The position numbers and the translations under genes are program-made. Below the pieces are notes generated by a model. That model was not told the origin of the DNA. It was given only the letters and a program-made list of their open reading frames with translations, and did no database searches. This document shows positions 1-64,000 of a stretch of DNA of 64,000 bases, piece after piece (the stretch's first letter is position 1; each line of letters starts with the position of its first letter). This stretch comes from an uncultured Anaeromyxobacter sp. (GTDB lineage Bacteria > Myxococcota > Myxococcia > Myxococcales > Anaeromyxobacteraceae). Location of the stretch: assembly GCA_903904005.1 (NCBI GenBank), contig CAIVAR010000005.1:1-64000 (forward strand). The letters are read 5' to 3'.

Positions 1-2
1 CG

Positions 3-485
3 CCTCCCGCGGCGGCCGTCGCACCCGCGGGCCCGGCGCCGGCCGCAGCCGCTCCCCCGCCGGCGCAGCCCGTCCAGGCGCAGGCGGACACCGTTGCCGC
101 GAATCCAGCGCCCCCGGTCACGGCACCGGCACAGGCACCGACCCCGGCACCGACCGGCAGGGGAGGGGAGGGGAAGAAGGTCCCCGCGCCCCGCCCCGTC
201 GTGCCGCCAGCGGGCCGCCCGGGCGTCCTCGCCGCTGCCGATGCGCTCGAGGGGCTCGAGCTCCCGCCCGCGTCGAGCGGCGAGGGCATCCTCTTCGTGA
301 ACGCCTTGCCCTGGGCGGAGATCCAGCTCGACGGGCGCGTCGAGGGCTTCACGCCGCGCGAGCTACGGCTTGCCGCGGGGCGTCACCGCCTCCGGCTCGT
401 CCACCCCACCCGGGGAGCGGTCGAGCGGGAAGCCGACGTGCGCGCCGGCGAGCGGCTGCGCATCGAGGTCCCGCTGAACCCGTAG
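3..485 (+). CDS. C-terminal part of a PEGA-domain protein (5' truncated by window)
   Basis: The frame is open from the first bases of the window, so only the last ~160 residues are visible. The first ~80 residues are a Pro/Ala-rich low-complexity linker. The last ~65 residues form a PEGA-like beta domain, with the hydrophobic strand ILFVNALPWAEIQLDG, then FTP, then AAGRHRLRL, a typical PEGA order. In myxobacteria such domains often end serine/threonine protein kinases or envelope proteins after a Pro/Ala linker. That would fit a kinase or anchored surface protein whose N-terminus lies upstream, but the identity of the missing part is not visible. The gene is followed by 150 bp of noncoding DNA before a separate promoter, so it ends its own transcription unit. 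Confidence 0.75.
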   Translation, partial: PPAAAVAPAGPAPAAAAPPPAQPVQAQADTVAANPAPPVTAPAQAPTPAPTGRGGEGKKVPAPRPVVPPAGRPGVLAAADALEGLELPPASSGEGILFVNALPWAEIQLDGRVEGFTPRELRLAAGRHRLRLVHPTRGAVEREADVRAGERLRIEVPLNP

Positions 486-579
486 TCCGTTCCCCCTCCT
501 CCCCTGGTTGAAGCGGCCGGCTTCCCGGTCGCCCGGCCCCCGTCCGTCCCGTCGTCGATGTCCCTTGTTCATGGGGGCG

Positions 580-608
580 TTGACGGGATCCACTGAATGG
601 AATACTTT
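580..608 (+). promoter_or_regulatory. Candidate sigma70-type promoter of the MerR-family gene
   Basis: TTGACG at 580-585 and TACTTT at 603-608 are separated by exactly 17 bases, in a locally AT-richer patch. The predicted start point falls about 24 bases before the MerR-family ATG at 639. The -35 is strong (5/6); the -10 is weak (3/6). Confidence 0.45.
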
Positions 609-638
609 TTCGCCAGGATTTGCAGAACGGGATTTTGA

Positions 639-1145
639 ATGGACTTCTTGGTTCCCCAGAGCGAGGTCGGACGGCTCGAGCGAGAGCGGGCCGGAGGCAT
701 CACCAGCCGTGAGGTGGTGCGGATCTTCGAGTCGCGGGGCGCGCGCCTGTCGGAGTCGACCTTCCGGAAGTACGTCCAGGTCGGGCTCCTGCCCCGCAGC
801 CGCCGGGTGGGGCGCAAGGGCAAGCACACGGGCTCCACCGGGCTCTACCCGGTCGACGTGGTCCGGCGCATCAACCTCATCAAGCGAATGATGGCCGAGG
901 GCATGACCCTCGAGGACATCCGGGGAAGCTTCGTCGGAGTGAAGAACCAGCTCCGGGACGTGGAGCACGGATTCGCCGCGCTCCTCGCCGAGCTGTCGCG
1001 GAAGGCGCGGGCCCACCCGCACCGCCGCGAGATGGAGGGCGAGCTGGGCCTGGCGCAGCGCGAGGTCCGGCAGGCGCTCCGGCGCATCGAGAAGGTGGGC
1101 GGACGCGTGGCGACGGTGAGGCAGGACGTGCAGCAGGCAGGCTGA
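639..1145 (+). CDS. MerR-family transcriptional regulator
   Basis: This is a 168-residue protein. Residues ~20-75 carry a winged helix-turn-helix of MerR type: TSREVVRIFE, then STFRKYVQVGLLPRSRRVG, then LYPVDVVRRINLIKRMMAEGMTLEDI. The C-terminal ~80 residues are highly charged and helical (REMEGELGLAQREVRQALRRIEK), consistent with a dimerising coiled coil. No cysteine cluster or effector-binding domain is visible, so this looks like the short MerR class that senses no metal. It probably regulates itself or neighbours through the promoter at 580-608. The next gene, a sigma-region-4-like regulator, starts 63 bp downstream on the same strand and may be co-transcribed. The target is unknown. Confidence 0.8.
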   Translation: MDFLVPQSEVGRLERERAGGITSREVVRIFESRGARLSESTFRKYVQVGLLPRSRRVGRKGKHTGSTGLYPVDVVRRINLIKRMMAEGMTLEDIRGSFVGVKNQLRDVEHGFAALLAELSRKARAHPHRREMEGELGLAQREVRQALRRIEKVGGRVATVRQDVQQAG

Positions 1146-1208
1146 GCATCCGCGAGGGCGCCCCCCCAGGGGCGGGCGCCGGGTCGGATGGGGACGGGAG
1201 GCGGCGTG

Positions 1209-1763
1209 ATGAACGAGGCGAGGCGGAGCGAGCAACCGGATCCGGTGGACGATCCCTCGATAGAGCCGGTGGGACCGGCGGGCGACGTTGGGCCCGAGGG
1301 CGAGGAAGGATCGGAGCCGCGCGGACGACGGCGGTCCCGAACCATGTCCCGCAAGGAGATCGCCCGCGAGCTGCGGCGGCAGCGGGCCCTCGGGGTCATC
1401 GATCCGGAGGTCGAGGAGATCATCCGGGAGGTCGACGCCCAGCGTCCCCGCTCCCGCGCCGACTGCGCGACCGGTGCCCGGCCGTGCATGTTCATCTCCT
1501 GCAAGCACCACCTCTACCTGGACGTGAACCCGTCCACCGGCTCCATCAAGCTCAACTTCCCGGAGAAGGAGATCTGGGAGATGGCGGAGACCTGTGCGCT
1601 CGACGTCGCCGACCGGGGGGGCATCACCCTCGAGGAGGTGGGGGCCATCATGAACCTCACCCGCGAGCGCATCCGGCAGGTGGAGACCCGCGGCCTCCTC
1701 AAGCTCCGGGCCATGGCCGAGGACGAACCCCGTTCCCGCCTCGGGAACGACTTCGACAAGTAG
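1209..1763 (+). CDS. Sigma-70 region-4-like DNA-binding protein with four cysteines
   Basis: This is a 184-residue protein. I chose the ATG at 1209 because GGGAGG (1196-1201) lies 7 bases before it; an ATG at 1188 has no such site. Residues 139-167 match sigma-70 region 4.2 ([19 protein letters not shown], then [10 protein letters not shown]), the helix-turn-helix that reads -35 boxes. No region 2 is present, so it cannot act as a complete sigma factor. The middle has Cys86, Cys93, Cys98 and Cys129 with His100 and His101 around [14 protein letters not shown], which could bind a metal or iron-sulphur cluster (inference). The N-terminal ~45 residues are acidic and probably disordered. I recall conserved relatives in Deltaproteobacteria annotated only as sigma-like HTH proteins. 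Function unknown. Confidence 0.8.
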
Positions 1764-1783
1764 GCCGGCGCGCCCCGGCGCGC

Positions 1784-1812
1784 TTGAAGTCCCGGCCGGC
1801 CAGGGCTAGAAG
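1784..1812 (+). promoter_or_regulatory. Candidate vegetative promoter of the purH operon
   Basis: TTGAAG at 1784-1789 and TAGAAG at 1807-1812 are separated by 17 bases, each matching 4/6 consensus positions. The predicted start point is about 20 bases before the purH TTG start, leaving a leader just long enough for the GGAGG at 1828-1832 and no room for a riboswitch. The hexamers resemble those before the coiled-coil gene at 12865. Confidence 0.5.
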
Positions 1813-1838
1813 GGACGCCCCCGTTCCGGAGGTGTCCC

Positions 1839-3416
1839 TTGGCCGTTCGCCGCGCGCTCCTGTCCGTCTCCGACAAGTCCGGGCTCGTGCCCTTCGCCCG
1901 GCGGCTCGCCGCGAAGGGGGTCGAGCTCCTGTCCACCGGCGGGACCCAGAAGGCCCTCGCCGAGGCCGGTCTCCCGGTCACCCCGGTGGGAACCTACACC
2001 GCCGCCCCCGAGATCCTCGGCGGCCGGGTGAAGACCCTCCACCCCCGCGTGCACGGCGGCATCCTCTTCCGGCGCGGCCTCGCCTCGGACGAGGCCGACG
2101 TGAAGGCCCGGGACATCCCCCCCATCGACCTCGTGGTGGTGAACCTGTACCCGTTCCGCGAGGCGGTCGCCGCCGGCAAGCCCTTCCCCGACGTGGTCGA
2201 GGAGATCGACATCGGCGGGCCGGCCATGGTGCGCAGCTCGGCCAAGAACTCGGCCCACGTGGGCGTGGTGGTCGACCCGGCCGACTACGAGAAGGTGGCC
2301 GGCGAGATCGAGGCGACCGGTTCCCTCTCCGACGCCACCCGCTTCGACCTCATGAAGAAGGCCTTCGCCCACACGGCCGCCTACGACGCCGCCATCTCCG
2401 AGTACCTCACCGCGCGCGCCACCCCGGACGCCGCCCCGGCCCACTTCCCCGGCACCATCGCCGCCACCTGGAGCAAGGTGCAGGATCTCCGCTACGGGGA
2501 GAACCCGCACCAGGCCGGAGCCTTCTACCGGGCCCCGCGGGAGCCCGAGGAGCCCACCGTCGCCTTCGCCCGCGTCCTGGGGGGCAAGGAGCTCTCCTAC
2601 AACAACCTCCTCGACCTCGAGGCCGCGCTGGCCGCCGTGAAGGAGTACGACGCCACGGCCTGCGTGGTCATCAAGCACAACACCCCGAGCGGGGTGGCCG
2701 TCGCCGCGACGGCGGCCGAGGCCTTCGCGCTGGCCCGCGACTGCGACCCGGTGTCGGCCTTCGGCGGCATCGTCGCCCTCAACCGCGCGGTGGATGCGGC
2801 CGCGGCGAAGGAGCTCGCCGGCCTGTTCCTCGAGTGCGTCATCGCTCCGGCCTACCTGCCCGAGGCCCGCGAACTGCTGGCCGGGAAGAAGAACCTTCGC
2901 CTCCTCGAGAGCCCCCGCCTCGGCGAGCCCCGCGCCACCTGGAAGCGGCGTCCGGAGGAGGCCCGCGAGATGCGCTCCATCCCGGGTGGCCTCCTCGTCA
3001 TGGACCGGGACCTCGGCCGCATCCGCCGGGAGGACTGCAAGGTGATGACGAAGCGGGCCCCCACGGAGAAGGAGTGGCAGGACCTCCTCTTCGCCTGGAA
3101 GGTCGTCAAGCACGTGAAGTCGAACGCCATCGTCTTCGCGGCGGGAGACCGTACCCTCGCCATCGGCGGGGGCCAGACGAGCCGGGTCGAGTCGGTGAAG
3201 ATCGCCCGCATGAAGGCCCGCTTCCCGCTGGCCGGGAGCGCGGTCGGCTCGGACGCCTTCTTCCCGTTCCCGGACGGCGTCGAGGAGATCATCGCGGCCG
3301 GCGCCACGGCCATCATCCAGCCGGGCGGGTCGGTCCGGGACGCCGAGGTGGTGGCGGTCGCCGACGCCGCCGGGGTGACCATGGTCGCCACCGGGATGCG
3401 CCACTTCCGGCACTAG
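1839..3416 (+). CDS. purH: Bifunctional AICAR transformylase / IMP cyclohydrolase
   Basis: This enzyme performs the last two steps of de novo purine synthesis, formylating AICAR and closing the ring to IMP in the cytoplasm. The protein has 525 residues, close to the usual ~525-530. The N-terminal MGS-like cyclohydrolase domain shows [19 protein letters not shown] (65-76) and [13 protein letters not shown] (~125-137). The transformylase domain shows [10 protein letters not shown] (~219-228) and the catalytic Lys-His pair at 279-280 in KHNTPSGVA, where many homologues have Cys instead of this Ser. The start is TTG, supported by GGAGG 6 bases upstream and homology to [14 protein letters not shown]. 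It opens the pur-lpt operon. Its TAG stop codon is the outer edge of a palindromic element (3414-3528). Confidence 0.97.
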
Positions 3417-3528
3417 TGCCCCGACCCAGGCATCTCGACTGCTGCGAGCGCCGATCCTCTCGCTGCGGCGGACGGCCTCGTCGGTCTCGGCGCTCTCGCC
3501 ACATCAACATGCCTGGGTCGGGGCACTA
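3414..3528. repeat. 115-bp palindromic element between purH and purD (possible MITE)
   Basis: Perfect 20-base inverted repeats occupy 3414-3433 and 3509-3528 around a 75-base centre, and the centre contains a further 9-bp inverted repeat (GAGCGCCGA / TCGGCGCTC). The outermost bases are TA on each side. Removing one TA plus the inner 111 bases would leave purH ending CAC-TAA, so the gene would still stop at the same residue. This is compatible with insertion at a TA target in an ancestral TAA stop. No transposase is present. As RNA it could form a long hairpin between two operon genes. Confidence 0.7.
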
Positions 3529-3546
3529 ATGGTATACCGCCCGGGA

Positions 3547-4824
3547 ATGCGAATCCTCGTCGTCGGCGGGGGCGGACGGGAACACGCCCTCGTCTGGAAG
3601 ATCGGCCAGAGCCCGCTCGCGGGGAAGGTGTTCTGCGCCCCGGGCAACCCCGGGACGGCTCGCCTCGCCGAGAACGTCGCCATCGCGGCGGACGAGGTGG
3701 ACGCGCTCGTCCGCTGGGCGGTGGAGAACCAGATCGACTTCGTGGTGGTGGGACCGGAGGCGCCGCTCGTGCTCGGGCTCGCCGACCGGCTCGCCGAGGA
3801 GGGGATCGCGGTCTTCGGCCCGTCCGCCGCCGCCGCCCGCCTGGAGGGCTCCAAGGCCTTCGCCAAGGAGGTCATGGCCGCGGCCGGCATTCCCACGGCT
3901 TCCTACGGCGCCTTCGACTCCCTCGCACCCGCCCTGGCCCACGCCCGCGCCGCGGGCGGCCGCGTCGTGGTGAAGGCCGACGGTCTCGCCGCCGGCAAGG
4001 GAGTCGTGGTCTGCGGGGACCTCCCCGAGGCCGAGGCGGCCCTGCGCTCCATCCTGGTCGACCGGGTCCACGGCTCGGCCGGCGCCCGGGTCATCGTCGA
4101 GGAGCGGCTCTCCGGCCCGGAGGCCTCGGTCATCGCGCTCGTCGACGGCGAGCGGGTGCGTGTCCTTCCGCCCGCGCAGGACCACAAGCGGATCTTCGAC
4201 GGCGACCGGGGCCCCAACACCGGCGGGATGGGAGCCTTCAGCCCCACCCCCACGGTGGACGAGGCGCTCCTCGCCGACGTCGAGCGGCGCGTGCTGCTCC
4301 CCACGGTGCGCGAGATGGCCCGGCGCGGAGCCCCCTTCCGCGGCGCCCTCTACGCCGGCCTCATGCTCACCCCGGACGGCCCCAAGGTCCTCGAGTTCAA
4401 CGCCCGTTTCGGCGACCCGGAGACCCAGCCCATCCTCATGCGCCTGCGGGGTGACGTCGTGCCGGCGCTGCTCGCCGCCGCCCGGGGGGACCTCTCCGGG
4501 ATCGCGCTCGACGTCGACCCCCGCGCCGCCGTGGGCGTGGTGATGGCCGCCGATGGATATCCCGGGCACGTCACTGTGGGTGACGCGATCTCCGGCTCGG
4601 ACGGGCCCTTCCCGCCGGGCGTCCAGGTCTTCCTGGCCGGTACCCGGCTCGGGCCGGACGGCCGGGTCGTCACCTCCGGGGGACGGGTCCTGACGGTCTG
4701 CGCGCTGGGGGCCGACCGGGCCGACGCGGCGACGCGCGCCTACGATGCCCTCGCGCGGGTCCATTTCCGTGGCGCGCAGTTCCGCCGCGACATCGGGCGG
4801 GCCGGCCCGGGGGAGGGTGCATGA
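3547..4824 (+). CDS. purD: Phosphoribosylamine-glycine ligase (GAR synthetase)
   Basis: This ATP-grasp enzyme joins glycine to phosphoribosylamine in step two of purine synthesis. The protein has 425 residues from ATG 3547, which gives the family's canonical beginning MRILVVGGGGREHAL. An in-frame ATG at 3529 would add six residues encoded right after the palindromic element. Visible landmarks are the N-terminal dinucleotide-like fold, ATP-grasp residues VVKADGLAAGKGV, DHKRIFDGDRGPNTGGMGA and EFNARFGDPETQ, and the C-terminal MAADGYPG. The final bases overlap purE as ATGA. Because the upstream palindrome probably arrived later, purD may once have sat about 17 bases after purH. Confidence 0.96.
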   Translation: MRILVVGGGGREHALVWKIGQSPLAGKVFCAPGNPGTARLAENVAIAADEVDALVRWAVENQIDFVVVGPEAPLVLGLADRLAEEGIAVFGPSAAAARLEGSKAFAKEVMAAAGIPTASYGAFDSLAPALAHARAAGGRVVVKADGLAAGKGVVVCGDLPEAEAALRSILVDRVHGSAGARVIVEERLSGPEASVIALVDGERVRVLPPAQDHKRIFDGDRGPNTGGMGAFSPTPTVDEALLADVERRVLLPTVREMARRGAPFRGALYAGLMLTPDGPKVLEFNARFGDPETQPILMRLRGDVVPALLAAARGDLSGIALDVDPRAAVGVVMAADGYPGHVTVGDAISGSDGPFPPGVQVFLAGTRLGPDGRVVTSGGRVLTVCALGADRADAATRAYDALARVHFRGAQFRRDIGRAGPGEGA

Positions 4825-5336
4825 GTCCCAAGGTGTTGATCCTGATGGGCTCCGACTCCGACTGGGAGGTCATGTCCGAGTCGCAGAAGGCGCTCGAGGA
4901 GATGGGCATCGCGACCGAGGTCCACGTCTCCTCGGCCCACCGCACCCCGGTGCGCACCGGGGAGCTCGCCCGCGGGGCGGCCGGGCGCGGCATCCAGGTG
5001 ATCATCTGCGGCGCCGGGGCGGCTGCGCACCTCGCCGGCGTGGTGGCCGCCGAGACCGCGCTGCCGGTGCTGGGCGTGCCGCTCGCGTCGAGCGACCTGG
5101 CCGGCCTCGACGCGCTGCTCGCCATCGCCCAGATGCCCGGCGGCGTCCCGGTGGGAACGCTCGCCATCGGCAAGGCCGGGGCCCGGAACGCGGGGCTCCT
5201 CGCCGCGCGGATCCTCGCGCTGTCCGACCCGGCCGTGGCGGCCCGGGTGAAGGAGCAGCGGGAGCGGATGGCCCGGGAGGTCGAGGCGAAGGACGCGGCC
5301 CTCCAGGCAAGGCTCCAGTCCGACAAGAAGGCGTGA
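4821..5336 (+). CDS. purE: N5-carboxyaminoimidazole ribonucleotide mutase (class I PurE)
   Basis: The protein has 171 residues. It rearranges N5-CAIR to CAIR. GSDSDW (10-15) binds the phosphate, and SSAHRTP carries the catalytic His at ~40. GAGAAAHLAGVVAA and PLASSDLAGLDALLAIAQMPGGVPVGTLAIG are the usual class I core. Class I enzymes normally require PurK to make N5-CAIR. No purK is in this window, so it must be elsewhere or replaced. The gene overlaps purD by 4 bases and lptF by 4 bases (GTGA), indicating tight translational coupling. The charged C-terminal ~25 residues are an ordinary extension. Confidence 0.96.
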   Translation: MSPKVLILMGSDSDWEVMSESQKALEEMGIATEVHVSSAHRTPVRTGELARGAAGRGIQVIICGAGAAAHLAGVVAAETALPVLGVPLASSDLAGLDALLAIAQMPGGVPVGTLAIGKAGARNAGLLAARILALSDPAVAARVKEQRERMAREVEAKDAALQARLQSDKKA

Positions 5337-6451
5337 CGCGGCTCGACCGCTACCTCGCCCGCGAGATCCTGCTGCCGTTCGCGGCGGCCCTCCTCTTCCT
5401 CACGCAGCTGCTCCTGGCCTCGCAGATCCTGGCCCAGGCCGACGTCCTCTTCGGCGCCGGTGTCTCTGCCTGGGACGTGCTGCGGATCCTCGTCGACCTC
5501 GTCCCGCACCTGCTCGAGTACGTGCTCCCGGTGGCCTTCCTGCTCGGCGCCGTGCTCGGCGTGGGGCGGCTGGCCGAGGACCGGGAGGTGGTGGCCCTCT
5601 CGTCGCTCGGCATCTCGCCGGTGCGGCTCGTCCGGGTGCCCATCCTGCTGGGCGGGGCGGTGGCGATCGTGGCGCTCGCAGTGGCGCTCTTCGCGGCGCC
5701 GGCCGGCCTGCGGGACGCGCGCGGGCGCATCGACGACGTGATCCGTCGAAACCTCCAGGGGGAGATCCGGCCCGGGGTGTTCTACGACGAGATCCCCGGG
5801 CTCACCCTCTACGCCGCGGGCTCGGGCCCGGAGGGTTTCCAGGACCTGCTCATCGCCGACCGGACCAACCCGTCCGCGCCGCTCATCACCTTCTCCCGCA
5901 AGGGAAGGCTCGTCCCCGGCCCCGGTGGCGGCCTGCGGCTCGTGCTCGAGGACGGGGAGATCCACCGGGAGGAACCGGAGGCGAAGGACTACGTGCTGGC
6001 CCGGTTCGCCCGGGCCACGGCCGACCTGGGCCTGGGCGCGGCCCTCGACTCGCGGAACCAGGTGGCCTCCAACTCCTACGCCTTCGAGATGACCCCCCGC
6101 GAGATCCTCCGGGAGGCGGAGGGGCGCGGGGAAGAGCGCGGGGAGGAGCACCGGCGCTACTGGCACACCTTCCTCTGGCGCCGGATCGCCGTGCCGGCGG
6201 GCATCGTCGCCCTCGGCCTGCTCGCGGTCCCGATCGCGTCGTTCCGGCGCGGGGGCCGGGCCTCCGGGTACGCGGTGTCGCTCCTCTCGGTGGTCGGCTA
6301 CTACGCGCTGCTCCGGGTGGGGGAGGGGCTCGGGCACGACGGAGTGCTCCCGCCCTGGCTCGCCGCCAACGTCGCCAACCTTGCGGCCGTGGCCCTCGCC
6401 ACGGTGCTCCTGCTGTTCCTCTCCCGTCGCGGGACGGGGGCGGTGCGGTGA
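5333..6451 (+). CDS. lptF: LptF/LptG-family permease, LPS export subunit LptF
   Basis: This is an inner-membrane subunit of the LptB2FG complex, which extracts LPS for transport to the outer membrane. The protein has 372 residues and starts at GTG 5333, overlapping the purE stop. It has the family layout: a transmembrane helix after LDRYLAREILLPF, two helices across ~45-120, a periplasmic beta-jellyroll (~130-260, PGVFYDEIPGLTLYAAG), and three C-terminal helices ending VATVLLLFLS-like. The cytosolic LAEDREVVALSSLGISP corresponds to the LptB-contacting coupling segment. It is directly followed by its partner lptG with a GTGA overlap. Which of the two is F and which G is assigned by gene order, so the symbols could be swapped. 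Confidence 0.88.
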   Translation: MTRLDRYLAREILLPFAAALLFLTQLLLASQILAQADVLFGAGVSAWDVLRILVDLVPHLLEYVLPVAFLLGAVLGVGRLAEDREVVALSSLGISPVRLVRVPILLGGAVAIVALAVALFAAPAGLRDARGRIDDVIRRNLQGEIRPGVFYDEIPGLTLYAAGSGPEGFQDLLIADRTNPSAPLITFSRKGRLVPGPGGGLRLVLEDGEIHREEPEAKDYVLARFARATADLGLGAALDSRNQVASNSYAFEMTPREILREAEGRGEERGEEHRRYWHTFLWRRIAVPAGIVALGLLAVPIASFRRGGRASGYAVSLLSVVGYYALLRVGEGLGHDGVLPPWLAANVANLAAVALATVLLLFLSRRGTGAVR

Positions 6452-7524
6452 CCCTCTTCCTCCACCTGGCGCGCCGCGCGCTCCTGGCCTTCCTGGGCGC
6501 CCTGGTGGCCGTCGTGGTGCTCTTCGTCGCCGTCGAGTTCGCCGAGGGCGCGGGGCTCTTCCAGGGGGAGGGGGCGTTCCAGGACGCAGTCCGCGTGTAT
6601 CTCTACCGGGCCGCCGCGGTGGCCTGGCAGACCGCCCCGGCCGCCATGCTGCTCGCCGCCTCGCTGACCGCGACCGGGATCCGGAAGACCCGCGAGTACG
6701 ACGCGATGCGGGCGCTCGGGCTCGGGCCCTGGCGCGTGGCGGTGCCGGTGCTGGCCGTCGCCGCGCTGGTGGCGGGCGGGATGGTGATCTTCGACGATCT
6801 GTTCGCCGCCGGTGCGGCGGCCAGGGCCGACGAGATCAAGGCCGCACGGGGGAAGGGCACCGTCGCCTGGAGCCGATGGCAGGACCGGAAGACCTGGTTC
6901 CGCGGCCGGGACGGCAAGCGCATCTACGAGCTTCGCGCCGCCGGGCCGGACGGCTCCTTCGAGCGGGTCACGGTGCTCGAGATGGGGCCCGGCTTCCGCC
7001 TCGCGCGACGGATCGACGCGGCCCGCATGATCCCCGGCCCGGACGGGGAGTGGATCCTGGAGGGGCTCGAGGAGCGGCGCTTCCCGCCCGATGGCGACAT
7101 GGCCTTCGAGCGGGCCGAACGGCGCGCCTACCGATTCGACGAGGACCCCATGGCCTTTGCGGTGCGCCCCGGCTGGCCCGCGCAGATGCGCCGGGAGGTG
7201 CTCGCCGAGCAGGTGGCGGTCCGCTCCCGGCTGGGGCTGCCCACCTCCGAGTACGCCATCGAGTGGCACCGCAAGCTCGCCTATCCCTTCGCGGCGGTGC
7301 CGGCGGCGCTTCTCGCGCTGGCGCTCGCGCTGCGGCGGGGGCGCAAGGGGTTCGTCACCGCGTCGCTGGTCGAGGCGGTGGGGGTGTCGCTCGCTTTCTA
7401 CGGGATGCAGGGGCTCTCCTGGTCGATGGCCCGGTCCGGCCGGCTGCCGCCGATGGCCGCCGCCTGGCTCCCCGACGTGGTCTTCGCGCTCGCCGGGCTA
7501 TGGGCGCTCCGGCGTTTCCGGTGA
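6448..7524 (+). CDS. lptG: LptF/LptG-family permease, LPS export subunit LptG
   Basis: This is the second transmembrane half of the LPS extraction ABC transporter, 358 residues from GTG 6448. The N-terminal helix (ALLAFLGALVAVVVLFVAVEF) is followed by helices near 55-75 and 95-115. The coupling segment KTREYDAMRALGLGPWRVA is the counterpart of the LptF one. A periplasmic domain spans ~125-255, and three C-terminal helices end in LAGLWALRRFR. It overlaps lptF upstream and the Sua5-type gene downstream (TGATG). No lptB, lptC or lptA is in the window, so the ATPase and bridge proteins must be encoded elsewhere. Confidence 0.87.
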   Translation: MTLFLHLARRALLAFLGALVAVVVLFVAVEFAEGAGLFQGEGAFQDAVRVYLYRAAAVAWQTAPAAMLLAASLTATGIRKTREYDAMRALGLGPWRVAVPVLAVAALVAGGMVIFDDLFAAGAAARADEIKAARGKGTVAWSRWQDRKTWFRGRDGKRIYELRAAGPDGSFERVTVLEMGPGFRLARRIDAARMIPGPDGEWILEGLEERRFPPDGDMAFERAERRAYRFDEDPMAFAVRPGWPAQMRREVLAEQVAVRSRLGLPTSEYAIEWHRKLAYPFAAVPAALLALALALRRGRKGFVTASLVEAVGVSLAFYGMQGLSWSMARSGRLPPMAAAWLPDVVFALAGLWALRRFR

Positions 7525-8156
7525 TGGGCACCGCCGCGTTCACCACCGACCTGGCCGTCGCCGCCGCCTCGCTGCGGAACGGCGGGATCGTCGCCTATCC
7601 CACCGAGACCTTCTACGGGCTGGGCGCGCTGGCCACGAACCCCTCGGCCGTGGCCCGCCTGGGGGAGGCGAAGCTCCGCCCGGAGGGGAAGCCGCTCCCG
7701 CTCGTGGCCGCCGACGAGCAGATGGCCTTCGGGCTCTGGGCGGTCGTTCCGCCCGAGGCCCTCCTCCTCGCGAGGACCTTCTGGCCGGGACCTCTCACGC
7801 TGGTCGCCCGGGCCGCGCCGGGCCTCCCCGGGCCGGTGGCGCTCGAGGGGAAGGTGGCCGTCCGGGTCCCCGGGTCCGAGCAGGCCCGCGAGCTCTGCCG
7901 GCTCGCCGAGGGGCCCCTCGTCTCCACCTCCGCGAACCCGTCCGGCGGCCCGCCCCCGGTCGATGCAGGGGGGCTGGACCCGTGGCTCCTTGCCCGCATC
8001 GACCTCGTCCTGGACGGCGGCCGGACGCGGGGAGGCCTCCCCAGCACGGTCGTCGAGTTCGGGGCTGGCGCACCGCGCCTCCTGCGGGCCGGGGCGGTGC
8101 CCTGGGAGGCCGTGGCGGGTGCGCTCCGGTCTCCCTTGCCCTCCCGCGGCGGCTGA
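7524..8156 (+). CDS. L-threonylcarbamoyladenylate synthase (Sua5/YciO/YrdC family)
   Basis: The protein has 210 residues. The family makes threonylcarbamoyl-AMP for t6A modification at position 37 of ANN-decoding tRNAs. The core motifs are present: GIVAYPTETFYGLG near the N-terminus, KLRPEGKPLPLV (the KxR-type nucleotide-binding region), FWPGPLTL, VAVRVPGS and VSTSANPSGG. The length fits the short TsaC/YrdC form without the C-terminal Sua5 domain. The ATG at 7524 overlaps the lptG stop; it belongs to the purH-to-DUF1015 operon. YciO paralogues look similar, so tsaC is likely but not certain. Confidence 0.88.
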   Translation: MGTAAFTTDLAVAAASLRNGGIVAYPTETFYGLGALATNPSAVARLGEAKLRPEGKPLPLVAADEQMAFGLWAVVPPEALLLARTFWPGPLTLVARAAPGLPGPVALEGKVAVRVPGSEQARELCRLAEGPLVSTSANPSGGPPPVDAGGLDPWLLARIDLVLDGGRTRGGLPSTVVEFGAGAPRLLRAGAVPWEAVAGALRSPLPSRGG

Positions 8157-8173
8157 TCTACGGTCCCGCGCCC

Positions 8174-9505
8174 GTGCCGTCGATCGCGCCATTCCAGGGA
8201 ATCCGCTACGCCGTCTCCGGCCGCGGCCTCTCCGCCCGGCTGGCTCCCCCCTACGACGTGATCACCCCCGCCGTCCGGGATGCCCTGGCTGCCCGGGATC
8301 CGCACGGCATCGTCCACGTCATCCTCGACCGGGAGCAGCCCGGCGACCGGGAGGGGAGCGACCGTTACTCCCGCGCCGCGGATCGCCTGCGGGCCTGGAG
8401 CGAGTCGGGGATCCTCAAGCGCGACCCGCGCCCCGCGATCTACGGGCTCGAGCAGGGCTTCCTGGCGCCGGACGGCCGGGAGCGGGTCCGGCGCGGCGTG
8501 ATGGCGGCGGTGCGGATGCACGACCTGCGCGAGGGGGTCGTCCTGGCGCACGAGACCACCATCCCCGCCTCGGTCGAGGACCGGCTGGCGCTGCTCCGCA
8601 ACGTCCGCACCGACCTCTCGCCGGTCTTCGGCCTCCACGAGGACCCCCGCGGCGAGGTGGCGGCGGCGCTCGCCGGTGCGTTCGGCAAGGACCCGGTCGC
8701 CGAGGCCACCACCGACGACGGGACCCGGCAGCGGCTCTGGCGCATCGAGGAGCCCACCGTCATCGCCTCGGTCCGAAAGGCTCTCGCCGACCGGCGGGTG
8801 CTCATCGCCGACGGGCACCACCGGTACGCCGCGGCGCTCGCCTACCGCGACGAGCTCGACCGTGTGAAGCCGGGGCTCCCGGAGGACGGCGGCCACCGCT
8901 CCACCCTCATGTGCCTCTTCGCGAAGAGCGATCCCGGGCTCATCATCTTCCCGACCCATCGGCTGCTCCGGACCCTGGGCGGCACGCCCCCCGACGAGCT
9001 GGTCCAGCGCCTCACCCCGTACTTCGAGATCCAGGTCATCGAGGAGGACATCCGGCGCCCCACCGGGCGGGCCTGGGCGGTCTCCAAGCTCTCCGAGCAC
9101 ATGGGCAAGTCGAGCGCGTTCCTGCTCGTCACCGCGGTCGACAAGAAGGCCCGCCTGCTCACGCTCCGCGACGGCGCCGACCTCTCCGGCCTCCCGCTCC
9201 CCACCCACGAGACCCTCCGGGCCCTCGATGCCAGCGTGCTCCACGGCGTCGTCCTCGAGGGGGTGCTCGGGCTGCCCTCCGGTGCGCGCGACACGCTGGC
9301 CTTCGTCCGCGACGCCGGCGACGCCGTCAGCCGCACGCTGGGTGGAGAGTACGCGGCGGCCTTCCTGCTCAACCCGACCCCCATGTGGCAGGTCCAGGCG
9401 GTGGCCGACGCCGGGCTCACCATGCCGCAGAAGAGCACCTGGTTCCACCCCAAGCTGCCGAGCGGGCTCGTGCTCCGGGCCGTCGATCCGAACGGCCCAC
9501 CGTAG
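8174..9505 (+). CDS. DUF1015-family protein
   Basis: The protein has 443 residues from GTG 8174. That is the only start that gives the family's beginning (PSIAPFQGIRY, then LAPPYDVI), although the Shine-Dalgarno is poor. DUF1015 proteins are ~400-450 residues, widespread and functionally uncharacterised. A clear motif is VLIADGHHRYAAALAYRDEL (~212-231). Its GHHRYAAA core resembles the nucleotide-contacting box of ParB/SerK-type folds, which is only a hint. The C-terminus has FLLNPTPMWQVQAVADAGLTMPQKSTWF, P-K-x-TxF being typical of DUF1015. It lies 17 bases after the Sua5-type gene as the last gene of the operon. Confidence 0.85.
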   Translation: MPSIAPFQGIRYAVSGRGLSARLAPPYDVITPAVRDALAARDPHGIVHVILDREQPGDREGSDRYSRAADRLRAWSESGILKRDPRPAIYGLEQGFLAPDGRERVRRGVMAAVRMHDLREGVVLAHETTIPASVEDRLALLRNVRTDLSPVFGLHEDPRGEVAAALAGAFGKDPVAEATTDDGTRQRLWRIEEPTVIASVRKALADRRVLIADGHHRYAAALAYRDELDRVKPGLPEDGGHRSTLMCLFAKSDPGLIIFPTHRLLRTLGGTPPDELVQRLTPYFEIQVIEEDIRRPTGRAWAVSKLSEHMGKSSAFLLVTAVDKKARLLTLRDGADLSGLPLPTHETLRALDASVLHGVVLEGVLGLPSGARDTLAFVRDAGDAVSRTLGGEYAAAFLLNPTPMWQVQAVADAGLTMPQKSTWFHPKLPSGLVLRAVDPNGPP

Positions 9506-9542
9506 GCTTTCCCGTGGGGCCGGATTGCGCTAAGAACCGCGC

Positions 9543-10568
9543 ATGCCGTTCCCGCTCGATCGCCCCCGCCGCCTGCGCCGAACCGAGGCGCTCCGCACCC
9601 TGGTCCGCGAGACCGTGCTCTCGCCGGACGACCTCATGTGGCCGCTCTTCGTGGTCCCGGGGGAGAAGGTCCGCAACCCCGTGAAGAGCATGCCCGGGGT
9701 CTTCCAGCTCTCGGTCGACGAGCTCGTGGCCGAGGCCCAGGCCGGATGGGACGCCGGGGTGCGCTCGGTCATCCTCTTCGGGGTCCCGGTCCACAAGGAC
9801 GCCATCGGGTCGGGTGCGTACGCCGACGACGGCGAGGTGGCGCGCGCCGTCCGGGCGCTCAAGAAGGCGCTTCCCGGGCTCGTGGTGGCCACCGACGTCT
9901 GCCTCTGCGAGTACACCGACCACGGCCACTGCGGAATTCTCAGGCCCCCGAAGGCGGGCGGCCCGGGGCAAGACCTGACGGTCGACAACGACCTCACGCT
10001 CCCCGTCCTCGCGAAGGAGGCGGTCGCCCACGCCCGCGCCGGCGCCGACATCGTGGCCCCGTCCGACATGATGGACGGGCGGGTGGGGGCCATCCGCCGC
10101 GGGCTCGACGAGGCTGGCTTCGACGACGTCCCCATCCTCTCCTACGCGGCCAAGTTCGCCGGCGCCTTCTACGGGCCGTTCCGCGACGCCGCGGAGAGCG
10201 CGCCGGTCGCAGGGCCCGGCATCCCCAAGGACCGCAAGGGGTACCAGATGGACCCCGCCAACTGGCGCGAGGCCATCCGGGAGGTGGAGCTCGACCTCGC
10301 CGAGGGGGCCGACATGGTGATGGTGAAGCCGGCCGTCCCCTACCTGGACATCGTCCGGCTGGTCCGCGACCGGGTGAACGTCCCGGTGGCCGCGTACCAC
10401 GTGAGCGGCGAGTACGCGATGATCAAGGCCGCCGCCCAGGCCGGCTGGATCGACGAGCCGCGGGTGATCCTCGAGACCCTGCTTTGCATCCGGCGGGCCG
10501 GCGCCGACTTCATCCTGACCTACACGGCGAAGGACGCCGCCGCGCTCCTCACGGGTACACGCCGTTGA
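9543..10568 (+). CDS. hemB: Delta-aminolevulinic acid dehydratase (porphobilinogen synthase)
   Basis: It condenses two 5-aminolevulinate molecules to porphobilinogen, the second common step of haem, sirohaem and cobalamin synthesis. The protein has 341 residues. Zinc-type catalytic cysteines are all present (Cys120, Cys122, Cys130 in [14 protein letters not shown]), so this is a zinc-dependent enzyme rather than the aspartate-rich Mg type. Schiff-base lysines are Lys204 ([15 protein letters not shown]) and Lys262 ([11 protein letters not shown]). PSDMMDGR is also conserved. The gene starts 37 bases after the DUF1015 gene. It overlaps the next small gene by 4 bases (TTGA). Confidence 0.97.
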
Positions 10569-10774
10569 CCGCGGAGGGGGCCATCCGCTACGAAGTCGTG
10601 GAGGTGGCGCCGGTCACGGAGGGGACGCTCGCCGGCGCACTGAACGACCGCACCGCCCAGGGCTGGAACTTCCAGTCGATCCACTTCGTGATGCGCGAGG
10701 GTTCGCACCGACCGGCCATGGCGTACCTCTTCTTCACGGGGCGGGGAGCGGAGCCGGGAGGCTCCGGCGAATAG
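10565..10774 (+). CDS. DUF4177-type small protein
   Basis: The protein has 69 residues from a TTG overlapping the hemB stop, the only plausible initiator before the conserved part. The sequence reads [10 protein letters not shown], then [24 protein letters not shown], then PAMAYLFFT. This matches DUF4177-like small proteins, which have an alternating strand pattern and a central GW-containing turn. The function of the family is unknown. It is translationally coupled to hemB and is followed with no gap by an RDD membrane protein, so the three probably share a transcript. The TTG start is inferred from the overlap and has no independent support. Confidence 0.65.
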
Positions 10775-11299
10775 ATGCGCGACGCGCGACCCGAGGGCTC
10801 TCCGTATCCCAAGGCCGACCTGTGGCTTCGCGGCCTGGCCCGCGGCGTCGACTTCCTGCTGGCCTTCGGCCTCGCCACCCTGGGGCACGAACTCGGCGCC
10901 ATCCTCGCCGTCGTGTACCTGCTCGTAGCCGACGGCCTCTTCCACGGACAGTCCCCGGGCAAGCGGATCTTCGGGGTCCGGGCCATGCACATCCCCGACC
11001 GGTCGCCGGCCGGCTACAAGGAGTCGGTCCTCCGAAACGCGGACTTCGCCCTGGTGGCCCTCTTCTACGTGGTCCCGCTGGGCTGGGTGCTGCTCCTCCT
11101 GGTTGGCCTCCCCGTCATCGCCTTCGAGTCCTGGATGGTCTGGACCGACCGGCTGGGGATCCGCATCGGCGACATCTTCGCCGACACCCAGGTGGTGGAC
11201 GGCAAGGTGGTGACCAAGATCGAGGTCATCGCCACCCATGCCTTCCCGATGGCCCCCGCACCTCCGGGACCGAGCGCCTCGCGCACGGCCCGGGGATAG
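10775..11299 (+). CDS. RDD-family membrane protein
   Basis: The protein has 174 residues and starts immediately after the DUF4177 stop. It begins with the family's Arg/Asp elements (WLRGLARGVDFLLAFGLA) inside helix one. Helix two follows (LGAILAVVYLLVADGL), then the FHGQSPGKRIFGVRA loop, which is typical of RDD proteins. Helices three and four follow (ADFALVALFYVVPLGWVLLLLVGLPVIAF), with RIGDIFADTQVV at the end. RDD proteins are small inner-membrane proteins, and some act in ion or osmolyte exchange; nothing here fixes a substrate. The proline-rich last 20 residues are probably disordered. Confidence 0.85.
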   Translation: MRDARPEGSPYPKADLWLRGLARGVDFLLAFGLATLGHELGAILAVVYLLVADGLFHGQSPGKRIFGVRAMHIPDRSPAGYKESVLRNADFALVALFYVVPLGWVLLLLVGLPVIAFESWMVWTDRLGIRIGDIFADTQVVDGKVVTKIEVIATHAFPMAPAPPGPSASRTARG

Positions 11300-11346
11300 T
11301 GCTATAGCTGTGCCGATTTTCGGCTCGAAACCCCGAGGTGAGAGAG

Positions 11347-11457
11347 ATGGCCCGTTCCAAGAGCAAGCACATCCGCGTGAAGACCAGCAAGAAGCAGGCA
11401 TGGAAGGCCCGCCGCAAGCGCCAGAAGGCGGCCAAGAAGCCCGCCGCGAAGAAGTAG
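11347..11457 (+). CDS. 36-residue lysine/arginine-rich micro-protein
   Basis: This short ORF reads MARSKSKHIRVKTSKKQAW followed by KARRKRQKAAKKPAAKK. About half of its residues are Lys or Arg and it has no acidic residue. It is preceded by GAGGTGA (11335-11341), a seven-base perfect match to the 16S anti-Shine-Dalgarno partner with ideal 5-base spacing, stronger than almost any other site in the window. The composition suggests RNA, ribosome or DNA binding (ribosomal-protein or H1-tail-like), but I recognise no family. Its 3' half overlaps, in another frame, the only plausible ATG of the downstream methyltransferase (11400), so the two may be coupled. Confidence 0.75.
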   Translation: MARSKSKHIRVKTSKKQAWKARRKRQKAAKKPAAKK

Positions 11458-12809
11458 TCCGCCCCCGCTCCCGCGAGCTCCGCTCCCGCCGCGCCATCGC
11501 GGCGGCGCTGGCGGCGATCGACGGTCTGGGTGAGCGGCGCCCGTTGCGCCTCGCCCTTTCCGCGTCCCTCGCGGAGCACCCCGGCATCGGCCCGAAGGAA
11601 CGGCGCCACGCCGCGGCGTCCGCACGGGCGGTCGCGCGCTGGCTCCGCGTGGTCGACGCCGCGCTGGTCCGTGCCGGCGCCCCGAAGGCCATCCCCGCCG
11701 ACCGCGCGCTCCTGCGCTACCTCGCCTGGCGGGTCGCCGTGGAGGGGTGCGCGCCCGACGAGGCCGCCCACGACCTCCGCCTCCCCGGGCCGAGGCGACC
11801 GCGGGTCATCTCCGACGCCGACGTGCTCCGCGTGGCCCGGGCCCTGCCGCGCCCCGGCCCCGACGGGCCGCTCGCGACCGACGCGGAGGGGAAAGCGCTC
11901 TCGCCTCCTTCCGACCCGGTGGTGGCGCTGGCGCTCCGGGGAAGCGTCCCCGACGCCTTCGCGCGACGGCTCCTGCGCGACCTGGGCCCGGACGGGGCCC
12001 GCGCCTGCCTCGCCGCCCTGAACCGGGACGCCCGCCTGGTGCTCCGTGTGAACGTCGCCCGGGCCGGCCGCGAGGAGGTCCGGGCGGCGCTCGCCGCGGC
12101 GGGGATCGCCGCCGAGCCCGGCGACGGCCCCTGGTCGCTGCGGGTCGAGGACCGGGCCAGCCTCTTCGACGCTCCCCCGCTCCGGACCGGGCTCGCCGAG
12201 GTGCAGGACGAGTCGAGCCAGCGGGCGGTGGAACTCTGCCGGGCGCGCCCCGGGGAACGGTGGCTCGACCTGTGCGCTGGCAGCGGGGGGAAGTCCCTCG
12301 CGCTGGCGGCGCTGGGAGCCGAGGTCACCGCCTGGGATGCGAGCGCCCGGCGCCTCTCGGAACTGGACCGGCGGGCCCACCATGCTCGGGCCGAGGTGCT
12401 CGTGGTGCGGGAGGAGCCGACCGGTGCGTTCGACGGTGTGCTCGTCGACGCCCCGTGCAGCGGGTCGGGGGCGCTCGCCCGGGAGCCGGACGCCCGCTGG
12501 CGCATCGACGACGCCGCCGTGACGAAGTTCCAGAAAGCCCAGGCCGACGTCCTGGCTCGGGGGGCCGAGCGGGTCCGAGCCGGAGGGGCCCTCGTCTTCG
12601 CCACCTGCTCGGTCTTCCAGGAGGAGGGGGAGGAGGTCGTCCTCGCGTTCCTGGCGGCCAACCCCGCGTTCCGGATGGTGGCCGAGGAGCGGCGCTGGCC
12701 CCACCTGGACGCGGGGGCCGGCTTCTACATGGCGCGGCTGGCCAGGCGCGCGGGCCGGGCGTCTCCACGGGGGCGAACCCGCTTGACGGGGCACGGGGCG
12801 GCGCGTTAG
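11400..12809 (+). CDS. RsmB/NOP-family RNA (cytosine-C5) methyltransferase
   Basis: The protein has about 469 residues and is SAM-dependent. The Rossmann part has motif I LDLCAGSGGKSLALAALGAEV. Both catalytic cysteines of the m5C RNA methyltransferase family are present: motif IV VDAPCSGSGAL and motif VI FATCSVFQEEGEE. PVVALALRGSVPDAF and GLAEVQDESSQRAVELC are standard RsmB-like segments. The N-terminal ~130 helical residues may correspond to a NusB-like domain, but I cannot match it well. The start is uncertain: the frame is open upstream, and ATG 11400 is the only initiator near the conserved beginning. It lies inside the 36-aa gene in another frame. The likely substrate is 16S rRNA C967 by family analogy. 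Confidence 0.85.
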   Translation: MEGPPQAPEGGQEARREEVVRPRSRELRSRRAIAAALAAIDGLGERRPLRLALSASLAEHPGIGPKERRHAAASARAVARWLRVVDAALVRAGAPKAIPADRALLRYLAWRVAVEGCAPDEAAHDLRLPGPRRPRVISDADVLRVARALPRPGPDGPLATDAEGKALSPPSDPVVALALRGSVPDAFARRLLRDLGPDGARACLAALNRDARLVLRVNVARAGREEVRAALAAAGIAAEPGDGPWSLRVEDRASLFDAPPLRTGLAEVQDESSQRAVELCRARPGERWLDLCAGSGGKSLALAALGAEVTAWDASARRLSELDRRAHHARAEVLVVREEPTGAFDGVLVDAPCSGSGALAREPDARWRIDDAAVTKFQKAQADVLARGAERVRAGGALVFATCSVFQEEGEEVVLAFLAANPAFRMVAEERRWPHLDAGAGFYMARLARRAGRASPRGRTRLTGHGAAR

Positions 12810-12812
12810 AAA
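12783..12812 (+). promoter_or_regulatory. Candidate vegetative promoter of coiled-coil gene and tRNA-Ala
   Basis: TTGACG at 12783-12788 and TAGAAA at 12807-12812 are separated by 18 bases (5/6 and 4/6 consensus matches). They lie inside the last codons of the methyltransferase gene, placing a start point ~45 bases before the next gene. The same hexamer style occurs before purH. Transcription from here would run through the coiled-coil gene and the tRNA to the terminator at 13229. Confidence 0.5.
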
Positions 12813-12864
12813 GCGCCCTCCCGTCGGGGGTCTGCAGCATCGCTTGCCCCGTGGGGAGGGTGAC

Positions 12865-13134
12865 TTGGCGTTACGCGACTTTCTCTTCGGCATCCGCGAC
12901 CGCATCGTGCAGCGGTCCCAGATCGGCAAGGACAAGCTCGACGCAGCCTTCGCCCGCAGGGAGCTCGACCGGCGTCTGCAGGACCTCGGCGAGCGGTACT
13001 ACACCCTGGCACGCCAGGGTGTGGCGGGTGTCCCGGACGATCTCCGGAACCTCGTCGCGGAGGTCGACGCACTCGCCGTGCAGTTGCAGACGCTTCGTGA
13101 GCAGGTGAGGCGCCTGGAGGAAGAGACGGCTTAG
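12865..13134 (+). CDS. Small coiled-coil protein of unknown function
   Basis: The protein has 89 residues. I place the start at TTG 12865 because GGAGGGTGA (12855-12863) directly precedes it; another TTG at 12844 would add seven residues encoded across this ribosome site. The sequence is entirely helical and charged: DFLFGIRDRIVQRSQIGKDK, then LDRRLQDLGERYYTLARQG, then a C-terminal heptad stretch EVDALAVQLQTLREQVRRLEEE, a likely coiled coil. No signal peptide or membrane segment is visible. I recognise no characterised relative. It sits between the methyltransferase and tRNA-Ala and has its own candidate promoter. Confidence 0.75.
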   Translation: MALRDFLFGIRDRIVQRSQIGKDKLDAAFARRELDRRLQDLGERYYTLARQGVAGVPDDLRNLVAEVDALAVQLQTLREQVRRLEEETA

Positions 13135-13148
13135 GCCGACAGATAGAC

Positions 13149-13224
13149 GGGCCCGTGGCGCAGCTGGGAGCGCGCCTGAATGGCATTCAGGAGGTCACCG
13201 GTTCGATCCCGGTCGGGTCCACCA
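13149..13224 (+). tRNA. tRNA-Ala (anticodon GGC)
   Basis: This is a complete 76-base cloverleaf with encoded CCA. The acceptor stem GGGCCCG pairs with CGGGTCC, including the G3-U70 wobble that identifies alanine tRNAs. The anticodon stem CCTGA/TCAGG holds the loop ATGGCAT with GGC at 34-36. The T arm is ACCGG-TTCGATC-CCGGT. It starts 15 bases after the coiled-coil gene and is followed within 5 bases by an intrinsic terminator. Confidence 0.97.
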
Positions 13225-13228
13225 AACA

Positions 13229-13269
13229 GACGGGGGAATTCGCGAAAGCGGATTCCCCCGTCGCCTTTT
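13229..13269 (+). terminator. Intrinsic terminator after tRNA-Ala
   Basis: A 15-bp stem with one non-Watson-Crick position (13229-13243 with 13248-13262) closes a GAAA tetraloop and is followed by TTTT at 13266-13269. It sits 5 bases after the tRNA CCA end. Because the stem is symmetric it may also help end the leftward FISUMP gene, whose stop is at 13319. Confidence 0.88.
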
Positions 13270-13318
13270 CGGGACCCCGCGTCGCGGACGTCGGGCGCCT
13301 CACTCCGCCGTCGGCGGC

Positions 13319-14011
13319 TCAGCGGTCCTTCAGGCAGCGGACGGAGAACGCGAACGTGCGCAGGTTGTCGTCCTCCACGAGCAGGTTCTGGTCGTACTGC
13401 GTGTAACGCGCCGACGCGTTGTTCTCCGAGGGGGGTGTGGTGATCGGATGCGAGGTCCAGACCACGGCTTCCTCGGTGAGCCCCAGGAAGCTCGTTCCCT
13501 CGTGGGAACCAGCGGGGAGGAGCGAGAAGTTGTAGGCATCCGTGCCGACGTTGCCGTTCATCCAGAGGGAGGTTCCCGAGGACTTCAGGGCCGCCCCTGC
13601 CACCGGGGCTCCCCCGACGTAGGAAGCGAGCGTCTCCCACTCTGACAGGGTGGGGATGTGCCAGCCCACGGGGCAGATCCCCCTCGCACCCTCGGTGGTG
13701 GAGCCATTCATCGCCATCGGCCACTGGTAGAGGCCACCCCAGACGTGGCAGTTGTCCTCGTCGTCGTCGTAGCAGTACTTCTGGACGGTCGCCGGACCCT
13801 GCGCCTGGGTGGACGGGACCATCGTCCCCGAGTTCAGGTTCTGCCGCATCCAGCACTGGGTTCCGATCCGCAGGGTGTCGTAGATGTACGTCCCGTCGGA
13901 GACCGTCGGCGTGCCCACGCAGGGCAGGCCATCGGGCGAGGAGGAGGAAGAGGAACAGGCCGAGACGGCCAGGGCGCTCGCGACGAGCAGGGCGAACGGC
14001 AGACGAGTCAT
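13319..14011 (-). CDS. FISUMP-domain lipoprotein
   Basis: The protein has 230 residues. The N-terminus is a lipoprotein signal: a hydrophobic stretch ending AVSAC, followed by a serine run. The mature part is a FISUMP (Fibrobacter succinogenes major paralogous) domain. Its signature runs YIYDTLRIGTQCWMRQNLNSG, then GGLYQWPMAM, GICPVGWHIPTLSEWE, and the closing FAFSVRCLKD. Cysteines at the QCW, CYDDD, CHVW, ICPVGWH and RC positions could form disulphides outside the cytoplasm. Such domains are common in surface or secreted proteins; biochemical function is unknown. It is divergent from the propeller lipoproteins and is the only minus-strand gene at this boundary. Confidence 0.85.
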   Translation of the reverse strand: MTRLPFALLVASALAVSACSSSSSSPDGLPCVGTPTVSDGTYIYDTLRIGTQCWMRQNLNSGTMVPSTQAQGPATVQKYCYDDDEDNCHVWGGLYQWPMAMNGSTTEGARGICPVGWHIPTLSEWETLASYVGGAPVAGAALKSSGTSLWMNGNVGTDAYNFSLLPAGSHEGTSFLGLTEEAVVWTSHPITTPPSENNASARYTQYDQNLLVEDDNLRTFAFSVRCLKDR

Positions 14012-14320
14012 TGCCAGCCTCCGGTGATGGCCCTCTCACGAGCCGCGAGCATCGTAGGCACGCGTGCGCCACCATCGCCAGGGACGATTCGGGGCCAGCC
14101 GCTCGTGGCACTCGTCCGGGATGGACGGCTCCTCTCGCCACCTCGGCCTGACGGGGTACCCGGGTGCGGCCGACCCCAGGGTGCGTCTTGCCGTAGCGCC
14201 TTGTGACTACAGGCCCAGGTAACGGCTCGGGAACATTGGGCAGGCTGGGCAGGGTCCCGGGGATACCTCTTGCAGGGGTCGTACCTCGGCATCCGGCACC
14301 CCAACGAACGAGACACGTCG
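14012..14320. other. Intergenic region between divergent lipoprotein genes
   Basis: These 309 bases separate the leftward FISUMP gene from the rightward propeller gene and must hold both promoters. I looked for -35/-10 pairs of the type found elsewhere here and saw none convincing. TTGTGA at 14201 and GGATACC at 14261 are isolated. A TTG at 14270 is in frame with the propeller gene, but its extension lacks a signal sequence, so I do not count it as coding. No RNA gene or repeat was recognised. Confidence 0.5.
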
Positions 14321-17300
14321 ATGACCTCGAAGCGAACCCGAAGGCAAACCCGGATGGTCGTCGCGGCTTGCCTCGCCATGTCGCTCGCCGCATGCGGGGG
14401 AACTGGCGGGGGGAGCGGGGACGCTGGAGGCGAGCTCGGCGCGACGTCCTCCGCGTGCATGATGAAGCCCTGCCTCGCTGGATACGGCAACAACGCGCCC
14501 ACGTACACCAAGGGTTCCCTCATCCAGCCGAACGTGCCCGTCAACAATGGCGCGAAGGTCAAGACCTGGACGATCACAGGCCAGTTGCCGCCCGGCCTCG
14601 CCATCGACCTGGCGGCGACCGGGACCATCTCCGGCACGCCGACGGCCGTCACGCCCCCGACCACCGTCACGGTGACCGGGAGCAACCTCGCCGGGTCCTC
14701 GAGCGTGTCCCTGACGATCACCGTGAATGACGTCCCGCCGTCGGCGCTTGTCTACTCCTCGAATCCATCCGTCTACACGAAGGACGTCACAATCACCCCC
14801 AATACGCCGAACGTCTCCGGCGGAGCGGCGACCGCCTGGTCCATCACCCCGCCCCTCCCGGCGGGCCTCTCCCTCGACGCGGGGAGCGGCGTCATCTCCG
14901 GCACGCCGACCGCGGTCACGGCCACCAACGCCTACGCGGTGACCGCCAGCAACTCGGGCGGCAGCACGACCGCCGCCATCGCCATCACCGTGAACGACGG
15001 CAGGCCGGTGGTGGCCTATCCGGTCACACAGGCCACCTACGTCCTCGAGACGGCGATCACGCCGAACGTTCCGACCAACTCCGGGGGACCTGCGACCAGC
15101 TGGGCCGTCACCCCGGCCTTCCCCGCGGGGCTCGCCATCGACCCCACGACCGGCGTCATCTCCGGCACCCCGACGGCCGTCTCCGCAACCGCCGTCTACA
15201 CGGTGACCGCCAGCAACTCGGGAGGCAACGGCACCGCCCTGCTGAGCATCGCCGTGAACCCGCCGGCGCTCACCATCGTGAGCCAGCCGACGAACCCGAC
15301 GCCGAAGCTGGGCGAGAGGGCGGCGTACACGGTTGCTGCGTCGGGCTACGGGCGCCTCTCCTACCAGTGGTACCGGGACGGCAGCCCGATCACGGGCCAG
15401 GTGGCTCCGAGCTACCAGACGCCGGTCACGACCATGGCGGACGCCGGGGCTCTCTTCACGGTGCAGGTGAGCGACACCTTCGGACAGGTGGTCACGAGCA
15501 ACGCCGTGTCGCTGACCTTCTCCGACGTGGCCCGCTTCGCCTTCGTGGCGAACCAGGGACAGTACTACGGCACCGTGTCCACCTACGCCCTGGATCCCGT
15601 GAACGGCCGGCTGCGTCTCGCGGCCATGTCCGCCGCCGTCACGGGTGCGAAGTTCGTCTCGGTGGCCGCTGGCGCAGCGGGCAGCGCGCTCTACGCGGCG
15701 GACTTCACCGGGTCCATCGCCCAGTTCTCCGTCGGATCGGGCGGTGTGCTCGGGCCCATGAACCCACGAGCCGTGTCCGGGGGTGGAAGCGTCAACGCCG
15801 TGGCCGTCCATCCCGTCACCGGGGTCGCCTACGACACGGTGATGCAGGGCACGGTCGGCCAGTACGCCATCGCCCCGACCTCGGGTGCCCTCAGCCCCCT
15901 GACCCCCCCGAAGGTGGCCGCCGGCGCCTTTCCCCACGACATCACCCTCCTGCCGTCCGGCACGTTCGCCTACGTGGCCAACCTCGATGGAGACAGCTGG
16001 GGTCCCGGGAGCGTCGGCCAGTACGCGGTGGCCGTGAACGGGGCCCTCACGCCCATCACCGCCGGCACCGTGTCGGGTCCGGCCGCCCCGCGATCGCTCA
16101 CGAGCGATCCAGCGGGGAGCTACCTCTACGTCACGAGCGGGGACAACAACATCTTCCAGTACACGGTGGACCGGACGAGCGGCGCCCTCATTCCCATGAG
16201 CCCGGCACGTGTGGCCACCGGGGCGAACCCCTTCTCGGTGGTCGTCCATCCGTCCGGAAGCTTCGCGTACGCGGCGAACAAGGATGGCGCCAGCGTTTCC
16301 CAGTACAGGGTCGGGTCGGCGGGTGGCCTCACTCCCTTGAGTCCGGCCACCGTCGCCACCGGGACGAGTCCGTGGGCCGTCGTCGTCGACCCGTCGGGCA
16401 GGTTCGCCTACACGGTCAACAACGTGGACAACACGGTCTCCCAGTACGCCGTTGCCAGCGGCGGTACCCTGAGCCCTCTCTCGCCACCCACACTCCAGGC
16501 CCCGATCGTGCCAGCGGGGGGCCCGGACGCGTACCTGGCCACCCGTCCCATGACCGTCGTCGGCGGAGGGCCGGCCATCCCCGTTCCCCGGTACGCCTAC
16601 GTCGCGAACCTCTTCGACGGGACCGTGTCCCAGTACACGTTCGGTGGTGACGGCGGCATGGCTCCCCAGGCGCACCAAACGGTTCAGGCGGGCACGGAGC
16701 CGTCGTCCGTCGCGGTGGACCCGGCCGGACGGTATGTCTACGTGACGAACCTGGAGGGCAACGACGTCTCGCAGTTCACGGTCGGCGCCGACGGAACCCT
16801 CTCGCCCATGGCCACGCCGAGGGTCGCCGCGGGAGCGAATCCGTTCACGGCCGTGGTGGACCCGTCGGGACGCTACGTCTACGTTGCGAACAGCGGGGAC
16901 GGCACGCTCTCGCAGTACGCCATCGGGGCGGACGGCTCCCTCACCTCCCTGGGCACGCCCGCCACGGCTGGCCCGCAGCCCTATCAGGTGGCGGTGGATC
17001 CGTCCGGACGGTACGCATACGCCACGAGCTACCAGCAGCCCGGGACGGTCTGGCAGTACCGGATCCAGGGGAACGGGGTCCTTTCGCCCATGTCGCCCGC
17101 CAGCATCACCGTCGCCGCCTACCCGCTCGGCATGGCCATCGATCCGTCCGGCCAGCACCTGTACGTGGTGAACAGCGGGTCGGGGACCGTGTCCCAGCTG
17201 GCGATCGCGTCGGGCAGCGGCCTCCTCTCCAGCCTGGCAACGGCGGTGGCGACCGGAAAGAGCCCGTGTGCGATCGCCGTCCATCCCTCAGGGAGCTTCG

Positions 17301-17575
17301 CGTACGTCGCGAACAGCGGGGATGCCAGCGTTTCGATGTACGGGATCTCCGCCGGGGGCGTGCTCTCCTCGCTCGGGACGGTCCCGGCGCAGGTGGCGCC
17401 GTACGCGGTCCAGGTCGACCCCTCGGGGAAGTACGTGTACGCGGTGGCCTACGAGGGGCAGGTCGTCTCCCAGTACGGGGTGAACGCGGACGGCACGCTC
17501 ACGCCGCTCGCGTCCCCCACCGTCGCCACGGGCGGCGGTCCCGCCTCCCTCGGCATCGTGGGAGGCTGGAGATGA
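14321..17575 (+). CDS. Lipoprotein with three He_PIG-type domains, one Ig domain and two 7-bladed propellers
   Basis: The protein has 1084 residues from ATG 14321, which gives a lipoprotein signal with lipobox LAAC after MVVAACLAMS. Three putative-Ig (He_PIG) repeats follow, each ending ISGTPTAV and a TVTASNSGG-type strand (residues ~50-330). One Ig-like domain (LSYQWYRDGSPI) comes next. Then I count 14 YVTN/lactonase-type repeats of the pattern YVANxGDGTVSQYxI, G-x-L-x-P. They fall as seven plus seven, separated by a linker before PVPRYAYVAN, so probably two complete seven-bladed propellers. No lactonase active site was identified. It is likely a surface adhesion or scaffolding protein. The stop overlaps a possible ATG of the next, paralogous gene. 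Confidence 0.85.
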   Translation: MTSKRTRRQTRMVVAACLAMSLAACGGTGGGSGDAGGELGATSSACMMKPCLAGYGNNAPTYTKGSLIQPNVPVNNGAKVKTWTITGQLPPGLAIDLAATGTISGTPTAVTPPTTVTVTGSNLAGSSSVSLTITVNDVPPSALVYSSNPSVYTKDVTITPNTPNVSGGAATAWSITPPLPAGLSLDAGSGVISGTPTAVTATNAYAVTASNSGGSTTAAIAITVNDGRPVVAYPVTQATYVLETAITPNVPTNSGGPATSWAVTPAFPAGLAIDPTTGVISGTPTAVSATAVYTVTASNSGGNGTALLSIAVNPPALTIVSQPTNPTPKLGERAAYTVAASGYGRLSYQWYRDGSPITGQVAPSYQTPVTTMADAGALFTVQVSDTFGQVVTSNAVSLTFSDVARFAFVANQGQYYGTVSTYALDPVNGRLRLAAMSAAVTGAKFVSVAAGAAGSALYAADFTGSIAQFSVGSGGVLGPMNPRAVSGGGSVNAVAVHPVTGVAYDTVMQGTVGQYAIAPTSGALSPLTPPKVAAGAFPHDITLLPSGTFAYVANLDGDSWGPGSVGQYAVAVNGALTPITAGTVSGPAAPRSLTSDPAGSYLYVTSGDNNIFQYTVDRTSGALIPMSPARVATGANPFSVVVHPSGSFAYAANKDGASVSQYRVGSAGGLTPLSPATVATGTSPWAVVVDPSGRFAYTVNNVDNTVSQYAVASGGTLSPLSPPTLQAPIVPAGGPDAYLATRPMTVVGGGPAIPVPRYAYVANLFDGTVSQYTFGGDGGMAPQAHQTVQAGTEPSSVAVDPAGRYVYVTNLEGNDVSQFTVGADGTLSPMATPRVAAGANPFTAVVDPSGRYVYVANSGDGTLSQYAIGADGSLTSLGTPATAGPQPYQVAVDPSGRYAYATSYQQPGTVWQYRIQGNGVLSPMSPASITVAAYPLGMAIDPSGQHLYVVNSGSGTVSQLAIASGSGLLSSLATAVATGKSPCAIAVHPSGSFAYVANSGDASVSMYGISAGGVLSSLGTVPAQVAPYAVQVDPSGKYVYAVAYEGQVVSQYGVNADGTLTPLASPTVATGGGPASLGIVGGWR

Positions 17576-17598
17576 ACCCGGTGGTCCTGGAGGGAGCC

Positions 17599-20046
17599 AT
17601 GCGCTCGAGCCGACCCCGTCTCCCGTCCCTTCTCGCGGCGATCCTGATCCTCGGCGGCTGCGCCGGCAGTTCGGTCCCGGCCCCACCCGAGATCAAGGTC
17701 CACCCGGCGAACCGCACCGCCCGGACCGGAAGTCCGGCCACCTTCTCGGTCCAGGCGAGGAGCGCCTCCTCACTCACCTACCAGTGGTCGAGGAACGGCT
17801 CGGTCATCCCGGGTGCGACGGACGCCACCTACACCACCTCTCCGGTCGTCTCGGCGGACCACCGCAGCACCTTCCACGTCGTGGTGACCGACGCGAAGCA
17901 GCAGTCGGTCGAGAGCGCCAAGGCGCTGCTGGCCGTCGACTCCGCGACTCCCGGTTACGCCTTCGTGGCCGACAAGTTCGACAACACCGTGTCGACCTAC
18001 GTCGTGGATCTGGCGACCGGCCGGCTGCGCTTCCTCCGGACGACGAGCACCGGTCAGGTCCCGGTCGCCGTCGCCGTGGCCCACGTGGACCAGTTCCTCT
18101 ACGTGGCGAACAGCGCCGATGCGACCGTCTCCCAGTTCCGGATCTCCCAGGACGGGACCCTCACGCCCCTCGCCACCCCCGCGGTGGCGGCCGGCGCGTT
18201 CCCCTCCGCGATGGTCGTGGACCCGACGTCCAGCTTCCTCTACGTGACGAACGCCGGGGACGGGAGCGGCAACGGCGCGATCCGCCCGTTCGCCATCGGC
18301 AACGACGGGTCCCTCACGCCGCTCTCCGGAGTGGACGTTACGACCGGGCCGTCCCCCCAGGTCGTCGTCGTGCACCCCACGGGCAAGTACCTCTACGTGG
18401 GGTGCGCCGCGGCAGGCAACCAGCAGATCTTCCAGTACGACGTCGGGCAGCCCGGGAGCAGCGTGCCGGGCGCGCCGACGCCGATGACCCCGCCGGTGTC
18501 CACGACCATGTCGGGGCTCGTGCAGCTCACCCTCACCGTGGATCCGAGCGGCGAGTTCCTCCTCGTCGCCGGGGCGTCCGGCCCTTCCTCCTCCGGCCTC
18601 TGGTCTCTCTCGATCAATTCCACGAACGGGACCGTGGGGTCGGTCGTCAGCGCGACGAGTCCCCAGTACGGCCCCTCGTCGATCGCCTTCGCCAGCCGGA
18701 ACGGAGGCAACCTCGTGTACGTCGCGAACAAGGGATCCGGGACCGTCTCCCAGTTCACCCTCGCCTCGAACGGCATCCTCGGATACCTGCAGGGCGCCAT
18801 CGGCACCGGCGCGACCCCGTCTTCCCTCGTCGTCGACCCCTCGGGCAGCTTCGCCTTCGTGACCGACACGGGAGATGGCACCGTCTCCCAGTACGCGATC
18901 GGCAGCAACGGCACGTTCACGGCGCTGTTGCCCGGCGTCGCGCCCGCCCGCAAGGGACCCGTCGCGGTGGCCGTCACCGGCAGCGGACCGGTCACGGCGA
19001 CGCCGCGCTACGCCTGGGTCGGGAACGCGAAGTCGAGCGACCTTTCGCCCTTCACCGTCTCCTCGACGGGCGCGCTCGAGCGGAACGGCGAGGTCTTCCC
19101 GGTGGCGGCCGAGGCGAAGGCCATCGCCGTGGACCCGTCCGGGACCCACGTCTACGTCGCGCTGGGTGGCCTGGGAACGTCCGTGCTCGTCACGTCGCAG
19201 TCGGGCGGCGTCCTCCGGTCGCCCGGGACGATGGTGCCGGTGGGACAGGCGCCGTGGGGGCTGTCCCTGGACCCGGCGGGCCGCTACGCCTACGTGGTGA
19301 ACAACGGCGACGGCACGGTCTCCCAGTTCTCGGTGGGTCTCGACGGCAGCCTGACCCCACTCGACCCTGCGACGGTCAGGGTCGGCACCAATCCCCAGGC
19401 CATCGCCATCGACCCGTCGGGCCGGCAGCTCTACGTGGCCAACCGGGGCACGGCACCCGCGTACGCGGACAGCGGCATCTCCCAGTTCGCCATCGCGTCG
19501 AGCACGAGCGCCGCGCCCGGGACCCTCACCGCGCTTTCGCCGGCCTCGGTGGTCTCCGGCAAGGCCCCCGTCTCCCTGGCCATCGACCCGACTTCCACCA
19601 GCCTCTACTCCGCCAACCAGGTGGACGGGACGGTCCAGCGCTTTGCGATCAACTCCGCTGGCACATTGACGGCCGGGGCCTCCGCCACCGCCGGCCAGCA
19701 ACCGGCATGGGTGGCGATCCATCCGTCGGGGTCGTTCGTCTACGTGGTGAACGGGAAGCCCGACGCCGGCCACCTCGGCAACGACGTCTCCCTCTACACC
19801 GTCGCGAGTGGCGGTGCGCTCGTCCCGGAGTGGCCCGCGACGATCGCGACCGGCCTCGACCCCGCGTACATCACCTTCGACCCCGCTGGCGCCTTCGCCT
19901 ACGTGGTGAGCCAGGGCTGGAACGAGGTCTACTCGTACGCGGTGAGCGCCACCTCGGGCCGCCTCGTCCCCATGAACCCCGCGTGGGTCTCCACCGGTAC
20001 TGGCCCCGCGTGCATCGCCCTCTCGAGCACCTGGGCGAGTCCGTAG
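17599..20046 (+). CDS. Lipoprotein with Ig domain and two 7-bladed propellers (paralogue)
   Basis: The protein has 815 residues. I chose ATG 17599 because GGAGG at 17589-17593 is well placed and the result is a clean lipoprotein signal, MRSSRPRLPSLLAAILILGGC. An ATG at 17572 overlapping the previous stop also has a ribosome site, so the start may be nine residues earlier. After the signal comes one Ig-like domain (LTYQWSRNGSVIPGATDATY). I then count 14 YVTN-type repeats, again split seven plus seven by a linker before TPRYAWVGN. It lacks the He_PIG domains of its upstream neighbour, so this looks like a tandem duplication followed by domain loss or gain. It is transcribed with that neighbour. 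The function is probably cell-surface. Confidence 0.84.
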   Translation: MRSSRPRLPSLLAAILILGGCAGSSVPAPPEIKVHPANRTARTGSPATFSVQARSASSLTYQWSRNGSVIPGATDATYTTSPVVSADHRSTFHVVVTDAKQQSVESAKALLAVDSATPGYAFVADKFDNTVSTYVVDLATGRLRFLRTTSTGQVPVAVAVAHVDQFLYVANSADATVSQFRISQDGTLTPLATPAVAAGAFPSAMVVDPTSSFLYVTNAGDGSGNGAIRPFAIGNDGSLTPLSGVDVTTGPSPQVVVVHPTGKYLYVGCAAAGNQQIFQYDVGQPGSSVPGAPTPMTPPVSTTMSGLVQLTLTVDPSGEFLLVAGASGPSSSGLWSLSINSTNGTVGSVVSATSPQYGPSSIAFASRNGGNLVYVANKGSGTVSQFTLASNGILGYLQGAIGTGATPSSLVVDPSGSFAFVTDTGDGTVSQYAIGSNGTFTALLPGVAPARKGPVAVAVTGSGPVTATPRYAWVGNAKSSDLSPFTVSSTGALERNGEVFPVAAEAKAIAVDPSGTHVYVALGGLGTSVLVTSQSGGVLRSPGTMVPVGQAPWGLSLDPAGRYAYVVNNGDGTVSQFSVGLDGSLTPLDPATVRVGTNPQAIAIDPSGRQLYVANRGTAPAYADSGISQFAIASSTSAAPGTLTALSPASVVSGKAPVSLAIDPTSTSLYSANQVDGTVQRFAINSAGTLTAGASATAGQQPAWVAIHPSGSFVYVVNGKPDAGHLGNDVSLYTVASGGALVPEWPATIATGLDPAYITFDPAGAFAYVVSQGWNEVYSYAVSATSGRLVPMNPAWVSTGTGPACIALSSTWASP

Positions 20047-20072
20047 GGGCGGGGGCCCCGCGGAGGCTCCCG

Positions 20073-21983
20073 TCACCGCGGCGCGACGTACCTATAGACC
20101 GCGTCCTTCACGGGCTCGGGCGGATTCGTGGCCAGGAGCGCCCGCAACGCCTCGTCGTTGTGCGGATAGCGAACGAGCGTCTTCCCGAGGAGGTTCACCA
20201 GGCCGACCGTGTCGGACGGCGTGGGCGCCACGAGGACGGCCTCGCGGGCCCACGACGCCGTGGCAGGGTTCACGGGCGTCTGAGCCAGCGCCCGCAGCGC
20301 CGACTCGCGCACCGGCAGCGCCCTGTCCTGGCCGTACGCCTGGATGAGCTGCTCCTGAGCGGCCGGGGAGTCCATGCGGCGCATCGACTCGCAGGCCGCG
20401 GTCCGGACCTGCTCCTCGGGGGAGTCGAGGTAGGGCTTCACGGTGTCGAGGAGGGCGTCGTTCCCGGAGTTGCCGATGGCCGTGAGGGTCAGCGCCGTCT
20501 CCGCTCGGTTTCCCCGGGCCCGCTCCAGGTTGCCGGAGAGGGCGCGCGCGGCGGCGGCGCGGGTATCCTCGTCCAGCTTCTCCCGGTGCCCGAGGCTGCC
20601 GACGGCGAGCAGGCTCATGTTCTCCACCGATCCGAGGGGGTCTCCCTTCGACACCGCGGAGGGGTCCCGGTGGAGATCCATCATCCCCTCCACGAGGAAG
20701 GGCTGGGGGTTCTCGAAGCCCGACGCGTACATGATGGCTCGGACGTGGGAGCCGTGGTGGTACCCCGGGTCGGAGGCCGCGGCCATCACCGCCCGCTGCG
20801 CGGCCGGCGTCCCCGCCTCGATGACGAGCCTCCAGAGGACGAGCTGCGTCGTCTCGTCGAGCCTCGCCATCCGCAGGTCGCGATCGATGGCGCGGAGGAG
20901 CTCCGTCGGAGCCCGCTCGTTCTTCCTCAGGTAGTTGACGAGGAAGCGCTCGGCCGCGGCCTTGTCCTTTCCCCGGGTCCGGAGGTAGCGCTCCAGGGCG
21001 CCCTCCGTATCGAGCCCCTCGGCGAGCCGGTCCAGCTCGGGATCGGTGCGCCCGAAGGCCGTCTCGATGTACGCTTGCGACCGCTGGAGCGCCGCGAACT
21101 CCGCGAAGCTGGCCGGGAACTTCCCCGCATCCTTCTCCACGGTCCGGGCCGAGAAGCTCTTCCTTCCGACCGCCCAGCGCTTTCCGTCGGACAGGAAGGC
21201 CACCTCGTCGACGGTGCGCGTCTCGGCGATCCAGCCAGCCATCGAGGTATGCACCTGGCCCGACGACGATGCGACGTCGATGGCCATGCTCGCCAGGAAG
21301 GGAACGTCGGGGCCGGGCCTCTCCCGGAGCGCCCGGTTGCGGACGCTCCGGCTCGCCACCAGGGCCGACGCGGCCGGGTCCCAGGAGATTCGCGCGTAGG
21401 CCACCTCCGCCACGCCGTCCTGGAGCTCCTCCCGGGACGTCCACGCGTCCTGGAGAACCTCGGGGATCGTTGCCTGCAGGCCAGCGGCGAGGCGGCCGAG
21501 GAAGGACCGGGCCTCCATCGGCAGCAGCGGGGTGAAGGTGAGGCGGTCCACCATGCCCCTGGGAGCGAGGTGGAAGGAGAAGGGATTTCCGAGCGCCCAG
21601 GCCCACGACGGCGTTCGCCCGGCCACGAGGATCTGCGAGGGCTCGAGCCAGGCCGCGACGTTCCACCCCGCCTCGCCGTCCCGGTAGAGGCGCACACGGA
21701 GATCGCCGGAGAAGGCACTCTGCAGGGCCGCCACCTGCGCGGGGCCCGGCACGGGCGGCTGGCGCGGGTCGAGCGGGATGGCGGCCACGTCGATGCGAAC
21801 GTCCGAGACGCTCTCGACGGCGAAGACGCGCCTCGTGCCGTCGGGCATCGCGTAGCGCAGGGCGACGGCTCCGCCATTCCCTCCCGCCACGGCACCGGGC
21901 CCGCGCAGGGACCGGTAGGCCACGAACCCGAACCCCACCAGGAGGGCGACGGCCGCCAGGGCGGTCGCCGCCCGACGCCCCAT
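20073..21983 (-). CDS. Membrane-anchored HEAT-repeat protein
   Basis: The protein has 636 residues. An N-terminal signal anchor (AATALAAVALLVGFGFVAY) puts the rest outside the cytoplasmic membrane. Residues ~35-290 are beta-rich (ALRYAMPDGTRRVFAVESVSDVRID begins a strand series). Residues ~310-636 are helical HEAT/ARM-like repeats, for example ALTLTAIGNSGNDALLDTVKPYL, EEQVRTAACESMRRM and LPVRESALRALAQTPV. A beta-barrel followed by a long helical superhelix recalls the large lipid transfer protein N-terminal module, but this is a structural guess. It starts 2 bases after the stop of the upstream lipoprotein gene, so the two are one operon and probably partners. Confidence 0.75.
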   Translation of the reverse strand: MGRRAATALAAVALLVGFGFVAYRSLRGPGAVAGGNGGAVALRYAMPDGTRRVFAVESVSDVRIDVAAIPLDPRQPPVPGPAQVAALQSAFSGDLRVRLYRDGEAGWNVAAWLEPSQILVAGRTPSWAWALGNPFSFHLAPRGMVDRLTFTPLLPMEARSFLGRLAAGLQATIPEVLQDAWTSREELQDGVAEVAYARISWDPAASALVASRSVRNRALRERPGPDVPFLASMAIDVASSSGQVHTSMAGWIAETRTVDEVAFLSDGKRWAVGRKSFSARTVEKDAGKFPASFAEFAALQRSQAYIETAFGRTDPELDRLAEGLDTEGALERYLRTRGKDKAAAERFLVNYLRKNERAPTELLRAIDRDLRMARLDETTQLVLWRLVIEAGTPAAQRAVMAAASDPGYHHGSHVRAIMYASGFENPQPFLVEGMMDLHRDPSAVSKGDPLGSVENMSLLAVGSLGHREKLDEDTRAAAARALSGNLERARGNRAETALTLTAIGNSGNDALLDTVKPYLDSPEEQVRTAACESMRRMDSPAAQEQLIQAYGQDRALPVRESALRALAQTPVNPATASWAREAVLVAPTPSDTVGLVNLLGKTLVRYPHNDEALRALLATNPPEPVKDAVYRYVAPR

Positions 21984-21985
21984 TC

Positions 21986-24900
21986 TCACGGGTTCCAACT
22001 GTGCGTCCGGTAGCTCAGGGAGAGGAGGTAGGCGGCATCGGCCGGGCTGGCGTAGCACCCGCCCGCACCGCTGCCGTACAGGTGCACGAGGAGGTTGTTG
22101 TACTGCTGGCTGAAGAGCCCGAGCAGTTGGGACGGGTCCGCGCTGTACGTGTAGGTGACGAACTGCGGGCTCGCCAGCGAGGTGGTCGAGGAGGAGCCGG
22201 GCCCGGCGTTTCCGGTGCTGCAGCTGCCGTTGAGGCAGATGTCGAAGAGGTCCCGCCCCTGGTTGAAGCCCGGCACGGGCGCCAGCGCGGCCAGGACGTC
22301 GATCACGCCGCCGTTCGCGCTCGCAAACGTCCCCGCAGGGTCGCCCTGGGGGGGGGCGATGAGGAACGACCGGCAGGCGTTGTACGGGACCCCGCCCCCG
22401 CCCGTGGCGTTCCCGAGCTGGGGGCCGGTGGCCGATGGGTAGGCGGTGACGTAAGGGACGTCGATGGCGTTCCCGTCCGCGTCGAGGTGCACCACCGCGT
22501 AGGAGGAGGCGGCGTGGGGCGTCCAGAGGGCCGTGAAGCTGGCGGTGGCGGCGTCGGTATCGAGCGGGATGCTCCGGAAGCGGATCCGGTTTACCCCCGC
22601 CGGCAGGGAGTTCCCCGTCGTCCCCGTGACCGTGCTCTGGACGAAGCCGTAGACCTGGGCGGCGTCCGGGAACGGCCAGTAGCCCTGCTGGTAGTCGAGG
22701 TACTGCTGGCCGTCCACCCAGAGATCGATCTGGCGGGTGTTCGTGCCGATGGACCCGGTGGTGGCCTGGTAGAAGTAAGGCGTTCCGTCGGCGAGCGCGT
22801 AGGTGCCGTCCCATACGAAGGAGACCGCTCCCGGCGTCCCCTTCACGAGGCGCAGCGAGTTCCAGCAGTCGAACTGGCCGTTCACGGCGGGATCGTCGGC
22901 GCAGCCACCAGCGCCCGGGGTCGGGGTGCTGGCCCAGTTGAAGCCGACGGTCCGTGAATCCGGACTGGCCTCGACGTACTTGAGGACCATCGTCGGCTCC
23001 GCCACGCCGTCGGGGGCCGGCCCGGTGGGTCCGGTCGGGCCGGTTGCGCCCGTGGTCGCGGCCATGAGTTCCGCCGGGGTCGCGTAGAAGGAGACGAGCG
23101 ACTGGTTCGTCGCAACCGGCGACCAGCGAATCCGGTGCTCGGAGAAGTTCGTCACCGGTGCCGCCCCGGTCTCGTCGTCGAAGTAGGCCTCGATGAAGTG
23201 GAGGCCGGCGGACACGTTCTGCACGAAGTGCAGCTCGCGGGTGAAGCAGTAGGTCGGGCCGCCGGCCGTGACGGCTGCGCAGTCGGTGGGCGGCGTGGTC
23301 ACGGTCCGCGAGGCCACCAGGCTGCCGTCGATCCAGACCTTGTAGCTCTCGCTGGCGGTGGCGCCCACGAAGAAGTCGTGGTTGCCGGCAGTGACGAAGG
23401 TGAAGACCCCCACCACCGACTCGCCCGCGGGCACCCGCCCCGCCTGCTGGCAGAGGTTCTCGGTGAAGAGCGAGCCGGCGCCGAGCGTCCCCGCCGAGGC
23501 CGAGGACGGACCGGGCAGGAGGTTCACGAGCTGGGCCCCCTGCGTGCAGGTCGTCTGCACGAGCCATTTGCCGACGGGACCGGCAACGAGGTTGAGCCGC
23601 GCGTCGTTCGCGGGGGACGCGAAGGGCGTGGAGCAGGTCTTCCCCGGGTAGTCCCCGGGGTACCTGGAGTGGTAGCTGGCCTGCAGCGTCAGCGGTCCCG
23701 TCACGCCGGCGGTCTGGGACACGGTGACGATGGCCGCGCCCCGCACCGGTACCGCCGGGGAGGGCGGGTCGGCCTGCAGCGTGACGGGGATGGAGGTCGA
23801 GAAGCTACCGTCACTGATGGTGATGGAGACGTCGTCGACGACGGCCCCGCACGCCGCGTCGGTGTACGGGATGTTGCCGACGATTCCCACCGCCAGGCCG
23901 TTGCCGTCGAGCCCGAAGGGGACCGACGTGGCGTACTGGAGCCAGAGGCCGGCCTGGGGCGCGTTCACCGGGGGCTGGGTCTTGACCGCGGCGTCGTAGG
24001 GGTAGTCGAAGTCCACGGTCCCGCTGCACTGGTACAGGGCCGGCGGGGTCGAGGACGCGAAGGGGGCGTTGAAGAACCACGACTGGACGTTGCAGGCCGG
24101 CGTGCCGGGCGCCACGGTGATCGGACCCGAGGTGGGGGTGCTGGTCCCGAAGCCCGAGGTGCCGGACATCCCCACCAGGCCGGACTGCCCGTTCTGGGTC
24201 CACCAGACCTTCGTGGGCCACGTCGGGCTCGCCTGCCCGCAGGTGGAGACCGCCGCCTGGAGCGCGTAGGTGCCCTTCTGCGGGATGTTGACCTGCCGGG
24301 AGCCCGTGGTGGGGCCGCAGGCCGGGCCGGCGGTGAAGACCAGCTTCCCGGCGCTCGTGTTCAGCTGGATGGAGTCCACGTTCTGCATCCAGAACGTGTA
24401 GTCACCCTGCTCCAGCGAGATGTCGCCGATCCACTGGGTCCCCCCGCTCGGAGGAGGTGTGGCCTGGTAGATGGTCCCGCTCTCCGTGTCGCCCCCGTTC
24501 GCCGACACGAAGAACGTGCCGACCGGGCCGCGGAACATGGTGAGCGGGCTGATGAGGTCGAAGGACTGGGTCGCGCCCTTCCAGGCCACGATGGTGCTCT
24601 TGTGCTCGGCCCCCAGGATCTTGAGGAAGGCGTAGAAGTCGCCGGCGCCCTCGGAGAGGACGAGGGGGAGATCGATGCCGATCTCGACCCCGGCGTTGGT
24701 CTGGAGCTGGCCGTCCTTGGAGGTGCGTGCGGAGAAGGTCCGCACCGACGGCTCGAAGCGCGGGCTGATTTTGATGAGGTTCAGGTCGACACCCACGCCC
24801 ACCGAGGCGATGAGCATGTCGATCGAGGCCTCGCCGTATGCCGAGAGGCTCGCGTAGGGGCCGGCCGACAGCCCCAGGGAAGCGTTGAAATCCAGCTTGT

Positions 24901-26476
24901 CGAACTGGGCGGTCACGCTTCCCGAGAGCCCCATCTCCCCCTCGGCGCCCATCTCGTAATGCACCGGGATGTCGACGATGTCGACCTCGGACTCGAGGAG
25001 CTTCCACTTCTCGGAGACCTTGAGGAAGTCGAGGTCGGCTCCCGACTGGATGGAGACGCCGCTCGTGTGGTCGAACATCACGCGGTTCAGGATCACGAGC
25101 TTGCTGTTCCACTCCGCGAACTGCATCGCGCCGCTCGAGTCCAGCGTGGGCGGCATCTGGTAGCCGATGTCGATGAGCGCGTCGAGCGGGATGATGTTCT
25201 CCAGGCCGTAGAGCATGTAGACCGCGATGATGGTCTCCATGTGGAAGCGGACGGACGTGGGGACCCCGGTCGGATCGTAAGGCTGTCCCAGGGCGTAGTA
25301 GAGGTAGGCGGGGTCGAGGTCGCTGCCGCCGAACTGGAAGTCGAGGGCAAGGATGTCCTCGGTGGGGCTGCCCACGATTCCGTACGCGGGAGGATGCGGG
25401 CCGAAGCAGAAGACCGTGTAGTACGGCGGGGTGGAGTACGGCTGCCCAGACGCCGGCGTCGCGGGGGTGCACGTCGACGAGCTCGCCAGGTACATGACCG
25501 GGAGGGTGGCGACGTTGTTCGACTTCTTGATCTCCTGGACCTTCGCGTCGGGGTCGATCCGCACGTGCAGCCGGGTGGCCGTGTCTGCCGTGAGGAGCCG
25601 AAGCGCCGCCTTGGCGTCGTCGCGGAGGTGGAGGCGGTACGTCGTGCCCCGCACACCGGAGGCCGGCAGGGTTATGCCCGCGGAGTTCGCCGCGATGACG
25701 TGCCGCGCGGACAGGGTGTGCCCTCCGCTCGCCGCCTCCACCTGGACGTCGAGGGGATAGCGCGTCCCGTTCACCTCGAGCTCGAACCCGATCTCGAGTG
25801 GCTCGGTCAGCTCCAGCCCGCTGTTCACGATCTCCGAAGCGACCACGAGATCGGCTCCCGCCACCCGGCGCTTGGCGATGATGTTCTCCGGAAGGCGGAA
25901 GCTGTTCTGTGCGAGCGCCGTGGAGGAATGGACAAGGTCGGGCGCGAACTTCCGGACCACGTTCACCGTGCCGTCCGCGAACTTGCAGTCGGCCTGGCCG
26001 GGCTGGACGGCTGTGGCGATGCGATAGGCGCCGGGCTCCACGCTGGGGAGGATGAACCTCCGCGTGAGGGTGGCGCGCCGGTTCTGCGTTCCGGACGCGT
26101 ACTCGACGATCGTGGAGACCATGCGCTGGTGGACGTGCCGTACCGGCGGTGCGTCCTTCGGCGCCTGGGCGATCGCGTCGAGGGTTGCATGGCTCAAGGT
26201 CAGATGGGTGAGGCCGTCGCACGTGGCCGGCAGGCTCGCGTTCTTCATGAAGATGCCCACCGGCACGTTCTGCGCCGCGGACCCGGACTCGACCGTGGAT
26301 ATCACCTTCACCGCGGCCCCCGGATAGAAGGCCTGCGAGGGGACCGAGGTGGACGCCACCGTCGGCACAACAGGCCACTCGGGCGAACTCCGACCGCAGG
26401 CAGCGAGCGCCAGGCCGAAGGTCAGTGCGAGGGCTGCGGGGACCGGGGAAAATGAGGTCGGGGGCCTGGCCTGCAT
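21986..26476 (-). CDS. Giant lipoprotein with CARDB-like and PA14-type domains
   Basis: The protein has 1496 residues from ATG 26476, which is preceded by a GAGGGAG site and gives a lipoprotein signal ending LALAAC. Residues ~40-350 contain beta-sandwich domains, one CARDB-like (ADLVVASEIVNSGLELTEPLEI, later KVQEIKKSNNVATLPV). A large beta region follows. Near ~1060-1220 there is a PA14-like domain (AGNHDFFVGATASESYKVWIDGS, AGLHFIEAYFDDETGAAPV). A short collagen-like GPTGPTGP linker and a second PA14-like domain (RQIDLWVDGQQYLDY) come after it. PA14 domains usually bind carbohydrate or form assemblies. It is co-transcribed with the HEAT protein downstream. It is probably outer-membrane or surface-exposed; the role is unknown. 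Confidence 0.78.
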   Translation of the reverse strand: MQARPPTSFSPVPAALALTFGLALAACGRSSPEWPVVPTVASTSVPSQAFYPGAAVKVISTVESGSAAQNVPVGIFMKNASLPATCDGLTHLTLSHATLDAIAQAPKDAPPVRHVHQRMVSTIVEYASGTQNRRATLTRRFILPSVEPGAYRIATAVQPGQADCKFADGTVNVVRKFAPDLVHSSTALAQNSFRLPENIIAKRRVAGADLVVASEIVNSGLELTEPLEIGFELEVNGTRYPLDVQVEAASGGHTLSARHVIAANSAGITLPASGVRGTTYRLHLRDDAKAALRLLTADTATRLHVRIDPDAKVQEIKKSNNVATLPVMYLASSSTCTPATPASGQPYSTPPYYTVFCFGPHPPAYGIVGSPTEDILALDFQFGGSDLDPAYLYYALGQPYDPTGVPTSVRFHMETIIAVYMLYGLENIIPLDALIDIGYQMPPTLDSSGAMQFAEWNSKLVILNRVMFDHTSGVSIQSGADLDFLKVSEKWKLLESEVDIVDIPVHYEMGAEGEMGLSGSVTAQFDKLDFNASLGLSAGPYASLSAYGEASIDMLIASVGVGVDLNLIKISPRFEPSVRTFSARTSKDGQLQTNAGVEIGIDLPLVLSEGAGDFYAFLKILGAEHKSTIVAWKGATQSFDLISPLTMFRGPVGTFFVSANGGDTESGTIYQATPPPSGGTQWIGDISLEQGDYTFWMQNVDSIQLNTSAGKLVFTAGPACGPTTGSRQVNIPQKGTYALQAAVSTCGQASPTWPTKVWWTQNGQSGLVGMSGTSGFGTSTPTSGPITVAPGTPACNVQSWFFNAPFASSTPPALYQCSGTVDFDYPYDAAVKTQPPVNAPQAGLWLQYATSVPFGLDGNGLAVGIVGNIPYTDAACGAVVDDVSITISDGSFSTSIPVTLQADPPSPAVPVRGAAIVTVSQTAGVTGPLTLQASYHSRYPGDYPGKTCSTPFASPANDARLNLVAGPVGKWLVQTTCTQGAQLVNLLPGPSSASAGTLGAGSLFTENLCQQAGRVPAGESVVGVFTFVTAGNHDFFVGATASESYKVWIDGSLVASRTVTTPPTDCAAVTAGGPTYCFTRELHFVQNVSAGLHFIEAYFDDETGAAPVTNFSEHRIRWSPVATNQSLVSFYATPAELMAATTGATGPTGPTGPAPDGVAEPTMVLKYVEASPDSRTVGFNWASTPTPGAGGCADDPAVNGQFDCWNSLRLVKGTPGAVSFVWDGTYALADGTPYFYQATTGSIGTNTRQIDLWVDGQQYLDYQQGYWPFPDAAQVYGFVQSTVTGTTGNSLPAGVNRIRFRSIPLDTDAATASFTALWTPHAASSYAVVHLDADGNAIDVPYVTAYPSATGPQLGNATGGGGVPYNACRSFLIAPPQGDPAGTFASANGGVIDVLAALAPVPGFNQGRDLFDICLNGSCSTGNAGPGSSSTTSLASPQFVTYTYSADPSQLLGLFSQQYNNLLVHLYGSGAGGCYASPADAAYLLSLSYRTHSWNP

Positions 26477-26662
26477 GGTCTTCTCCCTCGCGGGTGAGTG
26501 CGCGCGAGAGGGATATGCAAGGGGCGGACCCGTGCAGAGGGAGGGGGGAGCGAGTCCTTCTCCGGGGTTCGGCGCAGGCATCATCACAAGGCACTACGGG
26601 TCCGAAGCGCTCCTGGGGCGCCTGTGACCCGGCCCTCGGTGGCGGCAGACCCCCTGCGTCCC

Positions 26663-26678
26663 GGCGGCCGCGGCCGCC
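26663..26678 (-). terminator. 16-bp GC palindrome at the mccA stop (possible terminator)
   Basis: The sequence GGCGGCCGCGGCCGCC is its own reverse complement and begins at the mccA stop codon. It can fold into a strong hairpin at the end of the ivd-mccB-mccA operon but has no T-tract, so it is at best a non-canonical terminator or a 3'-end stabiliser. Confidence 0.35.
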
Positions 26679-28684
26679 TAACCTTCCTCGGGGACCTGCT
26701 CGAGCGCCACGAGCTGCGCGCCCTCCGGCACGATCGCTCCCGGGGCGAAGTGCACCGCCGAGACCTTCCCGTCGCGCGGGGAGACCACGGTGTGCTCCAT
26801 CTTCATGGCCTCGAGGACGAGCAGCGGTGCTCCCTTCTTGACCTCGACGCCGACCTCCACCAGCACCACCACCACCTTGCCGGGCATCGGGGCGACGAGG
26901 CTCCCCCCGCCCACGTCCCGCTCCTCGGCGGCATCGGGATCGTGGAGGGCGAGCCGGTGCCCCCGCCCGTGGATCATGATCACACGGTCGGCGCCGCTGC
27001 GGACCACGGTGGCGCGAACGCGTGCGCCGCCCACGTCGGCCACCACCTCGTCGAGCCCGTTGCGCGAGCCGCGCACCTCGACCTTCCCGCCGGGGAGATC
27101 GAGCAGCATCGAGCCCGGGCGGTGGTGGACCACCACCCGGACGAGCTTCCCGTCGTCCACGAAGGTGAAGACGTGGTGGGAGTCGGCATTGAGGCGCCAG
27201 CCGTCGGTCCGGTTCCACGGCGAGTGCGGGTCGGCGGAGGCCCGCGCGGTCCGCTCGGCGTCGGCGGTGCGTCGCAGGATCTCGTCGAGGCAGGCGACCG
27301 CGAGCACCGTGTCGCTCGCCGCGCCCGGTTCGCCGATCAGGTCGGCGCGGTGGCGATCGATGAAGCGGGTGTCGAGGTCGGCGGCCTGGTAGGCCGGATG
27401 GGCAGCGACCGCCCCGAGGAAGGCCAGGTTGGTGGTGACGCCCACCACCTGGTACTCGCCGAGCGCGGTGCGGAGCCGGCGCACCGCGGCGGCGCGGCTC
27501 GTGTCCCAGACCACCAGCTTCGCGATCATCGGGTCGTAGTGGATGGAGACCTCGTCCCCCTCGCGGACCCCGGTGTCGATGCGCACGTGGGTCGACTCGC
27601 GCGGCGGTCGAAGGTGGTCGAGCCGGCCGATGGAGGGGAGGAACTCGCGCGAGGGGTCCTCGGCATAGACGCGGGCCTCGATGGCGTGGCCGGTGATGGA
27701 GAGCGCCTCCTGCGTGGCCGGGAGGGGCTCTCCGGCGGCGACGCGCAGCTGCCACTCCACCAGGTCCTGCCCGGTGATCATCTCGGTGACCGGGTGCTCC
27801 ACCTGGAGTCGGGTGTTCATCTCCATGAAGTAGAAGCTGCCGTCCTCGTCGAGGAGGAACTCGACGGTGCCGGCCCCCACATATCCAATGGCCCGGGCGG
27901 CGGCCACGGCGGCCCGCCCCATGGCCGCCCGGGTCGCCGCGGCGAGCCCCGGAGCCGGCGCCTCCTCGAGGACCTTCTGGTGGCGCCGCTGGATCGAGCA
28001 GTCGCGCTCGAAGAGGTGAACGGCGCCGCCCAGCGTGTCGGCGAAGACCTGGACCTCGACGTGGCGCGGCCGGGCCAGGTAGCGCTCGAGCAGCACGCGG
28101 TCGTCGCCGAAGGCGGAGAGCGCCTCTCGCTTCGCGCCGGCCAGCGCGGCGAGGAACGAGGCCGCGTCGGGAACCGCCCGCATGCCCTTGCCCCCGCCGC
28201 CGGCGGTGGCCTTCACGAGCACGGGCCAGCCGATGCGCTCCGCCTCGCCGAGGAGCCGGTCCGGGGACTGATCCTCCCCGTGATACCCGGGGACGAGCGG
28301 GACGCCGGCCTCCGCCATGATCCGCTTGGCGGCGCTCTTCGAGCCCATGGCCCGGATGGCGGCGGGCGGGGGACCGATGAAGGTCACGCCGGCGGCGGCG
28401 CAGGCCTCGGCGAACCCGGCGTTCTCGGAGAGGAAGCCGTACCCGGGGTGGACGGCCTGGGCGCCGCTCTTGACGGCCACCTCGACGATGGCGTCGGCCC
28501 GGAGGTAGCTCTCCCGCGCCGGGGCCGGCCCGATGCGGTAGGCCTCGTCGGCCATGGCGACGTGGCGCGCCCCCTCGTCGGCGTCGGAGAAGACCGCCAC
28601 GGTCCGGATCCCCATGCGCTGGGCGGTCCGGATGACGCGGCAGGCGATCTCGCCGCGGTTCGCCACCAGGATCTTGTCGAACAT
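26678..28684 (-). CDS. mccA: Biotin-containing acyl-CoA carboxylase alpha subunit (methylcrotonyl-CoA type)
   Basis: The protein has 668 residues. It opens with the biotin carboxylase domain (FDKILVANRGEIACRVIRTA, HPGYGFLSENAGFAE, ATAGGGGKGMR, EMNTRLQVEHPVTE). A BT linker and a biotinyl domain follow, with the biotinylated lysine Lys628 in EAMKMEH. It hydrolyses ATP to carboxylate biotin, and the partner beta subunit transfers the carboxyl to 3-methylcrotonyl-CoA. Substrate assignment comes from context: it follows mccB and isovaleryl-CoA dehydrogenase, consecutive steps in leucine breakdown. The propionyl- or geranyl-CoA type is possible but less likely here. The corresponding Pseudomonas name is liuD. 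Confidence 0.9.
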   Translation of the reverse strand: MFDKILVANRGEIACRVIRTAQRMGIRTVAVFSDADEGARHVAMADEAYRIGPAPARESYLRADAIVEVAVKSGAQAVHPGYGFLSENAGFAEACAAAGVTFIGPPPAAIRAMGSKSAAKRIMAEAGVPLVPGYHGEDQSPDRLLGEAERIGWPVLVKATAGGGGKGMRAVPDAASFLAALAGAKREALSAFGDDRVLLERYLARPRHVEVQVFADTLGGAVHLFERDCSIQRRHQKVLEEAPAPGLAAATRAAMGRAAVAAARAIGYVGAGTVEFLLDEDGSFYFMEMNTRLQVEHPVTEMITGQDLVEWQLRVAAGEPLPATQEALSITGHAIEARVYAEDPSREFLPSIGRLDHLRPPRESTHVRIDTGVREGDEVSIHYDPMIAKLVVWDTSRAAAVRRLRTALGEYQVVGVTTNLAFLGAVAAHPAYQAADLDTRFIDRHRADLIGEPGAASDTVLAVACLDEILRRTADAERTARASADPHSPWNRTDGWRLNADSHHVFTFVDDGKLVRVVVHHRPGSMLLDLPGGKVEVRGSRNGLDEVVADVGGARVRATVVRSGADRVIMIHGRGHRLALHDPDAAEERDVGGGSLVAPMPGKVVVVLVEVGVEVKKGAPLLVLEAMKMEHTVVSPRDGKVSAVHFAPGAIVPEGAQLVALEQVPEEG

Positions 28685-28692
28685 GGGCACCC

Positions 28693-30300
28693 CTACATCC
28701 GGAAGACGCCGAAGGTGGTGGGCTCGACGGGCGCGTTGAGCGCCGCCGAGATCCCCAGGCCGAGCACGGTCCGCGTCTGGGCGGGGTCGATGATCCCGTC
28801 GTCCCAGAGCCGTGCGCTGGCGTAGTACGGGTGGCCCTGGGTCTCGTACTGCTCGCGGATGGGGGCCTTGAAGCGCTCCTCCTCCTCGCGTGGCCAGGTC
28901 TCGCCGCGCGCCTCCATGGCGTCCCGCTTCACCTGGCCGAGCACGCTGGCGGCCTGCTCGCCGCCCATGACCGAGATGCGCGCGTTGGGCCACATCCACA
29001 GGAAGCGGGGAGAGTAGGCCCGCCCGCACATGCCGTAGTTCCCGGCGCCGAAGCTGCCGCCGATGATGAAGGTGAACTTGGGCACCCGGGCGCAGGCCAC
29101 GGCGGTCACCATCTTGGCCCCGTCCTTGGCGATGCCGCCCGCCTCGTACTTCGATCCCACCATGAAGCCGGTGATGTTCTGCAGGAAGACGAGCGGGATC
29201 CCCCGCTGGGCGCAGAGCTGGATGAAGTGGGCGCCCTTGAGCGCCGACTCGGAGAAGAGGATGCCGTTGTTGGCGACGATCCCCACCGGGTAGCCGTGGA
29301 CGTGGGCGAAGCCGCACACGAGCGTGGTGCCGTAGAGCCGCTTGAACTCGTCGAGGTCGGAGCCGTCCACCACCCGTGCGATGACCTCGCGCACGTCGTA
29401 GGGCTTGCGGGCGTCGGCCGGGACCACGCCGTGGATCCCCGACGGGTCGAGGAGCGGCTCGGCCGGCTGGCGAAGCTCCACCTGCGGCCGCTTCACGTGG
29501 TTCAGGTTTCCGACGATGCGCCGGGCGATGCGCAGCGCGTGGGCGTCGTCGGTGGCGTAGTGGTCGGTGACGCCGGAGGTGCGGCTGTGGACGTCGGCGC
29601 CGCCCAGGTCCTCGGCCGAGACCACCTCGCCGGTCGCCGCCTTCACGAGCGGCGGGCCGGCCAGGAAGATGGTGCCCTGCTTGCGGACGATGATGCTCTC
29701 GTCCGACATGGCCGGGACGTAGGCGCCGCCGGCGGTGCAGGAGCCCATCACCACCGAGATCTGCGGGATCCCGGCCGCCGACAGGTTGGCCTGGTTGAAG
29801 AAGATGCGCCCGAAGTGCTCCCGGTCCGGGAAGACCTCGTCCTGGCTGGGGAGGTTCGCACCGCCCGAGTCGACGAGGTAGATGCAGGGGAGCCGGTTCT
29901 GCGCCGCGATCTCCTGGGCCCGAAGGTGCTTCTTCACCGTGATCGGGAAGTAGGAGCCGCCCTTCACCGTGGCGTCGTTCGCCACCACCACGCATTCCCG
30001 TCCGCTCACCCGGCCGATCCCGGTGACGATGCCCGCCGCGGCGACGTCCCCGCCGTACATCCCGTGGGCGGCGAGCTGCGACAGTTCCAGGAAGGGCGTG
30101 CCCACGTCGAGCAGTTGCCGGACGCGCTCCCGGGGGAGGAGCTTGCCGCGCTCGGTGTGCCGGGTGCAGGCCCGCTCGCCCCCGCCGAGCTCCACGGTGG
30201 CAACCTTGGCGCGCAGGTCGGAGACGAGCGTGCCCATCGACCCGGCGTTGCGCCGGAAGTCGGCCGACTGGGGATCGAGGGTGGTGTCGAGGACGCTCAC
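28693..30300 (-). CDS. mccB: Methylcrotonyl-CoA carboxylase carboxyltransferase (beta) subunit
   Basis: The protein has 535 residues from GTG 30300, preceded by AGGAGA. It transfers CO2 from biotin to 3-methylcrotonyl-CoA, giving 3-methylglutaconyl-CoA. It has the two crotonase-like halves of acyl-CoA carboxyltransferases. The N-half includes [20 protein letters not shown] and [19 protein letters not shown]. The C-half includes [32 protein letters not shown] and [10 protein letters not shown]. The SGGANLP and [15 protein letters not shown] signatures are typical of MCC beta rather than propionyl-CoA carboxylase. The start overlaps the ivd stop (GTGA). The alpha subunit follows after 8 bases. 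The liu counterpart is liuB. Confidence 0.92.
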
Positions 30301-31460
30301 GCCGTCTCCTGGAAGAGCTCCCGGCCGACGAGCATCCGCCGGATCTCGCTCGTCCCCGCGCCGATCTCGTAGAGCTTGGCGTCGCGCAGGAGCCGGCCGG
30401 TGGGGTACTCGTTGATGTAGCCGTTCCCGCCCAGGCACTGGATGGCGTCGAGGGCCATCTGCGTGGCGCGCTCGGAGACGTACAGGATGGCCCCGGCGGC
30501 GTCCTTGCGGGCGGTCCTCCCGGCGCTGCAGGCGCGGGCCACGGCGTAGACGTAGGCCCGGCACGCCGAGGCGGTGGAGTACATGTCGGCGAGCTTGCCC
30601 TGGATGAGCTGGAACTGGCCGATGGGCTGGCCGAACTGCTGCCGCTCGTGGACGTAGGGCACGACCACGTCGAGGCAGGCCTGCATGATCCCCAGCGGAC
30701 CCGCCGCCAGCACCGTCCGCTCGTAGTCGAGCCCGCTCATGAGGACGTTCACGCCGCGCCCGACCTCGCCGACGACGTTCGACGCGGGGACGCGGCAGTC
30801 CTCGAAGACGAGCTCGCAGGTGTCCGAGCCCCGCATGCCGAGCTTGTCGAGCTTCTGCGCCGTGGTGAAGCCCGGCGTGCCCTTCTCGACGAGGAAGGCG
30901 GTGATGCCGCGCGGGCCCGCGGCCAGGTCGGTCTTGGCGTACACGAGCACCACGTCGGCGTGCGGGCCGTTGGTGATCCACATCTTGGTGCCGTTCAGGA
31001 CGTAGGCGTCGCCGTCCCGGTCGGCGCGCATCTTCATGCTGACCACGTCGGAGCCGGCCCCCGGCTCGCTCATGGCCAGCGCGCCCACGTGCTCGCCGGA
31101 GACCAGGCGCGGGAGGTAGCGCCGCTTCTGGTCGGCGTTCCCGTTGCGGAAGATCTGGTTCACGCAGAGGTTGGAGTGGGCGCCGTAGGCGAGCCCCACC
31201 GAGGCCGAGGCCCGGCTGATCTCCTCCATGGCGACCACGTGCTCGAGGTAGGTCATCCCGGCGCCGCCGTACTCGGGGTCGACGGTGACGCCGAGGAGCC
31301 CGAGGGCGCCCATCTTGCGCCACAGGTCCATGGGGAAGTGGTTGTCGCGGTCGATGTCTGCGGCGCGCGGGGCGATCTCCGCACGGGCGAACTGCCGGAC
31401 CATCTCCCGCAGGGCGTCGGCGGTCTCTCCGAGCTCGAAATCCAGTCCCTTCCATTCCAT
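30297..31460 (-). CDS. ivd: Isovaleryl-CoA dehydrogenase
   Basis: The protein has 387 residues and belongs to the FAD-dependent acyl-CoA dehydrogenase family. It oxidises isovaleryl-CoA to 3-methylcrotonyl-CoA in leucine catabolism. Family motifs are [17 protein letters not shown] and [18 protein letters not shown], and the C-terminal [35 protein letters not shown]. The catalytic glutamate of isovaleryl-CoA dehydrogenases lies in the ~250 region: [16 protein letters not shown] contains Glu in the expected place. This, with mccB and mccA downstream, supports isovaleryl-CoA rather than general acyl-CoA specificity. It is the first gene of the operon, with AGGAGG before ATG 31460. Divergent AraC-type regulator upstream. 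Also known as liuA. Confidence 0.93.
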
Positions 31461-31522
31461 GGTGTGCTTCCTCCTGGCGACGAGGCTATCCCGGCCGCGC
31501 GGGACGGGGTGCGCCCGGATGG

Positions 31523-31550
31523 TTGCATATCGTGCCACTCCTTGGATACT
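31523..31550 (+). promoter_or_regulatory. Weak candidate promoter of the AraC-type gene
   Basis: TTGCAT at 31523-31528 and GATACT at 31545-31550 are separated by 16 bases in the 150-bp divergent region. Both hexamers are partial matches (3/6 and 4/6). The operator for the adjacent ivd operon should also lie in 31461-31610, but I see no clear repeat. Confidence 0.3.
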
Positions 31551-31610
31551 GGGCGGGTGCCCCCGACCCCGAGCCACGCCCGGCCCCCGATCGCCTCCGC
31601 GCACACGCCC

Positions 31611-32609
31611 ATGCCCTTCGCGCGGGCCATCGTCGGCGCCTACGCGCGGCGCGGGGCGGACCCCACGGCGGCGCTCCATGCGGCACGGATCGCGCCAGCG
31701 AGCGTCCGGGACCCGGACGCGCGGATCACGGCGCGGCAGATGGAGCTGCTTTCCGGCCACGCCATGCGCGAACTGGACGACGAGGCGCTCGGGTGGTTCT
31801 CGCGGGCCTTGCCGTGGGGCACCTACGGCATGCTCTGCCGCGCCTCCCTCACCGCACCGACGCTCGGCGTGGCCCTCCAGCGCTGGTGCCGGCACCACCG
31901 GCTCCTCACCGGGGACGTGGAACTCGGGCTCGCGGTGGAGGCCGAGGTGGCGACGCTCTCCATCGTCGAGCGGCGGCGGCTGGGCGCGGCGAGGGAGCTC
32001 TGCCTCGTGACGCTGCTCCGCTACGCCCACGGCTTCGCCTGCTGGGCGGTGGACTCGCGCATCCCCCCGCTCGCGCTGGCGCTCCCCTTCGAGCCGCCGC
32101 CTCACGCCTCCGCCTACGCCCACGTCTTCCCGGGGCCGGTCGCCTTCGGGGAGGCGCGGGCCGCGCTCTCCTTCGATGCCGGGTACCTCGCGCTCGCACT
32201 CCTGCGCGACGAGCAGGACATGCGCGCCATGCTGAAGCGGGCGCTCGCCTTCACCGTCTTCCACTACCGGCGGGACCGGCTGCTCGTGCCCCGGGTCCGC
32301 GACCTCCTGCGCCGGTGCGCCGGGGAGGTCCGCACGGCCCAGGACGCCGCGGGGCTCCTCCACGTCTCCGTGCGATCGCTGCACCGGCAGCTGAGGGGGG
32401 AGGGCTCCTCGCTCCAGGCGCTCAAGGACGAGGCCCGTCGCGGACTCGCGCTCGACCTGCTCGCCCGTGGCGACCGGCCGGTGAAGCAGGTGGCCGCCGC
32501 CGTCGGATTCCGCAACGAGAAGAGCTTCAGCCGCGCCTTCCGCGGCTGGACGGGGCTCACCCCCGCCGCGGCCCGTCGGGCCGCTCCCCGACGCGCGCCA
32601 CCGGGATGA
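31611..32609 (+). CDS. AraC-family transcriptional regulator (OruR-like architecture)
   Basis: The protein has 332 residues from ATG 31611; an in-frame GTG at 31557 is possible. The N-terminal ~200 residues match the arabinose-binding-like domain of AraC regulators of the OruR/ArgR type ([41 protein letters not shown]). The C-terminus has the double helix-turn-helix: [20 protein letters not shown], then [20 protein letters not shown], then [14 protein letters not shown]. It is divergent from ivd-mccB-mccA, 150 bases apart. This strongly suggests it controls that leucine/isovalerate operon, probably as an activator responding to an acyl-CoA or branched-chain acid. The effector is inferred only from position. 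Confidence 0.85.
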
Positions 32610-32630
32610 CGCCCCCGTGACCGGCCGGTC

Positions 32631-34877
32631 TCAGACCCGCTCGATCCGGGCCGGCACGCCCTTGTGCCACGGGGTTCCCACGAACGGATCGCGGTCCTCG
32701 CCGGCGGTGAGCTCGTTCGGCGCGATCCCCGTGATCGCCTCGCCCGACGCGCCCGGGTAGGAGAGGCCGAGCCCGTTCGGCAGGGAGACGTGGCCGTCCC
32801 GCATCGTGTCCGACACCTCGACGGTGGCCACGAGCGAGTCGCGGCGCGTGGAGAGGCGGACCGGGTCCCCGGTGACGACGCCGAGTGTTGCCGCGTCGCC
32901 CGGGCTCATCCGCAGGGCTCCCTCGCCGTCGGTCCTCCGCCACGCCGGATCGCGGATGATGGTGTTGGCGGTGAAGGAGCGCCTCTCCCCGGCCGAGAGG
33001 ACGACGGGGAAGGACGGGTCCGGAGCCTCGGGCGCCGCACGCCCGACCTTGCCGAGTTCCTCCAGGAGATCGGGGAGAGCGAGGTGGATCTTCCCGTCGG
33101 GCGTGGCGATCCGGCCTATCACCTCGCTCCACTCGTCGACCGCGAATACGACCCCCCACGGGTTCTCCAGGATGGCCCGGAAGAGGGCCGCCGCCGCCTC
33201 GAACGGCGATCCGCCGAAGCCGGCGCGGGCCAGCGGAACCGGACTCTGCATCGCGGCACGGAGCGCCAGCGCGAAGAGGACCGCCCCCTCGCGCGCCTCG
33301 GGGGGCAGGGGAAGGGTCCGGTAGAGGAGGACGGGGGCCTGGGACGCGAGCCGCGGGTCGCCGATGAGGCAGGAGGCGGCCGCCTCGGCGTAGGCCTCGG
33401 GCCCCTTCGCGGCGGCGGCGCGCAGCGGGGCGAGATCCTCCTCGGTGACGGCCCCGAGCGCCTGGCAGAGCCGCGCGTGGATCTCGGCCTCGGGGAGCGC
33501 GCCCGCGGGTGGCGCCATCAGCCGCGGACGGAGCTGGAAGCAGTTCCGCGGGAAGTCGAAGTTGAAGAAGGTCGCCTCGGCCTTCTCGAACTGGGTGGCG
33601 GCGGGGAGCACGTAGTGGGCGAGCCGGGCCGTCTCGGACATGGCGACGTCGATCACCACCAGGGTGTCGAGGGCGGCGAGCGCCTCGCGGAAGCGCTTCG
33701 AGTCGGCGACCGAGTGGGCCGGATTCGCGGCCTCGACGATCATGGCCCGGTACCGCATGGGGTGGTCGGTGAGGATCTCGTCGGCGATGACGTTGCAGGG
33801 GACGAGCCCCGAGATGATCGGCGCCTCCACCACCGGGCTCTTCCGCCTGGACGCGCCCCCGGCGATGGCGACGATCGACGTGGGGACGTAGGTCGTTCCC
33901 TCCTTGCCGACGTTCCCGGTCAGGGCGACGAGGAGCCGGTGGAGGTAGGAGACGAGCGTCGAGTTCCGGTTCATCTGGACGCCCAGGTCCTCGAAGCTCG
34001 CGAGCGCGCGGGCGTTGCCGATGGCGCGCGCCGTCCGTCGCACCAGCGGCTCGTCGATGCCGGTGCGGGCGCAGCAGTCGGCGACGTTCACGGCGCGGAG
34101 CGCCGCCTCCACGGGGCCGAGGTCGACGGCGTGGGCCTCGAGGAAGGCGCGATCGAGGAGCCCCTCCTCGAGCAGGATGGCGAGTACCGCGGCGAGGAGG
34201 TGGGCGTCGGTGCCGGGGCGCAGCTGGAGGTGGATGTCGGCGAGCTCTGCGGTCTCGGTGCGGCGCGGGTCGACGACGATGAGGGTCCTCGCCGGGTCCT
34301 TCGCGATCGCCTTCAAGGTGACCCGGGCGTGCGGGATGGAATGGGACTGCCAGGGGTTCTTGCCGAGGAAGAGGGCGACGTCGCAGTGGGCGAAGTCGGC
34401 GCGCATCATCGCCGTCCCGAACATCCGGTGGGCCACCCAGAACTCGCCGGTCTTCTCCTGGGCCAGCGCGCTCGAGCGGAAGGTCGAGCCGAGGGCCCTG
34501 CGCGTGGCCGTGGCGTAGGCGCCGGGCAGGTGGTTCCCCTGGCCGCCCCCGCCGTAATAGAAGATCGCGTCGCCGCCGTGGCTGTCGCGCACCGCGGCGA
34601 GCCGGGCGGAGACCTCGCGGATCGCGGTGTCCCAGTCGATGACCTCGAAGGTCCCGTCGGGGCGGCGTCGGAGCGGGGTCGTCAGCCGGTCGAGCCCGTT
34701 CTGGTAGTGGTCGAGCCGGTGGGCCTTCTCGCAGGCGTAGCCCCTGGAGGCCGGATGGCGCCTGTCGCCGCGGAAACGGACGAGGTGACGCCCCCCTTCG
34801 CCCCCGAGTTGCACCTCCAGACCGCAATTGCACTCGCACAGGATGCAGGCCGTGGGCTTCCAGTCCGTTCCGGGCAT
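32631..34877 (-). CDS. Molybdopterin-dependent oxidoreductase with N-terminal Fe-S site
   Basis: The protein has 748 residues and belongs to the bis-MGD (DMSO reductase/formate dehydrogenase-like) family. The N-terminus binds a [4Fe-4S] cluster through Cys11, Cys14, Cys18 and Cys49 (ACILCECNCGLEV and GYACEKAHRLDHYQ). Molybdopterin-binding segments are DTAIREVSARLAAV, YYGGGGQGNH, LFLGKNPWQSHS and VVDPRRTETAELAD. The C-terminal MopB-CT domain is SPGDAATLGVVTGDPV through PNGLGLSYPG. I see no Cys or Sec at the usual metal-ligand position after the GG segment. There is no signal peptide and no electron-transfer partner nearby, so it is a single-subunit cytoplasmic enzyme of unknown substrate. moeA is ~23 kb away. 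Confidence 0.85.
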   Translation of the reverse strand: MPGTDWKPTACILCECNCGLEVQLGGEGGRHLVRFRGDRRHPASRGYACEKAHRLDHYQNGLDRLTTPLRRRPDGTFEVIDWDTAIREVSARLAAVRDSHGGDAIFYYGGGGQGNHLPGAYATATRRALGSTFRSSALAQEKTGEFWVAHRMFGTAMMRADFAHCDVALFLGKNPWQSHSIPHARVTLKAIAKDPARTLIVVDPRRTETAELADIHLQLRPGTDAHLLAAVLAILLEEGLLDRAFLEAHAVDLGPVEAALRAVNVADCCARTGIDEPLVRRTARAIGNARALASFEDLGVQMNRNSTLVSYLHRLLVALTGNVGKEGTTYVPTSIVAIAGGASRRKSPVVEAPIISGLVPCNVIADEILTDHPMRYRAMIVEAANPAHSVADSKRFREALAALDTLVVIDVAMSETARLAHYVLPAATQFEKAEATFFNFDFPRNCFQLRPRLMAPPAGALPEAEIHARLCQALGAVTEEDLAPLRAAAAKGPEAYAEAAASCLIGDPRLASQAPVLLYRTLPLPPEAREGAVLFALALRAAMQSPVPLARAGFGGSPFEAAAALFRAILENPWGVVFAVDEWSEVIGRIATPDGKIHLALPDLLEELGKVGRAAPEAPDPSFPVVLSAGERRSFTANTIIRDPAWRRTDGEGALRMSPGDAATLGVVTGDPVRLSTRRDSLVATVEVSDTMRDGHVSLPNGLGLSYPGASGEAITGIAPNELTAGEDRDPFVGTPWHKGVPARIERV

Positions 34878-34923
34878 GCCCTCGCTTGTAACGCACGTCG
34901 CGGACCGCTGGTAGGCTGGAGCG

Positions 34924-36426
34924 GTGCGAACGGGAGCCAGCCCGAACCGAGGGAAAGGACGCGCGGCCGCGCTGGTCGCGGCCGTCATCCTCGTCTCGTC
35001 CGCCGCGGTGACCTGGCAGGCCACCCGCCGGGCCCCGGTTCCGCCTGTGCCCGTCGCGACCCCGGTTGCCGCCACAGGTCCTTCGGAGCCCCCCGCTCGT
35101 CCACCACCAGCCGACCCGCGCCCCGCCTTCCTCGCCGCTCGGGCCTCCTTCACCTGTGGCGGCGCGACGGGCGAGGCCGTCTTCGTCGCGCCCGAGCGGG
35201 CCCTCGCCGCCATCGCATGCCCCGCGGGCCAGGGGCAGCTCCGTCTCGCCGACGGCCGCGACCTGCTCGCCCGGGTGGTCCCGGGGGCTCCCGCCGGGAC
35301 CTCCGTCCTCGCCGTTCCCGGTGCTGCCGCCCCCTTCGTTCCCCCTGGAGACGCAACCGGTCTCGCCGACGGCGCGCCGCTCCTCGTCGGGCTGGAAGGG
35401 GCGGGGACGGAGACCATCGGGGAGGCCACCGCGAGAGGGCTTCTCTCCCTCGACGGCCGCCCACTCCTCCGGGCGGAGGAGGGCGCAGCCCCGCTGGCCG
35501 GCCCGGTCGTCGATGCCGGGGGAAGCGTCGTGGCCCTGGTTCCCTCCGAACCCCCGGACCCGGCTCGACCGTGGCTTGCGGTCCCGGTCGAGGCCTTCGC
35601 GGGCCCCCTGGGGCGCCCGGTGCCCCGCGCCTGGGACGCCGCGTCCGAGCAGGCCGCCGACGACGACCGGCGGGCGCAGGGCGATCTCTGGAACCGGCTT
35701 CACCGCTCCGCCGTCCTGCTCGCGGCGACGCCATCGGGCGATGCCCTCCTGCTCGTCGTCGCGCGCGCCGCCAAAGGACGACCGCCGGCGGAGACGGTGC
35801 GTCTCGCGGTGGAGCCTCCCGCGCCCAGCTGCAATCCCGGCGGGCGAATCCCCGACTGGCGCAACGGGGCGCGCGCCCTCGATGGCATCCGCGCCCCTCC
35901 CGACCTGCTCGCACGGCTGGCGCGCCTCGCGCCGCCGCCGGGAGGCGGGACGCTCTGGATCGGGAGGGGGCAGGGGCGGCTCGACTGCGATCCGGCGGTC
36001 GTCGCCGAGGTCGCGACCCTCTCCATCCCGGGGAGCGATCCGCCCGCGCCTGTTCCCTTCCCGCGCTCCCGTGCGGGAGGAGCCCCCGAGGCCCCGGTGG
36101 AGGCGGTGGTGGTCGCCGTCGATCCGGAGGACGACCCGGTGGCGCGTGCCGCGGCGGCCGAGGAGGCTGCGGCCTGGGAGGTGGGGTGGCGCCAGGCCTT
36201 CCGGGAGGCGAACGAGCGGGTGGCCCAGACGAAGCGGCGCCGCCTCGACATCCAGGCGCAGCGGGAGGAGGCCCGGGGCAACTTCCAGTACGTGCTCGAG
36301 CAGCAGCTCGACACGGACCTCGAGGTGGCCCGGATGGAGGAGCGCCGGGCGGTGGAGGCCCTCGACGACCTCGACCGACGGGCCTCCCTGGCGGAGGTTC
36401 CGCGGATGTGGAGGCGTCCGGAGTGA
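34924..36426 (+). CDS. Membrane-anchored protein with degenerate trypsin-like domain and coiled coil
   Basis: The protein has 500 residues from GTG 34924 (TGGAG 4 bases upstream). One transmembrane helix (~14-31) is followed by a Pro-rich linker. Residues ~72-215 follow the HtrA-type trypsin pattern strand by strand: [52 protein letters not shown]. The places where His, Asp and Ser belong read [13 protein letters not shown] and APLAGP, so no catalytic triad is present. The middle (~230-390) is unrecognised. The C-terminal ~85 residues are a charged coiled coil ([39 protein letters not shown]). It may be a periplasmic binding or scaffolding protein. It ends 18 bases from the convergent kinase gene. 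Confidence 0.65.
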
Positions 36427-36444
36427 GCCGTCCGGTGAAGGGCG

Positions 36445-38232
36445 TCAGTTCGCCTGCGGCAGGTCCACCTGGAAGGTGGACCCCTTGCCCGGCTGGCTGG
36501 TCGCCGAGATCGTGCCCCCGTGCGCGGTGACGATGGCGTGGCAGATGGCGAGCCCGAGGCCCATGCCCTGTCCCACGCCCCGGGTCGTGAAGAAGGGATC
36601 GAACATGCGCGCCATCACCTCCGGCGTCATGCCCACGCCGTCGTCCGACACCTCCAGGCGCGAGAAGCCGGGGGCGCCCGCTCCGAGTCGGATGCGCACG
36701 AGGGAGCCCCGCCCTTCCGGCGCGGCACGGATCGCGTTCACGATCAGGTTCGCGACCACCTGCTCGATCTGGCCCGCCGAGGCCGCCACGTCCGGCGCCC
36801 CGCCGCCCTCCACCTGGATCGCGGCCCGCAGGAGCAGGGACGGGGGGATCCAGCGCATGGCCCCCTCCACGACCTGATCGAGGACGACGCGGTCCCGCCG
36901 GACCTCCGGACGCCCGAGGAGGCTGAGGTCCTTCACGATGGTGGCCACCCGCTGCTCGCCCGTGGCGGCGTCCTCGAGCGCGTCGAGCACCTCGTCGAGG
37001 CGCCGGGCGGCCGCCTCTCGGTCGAGCGGTTCTCCCGACCGGAGCCGGTCGCGGACGCGGGCGACCTCATCCGAGGAGAAGCCGTGGGAGGCGATGGCGC
37101 CGCCGAGCGGGTTGTTCACCTCGTGCGCCACCCCCGCCACCAGCGTTCCGATCGCCGCGAGCCGGGATGCGACGGCGAGCTGCTCCCGGAGGGCGCGCGA
37201 CTCCGTGACGTCCAGGACTCCGGTGATGAAGTGGAGGGGGCGGCCGTCGGGATCGCGAAGGAGGGACGATGCCACCTCGGCCCAGACGATGCTCCCGTCC
37301 GCCCGGACGTAACGTTTCGACAGCGGGCTGGAAGGGATGCCATCGAGGAGCGCCTTCATGTATGCGCGGCTCCTCTCGACGTCCTCGGGATGGGTGACGT
37401 CGCCGATGGTGTTCCCCAGGAGCTCGTCCGCCCGTCGACCCAGCATCCGGCAGAAGGCCTCGTTCACCCGCAGGAACCGGCCCGACAGGTCGGTGAGCGC
37501 CTTCCCGATCGAGGCGTTCTCGAAGGCGGTCCGGAAGAGTTCCTCGCCCTGGCGCAGCTTCCTGGACGTCTCCGCCTCGTGGCGTAGGGCCAGGAACTGC
37601 AGGCGGCGGGACCGGTGGAGCTTCCAGGAGGCGAACCCACCGGCCAGGTTGGCCGCGACGAGGGTGAAGGCGATGAGCACGATCGCGGGCGCCGGCGGAG
37701 GGATGCGGTACGCGATCAGCCAGGCCAGGCCCGAACCTGTCAACGCAGCCGCGGACAGGATCTGGCGCGAGAAACGAGAGGGGATGGCCGTGAAGTAGAC
37801 CAGGACGCCGATCGCGTTGAGCATCACGGGGAGGTAGTAGTCGTCCGGGCGCGTGGACTGGAGGACGATGGTGAAGGCGCCCCCCACGGCCGCGCTGGCG
37901 AGGACGGCCAGGTCGAGCGCAAGGGCGCTCCGGGCCCGTAGACCGAGCCACACCACCAACGCGCCCGACACGAAGTAGACGGCTCGGGCCAGGAGCACGT
38001 GGCCCAGCCGCCCGGCGGGCCTCGCGAAGACGAGGTCGTTGAGGACGAAGGGGAAGGTCAGCAGGACGAAGACGCCGACCGTGGTGGCCGCGGTGCGGCC
38101 GTCGTCCCGAAGCGTCTCGACCCGGAACTCGGCCTCCAGGCCGGCGGGCCGGAGCGTGGCCCCGGACAGCCGGACCCCGGTCTCCGGCGACCCGGGTCCC
38201 GCCGAAGGCGAAGGTGAGGCGCTCGATCCCAT
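36445..38232 (-). CDS. Orphan membrane PAS histidine kinase
   Basis: The protein has 595 residues. Six hydrophobic segments span ~50-203 as the membrane sensor region. A PAS domain follows at ~230-347 ([52 protein letters not shown]). The dimerisation domain has the phospho-accepting His370 in [14 protein letters not shown]. The ATPase domain shows the N box ([17 protein letters not shown]), [31 protein letters not shown] and [18 protein letters not shown]. No response regulator is adjacent, so it is an orphan kinase, common in Myxococcota. The ligand is unknown. A 10-bp hairpin lies just before its start. Confidence 0.88.
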
Positions 38233-38238
38233 CTCTTC

Positions 38239-38269
38239 CCGCCTTCATTCTCGGCGAGGATGAAGGCGG
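38239..38269. repeat. Perfect 10-bp inverted repeat before the histidine kinase start
   Basis: CCGCCTTCAT (38239-38248) and ATGAAGGCGG (38260-38269) flank an 11-base spacer, ending 6 bases before the kinase ATG on the minus strand. The kinase-proximal arm overlaps the purine-rich ribosome site, so an RNA hairpin here could reduce kinase translation; as DNA it could be an operator. No T-tract follows. Confidence 0.5.
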
Positions 38270-38319
38270 ACGACAAACACCATTCCGGAGGGCGACGGGC
38301 CGACGCCCCTTCGGGGGGG

Positions 38320-41037
38320 CTACTTTGCGGCGTTGCCGTCGGCGTCGAGCGGCACGGGCTGCCCGAGCCCCAGTTCGGAGAGCCCCTTCTCGATCTTGGC
38401 CCGGTCGCCCACCACCACCCAGGTCACCTGGTCGGGACGGATGAACTTCGTGGCCGCGGCCACCTGCTCGGGCGAGAGGGCGCGCACCTTGCCCGGGTAG
38501 GCATCGAGGTAGCCGGCCCCGAGCCCGAACACCTCGACCTCGACGAGCGAGGCGCCCACCGCGCCGTTCGTCTCCCAGCGGCCGGGGAGGGTGAGGGTGA
38601 GGGAGTCCTTGGCCTTGGCCAGTTCCTCCAGGGTGACGGGACGGGTTCCCACGATCCCGGAGAGCTCCTTCTGGATCTCCTGGATCGCCTCCTTCGTCTT
38701 GTCGGCCTGGACCGGTGCGGAGACGCGGAAGAGGCGCGGGCCTCGCGCGTCGGCGAGGGATGTGTTCGCCCCGTAGGTCCAGTGCTTGTCCTCGCGGAGG
38801 TTCATGTTGATGCGGGAGGTGAAGTTGCCTCCCAGCACCCGGTTCACCACCCCCTGGGCGATCTCCTCGGGGTTGGCGCGGGGCGAGGCGGCGGCCCCGG
38901 CCAGGATCACCGACTGCACCGAGCCCGGACGGTCGACGACGTAGATGCGCGAGGGCGCGCCGCTGCCGGCGAGGGAGAGGTCCTTCACCGCGGCGCGTCC
39001 GGCCGCCCAGCCGCCGAAGAGCCGCTCCAGGCGGGGGAGGAGTTCCGCGAGGCTCGTGTCGCCGACCGCCACCAGGACGGCGTCGCCGGGCTGGAAGCGG
39101 GCGCGGTACCAGCCCTCGACGTCGGCGCGGGTGATGGAGCCGACCGACGCCTTCGTCCCCGAACCGCTGGACGGATTCGCGTAGGGGTGGCCGTCGCCGT
39201 AGACGAGGCGGGGCAGGACGCGCGAGGCGATGCCGGACGGGTCGCTGCTCTCCCGGTCGATCGAGGCGAGCAGGAGCTTCCGCTGCCGGTCGAGCTCGGC
39301 CTCGGGGAAGGCGGGGTGGAGCGCCACGTCGGCGAAGAGCGCGAGGGAGGCGTCGAGGTTCGAGCGGAGGGCCGACATCGACACGAAGGTGGAGTCGAGC
39401 GACGAGCCCGCGGACAGGGTCGCGCCGAGGTCACGGAGCGCGTCGGAGATCTGGAGCGCGTTCCGGGTCGCGGTCCCGTCGGAGAGCAGCGTGGCCGCCA
39501 GGCGGGCCACGCCCGCCTTGCCCTTCGGGTCGGAGGCGTACCCGGCGTCGAGCACGAGCTGCAGGTTCACCACCGGTACGGACCGCCGGGGGACCACCAT
39601 CACCTGCAAGCCGTTGGCGAGGACGGCCTTCTCCACCTCCGGGAACCGGGGAGCCGGAGGGGTGCCGGCGTCGGGCATCTTCGACCGGTCGACGTCCTTG
39701 CCGGAGACCTTGCCGTCCTTCCAGGGCGTGACCTCGAGGACGAAGACGCCATCGGAGAGCCAGCGGCGCGCCGTGGCCTGCACGCGGGCGGGCGTGGCGG
39801 TGCGGATCCGCGCCAGCCGCTCCTCGTAGAAGTCGGGGCGGCCGCCGAAGACCTCGCCCTGGGCGAGGACGTCCGACTTCCCGCCGAAGCCGCCGATGCG
39901 CTCCGCGCCGCGGGTGAAGCCGGCGAGCAGTTCGGTCCGGGCGCGGTCGAGCTCGGCCCGGGTGGGACCCTGCTCGAGGAAGCGGGCCAGCTCCTCTCGG
40001 GCGGCCTTCTCCACCGGGGCCAGCTCGCCACCGGGGCGGGCGGTGGCGGTGATCATGAACTGGCCGGCGATCTCGGAGGCCGCCTGCATGGCCGACGCGT
40101 CGGTCGCGATCTGGCCGTCGTAGACCAGCCGCTTGTAGAGGCGGCTCGACTTGCCCGACGAGAGGATGCGGGCGGCGAGCTCGAGGTCCTCCGACTCCGG
40201 GCTGTCCCACTGGGGGGTGTTCCACGACAGGTACAGCCGGGCCTGGGCCACCCGGTCGGCCATGGCCTGCCGGTGCTCGCCGGTCCGCCTCGCGATCCAG
40301 GCCTCCTGGCGGGTGAGCGGCGGTCCCGAGGGGATGTCGCCGAAGTACTTCTGGACCCGGGCCTTCACGTCATCCGCCTTCACGTCGCCGGCGACCACGA
40401 TCACCGCGTTGGCCGCGCCGTACCAGTCCCTGAACCAGGTCTTCACGTCGTCGAGGGTGGCGGCGTCGAGGTCCTGCATCGAGCCGATGGTGGTCCAGGA
40501 GTACGGGTGCCCAACCGGGAACGACCCGGCCGAGATGGCCTCGAACGCCCGGCCGTAGGGCTGGTTCTCCCCCTGCCGCTTCTCGTTCTTCACCACGCCC
40601 CGCTGCTCGTCGAGCTTGGCCTGGGTGACCGCGCCGAGCAGGTGCCCCATGCGGTCCGACTCCATCCACAGGACCGTGTCGAGGGCCGGGGTGGGAACGT
40701 TCTGGAAGTAGTTGGTCCGGTCGCGGTTGGTGGTGCCGTTCAGGTCGGTCCCGCCGATGCGCTCGAGCACCTTGAACCAGTCGTCGTTGAAGTGCTCGCT
40801 CCCGTTGAACATCAGGTGCTCGAACAGGTGGGCGAACCCGGTCTTGCCGGGGCGCTCGTTCTTCGAGCCCACGTGGTACCAGACGTTCACCGCCGCGATG
40901 GGCGCCTTGGGATCCTCGTGGACGATGAGGACGAGGCCGTTCTGCAGGACGAAGCGCTGGAAGGGGATCTTCGGGGTGTCGATGGCGACGGCCGGGGCGG
41001 CGAGGGCGAGCGCGGTGGCGAGGGCGACGAGGGTCAT
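38320..41037 (-). CDS. Secreted two-domain M16 zinc metallopeptidase
   Basis: The protein has 905 residues. A signal peptide (MTLVALATALALAAPAVA) sends it to the periplasm or beyond. The N-terminal M16 domain holds the inverted zinc motif HLFEH at 70-74 and the third ligand Glu152 in VVKNEKRQ, so it should be active. The second half (~470-905) is the inactive M16 partner domain without HxxEH (GVARLAATLLSDG in its place). It has the RF/Y substrate-closing region near GWYRARFQPGDAVLV and NREDKHWTYGA-like LREDKHWTYGANTSL. A fused pair matches the PqqL/insulinase-like processing peptidases. It is divergent from purL; the HK gene lies downstream on the same strand. Confidence 0.92.
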   Translation of the reverse strand: MTLVALATALALAAPAVAIDTPKIPFQRFVLQNGLVLIVHEDPKAPIAAVNVWYHVGSKNERPGKTGFAHLFEHLMFNGSEHFNDDWFKVLERIGGTDLNGTTNRDRTNYFQNVPTPALDTVLWMESDRMGHLLGAVTQAKLDEQRGVVKNEKRQGENQPYGRAFEAISAGSFPVGHPYSWTTIGSMQDLDAATLDDVKTWFRDWYGAANAVIVVAGDVKADDVKARVQKYFGDIPSGPPLTRQEAWIARRTGEHRQAMADRVAQARLYLSWNTPQWDSPESEDLELAARILSSGKSSRLYKRLVYDGQIATDASAMQAASEIAGQFMITATARPGGELAPVEKAAREELARFLEQGPTRAELDRARTELLAGFTRGAERIGGFGGKSDVLAQGEVFGGRPDFYEERLARIRTATPARVQATARRWLSDGVFVLEVTPWKDGKVSGKDVDRSKMPDAGTPPAPRFPEVEKAVLANGLQVMVVPRRSVPVVNLQLVLDAGYASDPKGKAGVARLAATLLSDGTATRNALQISDALRDLGATLSAGSSLDSTFVSMSALRSNLDASLALFADVALHPAFPEAELDRQRKLLLASIDRESSDPSGIASRVLPRLVYGDGHPYANPSSGSGTKASVGSITRADVEGWYRARFQPGDAVLVAVGDTSLAELLPRLERLFGGWAAGRAAVKDLSLAGSGAPSRIYVVDRPGSVQSVILAGAAASPRANPEEIAQGVVNRVLGGNFTSRINMNLREDKHWTYGANTSLADARGPRLFRVSAPVQADKTKEAIQEIQKELSGIVGTRPVTLEELAKAKDSLTLTLPGRWETNGAVGASLVEVEVFGLGAGYLDAYPGKVRALSPEQVAAATKFIRPDQVTWVVVGDRAKIEKGLSELGLGQPVPLDADGNAAK

Positions 41038-41154
41038 GGAACTCCCGGAGGCCGGTGGAGGTGCAGGCCGAGCACGGCCGTTTAACCGATTCGGGCATGC
41101 CTGGCCAGCCTCTTCGAGGTAGACTTCCGGCCCCTTTCGAACCCCGGAGAGGCC

Positions 41155-44151
41155 TTGCCGTCCGTCACCCGCATCGAGGTCGGAACCCGACCCGGATTCA
41201 CAGACAGCCTGGGCGCCTCGGTGGCCCGCCGGGTGCGCGAGCACCTCGGTCTCGCCCCGCGTGGCGTGCGCACCCGGGACGTCTTCCTGGTGGAGGCCGA
41301 CCTCTCGGCGGCCGAGGCGGAGGCCGTGGCCCGCGAGTTCGCCGGTCCGGTGGTCCGGCAGGGGGCGGTGGGGCGGCTCGACGACGGTCCCTTCGACGTC
41401 GCGGTCTCGGTCGGCTACAAGGCCGGCGTCACCGACCCGGTCGCGAAGAGCGCGCGGGTGGCCATCGAGGACCTGCTGGGGCGCCCCCTCGGCGAGGCGG
41501 CCCACGTCTCCACCTCCCGGCTCTACCTGCTCGACGGGGTCTCCGAGGTCGAGGCCGGGCGCATCGCCCGGGCCCTGCTCGCCAACGAGGTGATCGAGCG
41601 GGTCGGCGTGCAGTCGTACGCACAGTGGAAGGGGTCGCCGCCCGACCTGGCGGTGCCGCGCGTGGCCGAGCACGGCTCGCGCCCGGTGGAGACGGTGGGG
41701 CTCGAGCTGCCGGACGACCGGCTCGTCTCGCTCTCCCGCGATCGCCTGCTCGCCCTCTCCCTCGAGGAGATGCGCACCCTGCGCGACTTCTACCGGAAGG
41801 CGGGGGAGGATCCGGTCCGCCGGGCGGCAGGGCTCGGCGCCGCGCCCACCGACGTCGAGCTCGAGTGCCTGGCCCAGACCTGGTCGGAGCACTGCAAGCA
41901 CAAGATCATGAACGCCACCCTCACCTACCGGGAGGATGGTCGGGCGCCGGAGGAGATCCGGTCGATCTTCAAGCAGTACATCCGGGGCACCACCGAGGCC
42001 GTCGACGAGGCCGTGAAGGCGCGCGAGGGGAAGAGCTGGCTCGTCAGCGTCTTCCACGACAACGCCGGCGTCATCGAGGCCACGCCCCGCCACCACCTCG
42101 TCTACAAGGTCGAGACCCACAACAGCCCCTCGGCGCTCGACCCGTACGGCGGCGCCATCACCGGCATCGTGGGCGTCAACCGCGACCCCTTCGGCACCGG
42201 CATGGGCGCCGACCTCCTCGCCAACACCTGGGGCTACTGCTTCGGCCCGCCGGAGTGGAAGCAGGAGCTTCCGCCCGGGCTGCTGCACCCGCGCCGGATC
42301 CGCGACGGCGTCCACGCCGGCGTCATCGACGGCGGCAACCAGTCGGGCATCCCGTACGGACGGGGCTGGGAGTTCTTCGACGAGCGCTTCCTCGGCAAGC
42401 CGCTCGTCTACTGCGGCACCGTCGGGCGCATGCCGGTCACCATCGCCGGCGAACCTGGCGAGGTGAAGCACGCCCGGCCCGGCGACCGCATCGTCATGGT
42501 CGGCGGGCGCATCGGCAAGGACGGGATCCACGGCGCCACCTTCTCGTCGGCCGAGCTCACCGAGGAGAGCCCGGTCCAGGCCGTGCAGATCGGCGACCCG
42601 ATCACCCAGAAGATGATGTTCGACTTCCTCCTCGAGGCCCGGGAGCGGGGGCTCTACTCGGCCATCACCGACAACGGCGCCGGCGGCCTGTCGTCGTCGG
42701 TCGGGGAGATGGCGAAGCAGCCCGGAGGCGCCCGGCTCGACCTGGCCCGCGCTCCCCTCAAGTACCAGGGGCTCGCCCCCTGGGAGATCCTGGTCTCCGA
42801 GGCGCAGGAGCGCATGACGCTCGCCGTGCGGCCGGAGAAGCTCGCCGCCCTCCTCGAGCTGGCCCGGCTCCGCGAGGTCGAGGCCACCGACCTCGGCGCG
42901 TTCACGAGCGAGCCCCATTTCCACGTCCAGTTCGCGGGGAAGACCGTCGCGCTCATCCCCATGGCCTTCCTCCACGACGGCGACCCCGAGATGCGGATCG
43001 ACGCCGAGTGGAAGACCCCGGTCCGCGCGCCCTTCTTCACGTCGCCGGCTCCCGCGGTGGCGGAGGGGAATGCCCTGCTGGCCAGCTTCCTCTCGCGCGA
43101 CAACCTGCGCTCGGCCGAACTGCTCGAGCGCACCTACGACCACGAGGTGAAGGGGCTCACCGTGGTGAAGCCCTGGATCGGGGCGCACCGCGACGTGCCC
43201 GCCGATGCGGCGGTGTTCATGGTCGCGCACGACGGCGGCCACGTGGGCTATGCGCTCTCCGAGGCGGTCTTCCCGACCTACTCCGACGAGGACGCGCATG
43301 CCATGGCCCAGGCGGGCGTCGACCTGACCGTGCGCCGGGTCGTCGCTGCCGGTGCGCGCATCGACCGGATCGCACTGCTCGACAACTACTGCTGGCCCGA
43401 TCCCCTGCCGGGTGCGAAGAACCCCGACGCCGCCCACAAGGCGGCCCAGCTGGTGCGGGCCTCGCGCGGTCTCTCCGAGATCTGCCGCGCCTACGGCACC
43501 CCGCTCATCTCCGGCAAGGATTCGATGAAGAACGACGCGGTGGTCGGGGGGCGGCGCATCAGCATCCCCCCCACGCTGCTCGCCTCCGCCATCGCCGTGG
43601 TCCGGGACGTGCGCCGGGCCGTGACGCTCGAGGCCGGCGCCCCCGGCGAGCTGCTCTACGCGGTCGGCGAGACCGGCGACGAGCTCGGCTGCACCGAGTA
43701 CGCGGCCAGCCGCGGCGACGCCGGCGGGGCCGTCCCGCGCTGCCGGCCGGAGGCCTGGCTCCCACGTTACGAGCGGGTCGCCGCCGCCATCGCGGACGGG
43801 CTCGTGAGCGCGGCCCACGCCCCCGGGCGCGGGGGCTTTGCCCGATCCCTCTTCCTCCTCGCACGGGCCGCCGGGCTGGGGCTCTCGGTCGACCTGGCGC
43901 GCGCCCCCGTGACGGGCAGCCCGGGCTGGGAAGCGCTCCTCTTCTCCGAGTCGGCGGGGCGCTTCCTCCTCGCCGTCCGCCCGGAGAGGGCGGCCGAGCT
44001 CGAGGCCCGGCTCTCCGGCCTGCCGGTGGCGCGGATCGGGGCCTACGACGGCGGCGGGCGGCTCGCCATCGCGCTGGGCGACCGGAAGCTCGTCGACGAT
44101 CCGGTCGAGACGCTCACGCGGGCCTGGAAGCGGGAAGGGGTGCGCTCGTGA
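41155..44151 (+). CDS. purL: FGAM synthase PurL with N-terminal PurS-like segments
   Basis: The protein has 998 residues from TTG 41155 (GGAGAGG just upstream). It makes FGAM from FGAR, glutamine ammonia and ATP. It is ~250 residues longer than small PurL. The N-terminus holds two PurS-like stretches: ~1-75 (TRIEVGTRPGFTDSLGASVA) and ~80-160 (DVAVSVGYKAGVTDPVAKSA). These would supply in cis the PurS dimer that normally bridges PurL and PurQ. The PurL core shows AQTWSEHCKHKI, ETHNSPSALDPYGGAITG, GGNQSGIPYGRG, ITDNGAGGLSSSVGEM and ISGKDSMKND. The glutaminase purQ follows with a GTGA overlap. I recall similarly long PurL proteins in Geobacter-type bacteria. Confidence 0.95.
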   Translation: MPSVTRIEVGTRPGFTDSLGASVARRVREHLGLAPRGVRTRDVFLVEADLSAAEAEAVAREFAGPVVRQGAVGRLDDGPFDVAVSVGYKAGVTDPVAKSARVAIEDLLGRPLGEAAHVSTSRLYLLDGVSEVEAGRIARALLANEVIERVGVQSYAQWKGSPPDLAVPRVAEHGSRPVETVGLELPDDRLVSLSRDRLLALSLEEMRTLRDFYRKAGEDPVRRAAGLGAAPTDVELECLAQTWSEHCKHKIMNATLTYREDGRAPEEIRSIFKQYIRGTTEAVDEAVKAREGKSWLVSVFHDNAGVIEATPRHHLVYKVETHNSPSALDPYGGAITGIVGVNRDPFGTGMGADLLANTWGYCFGPPEWKQELPPGLLHPRRIRDGVHAGVIDGGNQSGIPYGRGWEFFDERFLGKPLVYCGTVGRMPVTIAGEPGEVKHARPGDRIVMVGGRIGKDGIHGATFSSAELTEESPVQAVQIGDPITQKMMFDFLLEARERGLYSAITDNGAGGLSSSVGEMAKQPGGARLDLARAPLKYQGLAPWEILVSEAQERMTLAVRPEKLAALLELARLREVEATDLGAFTSEPHFHVQFAGKTVALIPMAFLHDGDPEMRIDAEWKTPVRAPFFTSPAPAVAEGNALLASFLSRDNLRSAELLERTYDHEVKGLTVVKPWIGAHRDVPADAAVFMVAHDGGHVGYALSEAVFPTYSDEDAHAMAQAGVDLTVRRVVAAGARIDRIALLDNYCWPDPLPGAKNPDAAHKAAQLVRASRGLSEICRAYGTPLISGKDSMKNDAVVGGRRISIPPTLLASAIAVVRDVRRAVTLEAGAPGELLYAVGETGDELGCTEYAASRGDAGGAVPRCRPEAWLPRYERVAAAIADGLVSAAHAPGRGGFARSLFLLARAAGLGLSVDLARAPVTGSPGWEALLFSESAGRFLLAVRPERAAELEARLSGLPVARIGAYDGGGRLAIALGDRKLVDDPVETLTRAWKREGVRS

Positions 44152-44948
44152 AGCCGGTTCGCGTGCTCCTGCCGGTCGGTTTCGGCCTGAACTGCGAGGA
44201 GGAGACGGCCCAGGCCTTCCGCATGGTCGGCGCCGAGGTCGACCTCGTCCACCTCACCGACCTCTTCGCCCGTCGCCACCCCCGTCGCATCGCCGACTAT
44301 CAGGTGCTCGCCATGGTGGGCGGCTTCGCCTACGGCGACCACGTCGCCGGCGGCCTCGTGCTCGCCACCCGGATACGGGCCCACCTGAAGGAAGACCTGG
44401 CGGCGTTCCTGGCCGGTGGGGGGCGGGTTCTCGGGATCTGCAACGGCTTCCAGACGCTGACCCGGCTCGGGTTGCTCCCCGGACCGGAGGCCGGCGCGCC
44501 CGACTTCACCCCTCGTGCAACGCTCGCCAGCAACGAGCGGCTCGGCTACCGGGACGCCTGGGTCCGCGTCGCGCCCGACCCGCGGACTCCCTGCGTGTGG
44601 ACGCGGGGGCTCGCCGCCGTCGACCTGCCGTCGCGCCACGGCGAGGGGCGGTTCGTGGCCGCCTCCGACGAGGCGCTGCGCCGCCTCGACGCGAACGGGC
44701 AGCTGCCGCTGCGCTACGTCGACGCCGCCGGCAAGATCGCCCTGTCATGGCCCGAAAACCCCAACGGCTCGGCCCTGGGGGTGGCGGGGGTGTGCGACGC
44801 GACCGGCCGCATCCTCGGCCTCATGCCCCATCCCGACGCCTTCCTCTACCCGTGGCACCACCCCGACTGGCCCCGCCGCCGCGCCGAGGTCGAGGCCCGC
44901 GAGCCGGGTGGGCTGGCGATCTTCCGGGCGGGGGTCGAGGGGGCATAA
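44148..44948 (+). CDS. purQ: FGAM synthase glutaminase subunit PurQ
   Basis: The protein has 266 residues from GTG 44148, overlapping the purL stop. It hydrolyses glutamine and delivers ammonia to PurL. The class I amidotransferase fold begins VRVLLPVGFGLNCEEETAQAF and has GGFAYGDHVAGG. The nucleophile elbow GICNGFQTL holds Cys98. The His of the triad is His228 in MPHPDAF, where the usual acidic partner Glu two residues on is Asp230, a conservative but uncommon replacement. It is longer than Bacillus-type PurQ (~227) and closer to the C-terminal glutaminase of long PurL enzymes, fitting its PurS-PurL fusion partner. Confidence 0.93.
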   Translation: MKPVRVLLPVGFGLNCEEETAQAFRMVGAEVDLVHLTDLFARRHPRRIADYQVLAMVGGFAYGDHVAGGLVLATRIRAHLKEDLAAFLAGGGRVLGICNGFQTLTRLGLLPGPEAGAPDFTPRATLASNERLGYRDAWVRVAPDPRTPCVWTRGLAAVDLPSRHGEGRFVAASDEALRRLDANGQLPLRYVDAAGKIALSWPENPNGSALGVAGVCDATGRILGLMPHPDAFLYPWHHPDWPRRRAEVEAREPGGLAIFRAGVEGA

Positions 44949-46223
44949 GTGGCCCGTCCCGGGCGGCTGCTGCTCCTCGTCCCCACCCAGAGCTACCGGG
45001 CCGACGATTTCCTCGCCGCGGCGAGCCGGCTCGGCGTCCGGGTCCTCGTCGGCACCGACCGGTGCCACCGGATCGAGGAGGCCTTCGGTCCCGAGGAGGG
45101 GCTGATCTCCGTCGACTACCGGAAGCCCGAGGAGGCGGCGGAGGAGATCGCGCGCGCCGCCGCGCGGGAGCCCCTCGCCGGGGTGATCGCGACCGACGAC
45201 GGCACCGCTGTGATCGCCGCCCTGGCCGCCGAGCGGCTCGGGCTGCCGCGCAATCCCCCCACCGCGGCCCGGCGGACGGCGAGCAAGGTGGCCCAGCGCG
45301 AGGCGCTTCGCGCCGCTGGCCAGCCGGTCCCCTGGTTCCGGGCGTTCCCGCTCCAGGACGGGCCGGACGGTCCCTCCACGGGCGTGCCATACCCCTGCGT
45401 CCTGAAGCCGGTGGGCCTGTCGGGGAGCCGGGGGGTCATCCGGGCCGACGACCCGGCCTCCTTCCGGGAGGCCTGGCGCCGGATCGCGGCCATCCTCGCG
45501 ACGGCCCGCACTGACCGCAAGGCCCGCGAGGAGGGGGAGGGGAGCCGGATCCTGGTGGAGGCCTTCGTGCCGGGCGGGGAGGTGGCGCTCGAAGGGTTGC
45601 TCCGGGACGGGCGGCTCGAGCCCCTCGCGCTCTTCGACAAGCCCGACCCGCTCGACGGACCCTTCTTCGAGGAGACGATCTACGTCACGCCGTCCCGCCT
45701 CCCCGCCGCGGTCCAGGCCGAGGTCGTCACCACCGTCGCCCGGGCCGCCGAGGCGCTCGGCCTGCGGGAAGGTCCGGTCCACGCCGAGGCCCGGCTCGGC
45801 CCGGCGGGGCCCGTGATCCTCGAGGTGGCGGCGCGGACCATCGGGGGGCTCTGCGCCCGGAGCCTTCGCTTCGGGACCGGGGCCTCGCTCGAGGAGCTGG
45901 TGGTCGCCCACGCGGTGGGGCTGCCGCTCTCCTCGGTGCTGCGGGAGGCCCGGGCCTCGGGGGTGATGATGCTCCCCATCCCGCGGCTGGGCATCCTCCA
46001 CGGGGTGGGCGGGCTCGACGCGGCGCGCGCCGTCCCCGGGGTGGAGGATGTCGTCGTCACCGTCCCGGTGGGGCGGGAGGTCGTGCCGCTCCCCGAGGGG
46101 GACGCCTACCTGGGTTTCGCCTTCGCACGCGGGGAGACCCCCGGGGCCGTGGAGGCCTCCCTCCGGGAAGCCGCCGCACGCCTCCTCTGGGACATCCGGG
46201 CACAGCTCCCGACTGTGCGATGA
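44949..46223 (+). CDS. ATP-grasp ligase-like protein, substrate unknown
   Basis: The protein has 424 residues from a GTG that directly abuts the purQ stop. The N-terminal pre-ATP-grasp domain starts RLLLLVPTQSYRADDFLAAA. The ATP-grasp core shows PCVLKPVGLSGSRGVIRADD (nucleotide clamp), RILVEAFVPGGEVALEGLL, and VHAEARLGPAGPVILEVAAR (metal-binding Glu and end of the site) followed by IGGLCARSLRFGTG. This pattern is of the biotin-carboxylase/L-amino-acid-ligase type (carnosine synthase-like, BacD-like), which join an amine to a carboxylate via an acyl-phosphate. Being translationally adjacent to purLQ suggests a nucleotide- or amino acid-related job, but no purine enzyme matches. Confidence 0.8.
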   Translation: MARPGRLLLLVPTQSYRADDFLAAASRLGVRVLVGTDRCHRIEEAFGPEEGLISVDYRKPEEAAEEIARAAAREPLAGVIATDDGTAVIAALAAERLGLPRNPPTAARRTASKVAQREALRAAGQPVPWFRAFPLQDGPDGPSTGVPYPCVLKPVGLSGSRGVIRADDPASFREAWRRIAAILATARTDRKAREEGEGSRILVEAFVPGGEVALEGLLRDGRLEPLALFDKPDPLDGPFFEETIYVTPSRLPAAVQAEVVTTVARAAEALGLREGPVHAEARLGPAGPVILEVAARTIGGLCARSLRFGTGASLEELVVAHAVGLPLSSVLREARASGVMMLPIPRLGILHGVGGLDAARAVPGVEDVVVTVPVGREVVPLPEGDAYLGFAFARGETPGAVEASLREAAARLLWDIRAQLPTVR

Positions 46224-46265
46224 TCCCGGCCGTTCCGTGGTTCCACGCGCGACCCGAGGGTCTCG

Positions 46266-49200
46266 ATGATCCGCCGATTCGAATCCATCTTCGCGGCAGC
46301 GATCCTGCTCGCCGCCGGCTGCTCCCCTCGCCCCCCCGCGGGCACCGCGAGGGAGGCGGGCCCCATCGACCTCGCGCCCCTGCCCGAGGCGCCGCCGCTG
46401 CAGATCGCGCAGGAGTCCCTGCCGGGCGCCAACGGATCGCTCGCCGTGGTGGCCTCCCGGCCGAACGGTCCGGCGACGGGCATCGTCGTCCCCAGCATCA
46501 CCTTCTCGAAGCCGGTGGTGGCGCTCGGGACGGTGGCGCAGCAGCGGTCCCTTCCGCCCCCGGCCCGCATCGACCCGCCCGTGGCCGGGGAGTGGCGCTG
46601 GCTGGGATCGGCGAGCGTGGAGTTCGCTCCCGCCGCCCGGCTGCCCGAGGGGACGCTCTTCACCGTCACCGTGCCCGCCGGGTTGCGCGCCGTCGACGGC
46701 TCGGTGCTGGCCGAGCCGCACGTCTTCTCGTTCGAGACCCGGCGCCCCGCCTTCGTGCGCGTGGAGCCGCGGGAAGGCTGGGCCTGGGTGACACCGTCGT
46801 CCCGCTTCTCGATCGTCTTCGACCGCCCGGTCGCCGACCTGGCGAGCCACCTCTCCCTGCGCGCCGGTGGCGCCGAGGTCCCGGTCCGGGTGACCGGCGA
46901 GTTCCGCGTCGCCGACGAGGAGCGTGCGGCCCGGGGCCCCGACGCGGAGGAGTGGCCGCAGGTGCCCGGCTACGAGGACCGGCGGATGCGCTACGAGGTG
47001 ACGCCCGGCCGTCCGCTGCCGATCGATTCCCCGGTGGAGCTCTCGCTCTCCCCCGGGCTCCGCGGGACCGAGGGGCCTCTGGCGATCGCCGAGGGGCTGC
47101 GCTGGAGCTTCCGGACCTACGGGAAGATGGCCATCACCGGGGCGCAGGCCTGCGCCGGCGTCGACCGCTGCCCGTACGGTCCACTCATCGTGAAGACGAC
47201 CAACCCGGCCGACACGCGGACCCTGCGTGACCGGATCCGCATCGAGCCGCCGGCGGAGATCGACTGGAGCCGGGTGGAGACGAGCGAGCCATCGGAGTGG
47301 GAGCCGAACTGGACGCCCCATTTCTCGCTCCCTGGCCGCTTCCGTCCAGGCGTCGCCTACCGGGTGACCATCGCCGCCGGCGTCGCCGACGCCTTCGGGC
47401 AGGCGGGTGGGGCGGCCGTGGTGACGGCGCGGACGAGCGATCTCGAGCCCTCCTTCTCGATGACCCGGGGTGCGGCGCTCCTCGAGGCGGCCGGCGACGG
47501 GGCACTCCCGGTCGAGGCCGAGAACGTCCGCCGGCTCGAGGCGACGGTGTGGCGCCTCACCCCCGCCGACGCCGCCCGCCTCCTCTCCGAGCGGCCCCGG
47601 CGCAAGGGAGCGGGCCCGGTTCTTCCCCCCGGGCAGGTGGTCCGCACGGTCGACCTCGGGACCGAGCGAAACGTGACCAAGACCCGCCCCATCCCCATCC
47701 GACAGATCCTGGGCGGGGCACGGTCGGCCCTCTTCTACGCCAGCGTCCGCTCCCCCGAGCTCGATCCCGCAACCAGCCCACCGGCCACGGTGGTGGGGCA
47801 GATCACCGACCTCGCCGTGCACGCCAAGCTCGGGGCGACCCGCGGCGTGGTCTGGGTGACGCGCCTCTCCGACGGCAAGCCCGCCGCCGGAGCCGCCATC
47901 GCCATCTTCGACGCGACCGGGAAGCGGACCTGGACCGGCAAGGCCGACGCCGAGGGGCTCTGCGTGGTGCCCGGGCTCGGGGGCAAGGACGAGTGGTCGG
48001 CGCGGTCCACGGAGAACGGCTGGCTCGTCGCGGCCACGCTCGGCGACGACACGGGCGTGACCCTGTCGAGCTGGTCCGGTCCGTTCAACCCCTGGTTCTT
48101 CGGCGTGGACGGGGATTGGGACGGGACGGAACCCAGGAGCCTCGGCCTCGTGACGCCGGAGCGGGGGATCTACCGGCCCGGACAGACCGTGTTCGTGAAG
48201 GGGCTCACCCGCTACCGGAAGCTCGGGGCCATCGAGACCCCACCGGCAGGGACCCGCATGCTCGTGAAGCTGACCTCCTCGCGGGGCGTCGACGTAGCCA
48301 CGCAGGAGGTCCCCACCACCGCGTACGGCACCTTCTCGACCCGCTTCACCCTGGACGGCGACGTTCCGCTCGGAACCTACGGCATCACCGCCACCGGCAA
48401 GGTCGCCGGCGGGACGATCCAGTACGGGGGCACGTTCCGGGTGGAGGAGTACCGGGCGCCCCAGTTCCGCGTCGACGTGTCGGTGGCGGAGCGGAGCCTG
48501 GTGGACGGCGATCCGATCCAGGCAACGGTGCTGGCGCGCTACCTCTTCGGCGGCCCGATGGGCGACGCGGAGGTGGCGTGGACGGTGAACCGGTCGACCA
48601 TGGACTTCAGCCCGCCGGGGAACGACGGCTTCCTCTTCGGAAACCAGGTGGGCTTCTGGGACGACCGCGAGCCGGGCCCGGGACGGGGTGTCGCGGGATC
48701 GGGCAAGGGGCGAACCGATGCCACCGGCGCCTTCGCCATCGCCGCGGGCCGGGCCGAAGCGCCGGCCAACCGGACCTGGGAGACCGTCGTCGAGGCCGAG
48801 GTGGCCGACGTGAACCGGCAGCGGGTCGCCGGGAGGACGACGCTCATCGTCCACCCGGCCGCGCTCTACGCCGGGGTGAAGCGGCGCGGCCTGGGCTTCG
48901 CCGAGTCGGGCAAGCCGCTCGGGATCGACGTGGTGGCGGTGACGCCGTCCGGTGCGCGGCAGGCGGCCGACGTCGAGGTGGTGCTGAAGCGCCGGGAGTG
49001 GCGCTCGATCAAGAAGAAGGTGATCGGCGACCGCTGGATGACGGTGACCGAGCCGGTGGAGGAGGCGGCGGGCACGTGCCGCGCCCGCGCCGCCGCGGAG
49101 CCGGGCTCCTGCACCTTTACGCCCGCCTCGCCCGGGTTGCACATCGCCGAGGCGACCGTGACCGACGCCCGCGGGCGCCGGCAGGTGACGCGGGCCCCGT

Positions 49201-52079
49201 TCTACGTGGTGGGGGACGGATGGGTCTCCTGGAACCGCGACGACACCGACCGGGTGGAGATGGTGCCCGACCGGGAGGTCTACGAGGTCGGGTCGACGGC
49301 GCGGATCCTGGTGAAGAGCCCGTTCCCCGACGCCGAGGGGCTGCTCACCGTCGAGCGGGAGGGGGTCCTCGAGCAGCGCCGGGTCCGGCTGGGATCGGCC
49401 GCGGCGACCTTCGAGATCCCGATCACCGAGGCCTCGGTTCCCAACGTCTTCGCGAGCATCGTGATCGTTCGCGGACGCCAGGGCGGGATGCCGGTGAGCG
49501 CCAAGGACGACCCTGGACGCCCCACCGTCCGCATCGGCTACACCCAGCTGCGCGTGGAGCGGAAGGGGAAGCGGCTCCAGGTGGACATCGCCGTCGACGC
49601 ACCGGAGAAGCGGCCGCGCGACAAGGTGACGCTCGACGTCCAGGTGAAGGACGCCGCCGGGAAGGGAACGGCGGCGGAGGTCGCGATCTGGGCCGTCGAC
49701 GAGGGGGTGCTCCGGCTCACCGGCTACAAGGTCCCCGACCCGGTGGAGGCCATCCACCCCCTGCGCGGACTCTCGGTGCGGGTGGCCGAGTCGCTCGTTC
49801 AGCTCGTCCTGCGCAAGGCCTACGGCGACAAGGGGCTCGCCGAGGGGGGCAGCGGCGGGCTCGACCCGTCCGGCTCGGCCTTCCGCGCCAACTTCCGGAC
49901 CACGGCGGTGTTCCTGCCCGACGTGGTCACCGACGCCTCGGGCCACGCCCGGGTCGAGTTCGAGCTGCCCGACAACCTGACCACCTTCCGCATCATGGCG
50001 ATCGCCGCGACGAAGGGGGACCGGGTCGGCAGCGGCGAGAGCAAGGTCGTGGTCGTGAAGCCGCTCCTCGCGCTGCCGGCGCTGCCCCGGCTGGCCCGCG
50101 TCGGGGATGCCTTCGAGGCCGGCGTGGTGATCCACGCCACGGGCGGGAAGGTCCGCCAGGCCGAGGTGGCCGTCTCCGCCACCGGCCTCGTGCTGGAGGG
50201 GGATGCGAAGCGGAAGGTCGACCTCGTGCCCGGGAAGGCCCGGGAGGTCCGCTTCAAGTTCCGCGCCGAGAAGCCGGGCGAGGCGGTGCTGCGCTTCACG
50301 GTCACCGGCGGCGGGGAGTCGGACGGCGTCGAGCAGCGGATCCCGGTGGTGCTGCCGGTGTCGCGCGAGGCGGTCGCCGTGCACGGGGACACCCGGGGCG
50401 TCCGACAGGAGGCGATGACGCCGCCCGCCGGCGTGCGCCCCGACGTGGGGGGGCTCGAGCTCTCCCTGTCGTCGACCGCCATGGCCGGACTGCAGGAGGG
50501 GATGAGGCAGCTCGTCGACTACCCGTACGGCTGCCTGGAGCAGCTCTCCTCCCGGCTCGTGCCCTTCACGGCCCTGCGCGAGCTCTCGGACAAGTTCGGG
50601 GTGGTGGCCACCCCGGGGGGGCCGAACGAGGCGGATGCCTGGATGCGCGACTGGGTGGGGGACGATTCCCTCGCCATCCTCGACGCTCGGGATCCCGACG
50701 AGGTCATTCGACGGACGGTGAAGGCGATCGAGCGGCTCCAGGGACCGGATGGCGGCTACCGCTACTGGCCCGGCGGGAGCTGCTCGGACGAGCTGGCGAG
50801 CGCCTGGGCGGTCCTGGCGCTGGGCCGGACGGCTGCGCTCGGGTACCCGGTGGACGCGGCGGCGCTCGACCGGGGGCAGCAATACCTCGCGGGGACGGTC
50901 GCGGCCGGGAAGTGCACCGACTGCGGCTTCGGATGTCGGCCGCCGCCCCCGTCCACGCGGGTCTTCGCCCTCTGGGCCCTGGCCCGAACCGGGGCTCCGA
51001 AGGGCTCCTACCTCGGTGCCCTGTACGCGGAACGGGAGAAGCTCCCGCTCTTCGCACGGGCCATGCTCGCCGACGCCATGTTCGTGGGAGGCGGAAACAG
51101 GGCCCAGGCCCGGACGCTCCTCGGCGAGGTGTTGAACCAGGCGCGGGTATCGGACGCCGAGGTCCACATGGAGGACGAGCAGGGACCGATCGGCCAGGCC
51201 CGCTGGTCGTCCGACGTGCGCACCACCGCCATCGTCCTGCAGACCCTCACCGATCTGAGCCCGGACCACCCGTTCGTCGGGAAGATGGCCGCCTGGCTGG
51301 TCGCCGCGCGGGGGAAGGACGGCCGGTACCGCAACACACAGGAGGCGGCCTTCGCGCTCTCGGCGATGGCCGAGGTGGTCCGCACGAAGGAGCGGGAGGT
51401 CCCCGACTTCACCGGGACGGTTCGGCTCGGCGGGCGAACGCTCGCCGCCGTTCCCTTCCACGGGCGGTCGCTCGCCCTGGCCCGCAGCGCCGTCCCCATC
51501 GCGGAGCTGGGGCAGGGCGGGGCCGCGGTCCCCTTCGAGTTCCGGCGCGACGGGCGGGCCGGCGTCCTCTACTACGGGGCGCTGCTGCGCTACGCGCCGG
51601 CCCAGATGCCGGTCGACCCGCTCGACCGGGGCATCTTCGTCCAGCGCTGGTTCGAGCCCTGGGGTGGGGGAGGGCAGGTGCGCACCGTGCGCGCCGGCGA
51701 CCTCCTGCGCGTGCACGTCCGGCTGGGCACCTCGAAGGCCCGCAGGGACGTCGCCGTGGAGGTGCCCGTGCCGGCCGGCCTGGAGATCGTCGACACCTCC
51801 CTCGCCAGCACTGCATCGGCCGGCGGGACGCCCGACTACGGCAGCGGCTTCTGGAGCCCGTGGAGCCACGTGGAGCGGCGGGACGACCGGCTGCTGCTCT
51901 TCGCCGACGAGCTCCCCCCGGGGATCCACGAGAAGAGCTTCGTCGTCCGGGCCACCACGCCGGGGCGCTTCCTCTCCCGTCCGGCCCAGGCCGAGGAGAT
52001 GTACGCCCCGGAGGTCTTCGGCCGCTCCGACGGCGGGACCTTCGTCGTGGTCGACGCGGAGGCGCCGGAGGGGCGGTGA
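46266..52079 (+). CDS. Bacterial alpha-2-macroglobulin lipoprotein
   Basis: The protein has 1937 residues. The lipoprotein signal ends ILLAAGC, so it is anchored to a membrane facing the periplasm. The order is: N-terminal MG domains, a bait-region candidate, the MG/ANL domains with VTPERGIYRPGQTVFVKGL and VPDREVYEVGSTARILVKSPF, and the thioester domain. The thioester is intact: Cys1423 and Gln1426 in YGCLEQLSSR. EVAIWAVDEGVLRLTGYKVPDP is the usual segment of the family. Such proteins trap attacking proteases covalently and are proposed to guard the envelope with PBP1C. Here pbpC follows with a GTGA overlap, the classical pairing (E. coli yfhM-pbpC). Confidence 0.94.
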   Translation: MIRRFESIFAAAILLAAGCSPRPPAGTAREAGPIDLAPLPEAPPLQIAQESLPGANGSLAVVASRPNGPATGIVVPSITFSKPVVALGTVAQQRSLPPPARIDPPVAGEWRWLGSASVEFAPAARLPEGTLFTVTVPAGLRAVDGSVLAEPHVFSFETRRPAFVRVEPREGWAWVTPSSRFSIVFDRPVADLASHLSLRAGGAEVPVRVTGEFRVADEERAARGPDAEEWPQVPGYEDRRMRYEVTPGRPLPIDSPVELSLSPGLRGTEGPLAIAEGLRWSFRTYGKMAITGAQACAGVDRCPYGPLIVKTTNPADTRTLRDRIRIEPPAEIDWSRVETSEPSEWEPNWTPHFSLPGRFRPGVAYRVTIAAGVADAFGQAGGAAVVTARTSDLEPSFSMTRGAALLEAAGDGALPVEAENVRRLEATVWRLTPADAARLLSERPRRKGAGPVLPPGQVVRTVDLGTERNVTKTRPIPIRQILGGARSALFYASVRSPELDPATSPPATVVGQITDLAVHAKLGATRGVVWVTRLSDGKPAAGAAIAIFDATGKRTWTGKADAEGLCVVPGLGGKDEWSARSTENGWLVAATLGDDTGVTLSSWSGPFNPWFFGVDGDWDGTEPRSLGLVTPERGIYRPGQTVFVKGLTRYRKLGAIETPPAGTRMLVKLTSSRGVDVATQEVPTTAYGTFSTRFTLDGDVPLGTYGITATGKVAGGTIQYGGTFRVEEYRAPQFRVDVSVAERSLVDGDPIQATVLARYLFGGPMGDAEVAWTVNRSTMDFSPPGNDGFLFGNQVGFWDDREPGPGRGVAGSGKGRTDATGAFAIAAGRAEAPANRTWETVVEAEVADVNRQRVAGRTTLIVHPAALYAGVKRRGLGFAESGKPLGIDVVAVTPSGARQAADVEVVLKRREWRSIKKKVIGDRWMTVTEPVEEAAGTCRARAAAEPGSCTFTPASPGLHIAEATVTDARGRRQVTRAPFYVVGDGWVSWNRDDTDRVEMVPDREVYEVGSTARILVKSPFPDAEGLLTVEREGVLEQRRVRLGSAAATFEIPITEASVPNVFASIVIVRGRQGGMPVSAKDDPGRPTVRIGYTQLRVERKGKRLQVDIAVDAPEKRPRDKVTLDVQVKDAAGKGTAAEVAIWAVDEGVLRLTGYKVPDPVEAIHPLRGLSVRVAESLVQLVLRKAYGDKGLAEGGSGGLDPSGSAFRANFRTTAVFLPDVVTDASGHARVEFELPDNLTTFRIMAIAATKGDRVGSGESKVVVVKPLLALPALPRLARVGDAFEAGVVIHATGGKVRQAEVAVSATGLVLEGDAKRKVDLVPGKAREVRFKFRAEKPGEAVLRFTVTGGGESDGVEQRIPVVLPVSREAVAVHGDTRGVRQEAMTPPAGVRPDVGGLELSLSSTAMAGLQEGMRQLVDYPYGCLEQLSSRLVPFTALRELSDKFGVVATPGGPNEADAWMRDWVGDDSLAILDARDPDEVIRRTVKAIERLQGPDGGYRYWPGGSCSDELASAWAVLALGRTAALGYPVDAAALDRGQQYLAGTVAAGKCTDCGFGCRPPPPSTRVFALWALARTGAPKGSYLGALYAEREKLPLFARAMLADAMFVGGGNRAQARTLLGEVLNQARVSDAEVHMEDEQGPIGQARWSSDVRTTAIVLQTLTDLSPDHPFVGKMAAWLVAARGKDGRYRNTQEAAFALSAMAEVVRTKEREVPDFTGTVRLGGRTLAAVPFHGRSLALARSAVPIAELGQGGAAVPFEFRRDGRAGVLYYGALLRYAPAQMPVDPLDRGIFVQRWFEPWGGGGQVRTVRAGDLLRVHVRLGTSKARRDVAVEVPVPAGLEIVDTSLASTASAGGTPDYGSGFWSPWSHVERRDDRLLLFADELPPGIHEKSFVVRATTPGRFLSRPAQAEEMYAPEVFGRSDGGTFVVVDAEAPEGR

Positions 52080-54400
52080 GGCGCCGGGTGGCGAGGTGGC
52101 TCCTCCGGGGAGCCCTGGCGTCCTGCGCGGTCGCGGGTGCCGCCACGCTCGCCTTCGTCTCCTGGCCGCTGCCCGAAGGGCTCCTCGAGCGGAGCCACGC
52201 CGAGACGCTCCGCTTCACCTGGCGTGACGGGCGCCCGCTGCGCGACGTGAACGGCGGGCCGGACGGGCGGCGCATCGGGCTGCCGCCCGGCGAGCCCCTG
52301 CCGCCACGGGTGGTCGGGGCCTTCCTGGCCACCGAGGACCGGCGCTTCGGCGTGCACCCCGGGGTCGATCCGCTGGCCGTGGCGCGCGCGACGGGGCAGA
52401 ACCTCCGGGCCCGCCGCATCGTGAGCGGCGGATCCACCGTGGCCCAGCAGCTGGCGCGCCTGCTCGTGCCCCGGCCCCGGACCCTCTCCGGGAAGGTGCA
52501 GGAAGCGCTCTGGGCCGTTCGACTCACCGTGCACCTCACCCCCGAGACCCGCCTCCGGGCCTGGCTCGACCGCATCGCGCTGGGGAACGACCTGCGCGGG
52601 GTCGAGGCCGCCGCCCAGGCCTACTTCGGACGCCCGGCCGCCGCGCTCTCCACGGGACAGGCGGCGATGCTCGCCGGGATGGCCGGCTCCCCGGCCCGCT
52701 TCGATCCGCGCCGCCATCCGGAGGCGGCGGCCGCCCGCATGCGGCTCGCCCTGCGCCGCATGGTCCGGACCGGCGCCGTGACCGGGGAGGAGGCCGTGGC
52801 CGCCGCGGAGGCTCCGCTCGACCTGTCCGTCCCGGGCCGCCCGTTCGGCGCCCCCCACCTCACCACCTGGCTGCTCGCCAGCCGGGGCCTCCTGGGGCTC
52901 GAGCGGGCCGTCTCCATCGAGACCACGCTCGACGAGGGGCTGCAGCAGGACCTGGAGGCGATCCTCCAGGAGCAGGTCGAGGGGGACCGGCGCGTGGAGC
53001 AGGCCGCGTCCCTCGTGATCGACAACGCCACCGGCGAGGTCCTGGCCTACGCCGGCTCGGCCGATTTCCACGACGAGGAGCGGCAGGGGCAGAACGACGG
53101 CGTCCGCTCCCCGAGGCAACCCGGCAGCGCGCTCAAGCCCTTCGCCTACGGGCTCGCGCTCGCCGACGGGCTCACGCCCGCGACGCTCCTCTCCGACGTC
53201 GAGATCCAGCTCAGCACTCCGTCGGGGAGCTGGGTCCCGCGCAACTATGACCGGAGGGTTCACGGTCCGGTCCGGCTCCGGGCGGCGCTCGCCAACAGCT
53301 ACAACGTCCCCGCCGTCCGGCTCGTCGACCGGATCGGGCCGGATCGGGTCCTGGCCGTGCTCCGGAAGGCCGGCCTCGCGTCGCTCCGGGAGGGGGTCGA
53401 CCACTACGGGTCGGGCATCGTCCTCGGGAACGGCGACGTGACCCTGCGGGAGCTCGCCCGCGCGTACCGGGGGCTCGCGCTCGGAGGCCGGCTCGAGCCG
53501 CTCACCGAGATCCGGTCGGCGCGGGACGGCGACGGGCGTGCCCTGCGTCCGCGCCCCGAGGTCGAGCCGGATCGGTTCCTGCCGGCGGGCGCCGTCGCCC
53601 TCCTCACCGACATCCTCGCCGACGAGCCGGCCCGTGCCCCGGCCTTCGGGCTCGACAACGCGCTGCGCCTGCCCTTCCCCGTGGCGGCGAAGACGGGCAC
53701 GAGCCACGCCTTCGTCGACAACTGGACGGTCGGCTACACGGCCGAGCGCACCGTCGCGGTCTGGGCCGGGAACTTCGACGGCCACCCGATGCGCGGCGTC
53801 TCGGGCATCAGCGGCGCGGCGCCGATCTTCTCCCGCGTGATGGAGCGGGCCATGCGGGGCATCGCGCCCCGTCCCCTCGTCGACCGGAGCGCGTTCCAGC
53901 GGGCGCGGGTCTGCACCCTCTCCGGCGCGCTCGCCGGCCCCGCCTGCCCGTCGGCGGTGGACGAGTCGTTCCTGCCCGGTACCGCGCCAGGGGATCCCTG
54001 CCCGATGCACCGCCACGTGGGGCCCGGAGGGCTCGACGTGGGGCCCGAGTTCTACGGGTGGGCGGCGGCCGAGGGGATCGACGGCGGCCCCCGGGCAGTC
54101 CCGGCGCCGGGGGCCTCGACGGGGCCCGGGGACATCGTCCTCCCCGCCGACGGCGACGAGTACCTCCTCGACGCGGGGCTGCCCGCCGTGGCTCAGTCCA
54201 TTCCCGTCCGCATCCGCCCCCCGGCCGGAGCCGCGCGGGTCGAGCTGCGGCAGGAGGATGGCGCGGTCCTGGCGCTCGAGGCTCCGTTCGCCGGCCGCCT
54301 CCCCGCACTCCCCGGGCGCCACCGGGTGGAGCTGTGGGTCCCCGGGGGCACGGGTCCGGTCGCGCGGGCGACCTACCAGGTGCGCGGGGGCGCGCCGTGA
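52076..54400 (+). CDS. pbpC: Penicillin-binding protein 1C (bifunctional)
   Basis: The protein has 774 residues from GTG 52076, overlapping the macroglobulin stop. The N-terminal transmembrane anchor (ALASCAVAGAATLAFVSW) is followed by the GT51 glycosyltransferase domain with catalytic Glu87 in ATEDRRFGVHPG and GGSTVAQQLAR. The transpeptidase domain has all three motifs: Ser351-x-x-Lys354 (PGSALKPF), Ser408-Tyr-Asn410 (ANSYNVPAV) and Lys539-Thr-Gly (AKTGTSHAF). The C-terminal ~85 residues are the BiPBP_C beta domain typical of PBP1C. It therefore should polymerise and crosslink peptidoglycan, probably for repair next to the protease trap encoded upstream. Confidence 0.95.
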   Translation: MRRRVARWLLRGALASCAVAGAATLAFVSWPLPEGLLERSHAETLRFTWRDGRPLRDVNGGPDGRRIGLPPGEPLPPRVVGAFLATEDRRFGVHPGVDPLAVARATGQNLRARRIVSGGSTVAQQLARLLVPRPRTLSGKVQEALWAVRLTVHLTPETRLRAWLDRIALGNDLRGVEAAAQAYFGRPAAALSTGQAAMLAGMAGSPARFDPRRHPEAAAARMRLALRRMVRTGAVTGEEAVAAAEAPLDLSVPGRPFGAPHLTTWLLASRGLLGLERAVSIETTLDEGLQQDLEAILQEQVEGDRRVEQAASLVIDNATGEVLAYAGSADFHDEERQGQNDGVRSPRQPGSALKPFAYGLALADGLTPATLLSDVEIQLSTPSGSWVPRNYDRRVHGPVRLRAALANSYNVPAVRLVDRIGPDRVLAVLRKAGLASLREGVDHYGSGIVLGNGDVTLRELARAYRGLALGGRLEPLTEIRSARDGDGRALRPRPEVEPDRFLPAGAVALLTDILADEPARAPAFGLDNALRLPFPVAAKTGTSHAFVDNWTVGYTAERTVAVWAGNFDGHPMRGVSGISGAAPIFSRVMERAMRGIAPRPLVDRSAFQRARVCTLSGALAGPACPSAVDESFLPGTAPGDPCPMHRHVGPGGLDVGPEFYGWAAAEGIDGGPRAVPAPGASTGPGDIVLPADGDEYLLDAGLPAVAQSIPVRIRPPAGAARVELRQEDGAVLALEAPFAGRLPALPGRHRVELWVPGGTGPVARATYQVRGGAP

Positions 54401-55542
54401 GCGGGACCGGCGCGCTGGCACTCGCGATCCTTCTCGGCGCCACGGGGAGCGGGCTCCCGGAGGAGCTCTCGGTGCGGATCCTCGGGCGGCTGCACCCGTC
54501 GTCGGTGCGGATCACCCGGCCGGGCGAGGCCCACGTGGCGGCCGTTTCGGGCGACCGGCTCTGGGTCGACGGACGGGTCGCAGCGGAGCCTCGTTCCTTC
54601 CCGGAGGGACGGTGGCGCGTCGAGGTCGACGGGGTTCCCGCCCGCCCGTACGTCGGGGCGATCACGCTCTCGCGCGACGGTCGGGAGGTGGAGGTGGTGG
54701 TCCGGATCGGGCTCGAGGAGTACGTGGCGTCGGTGGTCGCGGCCGAGACCGAGATGGGAACGCCGCTCGAGGCGCTGAAGGCCCTCGCCGTGGTGGCCCG
54801 TTCCTACGCTGCCTCGGCCCGGGACCGGCATGAGGGCGCGGACCTGTGCGACCTCGCCCATTGCCAGGTCATGGGCCCGGCGGGGACGGGCGTCCACCGG
54901 GCCGCTGCGGTGGCGGCCGCCCGTTCCACCTCCGGGCAGGCGCTGCGGGTCGACGGCGAGCGGGTGGCGGAGGCGCTCTTCCACGCGGCCTGCGGGGGGC
55001 ACACCGCCGATCCGGCCGAGGTCTTCGGGGGCGAGGGTACCGGGGCGGCTGCCATGCCCGATCCGGGATGCGCTCCCGCGCCCTGGCAGGCACGGGTCGG
55101 GGAGCCGCTCCTCGCCCGGGTCGCGGGGCGGGAGTTCGCCGCGGGGAGGGGGATCGAGACGCCCGTTCCCGTCGACGCCCTGCGCTTCCTCCGCGGCAAG
55201 GGGGGCTACGTGATCCAGGTCGCAGGCGAGGACGCCGTGGTCCGCGGGGAGACCTTCACGCGGGCCCTCGACCGGGCCCTCGGGCACGGGAGGGTGCGCG
55301 GTTCCCGGTTCGAGGTTCGCCGGTCGGAAGGCGCCCTCCGGATCACCGGGAGCGGCATCGGTCACGGCGTCGGCCTCTGCCAGACCGGCGCGGCGAGGAG
55401 GGCGGGTGAGGGGCAGGGGTACGAGCAGATCCTCCGCCACTACTTCCCCCGGGCCCACCTCGACCCGGCCGTTCTCACGCTCGGTCCCGCGGAGCCAACT
55501 GCCCCGCCGTGGGCTCCGCTCAGCAGAACCAGTTCTCGGTGA
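54397..55542 (+). CDS. SpoIID/LytB-domain protein
   Basis: The protein has 381 residues from GTG 54397, overlapping the pbpC stop. A short hydrophobic N-terminus (GALALAILLGATGSG) may be a signal. The SpoIID/LytB fold is clear: LEEYVASVVAAETEMGTPLEALKAL, then VVARSYAASARDRH, AHCQVMGP, FHAACGGHTADPAEVFGG, and the end motif GSGIGHGVGLCQTGAARRA, GYEQILRHYFPRAHL. In Bacillus, SpoIID cleaves glycan strands lacking stem peptides. Non-sporulating relatives are thought to be lytic transglycosylases or amidase activators. Operon position after pbpC supports a peptidoglycan role. The last ~30 residues are unconserved, and the 3' end overlaps the antisense radical SAM tail. Confidence 0.9.
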   Translation: MSGTGALALAILLGATGSGLPEELSVRILGRLHPSSVRITRPGEAHVAAVSGDRLWVDGRVAAEPRSFPEGRWRVEVDGVPARPYVGAITLSRDGREVEVVVRIGLEEYVASVVAAETEMGTPLEALKALAVVARSYAASARDRHEGADLCDLAHCQVMGPAGTGVHRAAAVAAARSTSGQALRVDGERVAEALFHAACGGHTADPAEVFGGEGTGAAAMPDPGCAPAPWQARVGEPLLARVAGREFAAGRGIETPVPVDALRFLRGKGGYVIQVAGEDAVVRGETFTRALDRALGHGRVRGSRFEVRRSEGALRITGSGIGHGVGLCQTGAARRAGEGQGYEQILRHYFPRAHLDPAVLTLGPAEPTAPPWAPLSRTSSR

Positions 55543-56890
55543 GGCGGGGCGTTCCGGCGGTCGTGAACGGGCGGGCCACGTGGGAGTGGGCCCGGCCCGC
55601 GGCGGCGAGCGCGAGCGCCCTCACCTCGGCCACCGTGGTGGCGGGGTCGTCGCCGCGGGTGGCCGCCGCGGAGACGAGCGCGGCGACCCGGGTCTGGAGG
55701 TCGTCCATCCGGGGATCGGGGTGGCGCCACCGCCAGGAGAGCGCCGCCGGGTCGAGCCCCTCGAGCGGAAGCTCCGGGTCGCCGAGGAGAAGCGACCCGG
55801 GCGGCACCAGCAGGCGGAGCGAGAGCTGGACGGGGTCGATCCGCCCGATCCACCCCCGCTCCTCGAAGGTCTCGACGAGCTCGAGGTAGCCCTCGAGGGT
55901 CTCCCAGGGGGTGAAGGGGACGAGGGTGGGGCGGAGCGGGAGCCCCGCCCGGTCGCAGGCGTCGAAGGCGCGGAGGACGTCGGCCCGGACGTGCCCCTTC
56001 TCGAGCTTCCCGAGCACCCGGTCGGAGAGCGACTCGACCGCCGACACGACGAAGATCGCACCGCAGGCGACGAGCTCGGGGAGCAGCGCGGCGTCCCGCA
56101 CCAGGTGCTCCACCTTGGCGGTGAAGTCGAAGGTGACCGCGGGGAAGCGGCGGCGGAACTCCCGCGCGACCCGGAGCGCGTGCCCCGGCCCGTTCAGGAA
56201 GTCGGGGTCGCCGAAGGTGAGGTGGGTGACGCCCCGCGCGACCTGCTGCGCGACGTCGTCGAGGACCGTCTCCACCGGGACCGCGAGGAAGCGCCCGTCG
56301 TAGACGGCGGGGATGGGGCAGTGGCGGCAGCGGTGGAGGCAGCCGCGCGTGGCCTCGGTGTAGCCGGCGGTCCGCTCGCTCCCGTCGACCTCCCGCAGCC
56401 GGGCGTAGCGCGCCGGAGACGGCAGCCCGTCGCGCAGCGGGACCGGGAAGGCGAGCCGCCCCCGCGACGCGGCCGCGCCGCCCCGCTGGACGAACCGGGA
56501 CAGATCCTCGCCCCGCTCGACCGCCTGCGCGAGCGCCACCAGTTCCTCCTCGCACTCGCCCCCGAGCACGGCGCAGGCGCCGGCCTCGAGGAGCAGATTG
56601 GCGTGGAGCGGCGCATAGGTCCCGTGGAAGGCGATCCGGGCCGAGGGGTCGAGGGAGCGGATCCGCGCCGCGGCGTCGAGCCCCAGCCGCAGCGCGGTGT
56701 GCATCGGGACCGAGATGGCGACGAGCCGGGCACGGGCCACGCGCGCCTCGTCGAGCGGCTCGACAGCGAGGTCGAGCGTGGCCGGCCGGAAGCCGGCCCG
56801 CGCCAGGAAGGCGGCGGGCCAGGCGATGCCCTGCGGCTGGTGTCCCAGCTCGTAGGTGGAGACGAGGAGGACCGCTCCCTCGCCCCGCAT
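55475..56890 (-). CDS. CUAEP-tail radical SAM selenoprotein (B12-binding-type N-domain)
   Basis: The protein has 471 residues if the in-frame TGA at 55522-55520 is read as selenocysteine (Sec457), and 456 if not. The N-terminal ~140 residues resemble a cobalamin-binding Rossmann domain (VLLVSTYELGHQPQGIAWPAAFL, ending GGECEEELV), though without the classical DxHxxG. The radical SAM cluster is Cys184-x3-Cys188-x2-Cys191 (RGCLHRCRHCPIP). The tail reads NWFC-Sec-AEPT and then ten further residues to a TGA at 55475. This matches the annotation-level family I recall as CUAEP/CCAEP-tail radical SAM proteins. A perfect hairpin begins right after the TGA. Substrate is unknown. It is three bases downstream of yggX in one operon. 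Confidence 0.88.
55489..55519 (-). promoter_or_regulatory. Candidate bacterial SECIS hairpin
   Basis: On the minus strand, GCGGAGCC (55519-55512) pairs perfectly with GGCTCCGC (55496-55489) around a 15-base G-rich loop (CACGGCGGGGCAGTT). The stem begins at the base after the TGA, in the position of bacterial SECIS elements that recruit SelB. There is no T-tract and the hairpin lies within spoIID-like coding sequence on the other strand, arguing against a terminator. Confidence 0.7.
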
Positions 56891-56893
56891 CGA

Positions 56894-57172
56894 CTACCCC
56901 TTGCGAGGCGGGGGGACGAACTCGGGCGGCAGCTGCGCGCCCTCGCCGAAGAAGAACTGCTCCGCCTGCTGGAACAGGATCTGGTTCGTGCGGGGGTCGC
57001 CCGGCGCGAGCCGGTACTCGTTCAGGATCATCTTGAAGTGCTCGAGCCACATCTTCCAGGCGTCCTGGGAGATCGACTCGTAGATGCGCTGTCCGAGCTC
57101 GTTGGGGAACGGCCGGAACTCCAGGCCCGGGAGCTCCTTCCCGAGCTTCTTGCAGTGGACCGTGCGCGCCAT
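56894..57172 (-). CDS. yggX: Fe(2+)-trafficking / oxidative damage protection protein YggX
   Basis: The protein has 92 residues, the usual YggX length. Signature: [20 protein letters not shown] with Cys7, then [20 protein letters not shown], then [11 protein letters not shown], then [10 protein letters not shown]. YggX protects iron-sulphur enzymes and reduces Fenton damage in enterobacteria, though its exact mechanism is debated. Here it lies 18 bases after the XRE regulator and 3 bases before the radical SAM selenoprotein. Support for an oxygen-sensitive [4Fe-4S] enzyme is therefore a reasonable reading. Confidence 0.95.
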
Positions 57173-57190
57173 CGGGTGCCCTTCCCGGGA

Positions 57191-57421
57191 TCAGGAGATG
57201 AGCGAGGCCGGGCTGACGCCGAGCGCCTTGGAGAGCGCCTCGAGCGTGTCGAGCGGCGGCGTGCGCTGCCCGCGCTCCAGCATGGAGATGTAGGAGACCG
57301 AGAGTCCGGCCTTCCGGGCCAGCGTCTCCTGCGACAGCTTGCGGCGGAGCCGCTCGGACTTGAGGTTGGCGGCGAACTTGTCGGAGAGGGACAGGGTGCG
57401 GCGGTTCTTGGAGGTGGCCAT
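57191..57421 (-). CDS. XRE (Cro/CI)-family small regulator
   Basis: The protein has 76 residues and is essentially only the helix-turn-helix domain: KFAANLKSERLRRKLSQETL, then ARKAGLSVSYISMLERGQRT, then PPLDTLEALSKALGVSPASL. There is no sensor or dimerisation domain. The short basic N-terminus (ATSKNRRTLSLS) may contact DNA. It is first in the apparent operon XRE-yggX-radical SAM, with gaps of 18 and 3 bases, so it probably autoregulates it from the promoter near 57473-57501. The signal is unknown. Confidence 0.9.
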   Translation of the reverse strand: MATSKNRRTLSLSDKFAANLKSERLRRKLSQETLARKAGLSVSYISMLERGQRTPPLDTLEALSKALGVSPASLIS

Positions 57422-57472
57422 GATCTCGATTGCCTTCGTGCCAGCGGCTGAGGGGAAAGGTGGAGTCGCGGA

Positions 57473-57501
57473 TGTCTAACATCGACTGCACCGAGGGTCG
57501 A
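57473..57501 (-). promoter_or_regulatory. Candidate promoter of the XRE-yggX-radical SAM operon
   Basis: On the minus strand, TCGACC (57501-57496) and TAGACA (57478-57473) are separated by 17 bases (4/6 and 3/6 matches), about 50 bases before the XRE start. The TAGA-type -10 resembles other candidate promoters in this window. Confidence 0.4.
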
Positions 57502-57530
57502 GGAAATCGAGAAGCCCGCTGGGGGCTGGT

Positions 57531-58745
57531 CTAGACTGGGGGTGGACGGAGCAGGATCACATCCACCCACTGACCCCGGCGCATCCGGGCGGCGCCCGCC
57601 GGGAGAACGGCGAGCCCCTCCATGCCCACGACCGAGGTGAGGTGGCCGCTCTGCTGGGTCTTGAGCCCCTCGACCCAAAGTGAATCCCGATCGCGTCGGA
57701 AGCGGCAGCGCAGGTAGAGCGTCAGCCCGGCCGGCTTCTCCTCGGCGCTGGCCAGACGGGCCCGAAGCACCATCCGGCCGGCCCCGGCGAGGCCGGCGAG
57801 CGCGCGCAGCGCCGGGCGGACGAAGAGCTCGAAGGTGACGAGCGAGCTGGCGGGATTGCCGGGCAAACCGAAGACCGCCATCTTCCCCCAGCGGCCGAAG
57901 GCCACCGGCTTCCCCGGGCGCATGGCCACCCGCCAGAAGTCGAGGCGCGTTCCGGAGCCCTCCAGGCCGGCCCGGACGAGGTCCCGGTCTCCCACCGAGA
58001 CCCCGCCGATGCAGACGAGCGCGTCCAGGCCGCGCGCCGCGGCGAGCGACCTGCGCAGCGAGGCCGGGTCGTCGCCCGCCAGCGGGAGTCGGACCGGGAC
58101 CGCGCCAGCCTCGACACAGGCGGCCGCCAGCTGGTGGCCGTTCGACTCGAAGATCTGCCCCGGGCGTGGCGCGCCACCGAGAGGGACGATCTCGTCCCCG
58201 GTGGCCAGGATGCCGACGCGCGGGCGCCGGTGGACCGAGAGCTCCGGAAGCCCCAGCGCCGCCGCCAGACCGATGGCCCCGGCGTCGACCTCGAGTCCGG
58301 CGGGGAGCGCCACCGACCCCGGCGCCACGTCGGCACCCGCCACGCGCACGAACCGTCCCGGCTCGGCCGCGCGGAGGAACCGGGCGAACCTTCCCCTGCG
58401 CTCCACCTCCTCCTGCATCTCCACGGCATCGGCGCCCGGGGGAAGGGGGGCGCCGGTGAAGATCCGGGCGCAGGAGCCGGGGGCGAGCGGGCGGGCCTGC
58501 CCGTCACCGGCGAAGACCTCGAAGGCGACCGGGAGCCGGGCCCCTGCGCGCGGCGCCTCGGCGGCCCGGAGCGCGTACCCGTCCATCTGGGAGTTGTCGA
58601 AGGGAGGGAGCGAACGATCGGCGCGGACCCCCACGGCGAGCGCGCGCCCCAGGGCCGCTCCGAGAGGCACCCGTTCGGTCGGGAGGGGCGCGGCGTCGGA
58701 GAGGGCGTCCAGGATCCGCGCGAGGGCTTCCGATGGCGTGAGCAC
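57531..58745 (-). CDS. moeA: Molybdopterin molybdenumtransferase MoeA
   Basis: The protein has 404 residues. It inserts molybdate into adenylylated molybdopterin to finish molybdenum cofactor. Family motifs are PPFDNSQMDGYAL, ARIFTGAPLPPGADAVEMQEEV, GILATGDEIVPLG, QIFESNGHQLAAA, CIGGVSVGDRDLVR, VAMRPGKPVAFGRWG and VFGLPGNPASSLVTFELFV. The C-terminal domain ends SVVGMEGLAVLPAG. It would serve enzymes such as the bis-MGD oxidoreductase at 32.6-34.9 kb. It stands on the minus strand, divergent from rnr (45 bases apart). Its 3' end is ~110 bases before the XRE operon, so it is probably a separate transcript, though read-through is possible. Confidence 0.94.
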   Translation of the reverse strand: MLTPSEALARILDALSDAAPLPTERVPLGAALGRALAVGVRADRSLPPFDNSQMDGYALRAAEAPRAGARLPVAFEVFAGDGQARPLAPGSCARIFTGAPLPPGADAVEMQEEVERRGRFARFLRAAEPGRFVRVAGADVAPGSVALPAGLEVDAGAIGLAAALGLPELSVHRRPRVGILATGDEIVPLGGAPRPGQIFESNGHQLAAACVEAGAVPVRLPLAGDDPASLRRSLAAARGLDALVCIGGVSVGDRDLVRAGLEGSGTRLDFWRVAMRPGKPVAFGRWGKMAVFGLPGNPASSLVTFELFVRPALRALAGLAGAGRMVLRARLASAEEKPAGLTLYLRCRFRRDRDSLWVEGLKTQQSGHLTSVVGMEGLAVLPAGAARMRRGQWVDVILLRPPPV

Positions 58746-58790
58746 CCTCCGGTTCTAGCGGGCCGGGCGCGTCCGTGACAACATCCGCGC

Positions 58791-61088
58791 ATGCCCCAAC
58801 GTCCCATCCCCGACGTGCGCCCGGAGGCGCTCCTCGCCGAGTTGCGCCGCGCCGAGGGGAAGGCCGTCTCGCTGCCCGAACTCCTCCAGCGGATGCGTGT
58901 CCATCCCGGGGCCCGGCGGGCGGCCGGGAAGCTCATGAAGAAGCTGGTCGGCGACGGGGCGGTGCAGGAGGTCGGCGGCCGGTTCGCCATCCCTGCGCCC
59001 AGGACCCCGGACGCGGGGCGGGGCTCGAAGGGCGCCCAGGCCGGCAAGGGGCTCGTGGGGTTCTTCACGAAGCACAGGGACGGCTTCGGCTTCATCGCCC
59101 GCATGGACCGGCAGGGGCCGGACCTCTTCGTCGCCCCGGGCGACGGGGGCAAGGCGGTGGACGGCGACGTGGTGCGGTTCGAGATCTTCGCCGGCCGGCG
59201 CGGCGAGCAGGGGCGCATCGTCGAGGTGGTGGAGCGGGGGCGGAGGATGCTGCTCGGCGCCTACGCGGCGCGCGGTGCGGAGAGCTTCGTCGTGCCCCTC
59301 GACGAGCAGTTGCCCCCCGTGGTCCCCGTGGCCGAGACCCGTCTGGTACGCAACGGCGAGGTCGCCAAGGTCTGGCTGGAGGCGGGCCAGGGACCGCTCG
59401 CGGGGCGGGTGGTCGACCGGATCCCCAATCCCCAGGCACCGTCGGTGGAGGTGCTCCGGACCGCCTACGCCCACGGCTTCGCCGACGTCTTCCCCGCCGA
59501 CGTCGAGGCGGAGGCAGAGTCCACGCCCGACCGGGTTCGCCGGGAGGACTGGACGGGGCGCCGCGACCTCACCGGCATCCCGCTCGTCACCATCGACGGG
59601 GAGGACGCCCGCGACTTCGACGACGCCGTGCACGTCGAGAAGCTCCCCGGGCGCGGCTACCGGCTCGTGGTGGCCATCGCCGACGTGTCCCACTACGTTC
59701 GCCCCGGCCGCCCCCTCGACGGTGAGGCCCTGCGCAGGGGCACGAGCGCCTACTTCCCGGGCACCGTGCTGCCCATGCTCCCGGAGCGGCTCTCCAACGG
59801 CGTCTGCTCGCTCAACCCGGAGGTGGAGCGGCTCTGCATGGTGGCCGACATGCGCTTCGACGCGTCCGGGACGCCCGGTGCAGTCGAGGTGTACCCGGGC
59901 GTGATGCGCTCGGCGGCCCGCTGCACCTACACCGAGGTGGCGCGCATGCTCGACGGCGAGCGCGTCCCGCACCGGGAGTTCCTGCGCGATGGATTCGTCC
60001 GCATGGGCGAGTTGCAGGAGATCCTGGGCGGCGTCCGCCGGCGGCGCGGCTCGATCGACTTCGACCTGGCCGAGTCCAAGGTCGTCCTCGGCGAGGACGG
60101 CAAGGTGCTCGCCATCGAGCAGCGCCCGCGCAACCGCGCCCACCGGATCGTCGAGGAGTTCATGCTGGCCGCCAACGAGGCGGTGGCCCGCTGGTTCGGG
60201 GACCGGGATCTCCCCACCATCTACCGGGTCCACGGCCTGCCCGACGAGGACAAGCTCCAGACCTTCCTCGACCTGGCCCGTGCCCAGGGCTTCGAGGTGC
60301 CCGAGGGAGGCTCCGGCCCGCTGGCGCTCGCCAACCTGCTCGACCGGCTGGCCGGCCACGCCCAGCAAAGGGCGCTGAACCAGCTGTTGCTCCGCGCCAT
60401 GATGCAGGCCGTCTACAGCCCCGAGAACATCGGTCACTTCGGCCTCGCCGCCGAGCACTACCTCCACTTCACCTCGCCCATCCGCCGCTACCCCGACCTG
60501 ATCGTCCACCGGCTCCTGCGCGACGCGCTCGGGGACTCTCCGGTGCGCCCCCCGCGGGCCGGGGAGCTGGAGCGGATCGCCATGGTCGCCTCCGACCGGG
60601 AGCGGGCGGCCATGAAGGCGGAACGGGACGTGAACGCCTACTACGCGGCCCTCTACATGGCCGACCGTGTAGGGGAGCGCAGCCCGGGCACCGTCTCCGC
60701 CGTGGTGGAGTTCGGCCTGTTCGTCACCATGCACCGCTGGCACGTCGAGGGGCTCGTCAAGACCGAGGACCTCGGCGAGGGCTTCGTCCTCGACAAGGAC
60801 GGCCACGCACTCGTGGAGAAGCGCAGCGGAAGGGCCTACCGGGTGGGGGACGACATCGAGGTCGAGGTGGCGGCCTCCGACCCGGCCCGGCGGCGGATCG
60901 ACCTCGCGCTCGTCGAGGGTGGCACGACGCGGGCCCCCGGGGTCGCGCCGGTGCGCAAGGGCAGGGGCAAGGAAACGCGCGGCGACAAGGCGCGGAAGGG
61001 CCCTCGTGGCGGTGGGAAGCGCGACGGCGGCAAGCCGGCGCGGGGACGGAACGGCGGGGCGGGCGGCGGCAAGAAGCGCCGCCGGTAG
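58791..61088 (+). CDS. rnr: Ribonuclease R
   Basis: The protein has 765 residues and is a processive 3'-5' exoribonuclease of the RNB family. Order: N-terminal winged helix (LLAELRRAEGKAVSLPELLQ), cold-shock OB domains (GFFTKHRDGFGFIARMD), and the RNB catalytic domain with the metal-binding aspartates in IDGEDARDFDDAVHVE (Asp269, Asp275, Asp277, Asp278). HYLHFTSPIRRYPDLIVHRL comes next. The S1 domain is GTVSAVVEFGLFVTMH. A Lys/Arg/Gly-rich tail (~45 residues) probably binds structured RNA. It degrades structured RNA and takes part in RNA quality control. It has a divergent neighbour upstream and a convergent hypothetical gene ending 3 bases beyond its stop. Confidence 0.96.
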   Translation: MPQRPIPDVRPEALLAELRRAEGKAVSLPELLQRMRVHPGARRAAGKLMKKLVGDGAVQEVGGRFAIPAPRTPDAGRGSKGAQAGKGLVGFFTKHRDGFGFIARMDRQGPDLFVAPGDGGKAVDGDVVRFEIFAGRRGEQGRIVEVVERGRRMLLGAYAARGAESFVVPLDEQLPPVVPVAETRLVRNGEVAKVWLEAGQGPLAGRVVDRIPNPQAPSVEVLRTAYAHGFADVFPADVEAEAESTPDRVRREDWTGRRDLTGIPLVTIDGEDARDFDDAVHVEKLPGRGYRLVVAIADVSHYVRPGRPLDGEALRRGTSAYFPGTVLPMLPERLSNGVCSLNPEVERLCMVADMRFDASGTPGAVEVYPGVMRSAARCTYTEVARMLDGERVPHREFLRDGFVRMGELQEILGGVRRRRGSIDFDLAESKVVLGEDGKVLAIEQRPRNRAHRIVEEFMLAANEAVARWFGDRDLPTIYRVHGLPDEDKLQTFLDLARAQGFEVPEGGSGPLALANLLDRLAGHAQQRALNQLLLRAMMQAVYSPENIGHFGLAAEHYLHFTSPIRRYPDLIVHRLLRDALGDSPVRPPRAGELERIAMVASDRERAAMKAERDVNAYYAALYMADRVGERSPGTVSAVVEFGLFVTMHRWHVEGLVKTEDLGEGFVLDKDGHALVEKRSGRAYRVGDDIEVEVAASDPARRRIDLALVEGGTTRAPGVAPVRKGRGKETRGDKARKGPRGGGKRDGGKPARGRNGGAGGGKKRRR

Positions 61089-61091
61089 CCG

Positions 61092-61421
61092 CTAGGCCTG
61101 CGGTCCGGCGGCGGCGGAATCGCTCCGCAGCGCGGCCAGGAAGCGGCGGGCGCGCGCGATCCCCTCGGAGAGCGGAGGGTGTACCTCGAGCGGCCGCGCC
61201 TCGGCCACCGGGATGGCCTGGACGGTGGACGGGTCCTCGGTGTCCCAGGAGAGCTCGAGCCCGGCCCGGTCGAGGGCCGCGAAGAACGGCCCCCAGCCGG
61301 TGCGTCCGGCGGTCTCGGTGTGCGCCACGAGGACGGGAGCGCCGTCCCGGATGGCGGGGGAGAGGTGGTTCGCCCCGGCGAGGTTCAGCACCTCGGCCCG
61401 GTCGTGGGTGGCGAGCTTCAC
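61092..61421 (-). CDS. Small hypothetical protein downstream of CBS gene
   Basis: The protein has 109 residues with a mixed alpha/beta pattern: KLATHDRAEVLNLAGANHLS, then GAPVLVAHTETAGRTGWGPF, then FAALDRAGLELSWDTEDPST, then ARARRFLAALRSD. I recognise no family and see no signal peptide or membrane helix. It lies 7 bases after the CBS-domain gene and is last in the liv-associated minus-strand operon, with its stop 3 bases from the rnr stop. The coding potential is supported by its tight operon fit rather than by homology. Confidence 0.6.
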   Translation of the reverse strand: MKLATHDRAEVLNLAGANHLSPAIRDGAPVLVAHTETAGRTGWGPFFAALDRAGLELSWDTEDPSTVQAIPVAEARPLEVHPPLSEGIARARRFLAALRSDSAAAGPQA

Positions 61422-61428
61422 CGCCAGG

Positions 61429-61872
61429 CTACTTCCCGAAGGCGTTGGCGAAGCCGATGAGGGCCTCGAGGCAGTTCGACGTGGTGAGGATCCCCACCAG
61501 ATCGTCCTTCTCGTCGACCACCAGCACCCCGTTCAGCTTCCGGTCTTCCATCAGCTTCGCCACGTCGGCGATCTGGTCGTCCGGGCGGACCTTGTGCGGC
61601 TTGGGGTTCATCGCCGCGGTGATCGGCGTCCGCGCCAGGAGGTAATGCACCTCCCAGGTGTCGAGGCTGGTCGCCTTGCTGGGCGTGAAGTCCTTGAGCA
61701 TCTTCTCGGTGACCACGCCGACGAGCTTGCCGCCGTGCATCACCGGCAGGCGCCGGATGTTCTTCTCCTTGAGCCGGTGGATCGCCTCCACGATGCTCGC
61801 GGAATCATCGATGGTCAGCGGGCTCGGCGTCATCCAGCGCCGTACCTTCGTCATGCTCGGGTCGTTGGTCAT
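61429..61872 (-). CDS. Tandem CBS-domain protein
   Basis: The protein has 147 residues consisting of one CBS pair (Bateman module): domain one VRRWMTPSPLTIDDSASIVE, then RRLPVMHGGKLVGVVTEKML; domain two ITAAMNPKPHKVRPDDQIAD, then LNGVLVVDEKDDLVGILTTS. CBS pairs bind adenine nucleotides such as AMP, ATP or SAM and regulate partner proteins. It starts 7 bases after livF, so it may sense energy state for the branched-chain amino-acid transporter, but this is inferred from position only. No catalytic domain is attached. Confidence 0.9.
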   Translation of the reverse strand: MTNDPSMTKVRRWMTPSPLTIDDSASIVEAIHRLKEKNIRRLPVMHGGKLVGVVTEKMLKDFTPSKATSLDTWEVHYLLARTPITAAMNPKPHKVRPDDQIADVAKLMEDRKLNGVLVVDEKDDLVGILTTSNCLEALIGFANAFGK

Positions 61873-61879
61873 GGTTCGA

Positions 61880-62584
61880 TCAGGCTCCCAGGAACGCCTT
61901 CTTGACGTGCTCGTTGCCGAGCAGTTCCTCTCCTGTACCGGAGAGTACCACCCTTCCGGTCTCGATCACGTAGGCGCGATGGGAGATGCGCAGGGACTGG
62001 AACACGTTCTGCTCGACGAGCAGGATGGTGGTCCCCTGCTTGTTGATCTCCTTGATGATCTCGAAGATGTTCTTCACGAAGAGCGGGGAGAGCCCCAGCG
62101 AGGGCTCGTCGAGGAGCATCAGCCGCGGGTTGGTCATGAGGCCGCGCCCGATGGCCAGCATCTGCTGCTCGCCCCCCGAAAGGGTTCCGCCCAGCTGCTT
62201 CTGCCGCTCTGCCAGGCGCGGGAAGAGGGTGAAGGCCCGCTCGATGTTCCGCTGCCGGTCCGGCCGGGTGGACTTGATGAACGAGCCCATGCGGAGGTTC
62301 TCGAGGACGGTCATCTCCGGGAAGATGCGGCGGCCCTCGGGAACCTGGACCACGCCGAGCTCGACCACCTGGTGCGATTCGAGCTTGCCGAGGTCCTTTC
62401 CCTCGAAGTGGATGGTTCCGCGGGAGGCGCGCACCAGCCGGGAGATGTTCTTCAGGGTGGTGGACTTCCCCGCCCCGTTGGCCCCCAGGACCGTGACGAT
62501 CTCCCCCTGCTTCACCTCGAGGGAGAGGTCCCAGAGCACCTGGAGGTCGCCATAGCTGAAGTCGAGGTTCTCGATTCGGAGCAC
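61880..62584 (-). CDS. livF: Branched-chain amino acid ABC transporter ATPase LivF
   Basis: The protein has 234 residues from GTG 62584, which gives the standard LivF length and beginning (LRIENLDFSYGDLQVLWDLS). It is a nucleotide-binding subunit: Walker A GANGAGKSTT, signature LSGGEQQMLAIGRGL, Walker B RLMLLDEPSLGLSP. VPEGRRIFPEMTVLENL is characteristic of LivF. It energises import of leucine, isoleucine or valine, or related compounds such as amides. It sits 13 bases after livG. Presence of leucine catabolism genes elsewhere in the window fits use of these amino acids as carbon sources. Confidence 0.94.
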   Translation of the reverse strand: MLRIENLDFSYGDLQVLWDLSLEVKQGEIVTVLGANGAGKSTTLKNISRLVRASRGTIHFEGKDLGKLESHQVVELGVVQVPEGRRIFPEMTVLENLRMGSFIKSTRPDRQRNIERAFTLFPRLAERQKQLGGTLSGGEQQMLAIGRGLMTNPRLMLLDEPSLGLSPLFVKNIFEIIKEINKQGTTILLVEQNVFQSLRISHRAYVIETGRVVLSGTGEELLGNEHVKKAFLGA

Positions 62585-62597
62585 GGAGGTTCCTCGT

Positions 62598-63335
62598 TCA
62601 GACGTGGGCTTCGCCCAGGTAGGCGGTGACCACCTCGGGATTGGAGACGACCTCCTGAGGGGCACCCTCGGCGAGCTTCTCACCGGAGTTGAGCACCACG
62701 ATGCGGTCGGAGATGCGCATGATGGCCTTCATGTCGTGCTCGATGACCATCTGGGTCAGGCCGCGCTTCTTGATGTCGAGAATGAGCTGGATGATGTCCT
62801 CGCTCTCGGCGGGGTTGAGCCCTCCCATGACCTCGTCGAGGAGCAGCAGGTCGGGCTTGGTGGCCAGCACGCGGGCCACCTCCAGCTTCTTCCGCTCGCC
62901 GATGGGCAGGCCGCCGGCCAGGAAGTCGGCCTTGTGGGCCATCTTCACCACGTGGAGCTGCTCCCGGGCGATCTCCCGGGCCTCCTTCACCGAGCCGGTG
63001 CGGACCAGCGCCCCGACCACGACGTTGTCGAGCACGGTGAGCTTGGCGAGCGGCCGGACCTTCTGCCAGGTGCGGACCATGCCGAGCTTGCAGACCTGAT
63101 CGGGCGTCATGCCGTTCAGCCGCCCGCCCTTGAAGAGGATCTCCCCCTTGGTGGGCGGGTAGTAGCCGGTGATGCAGTTGAAGAGGGTGGTCTTGCCGGC
63201 GCCGTTCGGGCCGATGAGGCCGAGGATCATCCCCTCGTCCATCGTGAAGGAGACATCCGAGTTGGCCGCCAGGCCGCCGAAGTGCTTGCTGACGCTCTTG
63301 ATCTCGAGGATCGGCTCTGTCGGGACGGTGGTCAT
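62598..63335 (-). CDS. livG: Branched-chain amino acid ABC transporter ATPase LivG
   Basis: The protein has 245 residues. Walker A IGPNGAGKTTLFNCITGYY is followed by GMVRTWQKVRPLAKLTVLDNV. The ABC signature region is degenerate at LPIGERKKLEVARVLATKPD (IGERKK in place of LSGGQQ-like, as is common in LivG). Walker B is LLLLDEVMGGLNPAE, where the catalytic Glu is present and the C-terminal VVTAYLGEA is typical. It is the second ATPase paired with LivF. Its ATG overlaps the livM stop (ATGA). Confidence 0.94.
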   Translation of the reverse strand: MTTVPTEPILEIKSVSKHFGGLAANSDVSFTMDEGMILGLIGPNGAGKTTLFNCITGYYPPTKGEILFKGGRLNGMTPDQVCKLGMVRTWQKVRPLAKLTVLDNVVVGALVRTGSVKEAREIAREQLHVVKMAHKADFLAGGLPIGERKKLEVARVLATKPDLLLLDEVMGGLNPAESEDIIQLILDIKKRGLTQMVIEHDMKAIMRISDRIVVLNSGEKLAEGAPQEVVSNPEVVTAYLGEAHV

Positions 63336-64000
63336 GCCGCACCTCCCGCCGCGGCCCGCGCTCGCCGCTTCCGGATCTGGTTCTTGATCCCGCCCAGGAC
63401 GCCGTCGGGCATGTAGAGGATGGTGAGGGCCACGAGCACGCCGTAGATGAGCATGTGGGCGTGGGAGAGGTTGTCCCGAAGGAACTGGCCGATGGTGGAG
63501 GCCGGGTTGACGATCCCGATCCCGACGAGCAGGTCGGTGAGCGCGTTGGAGCGCAGCGCCTCGGAGAGGGCCACGAGCAGCGCCGCCCCGATGACCGGGC
63601 CGAGGATCGTCCCGATGCCCCCGATGATGGCGGTGAGGACGATCTGCACGGAGATGTCGAGCCCCACGGCCGTCTGCGGGTCGATGAAGCCCACGTAGAG
63701 CCCGTAGAGCGCCCCGGCGAAGGCGGTGAAGAAGGCCGAGATCATGAGCGCCACGTTCTTGTAGAAGGTGAGCGGGATGCCGAGCGAGTTGGCGGCGTCC
63801 TGGTCCTCGCGGATGGCCTGCAGGTAATAGCCGAGCTTCGAGCCCTGGAACCAGATGGTGACGAGCACCGTCACCACGGCCAGCGCGAGCCCCATGTAGT
63901 AGAAGGGCACCTTGGAGCTGAAGTCGGTGATCTGGACCCCGGCGATCACGAGGGGCGGGATCCCGGAGAGCAGGATGCCCTCGGCGCCGTTGGTGAGCTG
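63332..64000 (-). CDS. livM: Branched-chain amino acid ABC transporter permease LivM (5' truncated)
   Basis: The visible frame is open to the window edge, so about 222 C-terminal residues are seen of a ~320-residue permease. It is an inner-membrane protein with helices such as YYMGLALAVVTVLVTIWF, VALMISAFFTAFAGALYGLY and IVLTAIIGGIGTILGPVIGA. LGYYLQAIREDQDAANSLGI is the cytoplasmic coupling loop contacting the ATPases. The stop overlaps livG. livH and the binding protein livJ/K are probably just beyond the window. A basic C-terminal tail (IRKRRARAA) faces the cytoplasm. Confidence 0.93.
   Translation of the reverse strand, partial: QLTNGAEGILLSGIPPLVIAGVQITDFSSKVPFYYMGLALAVVTVLVTIWFQGSKLGYYLQAIREDQDAANSLGIPLTFYKNVALMISAFFTAFAGALYGLYVGFIDPQTAVGLDISVQIVLTAIIGGIGTILGPVIGAALLVALSEALRSNALTDLLVGIGIVNPASTIGQFLRDNLSHAHMLIYGVLVALTILYMPDGVLGGIKNQIRKRRARAAAGGAA

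What the first reader, a model, noticed from the sequence alone, without database searches (positions are those of the whole stretch)
55475..56890. Mis-terminated selenoprotein: radical SAM enzyme with an NWFC-Sec-AEPT tail
Seen directly: the minus-strand gene reaches TGA (55522-55520) preceded by Asn-Trp-Phe-Cys and followed in frame by Ala-Glu-Pro-Thr, then ten more sense codons to a second TGA at 55475. From knowledge: I recall annotation-level families of radical SAM proteins with a conserved CUAEP or CCAEP tail, some of them selenoproteins; to my knowledge their function is not established. Inference: TGA encodes Sec457 and the Cys-Sec pair forms a selenenylsulphide redox site. A standard gene caller would truncate at Cys456 and lose the diagnostic motif.
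Basis: partly seen in the sequence, partly recalled or inferred. Interest (0 to 1): 0.92.

Follow-up and report, generated by a model that had tools for sequence, protein, structure and literature searches.

The report
Selenocysteine-tailed radical SAM enzyme with partner
A bacterial radical enzyme really does continue past an apparent stop codon, which is read as selenocysteine, and it travels through evolution with an amino-acid ligase, so the two probably make an unknown small amino-acid or peptide product.

Summary
The minus-strand gene at 55475-56890 encodes 471 residues with an in-frame TGA (55522-55520) at position 457, inside LTENWFCUAEP. It is a clear member of the annotated NCBIfam family NF040546 (649 bits, cutoff 500). 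In 110 homologues with a readable tail, that codon is TGA (93) or Cys (17) and never anything else, with at least four independent switches. A 7-bp hairpin just after the TGA is supported by covariation in Sec genes and absent from Cys genes. The genome has selA, selB, tRNA-Sec and a SelD that is itself a selenoprotein. Sec insertion is therefore near certain, short of mass spectrometry.

(1) The gene co-occurs almost perfectly with one ATP-grasp L-amino-acid-ligase-type protein: 32 of 34 Myxococcota genomes (p ~ 4e-33) and 43 of 50 genomes sampled mostly from other phyla. The window's own copy is at 44949-46223. (2) The nearest characterised relative is ArsL, the arsinothricin radical SAM enzyme, which also ends in a vicinal-Cys tail (RCCLKC) and whose clusters usually carry an ATP-grasp gene.

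Best reading: an ArsL-like enzyme whose Cys-Sec tail holds a thiophilic substrate, feeding a ligase. The chemistry is inferred; the Cys-Sec redox bridge is untested.

The parts
55475..56890 (-). Radical SAM selenoprotein gene, 471 codons plus stop TGA 55477-55475
   Evidence: NF040546 649.2 bits over 468-position profile
55520..55522 (-). Sec457 codon TGA
   Evidence: aligned with TGA or Cys in all 110 readable homologues
55511..55543 (-). Conserved tail motif LTENWFCUAEP (residues 450-460)
   Evidence: Invariant columns in A1
55489..55507 (-). bSECIS hairpin: 7-bp stem GCGGGGC/GCTCCGC with 5-nt loop AGTTG, starting 13 nt after the TGA
   Evidence: Fold; covariation in 81 Sec genes versus 17 Cys genes
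56318..56341 (-). Radical SAM CxxxCxxC motif, C184-C188-C191
   Evidence: PF04055 49.5 bits
56531..56869 (-). N-terminal B12-binding-like domain, residues 8-120
   Evidence: PF02310 31.8 bits, just below its 32.1 cutoff; no DxHxxG seen by eye
44949..46223 (+). Partner ATP-grasp ligase (ATPgrasp_N, ATP-grasp_4, LAL_C2)
   Evidence: co-occurrence
56894..57172 (-). Upstream YggX-type Fe(2+) trafficking / oxidative damage protection gene, ends 4 nt before the selenoprotein start
   Evidence: NF003817 125.9 bits, PF04362; same neighbour in Anaeromyxobacter-type loci

Best explanation
The gene encodes a selenocysteine-containing radical SAM enzyme of the NF040546 (CUAEP/CCAEP-tail) family. Sec457 is inserted by the cell's SelA/SelB/SelD/tRNA-Sec system at a bSECIS hairpin that begins 13 nt after the UGA. 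Working model: a sister of ArsL. The [4Fe-4S] cluster on C184/C188/C191 cleaves SAM reductively. The C-terminal Cys456-Sec457 pair acts as a soft vicinal thiolate/selenolate clamp that binds a thiophilic substrate (a metalloid, or a thiol or selenol compound), and a SAM-derived fragment is joined to it to give an amino-acid-like product. The ATP-grasp ligase at 44949-46223 then couples this product to another amino acid. Shown by computation: family membership, Sec decoding elements, homology to ArsL, linkage to the ligase. Inferred: the tail as substrate ligand, the chemical step, and the peptide product.
For: Family and Sec. SECIS. Sec machinery. Ligase linkage: 39 of 80 loci, window copy, 32 of 34 Myxococcota genomes with the gene also have it and only 1 of 161 without, 43 of 50 genomes mostly of other phyla. 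ArsL kinship: second-best family by 220 bits, reciprocal 298-366 bits, 43 positions invariant in both, both with a C-terminal vicinal Cys(Sec) pair. ArsL-family clusters with an ATP-grasp gene: 7 of 8 examined. ArsL function: PMC8552651.
Against: No arsenic genes lie near CUAEP loci, so the substrate need not be a metalloid. Seven of 50 genomes with the gene, most of them Planctomycetota or Verrucomicrobiota, lack the ligase. The tails of ArsL and CUAEP align only across a gap of about 50 residues, so the Cys pairs may be analogous rather than homologous. The ligases of the two systems are only about 25% identical. Tail-to-cluster distance could not be measured.
Confidence: 0.45

Rival explanations
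1. One reading: Cys456-Sec457 is a redox centre. The flexible tail forms a selenenylsulphide that shuttles electrons, for example to re-reduce the enzyme or a substrate disulphide, as the GCUG tail of thioredoxin reductase does.
For: Adjacent Cys-Sec at a C-terminal tail, Sec exchangeable with Cys; the model gives the tail only intermediate confidence.
Against: The flanking WF and EP residues are invariant, unusual for a mere electron shuttle; the nearest relative ArsL has a comparable Cys tail in an arsenite-using enzyme; no dedicated reductase recurs among the neighbours.
Confidence: 0.25
2. Ordinary 5'-deoxyadenosyl radical chemistry on an organic substrate that the ligase also uses, with the tail only closing or shaping the active site or protecting the cluster.
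For: Canonical CxxxCxxC motif and a fold nearest to AprD4, TsrM, OxsB and MiaB, none of which is known to me to need a Sec tail; no arsenic genes nearby.
Against: Sec is costly and is kept in most lineages (93 of 110), which suggests a chemical role for the side chain.
Confidence: 0.2
3. The radical SAM protein and the ATP-grasp protein are not one pathway; they share only genomic neighbourhood or lifestyle.
For: Seven of 50 genomes with the gene lack the ligase; in this window the two are 9.3 kb apart and convergent.
Against: Near-perfect co-occurrence, with joint absence in sister genomes and adjacency in several phyla; ArsL-family clusters show the same pairing.
Confidence: 0.09
4. The TGA is a true stop, the protein ends at Cys456, and the downstream similarity is a by-product of the overlapping convergent SpoIID frame.
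For: A 456-residue product still scores 628 bits, and the SpoIID reading frame (54058-55542 +) overlaps this end of the gene.
Against: The same tail is conserved in relatives from about a dozen phyla, with Cys in place of TGA in four lineages. Hairpin covariation occurs only in TGA genes. The complete Sec machinery is present.
Confidence: 0.01

Closest known systems
NCBIfam NF040546 rSAM_CUAEP, CUAEP/CCAEP-tail radical SAM (seleno)protein
   Same: Full-length match far above cutoff, CxxxCxxC motif, the diagnostic tail, Sec/Cys alternation
   Different: Nothing of note: this is a member. The family has an annotation name but no function that I found in the held literature
ArsL, arsinothricin biosynthesis radical SAM protein (NF040542, RCCLKC tail)
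   Same: About 31-35% identity over most of the protein, 43 shared invariant positions, C-terminal vicinal Cys pair, frequent ATP-grasp neighbour
   Different: Below the ArsL cutoff (269.5 vs 450), tail is WFCUAEP not RCCLKC, an extra stretch of about 50 residues before the tail, Sec, and no arsenic genes nearby
AprD4 and B12-domain-type radical SAM enzymes (TsrM, OxsB, MgmA)
   Same: Overall fold, Foldseek E 3.5e-18 and TM about 0.68 to AprD4
   Different: About 14-20% identity, no B12 histidine motif seen, Sec tail
L-amino acid ligase BL00235 (for the partner at 44949-46223)
   Same: ATP-grasp plus LAL_C2 architecture, 131 bits to 3vot
   Different: Distant homology; substrates unknown; tied phylogenetically to the CUAEP enzyme

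Membership tests
NF040546 CUAEP/CCAEP-tail radical SAM (seleno)protein | Whole-protein score above curated cutoff of 500 bits | tested here: met
   649.2 bits
NF040546 CUAEP/CCAEP-tail radical SAM (seleno)protein | C[U/C]AEP tail | tested here: met
   NWFCUAEPT; conserved in 110 homologues
Bacterial selenoprotein | In-frame UGA aligned with Cys in some homologues | tested here: met
   93 TGA, 17 Cys; four switches
Bacterial selenoprotein | bSECIS hairpin just downstream of the UGA | tested here: met
   84% paired cells in Sec genes vs 42% in Cys genes; no Rfam SECIS match
Bacterial selenoprotein | selA, selB, selD and tRNA-Sec in the genome | tested here: met
Bacterial selenoprotein | Selenium detected in the protein | not testable with these tools
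   Needs 75Se labelling or mass spectrometry
ArsL (NF040542) | Score above curated cutoff of 450 bits | tested here: not met
   269.5 bits
ArsL (NF040542) | C-terminal RCCLKC | tested here: not met
   WFCUAEP followed by a variable end instead
ArsL (NF040542) | Arsenic gene context (arsM, arsR, arsQ and others) | tested here: not met
   No enrichment around 80 CUAEP loci
ArsL (NF040542) | Makes hydroxyarsinothricin from arsenite and SAM | not testable with these tools
   Needs an enzyme assay
B12-dependent radical SAM enzymes | Functional B12-binding domain | tested here: inconclusive
   PF02310 31.8 bits, cutoff 32.1; no DxHxxG by eye, though some such enzymes bind B12 without it
ATP-grasp L-amino acid ligases (partner) | ATP-grasp domain with LAL_C2 domain | tested here: met
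   ATP-grasp_4 102.9 and LAL_C2 61.8 bits, both above cutoff
ATP-grasp L-amino acid ligases (partner) | Forms peptide bonds between amino acids | not testable with these tools
   Needs an enzyme assay

The most novel reading that the evidence does not exclude
The CUAEP enzyme and its ATP-grasp ligase form a widespread, undescribed two-gene pathway in about a dozen bacterial phyla. It makes a peptide of a new amino acid built by joining a SAM fragment to a thiophilic element or group held by a Cys-Sec clamp, that is, a counterpart of arsinothricin biosynthesis outside arsenic gene clusters.
Probability: 0.3. Interest if true: 0.85.

Novelty: new member of a known kind. Interest (0 to 1): 0.58.

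Why it matters
The family has a curated name but no function that I could find. Tying it to one specific ligase, and to ArsL as the nearest relative with known chemistry, turns an orphan selenoprotein into a testable two-enzyme pathway present in many soil and sediment bacteria. If the Sec tail is a substrate clamp rather than a redox tail, it would be an unusual role for selenocysteine. It also shows a practical annotation error: public gene models of this family can still be cut at the Sec codon (Thermomicrobium roseum).

Tried and rejected
Arsenic cluster near CUAEP loci: 20 seed proteins from the ArsL and Thermomicrobium clusters, mostly arsenic-cluster genes, gave no enrichment of arsenic genes. 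Rfam search of the tail region: only sub-threshold look-alikes, no SECIS family. Literature: CUAEP is in no held paper; the 2026 selenoproteome review names two radical SAM selenoproteins, TIGR04167 and TrsS, and not NF040546; Haft and Gwadz 2023 and Haft and Tolstoy 2025 are not held, so prior discussion there cannot be excluded. Apparent neighbour clusters other than ATP-grasp, DUF169, NfuA-like and YggX looked like shadow frames, generic genes or lineage-specific genes. An alignment with L121-L134 failed on coordinates, and the structure alignment was made without them. Model coordinates were not exposed, so the tail-to-cluster distance was not measured.

Full report
OBSERVATION. The minus-strand frame from ATG 56890 runs through TGA 55522-55520 (codon 457) to TGA 55477-55475, exactly as described. 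The translated product scores 649.2 bits against NCBIfam NF040546, CUAEP/CCAEP-tail radical SAM (seleno)protein (cutoff 500), matching profile positions 1-467 of 468. Without the read-through it still scores 628.4.

SELENOCYSTEINE. In 110 sequences with a readable tail (some are near-duplicates, and the window is counted twice, as itself and as L113), the codon is TGA in 93 and Cys in 17, always preceded by WFC and followed by [AST]EP. On a tree built without the tail, Sec and Cys interchange at least four times (quick method, so deep branching is approximate). Downstream of the codon, a 7-bp stem at +13 to +19 / +25 to +31 with a 5-nt loop AGUUG is present in the window. In 81 distinct Sec genes 84% of pair cells are standard, against 42% in 17 Cys genes, 67% in shuffles of the Sec genes and 28-62% in slid controls, with several pair types at most positions. 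Most of the Sec genes that appear to fail carry the same kind of stem shifted by a base or more (the shifted stems were read by eye). Folding z-scores also differ between Sec and Cys genes (mean -1.33 vs -0.07, p = 6e-6; sequences are related, so the p-value is too small). The genome encodes tRNA-Sec with anticodon TCA, SelB, SelA and a SelD with its own in-frame TGA in HGAGUACK. Together these make Sec insertion near certain. Direct selenium detection was not possible.

ANNOTATION. The public CDS of the Thermomicrobium roseum member ends exactly at its Sec TGA although it is named CUAEP/CCAEP-tail.

THE PARTNER. Clustering neighbours of the 80 loci showed one recurrent gene of known domain make-up, an ATP-grasp protein, in 39 loci. 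It carries ATPgrasp_N, ATP-grasp_4 and LAL_C2 domains and is of the L-amino acid ligase type (nearest solved structure of the window's copy: BL00235). The only own-genome match lies in the window at 44949-46223 + (54% identity), 9.3 kb from the radical SAM gene. In 195 Myxococcota genomes, 34 have the radical SAM gene (four of them as contig-end or partial hits) and 33 the ligase, 32 of them both. The three exceptions are bins of 61, 69 and 74% completeness. Fisher p = 3.7e-33, although related genomes are not independent. Both genes are jointly absent from one sister genus (g6) within the family and from G022 and G027 in another family, which argues against mere shared ancestry. The genes share a contig in 27 of 32 genomes, in 21 of them within 2.7 kb. 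In 50 genomes reached through the other loci, nearly all outside Myxococcota, 43 have the ligase at E of about 1e-43 or better; most of those without it are Planctomycetota or Verrucomicrobiota. Other recurrent neighbours are DUF169 (18 loci), an NfuA-like protein upstream (32 loci) and, in Anaeromyxobacter-type loci and this window, the YggX-type iron trafficking protein. The last two fit supply or protection of Fe-S clusters (inference).

RELATION TO ArsL. The only other family scoring strongly is ArsL, NF040542 (269.5 bits, next 46), and the four ArsL-family proteins tested score 298-366 bits against NF040546. ArsL was shown in a published study to suffice for making hydroxyarsinothricin from arsenite in E. 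coli; transfer of the 3-amino-3-carboxypropyl group of SAM to arsenic was the authors' proposal (PMC8552651). ArsL-family proteins end in RCCLKC. Across 99 CUAEP and 4 ArsL-family proteins, 43 positions are invariant or nearly so in both; two of these are the tail Cys pair, which depends on how the aligner placed the gap. Seven of eight ArsL-family plasmid clusters examined also have an ATP-grasp gene near the radical SAM gene; the exception is the Pseudomonas arsQLM cluster. That ligase is only about 25% identical to the CUAEP partner, so the pairing may have arisen twice. Unlike ArsL, the CUAEP loci show no arsenic genes.

STRUCTURE. An AlphaFold2 model from 48 sequences is confident (mean pLDDT 92). 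Foldseek finds AprD4 first, then TsrM, OxsB, MiaB and MgmA, a fold with a B12-domain-like N-terminus and a radical SAM barrel. B12 binding is not supported: no DxHxxG motif by eye, and the domain falls just below the Pfam cutoff. The tail up to about residue 460 has intermediate confidence and residues 462-471 fall below pLDDT 50.

MECHANISM. Shown: family, Sec decoding, ligase linkage, ArsL kinship. Inferred: that the Cys-Sec pair is a soft-ligand clamp presenting a thiophilic substrate to a SAM-derived radical, and that the ligase builds a peptide from the product. The rigid conservation of WFC[U/C]xEP and the ArsL parallel make me prefer the clamp, with moderate confidence only.

VERDICT. 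Real, correctly read, and a member of a named but functionally open family. The new content is the linked ligase and the ArsL analogy, which make the function directly testable.

Noticed in passing
46266-55542: An alpha-2-macroglobulin gene (46266-52079 +), a penicillin-binding transglycosylase/transpeptidase (C-terminal part of the 47297-54400 + frame) and a SpoIID gene separate the ATP-grasp gene from the selenoprotein gene here and probably in two genomes of the same genus with the same 9.3 kb gap, while most relatives have the two genes close together.
   Followed up: partly
55475-55542: The convergent SpoIID reading frame (54058-55542 +) overlaps the 3' end of the selenoprotein gene by 68 nt, covering the Sec codon and the SECIS hairpin, so these bases may be under triple constraint.
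   Followed up: no
L166, L167, L169-L173: ArsL-family plasmid clusters in Priestia, Alicyclobacillus, Pantoea and Klebsiella carry an ATP-grasp gene, often with an MFS transporter and an ArsM-type methyltransferase, suggesting peptide forms of arsinothricin; no held paper mentions this.
   Followed up: partly
L100 (own genome, C7:13565-14491): The genome's SelD is itself a selenoprotein, with TGA in HGAGUACKIRP.
   Followed up: yes
L026, L030, L032, L050, L065, L075, L085 and others: A DUF169 gene (PF02596) follows the radical SAM gene in 18 of 80 loci, notably in Nitrospirota and Planctomycetota, some of which lack the ATP-grasp gene.
   Followed up: no
L165 8387-8389: The public CDS of the Thermomicrobium roseum family member stops at its Sec TGA although it is named CUAEP/CCAEP-tail.
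   Followed up: yes

Follow-up and report, generated by a model that had tools for sequence, protein, structure and literature searches.

We found that the in-frame TGA at positions 55520–55522 on the minus strand of the window, the whole 64,000-nucleotide stretch of Anaeromyxobacter DNA analysed here, almost certainly encodes selenocysteine (Sec), signalled by a small RNA hairpin just after the TGA. Judged by sequence comparison, the gene encodes a CUAEP-tail radical-SAM protein, and we are highly confident that the signal is the minus-strand hairpin at 55489–55507. This reading draws on coding past the TGA, the exchange of Cys and Sec among orthologues, the covariation of the stem, its disappearance from most Cys versions, and the presence of the full Sec machinery; from these we infer that SelB would bind here and that Sec would actually be inserted at the TGA. 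The family is already curated by NCBI as a selenoprotein, and the SECIS element is of the known bacterial kind. What is new here is the identification of the correct hairpin, together with the comparative evidence for it and an account of how it decays.

The gene occupies 55475–56890 on the minus strand and matches the family within its own genome with one internal TGA. When this TGA is read through, translation continues to a second TGA at 55475–55477, giving a product of 471 residues with Sec at position 457, directly after the TGC codon of Cys456. The translation around the site reads RLTENWFC-U-AEPTAGQLAPRDRA, so that the in-frame continuation is C-U-A-E-P; the 14-residue post-Sec tail (55478–55519, minus strand) is largely translated SECIS, and tails of 10–27 residues follow the codon in all 77 distinct TGA rows of our orthologue set. 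In a profile search the product scored 649.2 bits against NF040546, 'CUAEP/CCAEP-tail radical SAM (seleno)protein' (curated cut-off 500), with a match that reaches residue 466, beyond Sec457. The score above cut-off together with the C-[UC]-A-E-P tail places the protein in this family: the match is full length, the C-U-A-E-P tail is identical, and we saw no difference that would exclude membership, whereas the protein model is silent on the SECIS. A literature search found no paper with CUAEP, CCAEP, NF040546 or rSAM_CUAEP; NF040546 is absent from the main text of PMC13188914, and 'radical SAM' from PMC12013277. Two Haft selenoprotein papers cited by PMC13188914 lie outside that search, and hence the family cannot be called undescribed in print.

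Among 195 Myxococcota genomes, 30 carry a match over the cut-off, and all of these except L038 have one internal TGA. Of 533 relatives found by scanning named genomes, 80 loci were retained. After removal of L100, which has no tail, and of eight loci whose tail is identical to another row (the same species in two collections), 101 distinct tails were compared, 77 with TGA, 16 with TGC and 8 with TGT at the Sec position; tails were located by a motif that includes [ED]P, and any lacking it would be missed. The host falls within Anaeromyxobacteraceae: L027, from a genome of the window's genus (G046), shares its tail with L050, from an uncultured Anaeromyxobacter sp.

The 77 TGA tails align without gaps from +1 to +34, counting from the first base after the TGA. 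The conserved hairpin pairs +13 to +19 with +25 to +31, that is, the 5′ arm GCGGGGC (55501–55507) with the 3′ arm GCUCCGC (55489–55495) around the loop AGUUG (55496–55500). In this register 83.8% of cells are paired against 65.2% after shuffling, cells in which both bases have changed number 99 against 34.3, and the covariation score is 0.522 against 0.203, a value reached in none of 500 shuffles; registers slid along the alignment score at most 0.205. Measures that count pairs or pair types give no clear excess over shuffles (6 pairs against 5.9; 20 types against 17.6, with 45 of 500 shuffles as high). RNAalifold, given no prior input, chose five of the inner pairs of the same hairpin, and in roughly a fifth of the rows the pairing lies one base nearer, with a 4-nt loop of AGUU or AGGU.

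The stem exceeds what the encoded peptide requires. When synonymous codons were redrawn, the TGA rows had a mean stem run of 6.31 (null 4.20 ± 0.15) and a mean minimum free energy (MFE) of −12.4 (null −7.4 ± 0.3), and the Cys rows showed no excess in either (3.21 against 3.32; −4.35 against −4.32). In the loop, 73 of the 77 TGA rows use the codon CAG, compared with 14 CAG, 9 CAA and 1 CAT among the 24 Cys rows; the Cys forms thus keep the glutamine but are under less constraint at the nucleotide level. In three Anaeromyxobacteraceae loci (L016, L022 and L028) the peptide after Sec has been replaced and the hairpin has moved within the coding tail. L022 and L028 carry it at spacings of 18 nt and 25 nt, respectively, together with an altered tail peptide and a loop that still contains GUU; in L016 the stem is disrupted at its usual site, and visual inspection shows an ACC-AGUU-UGGU pairing further downstream. 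Relocation of the hairpin with a changed tail peptide in L022 and L028, and perhaps in L016, suggests selection on the RNA and not on the peptide.

The hairpin at 55489–55507 also conforms to the features of bacterial SECIS elements set out in parts of PMC13188914: a loop of 3–9 nt, a stem of 4–16 bp, a G in the first two loop bases, 16–37 nt from UGA to loop, and an MFE of at most −7.5. Its stem is 7 bp, its loop 5 nt (AGUUG), its spacing 19 nt and its energy −11.8 kcal/mol. Like the elements described in those parts, it lies directly 3′ of the Sec-UGA and within the coding region, with a 7-bp upper stem and a G in the first two loop bases; it differs from the commonest pattern given there in that the loop ends, A and G, form no N1–N2 pair. 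A strict version of the test, which demands a contiguous stem, was passed by 65 of the 77 TGA tails and 4 of the 24 Cys tails, and among the latter only L086 has its stem at the conserved place. At Rfam gathering scores no SECIS family matched and a single tRNA was returned, so the hairpin is not represented among those matches.

We built a covariance model, R1, from 35 of the 48 TGA tails outside Myxococcota, leaving out 13 with the 4-nt loop register. It found the window site at 55486–55522 on the minus strand with 45.6 bits (E = 2.5e-13), a score that does not reflect structure alone, because the model covers the UGA and the AEP codons and thus favours TGA rows regardless of structure. The next match in the window, at 37641–37655 on the plus strand (11 bits, E = 0.074), was viewed in three frames and taken as chance. 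Over 53 loci, comprising 28 Myxococcota TGA rows, the 24 Cys rows and L048, the model gave at least 36.7 bits to 23 of the 28 other Myxococcota TGA rows, and the best Cys row reached 31.4.

Stem and codon change together across the family. Compensatory change in the Sec orthologues and relaxation in the Cys orthologues are both seen for the hairpin at 55489–55507, with L086, L090 and L110 as exceptions. Stem runs of 5 bp or longer occur in 73 of 77 TGA tails versus 4 of 24 Cys tails (Fisher p = 1.4e-13, uncorrected for kinship), and pairing in the 24 Cys tails is at the shuffled level (44.6% against 44.7%). On the protein tree, from which L097 was left out (fewer than 300 residues), the distribution of Sec and Cys needs six changes, three of them forced by starred branches. 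A kinship-corrected sign test over 200 pairings gave, out of 3 pairs, 1.8 in which stem and codon agree and 0.0 in which they disagree, with a median p of 0.5; this test cannot reach significance because the Sec/Cys changes are few.

Some loci appear to record the decay of the element. In Thermogemmatispora carboxidivorans (L086:3875–3911, plus strand), whose genome has SelA, a TGT codon is followed by a perfect SECIS-like stem at the conserved place, apparently a fossil SECIS left behind when Sec was recently replaced by Cys. Other Thermogemmatispora Cys tails retain partial stems (L061, L062 and L075, beside the full stem of L086), and of the seven Cys genomes in which SelA exceeds its cut-off, five belong to this genus; stems and SelA together are as would be expected of a recent Sec-to-Cys change. 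The stems of two TGA loci, L090 and L110, are broken. In the tree L090, from Ktedonosporobacter rubrisoli, branches within a group of Cys rows; its tail is just 10 residues long, and candidate readings are a reversion, a decaying Sec site or a true stop.

The window's own genome (98% complete) is that of a Sec-decoding organism, with selA, selB, selC and selD all over curated cut-offs: tRNA-Sec scored 80 bits, SelB 286.7 bits, SelA 469.6 bits over two pieces in one frame, and SelD 387 bits. This SelD (L048, contig C7) has an in-frame TGA of its own and is itself a predicted selenoprotein, with the hairpin GCGCA-GGUCC-UGCGC placing its loop 32 nt after the UGA. Of the 73 genomes initially chosen, 50 were covered for SelA, which exceeded its cut-off in 22 of 27 TGA genomes versus 7 of 23 Cys genomes. 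SelB over the cut-off was found, among the matches listed, in 26 of 29 Myxococcota TGA genomes, the exceptions being G041, G043 and G011. The TGA rows L041 (G011) and L022 (G041) come from genomes about 92% complete, and the absence of SelB over the cut-off among their listed matches possibly reflects assembly gaps. The Myxococcota Cys genome G026 (88% complete) likewise had no SelB over the cut-off among the matches listed.

These features suggest how decoding may proceed. SelB carrying GTP and Sec-tRNA(Sec) would bind the apical loop of the hairpin at 55489–55507, 19 nt after the UGA, and would deliver Sec once the UGA reaches the A site; the ribosome would go on to read the hairpin, whose translation is the short tail AEPTAGQLAPRDRA. 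While the UGA occupies the A site, the bases immediately after it, including the GCGGAGCC side, should sit inside the mRNA channel of the ribosome. Only the conserved hairpin should therefore form at the moment of decoding.

The preliminary description of this DNA had proposed another hairpin, at 55489–55519, as the SECIS, and that hairpin does exist: directly after the TGA, GCGGAGCC (55519–55512) and GGCTCCGC (55496–55489) form eight Watson–Crick pairs around the 15-base loop CACGGCGGGGCAGTT (55511–55497, minus strand), in which 7 of 15 bases are G. It is a rival pairing that uses the same 3′ arm, and we consider it very improbable that it is the SECIS. Its pairing is perfect in the window, where 1% of 200 redraws of synonymous codons for the window row reached all eight pairs; all eight are present in 5 of the 77 TGA tails, and the 8-bp stem is the favoured fold of isolated 39- and 60-nt pieces. 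In 46- and 52-nt pieces the favoured hairpin is instead the one sharing its 3′ arm, and the stability of the 52-nt fold does not exceed that of shuffled sequence (z = −0.35); with the outcome varying with piece length, we set single-sequence folding aside as uninformative. Across the 77 TGA tails the 8-bp pairing (+1 to +8 with +24 to +31) is no better conserved than column composition predicts: 59.2% of cells are paired against 59.2% after shuffling, covariation is 0.080 against 0.090, and a register slid by +1 does equally well. The lack of stem conservation among TGA orthologues that the preliminary description had named as the observation that would tell against its SECIS is thus what we found for this stem, which by that measure is refuted. 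Against the features in PMC13188914, furthermore, the loop is too long (15 nt, beginning CA, versus 3–9), the spacing too short (8 nt versus 16–37), and neither of the first two loop bases is G. Nor is a perfect 8-bp stem rare: with loops of 3–20 nt, the window (73% GC) contains 75 of them, compared with 69–88 in five mononucleotide shuffles. The proposal of a SECIS directly after the TGA therefore holds, and its assignment to the 8-bp hairpin does not; likewise the comparison of TGA with Cys orthologues that had been suggested succeeds for the overlapping hairpin at 55489–55507, and the 8-bp stem is without conservation in the TGA tails themselves. The 8-bp stem arises because the segments GCGGAGC (+1 to +7, codons A-E-P) and GCGGGGC (+13 to +19, codons A-G-Q) are identical but for a single base, which leaves the conserved 3′ arm free to pair with one or the other.

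This shared arm also bears on whether the two mutually exclusive hairpins might both be at work in Anaeromyxobacteraceae, acting as a switch to tune Sec insertion. They are similar enough in stability for the MFE structure to flip with piece length, and seven or eight of the eight pairs recur in the family (L009, L018, L023, L024, L027, L029 and L036). We nevertheless assign the switch a very small probability, since the upstream pairing shows no covariation, L015, L017 and L020 of the same family lack it, and the common arm with similar codons accounts for that pairing. A related idea for this family is that the upstream GCGGAGCC is a competing 'anti-SECIS' arm that would sequester the SECIS 3′ arm in free mRNA until the decoding ribosome covers the upstream arm and frees the SECIS hairpin; we regard this as a long shot. 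That the TGA is a genuine stop, with tail and hairpin incidental, is exceedingly improbable. The standard open reading frame does end there, and in most genes a TGA does simply mean stop; against this, A/S/T-E-P codons come next in all 101 distinct tails (picked by a motif with E/D-P), Cys codons are aligned to the TGA in 24 of them, the stem covaries, and the Sec machinery is present.

On the opposite strand, a convergent gene with a SpoIID/LytB domain (54397–55542, plus strand; TIGR02669, 143 bits over residues 100–356 of 381) overlaps the Sec tail with its C-terminal end by 68 bp, at 55475–55542. The preliminary description had held that this coding sequence constrains the hairpin and makes its perfection notable. 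The overlap is real, the open reading frame ending at 55542, and the perfection is ordinary given the number of such stems in shuffled sequence. We saw the overlap in no genus but the window's own, with tblastn matches at 4 of 109 tail-bearing loci (L009, L027 with its duplicate L050, and L029).

The protein combines a radical-SAM core (PF04055) with a B12-binding-like N-terminus that scored 31.7 bits against PF02310, just short of the gathering score of 32.1. Its predicted structure has a confident core (mean pLDDT 91) and low confidence after residue 452, and in fold this model comes closest to AprD4 and to TsrM, a cobalamin enzyme. By profile score, the characterised family that lies nearest is ArsL (NF040542), an arsinothricin radical SAM enzyme according to PMC8552651; we rejected ArsL identity, the score being 269.5 bits against a cut-off of 450 and the match extending only to residue 401. 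The two are related in sequence and, going by family names, share a tail with paired Cys or Cys-Sec (RCCLKC in ArsL). A redox or metalloid-handling role for the Cys-Sec pair is our guess. The neighbours of distant orthologues revealed no shared partner: the commonest Pfam family occurred in 5 of 52 flanking ORFs, hand-picked for nearness among the 150 listed of 278.

For the gene itself, the analysis corrects the end of the coding sequence, adding Sec and 14 residues past the apparent stop. It also illustrates how, in a genome of 73% GC, a TGA followed by a perfect hairpin can be misleading, and it names which hairpin to mutate. If the anti-SECIS reading were true, Sec insertion would be licensed only by a translating ribosome. 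A testable lead is the Cys-Sec pair conserved at the C-terminus of this radical-SAM enzyme, a relative of ArsL, which makes As–C bonds. Finally, the family lends itself to clean comparison, with 77 Sec and 24 Cys tails from many phyla and a covarying stem that has mostly disappeared where Sec and Cys have been exchanged.
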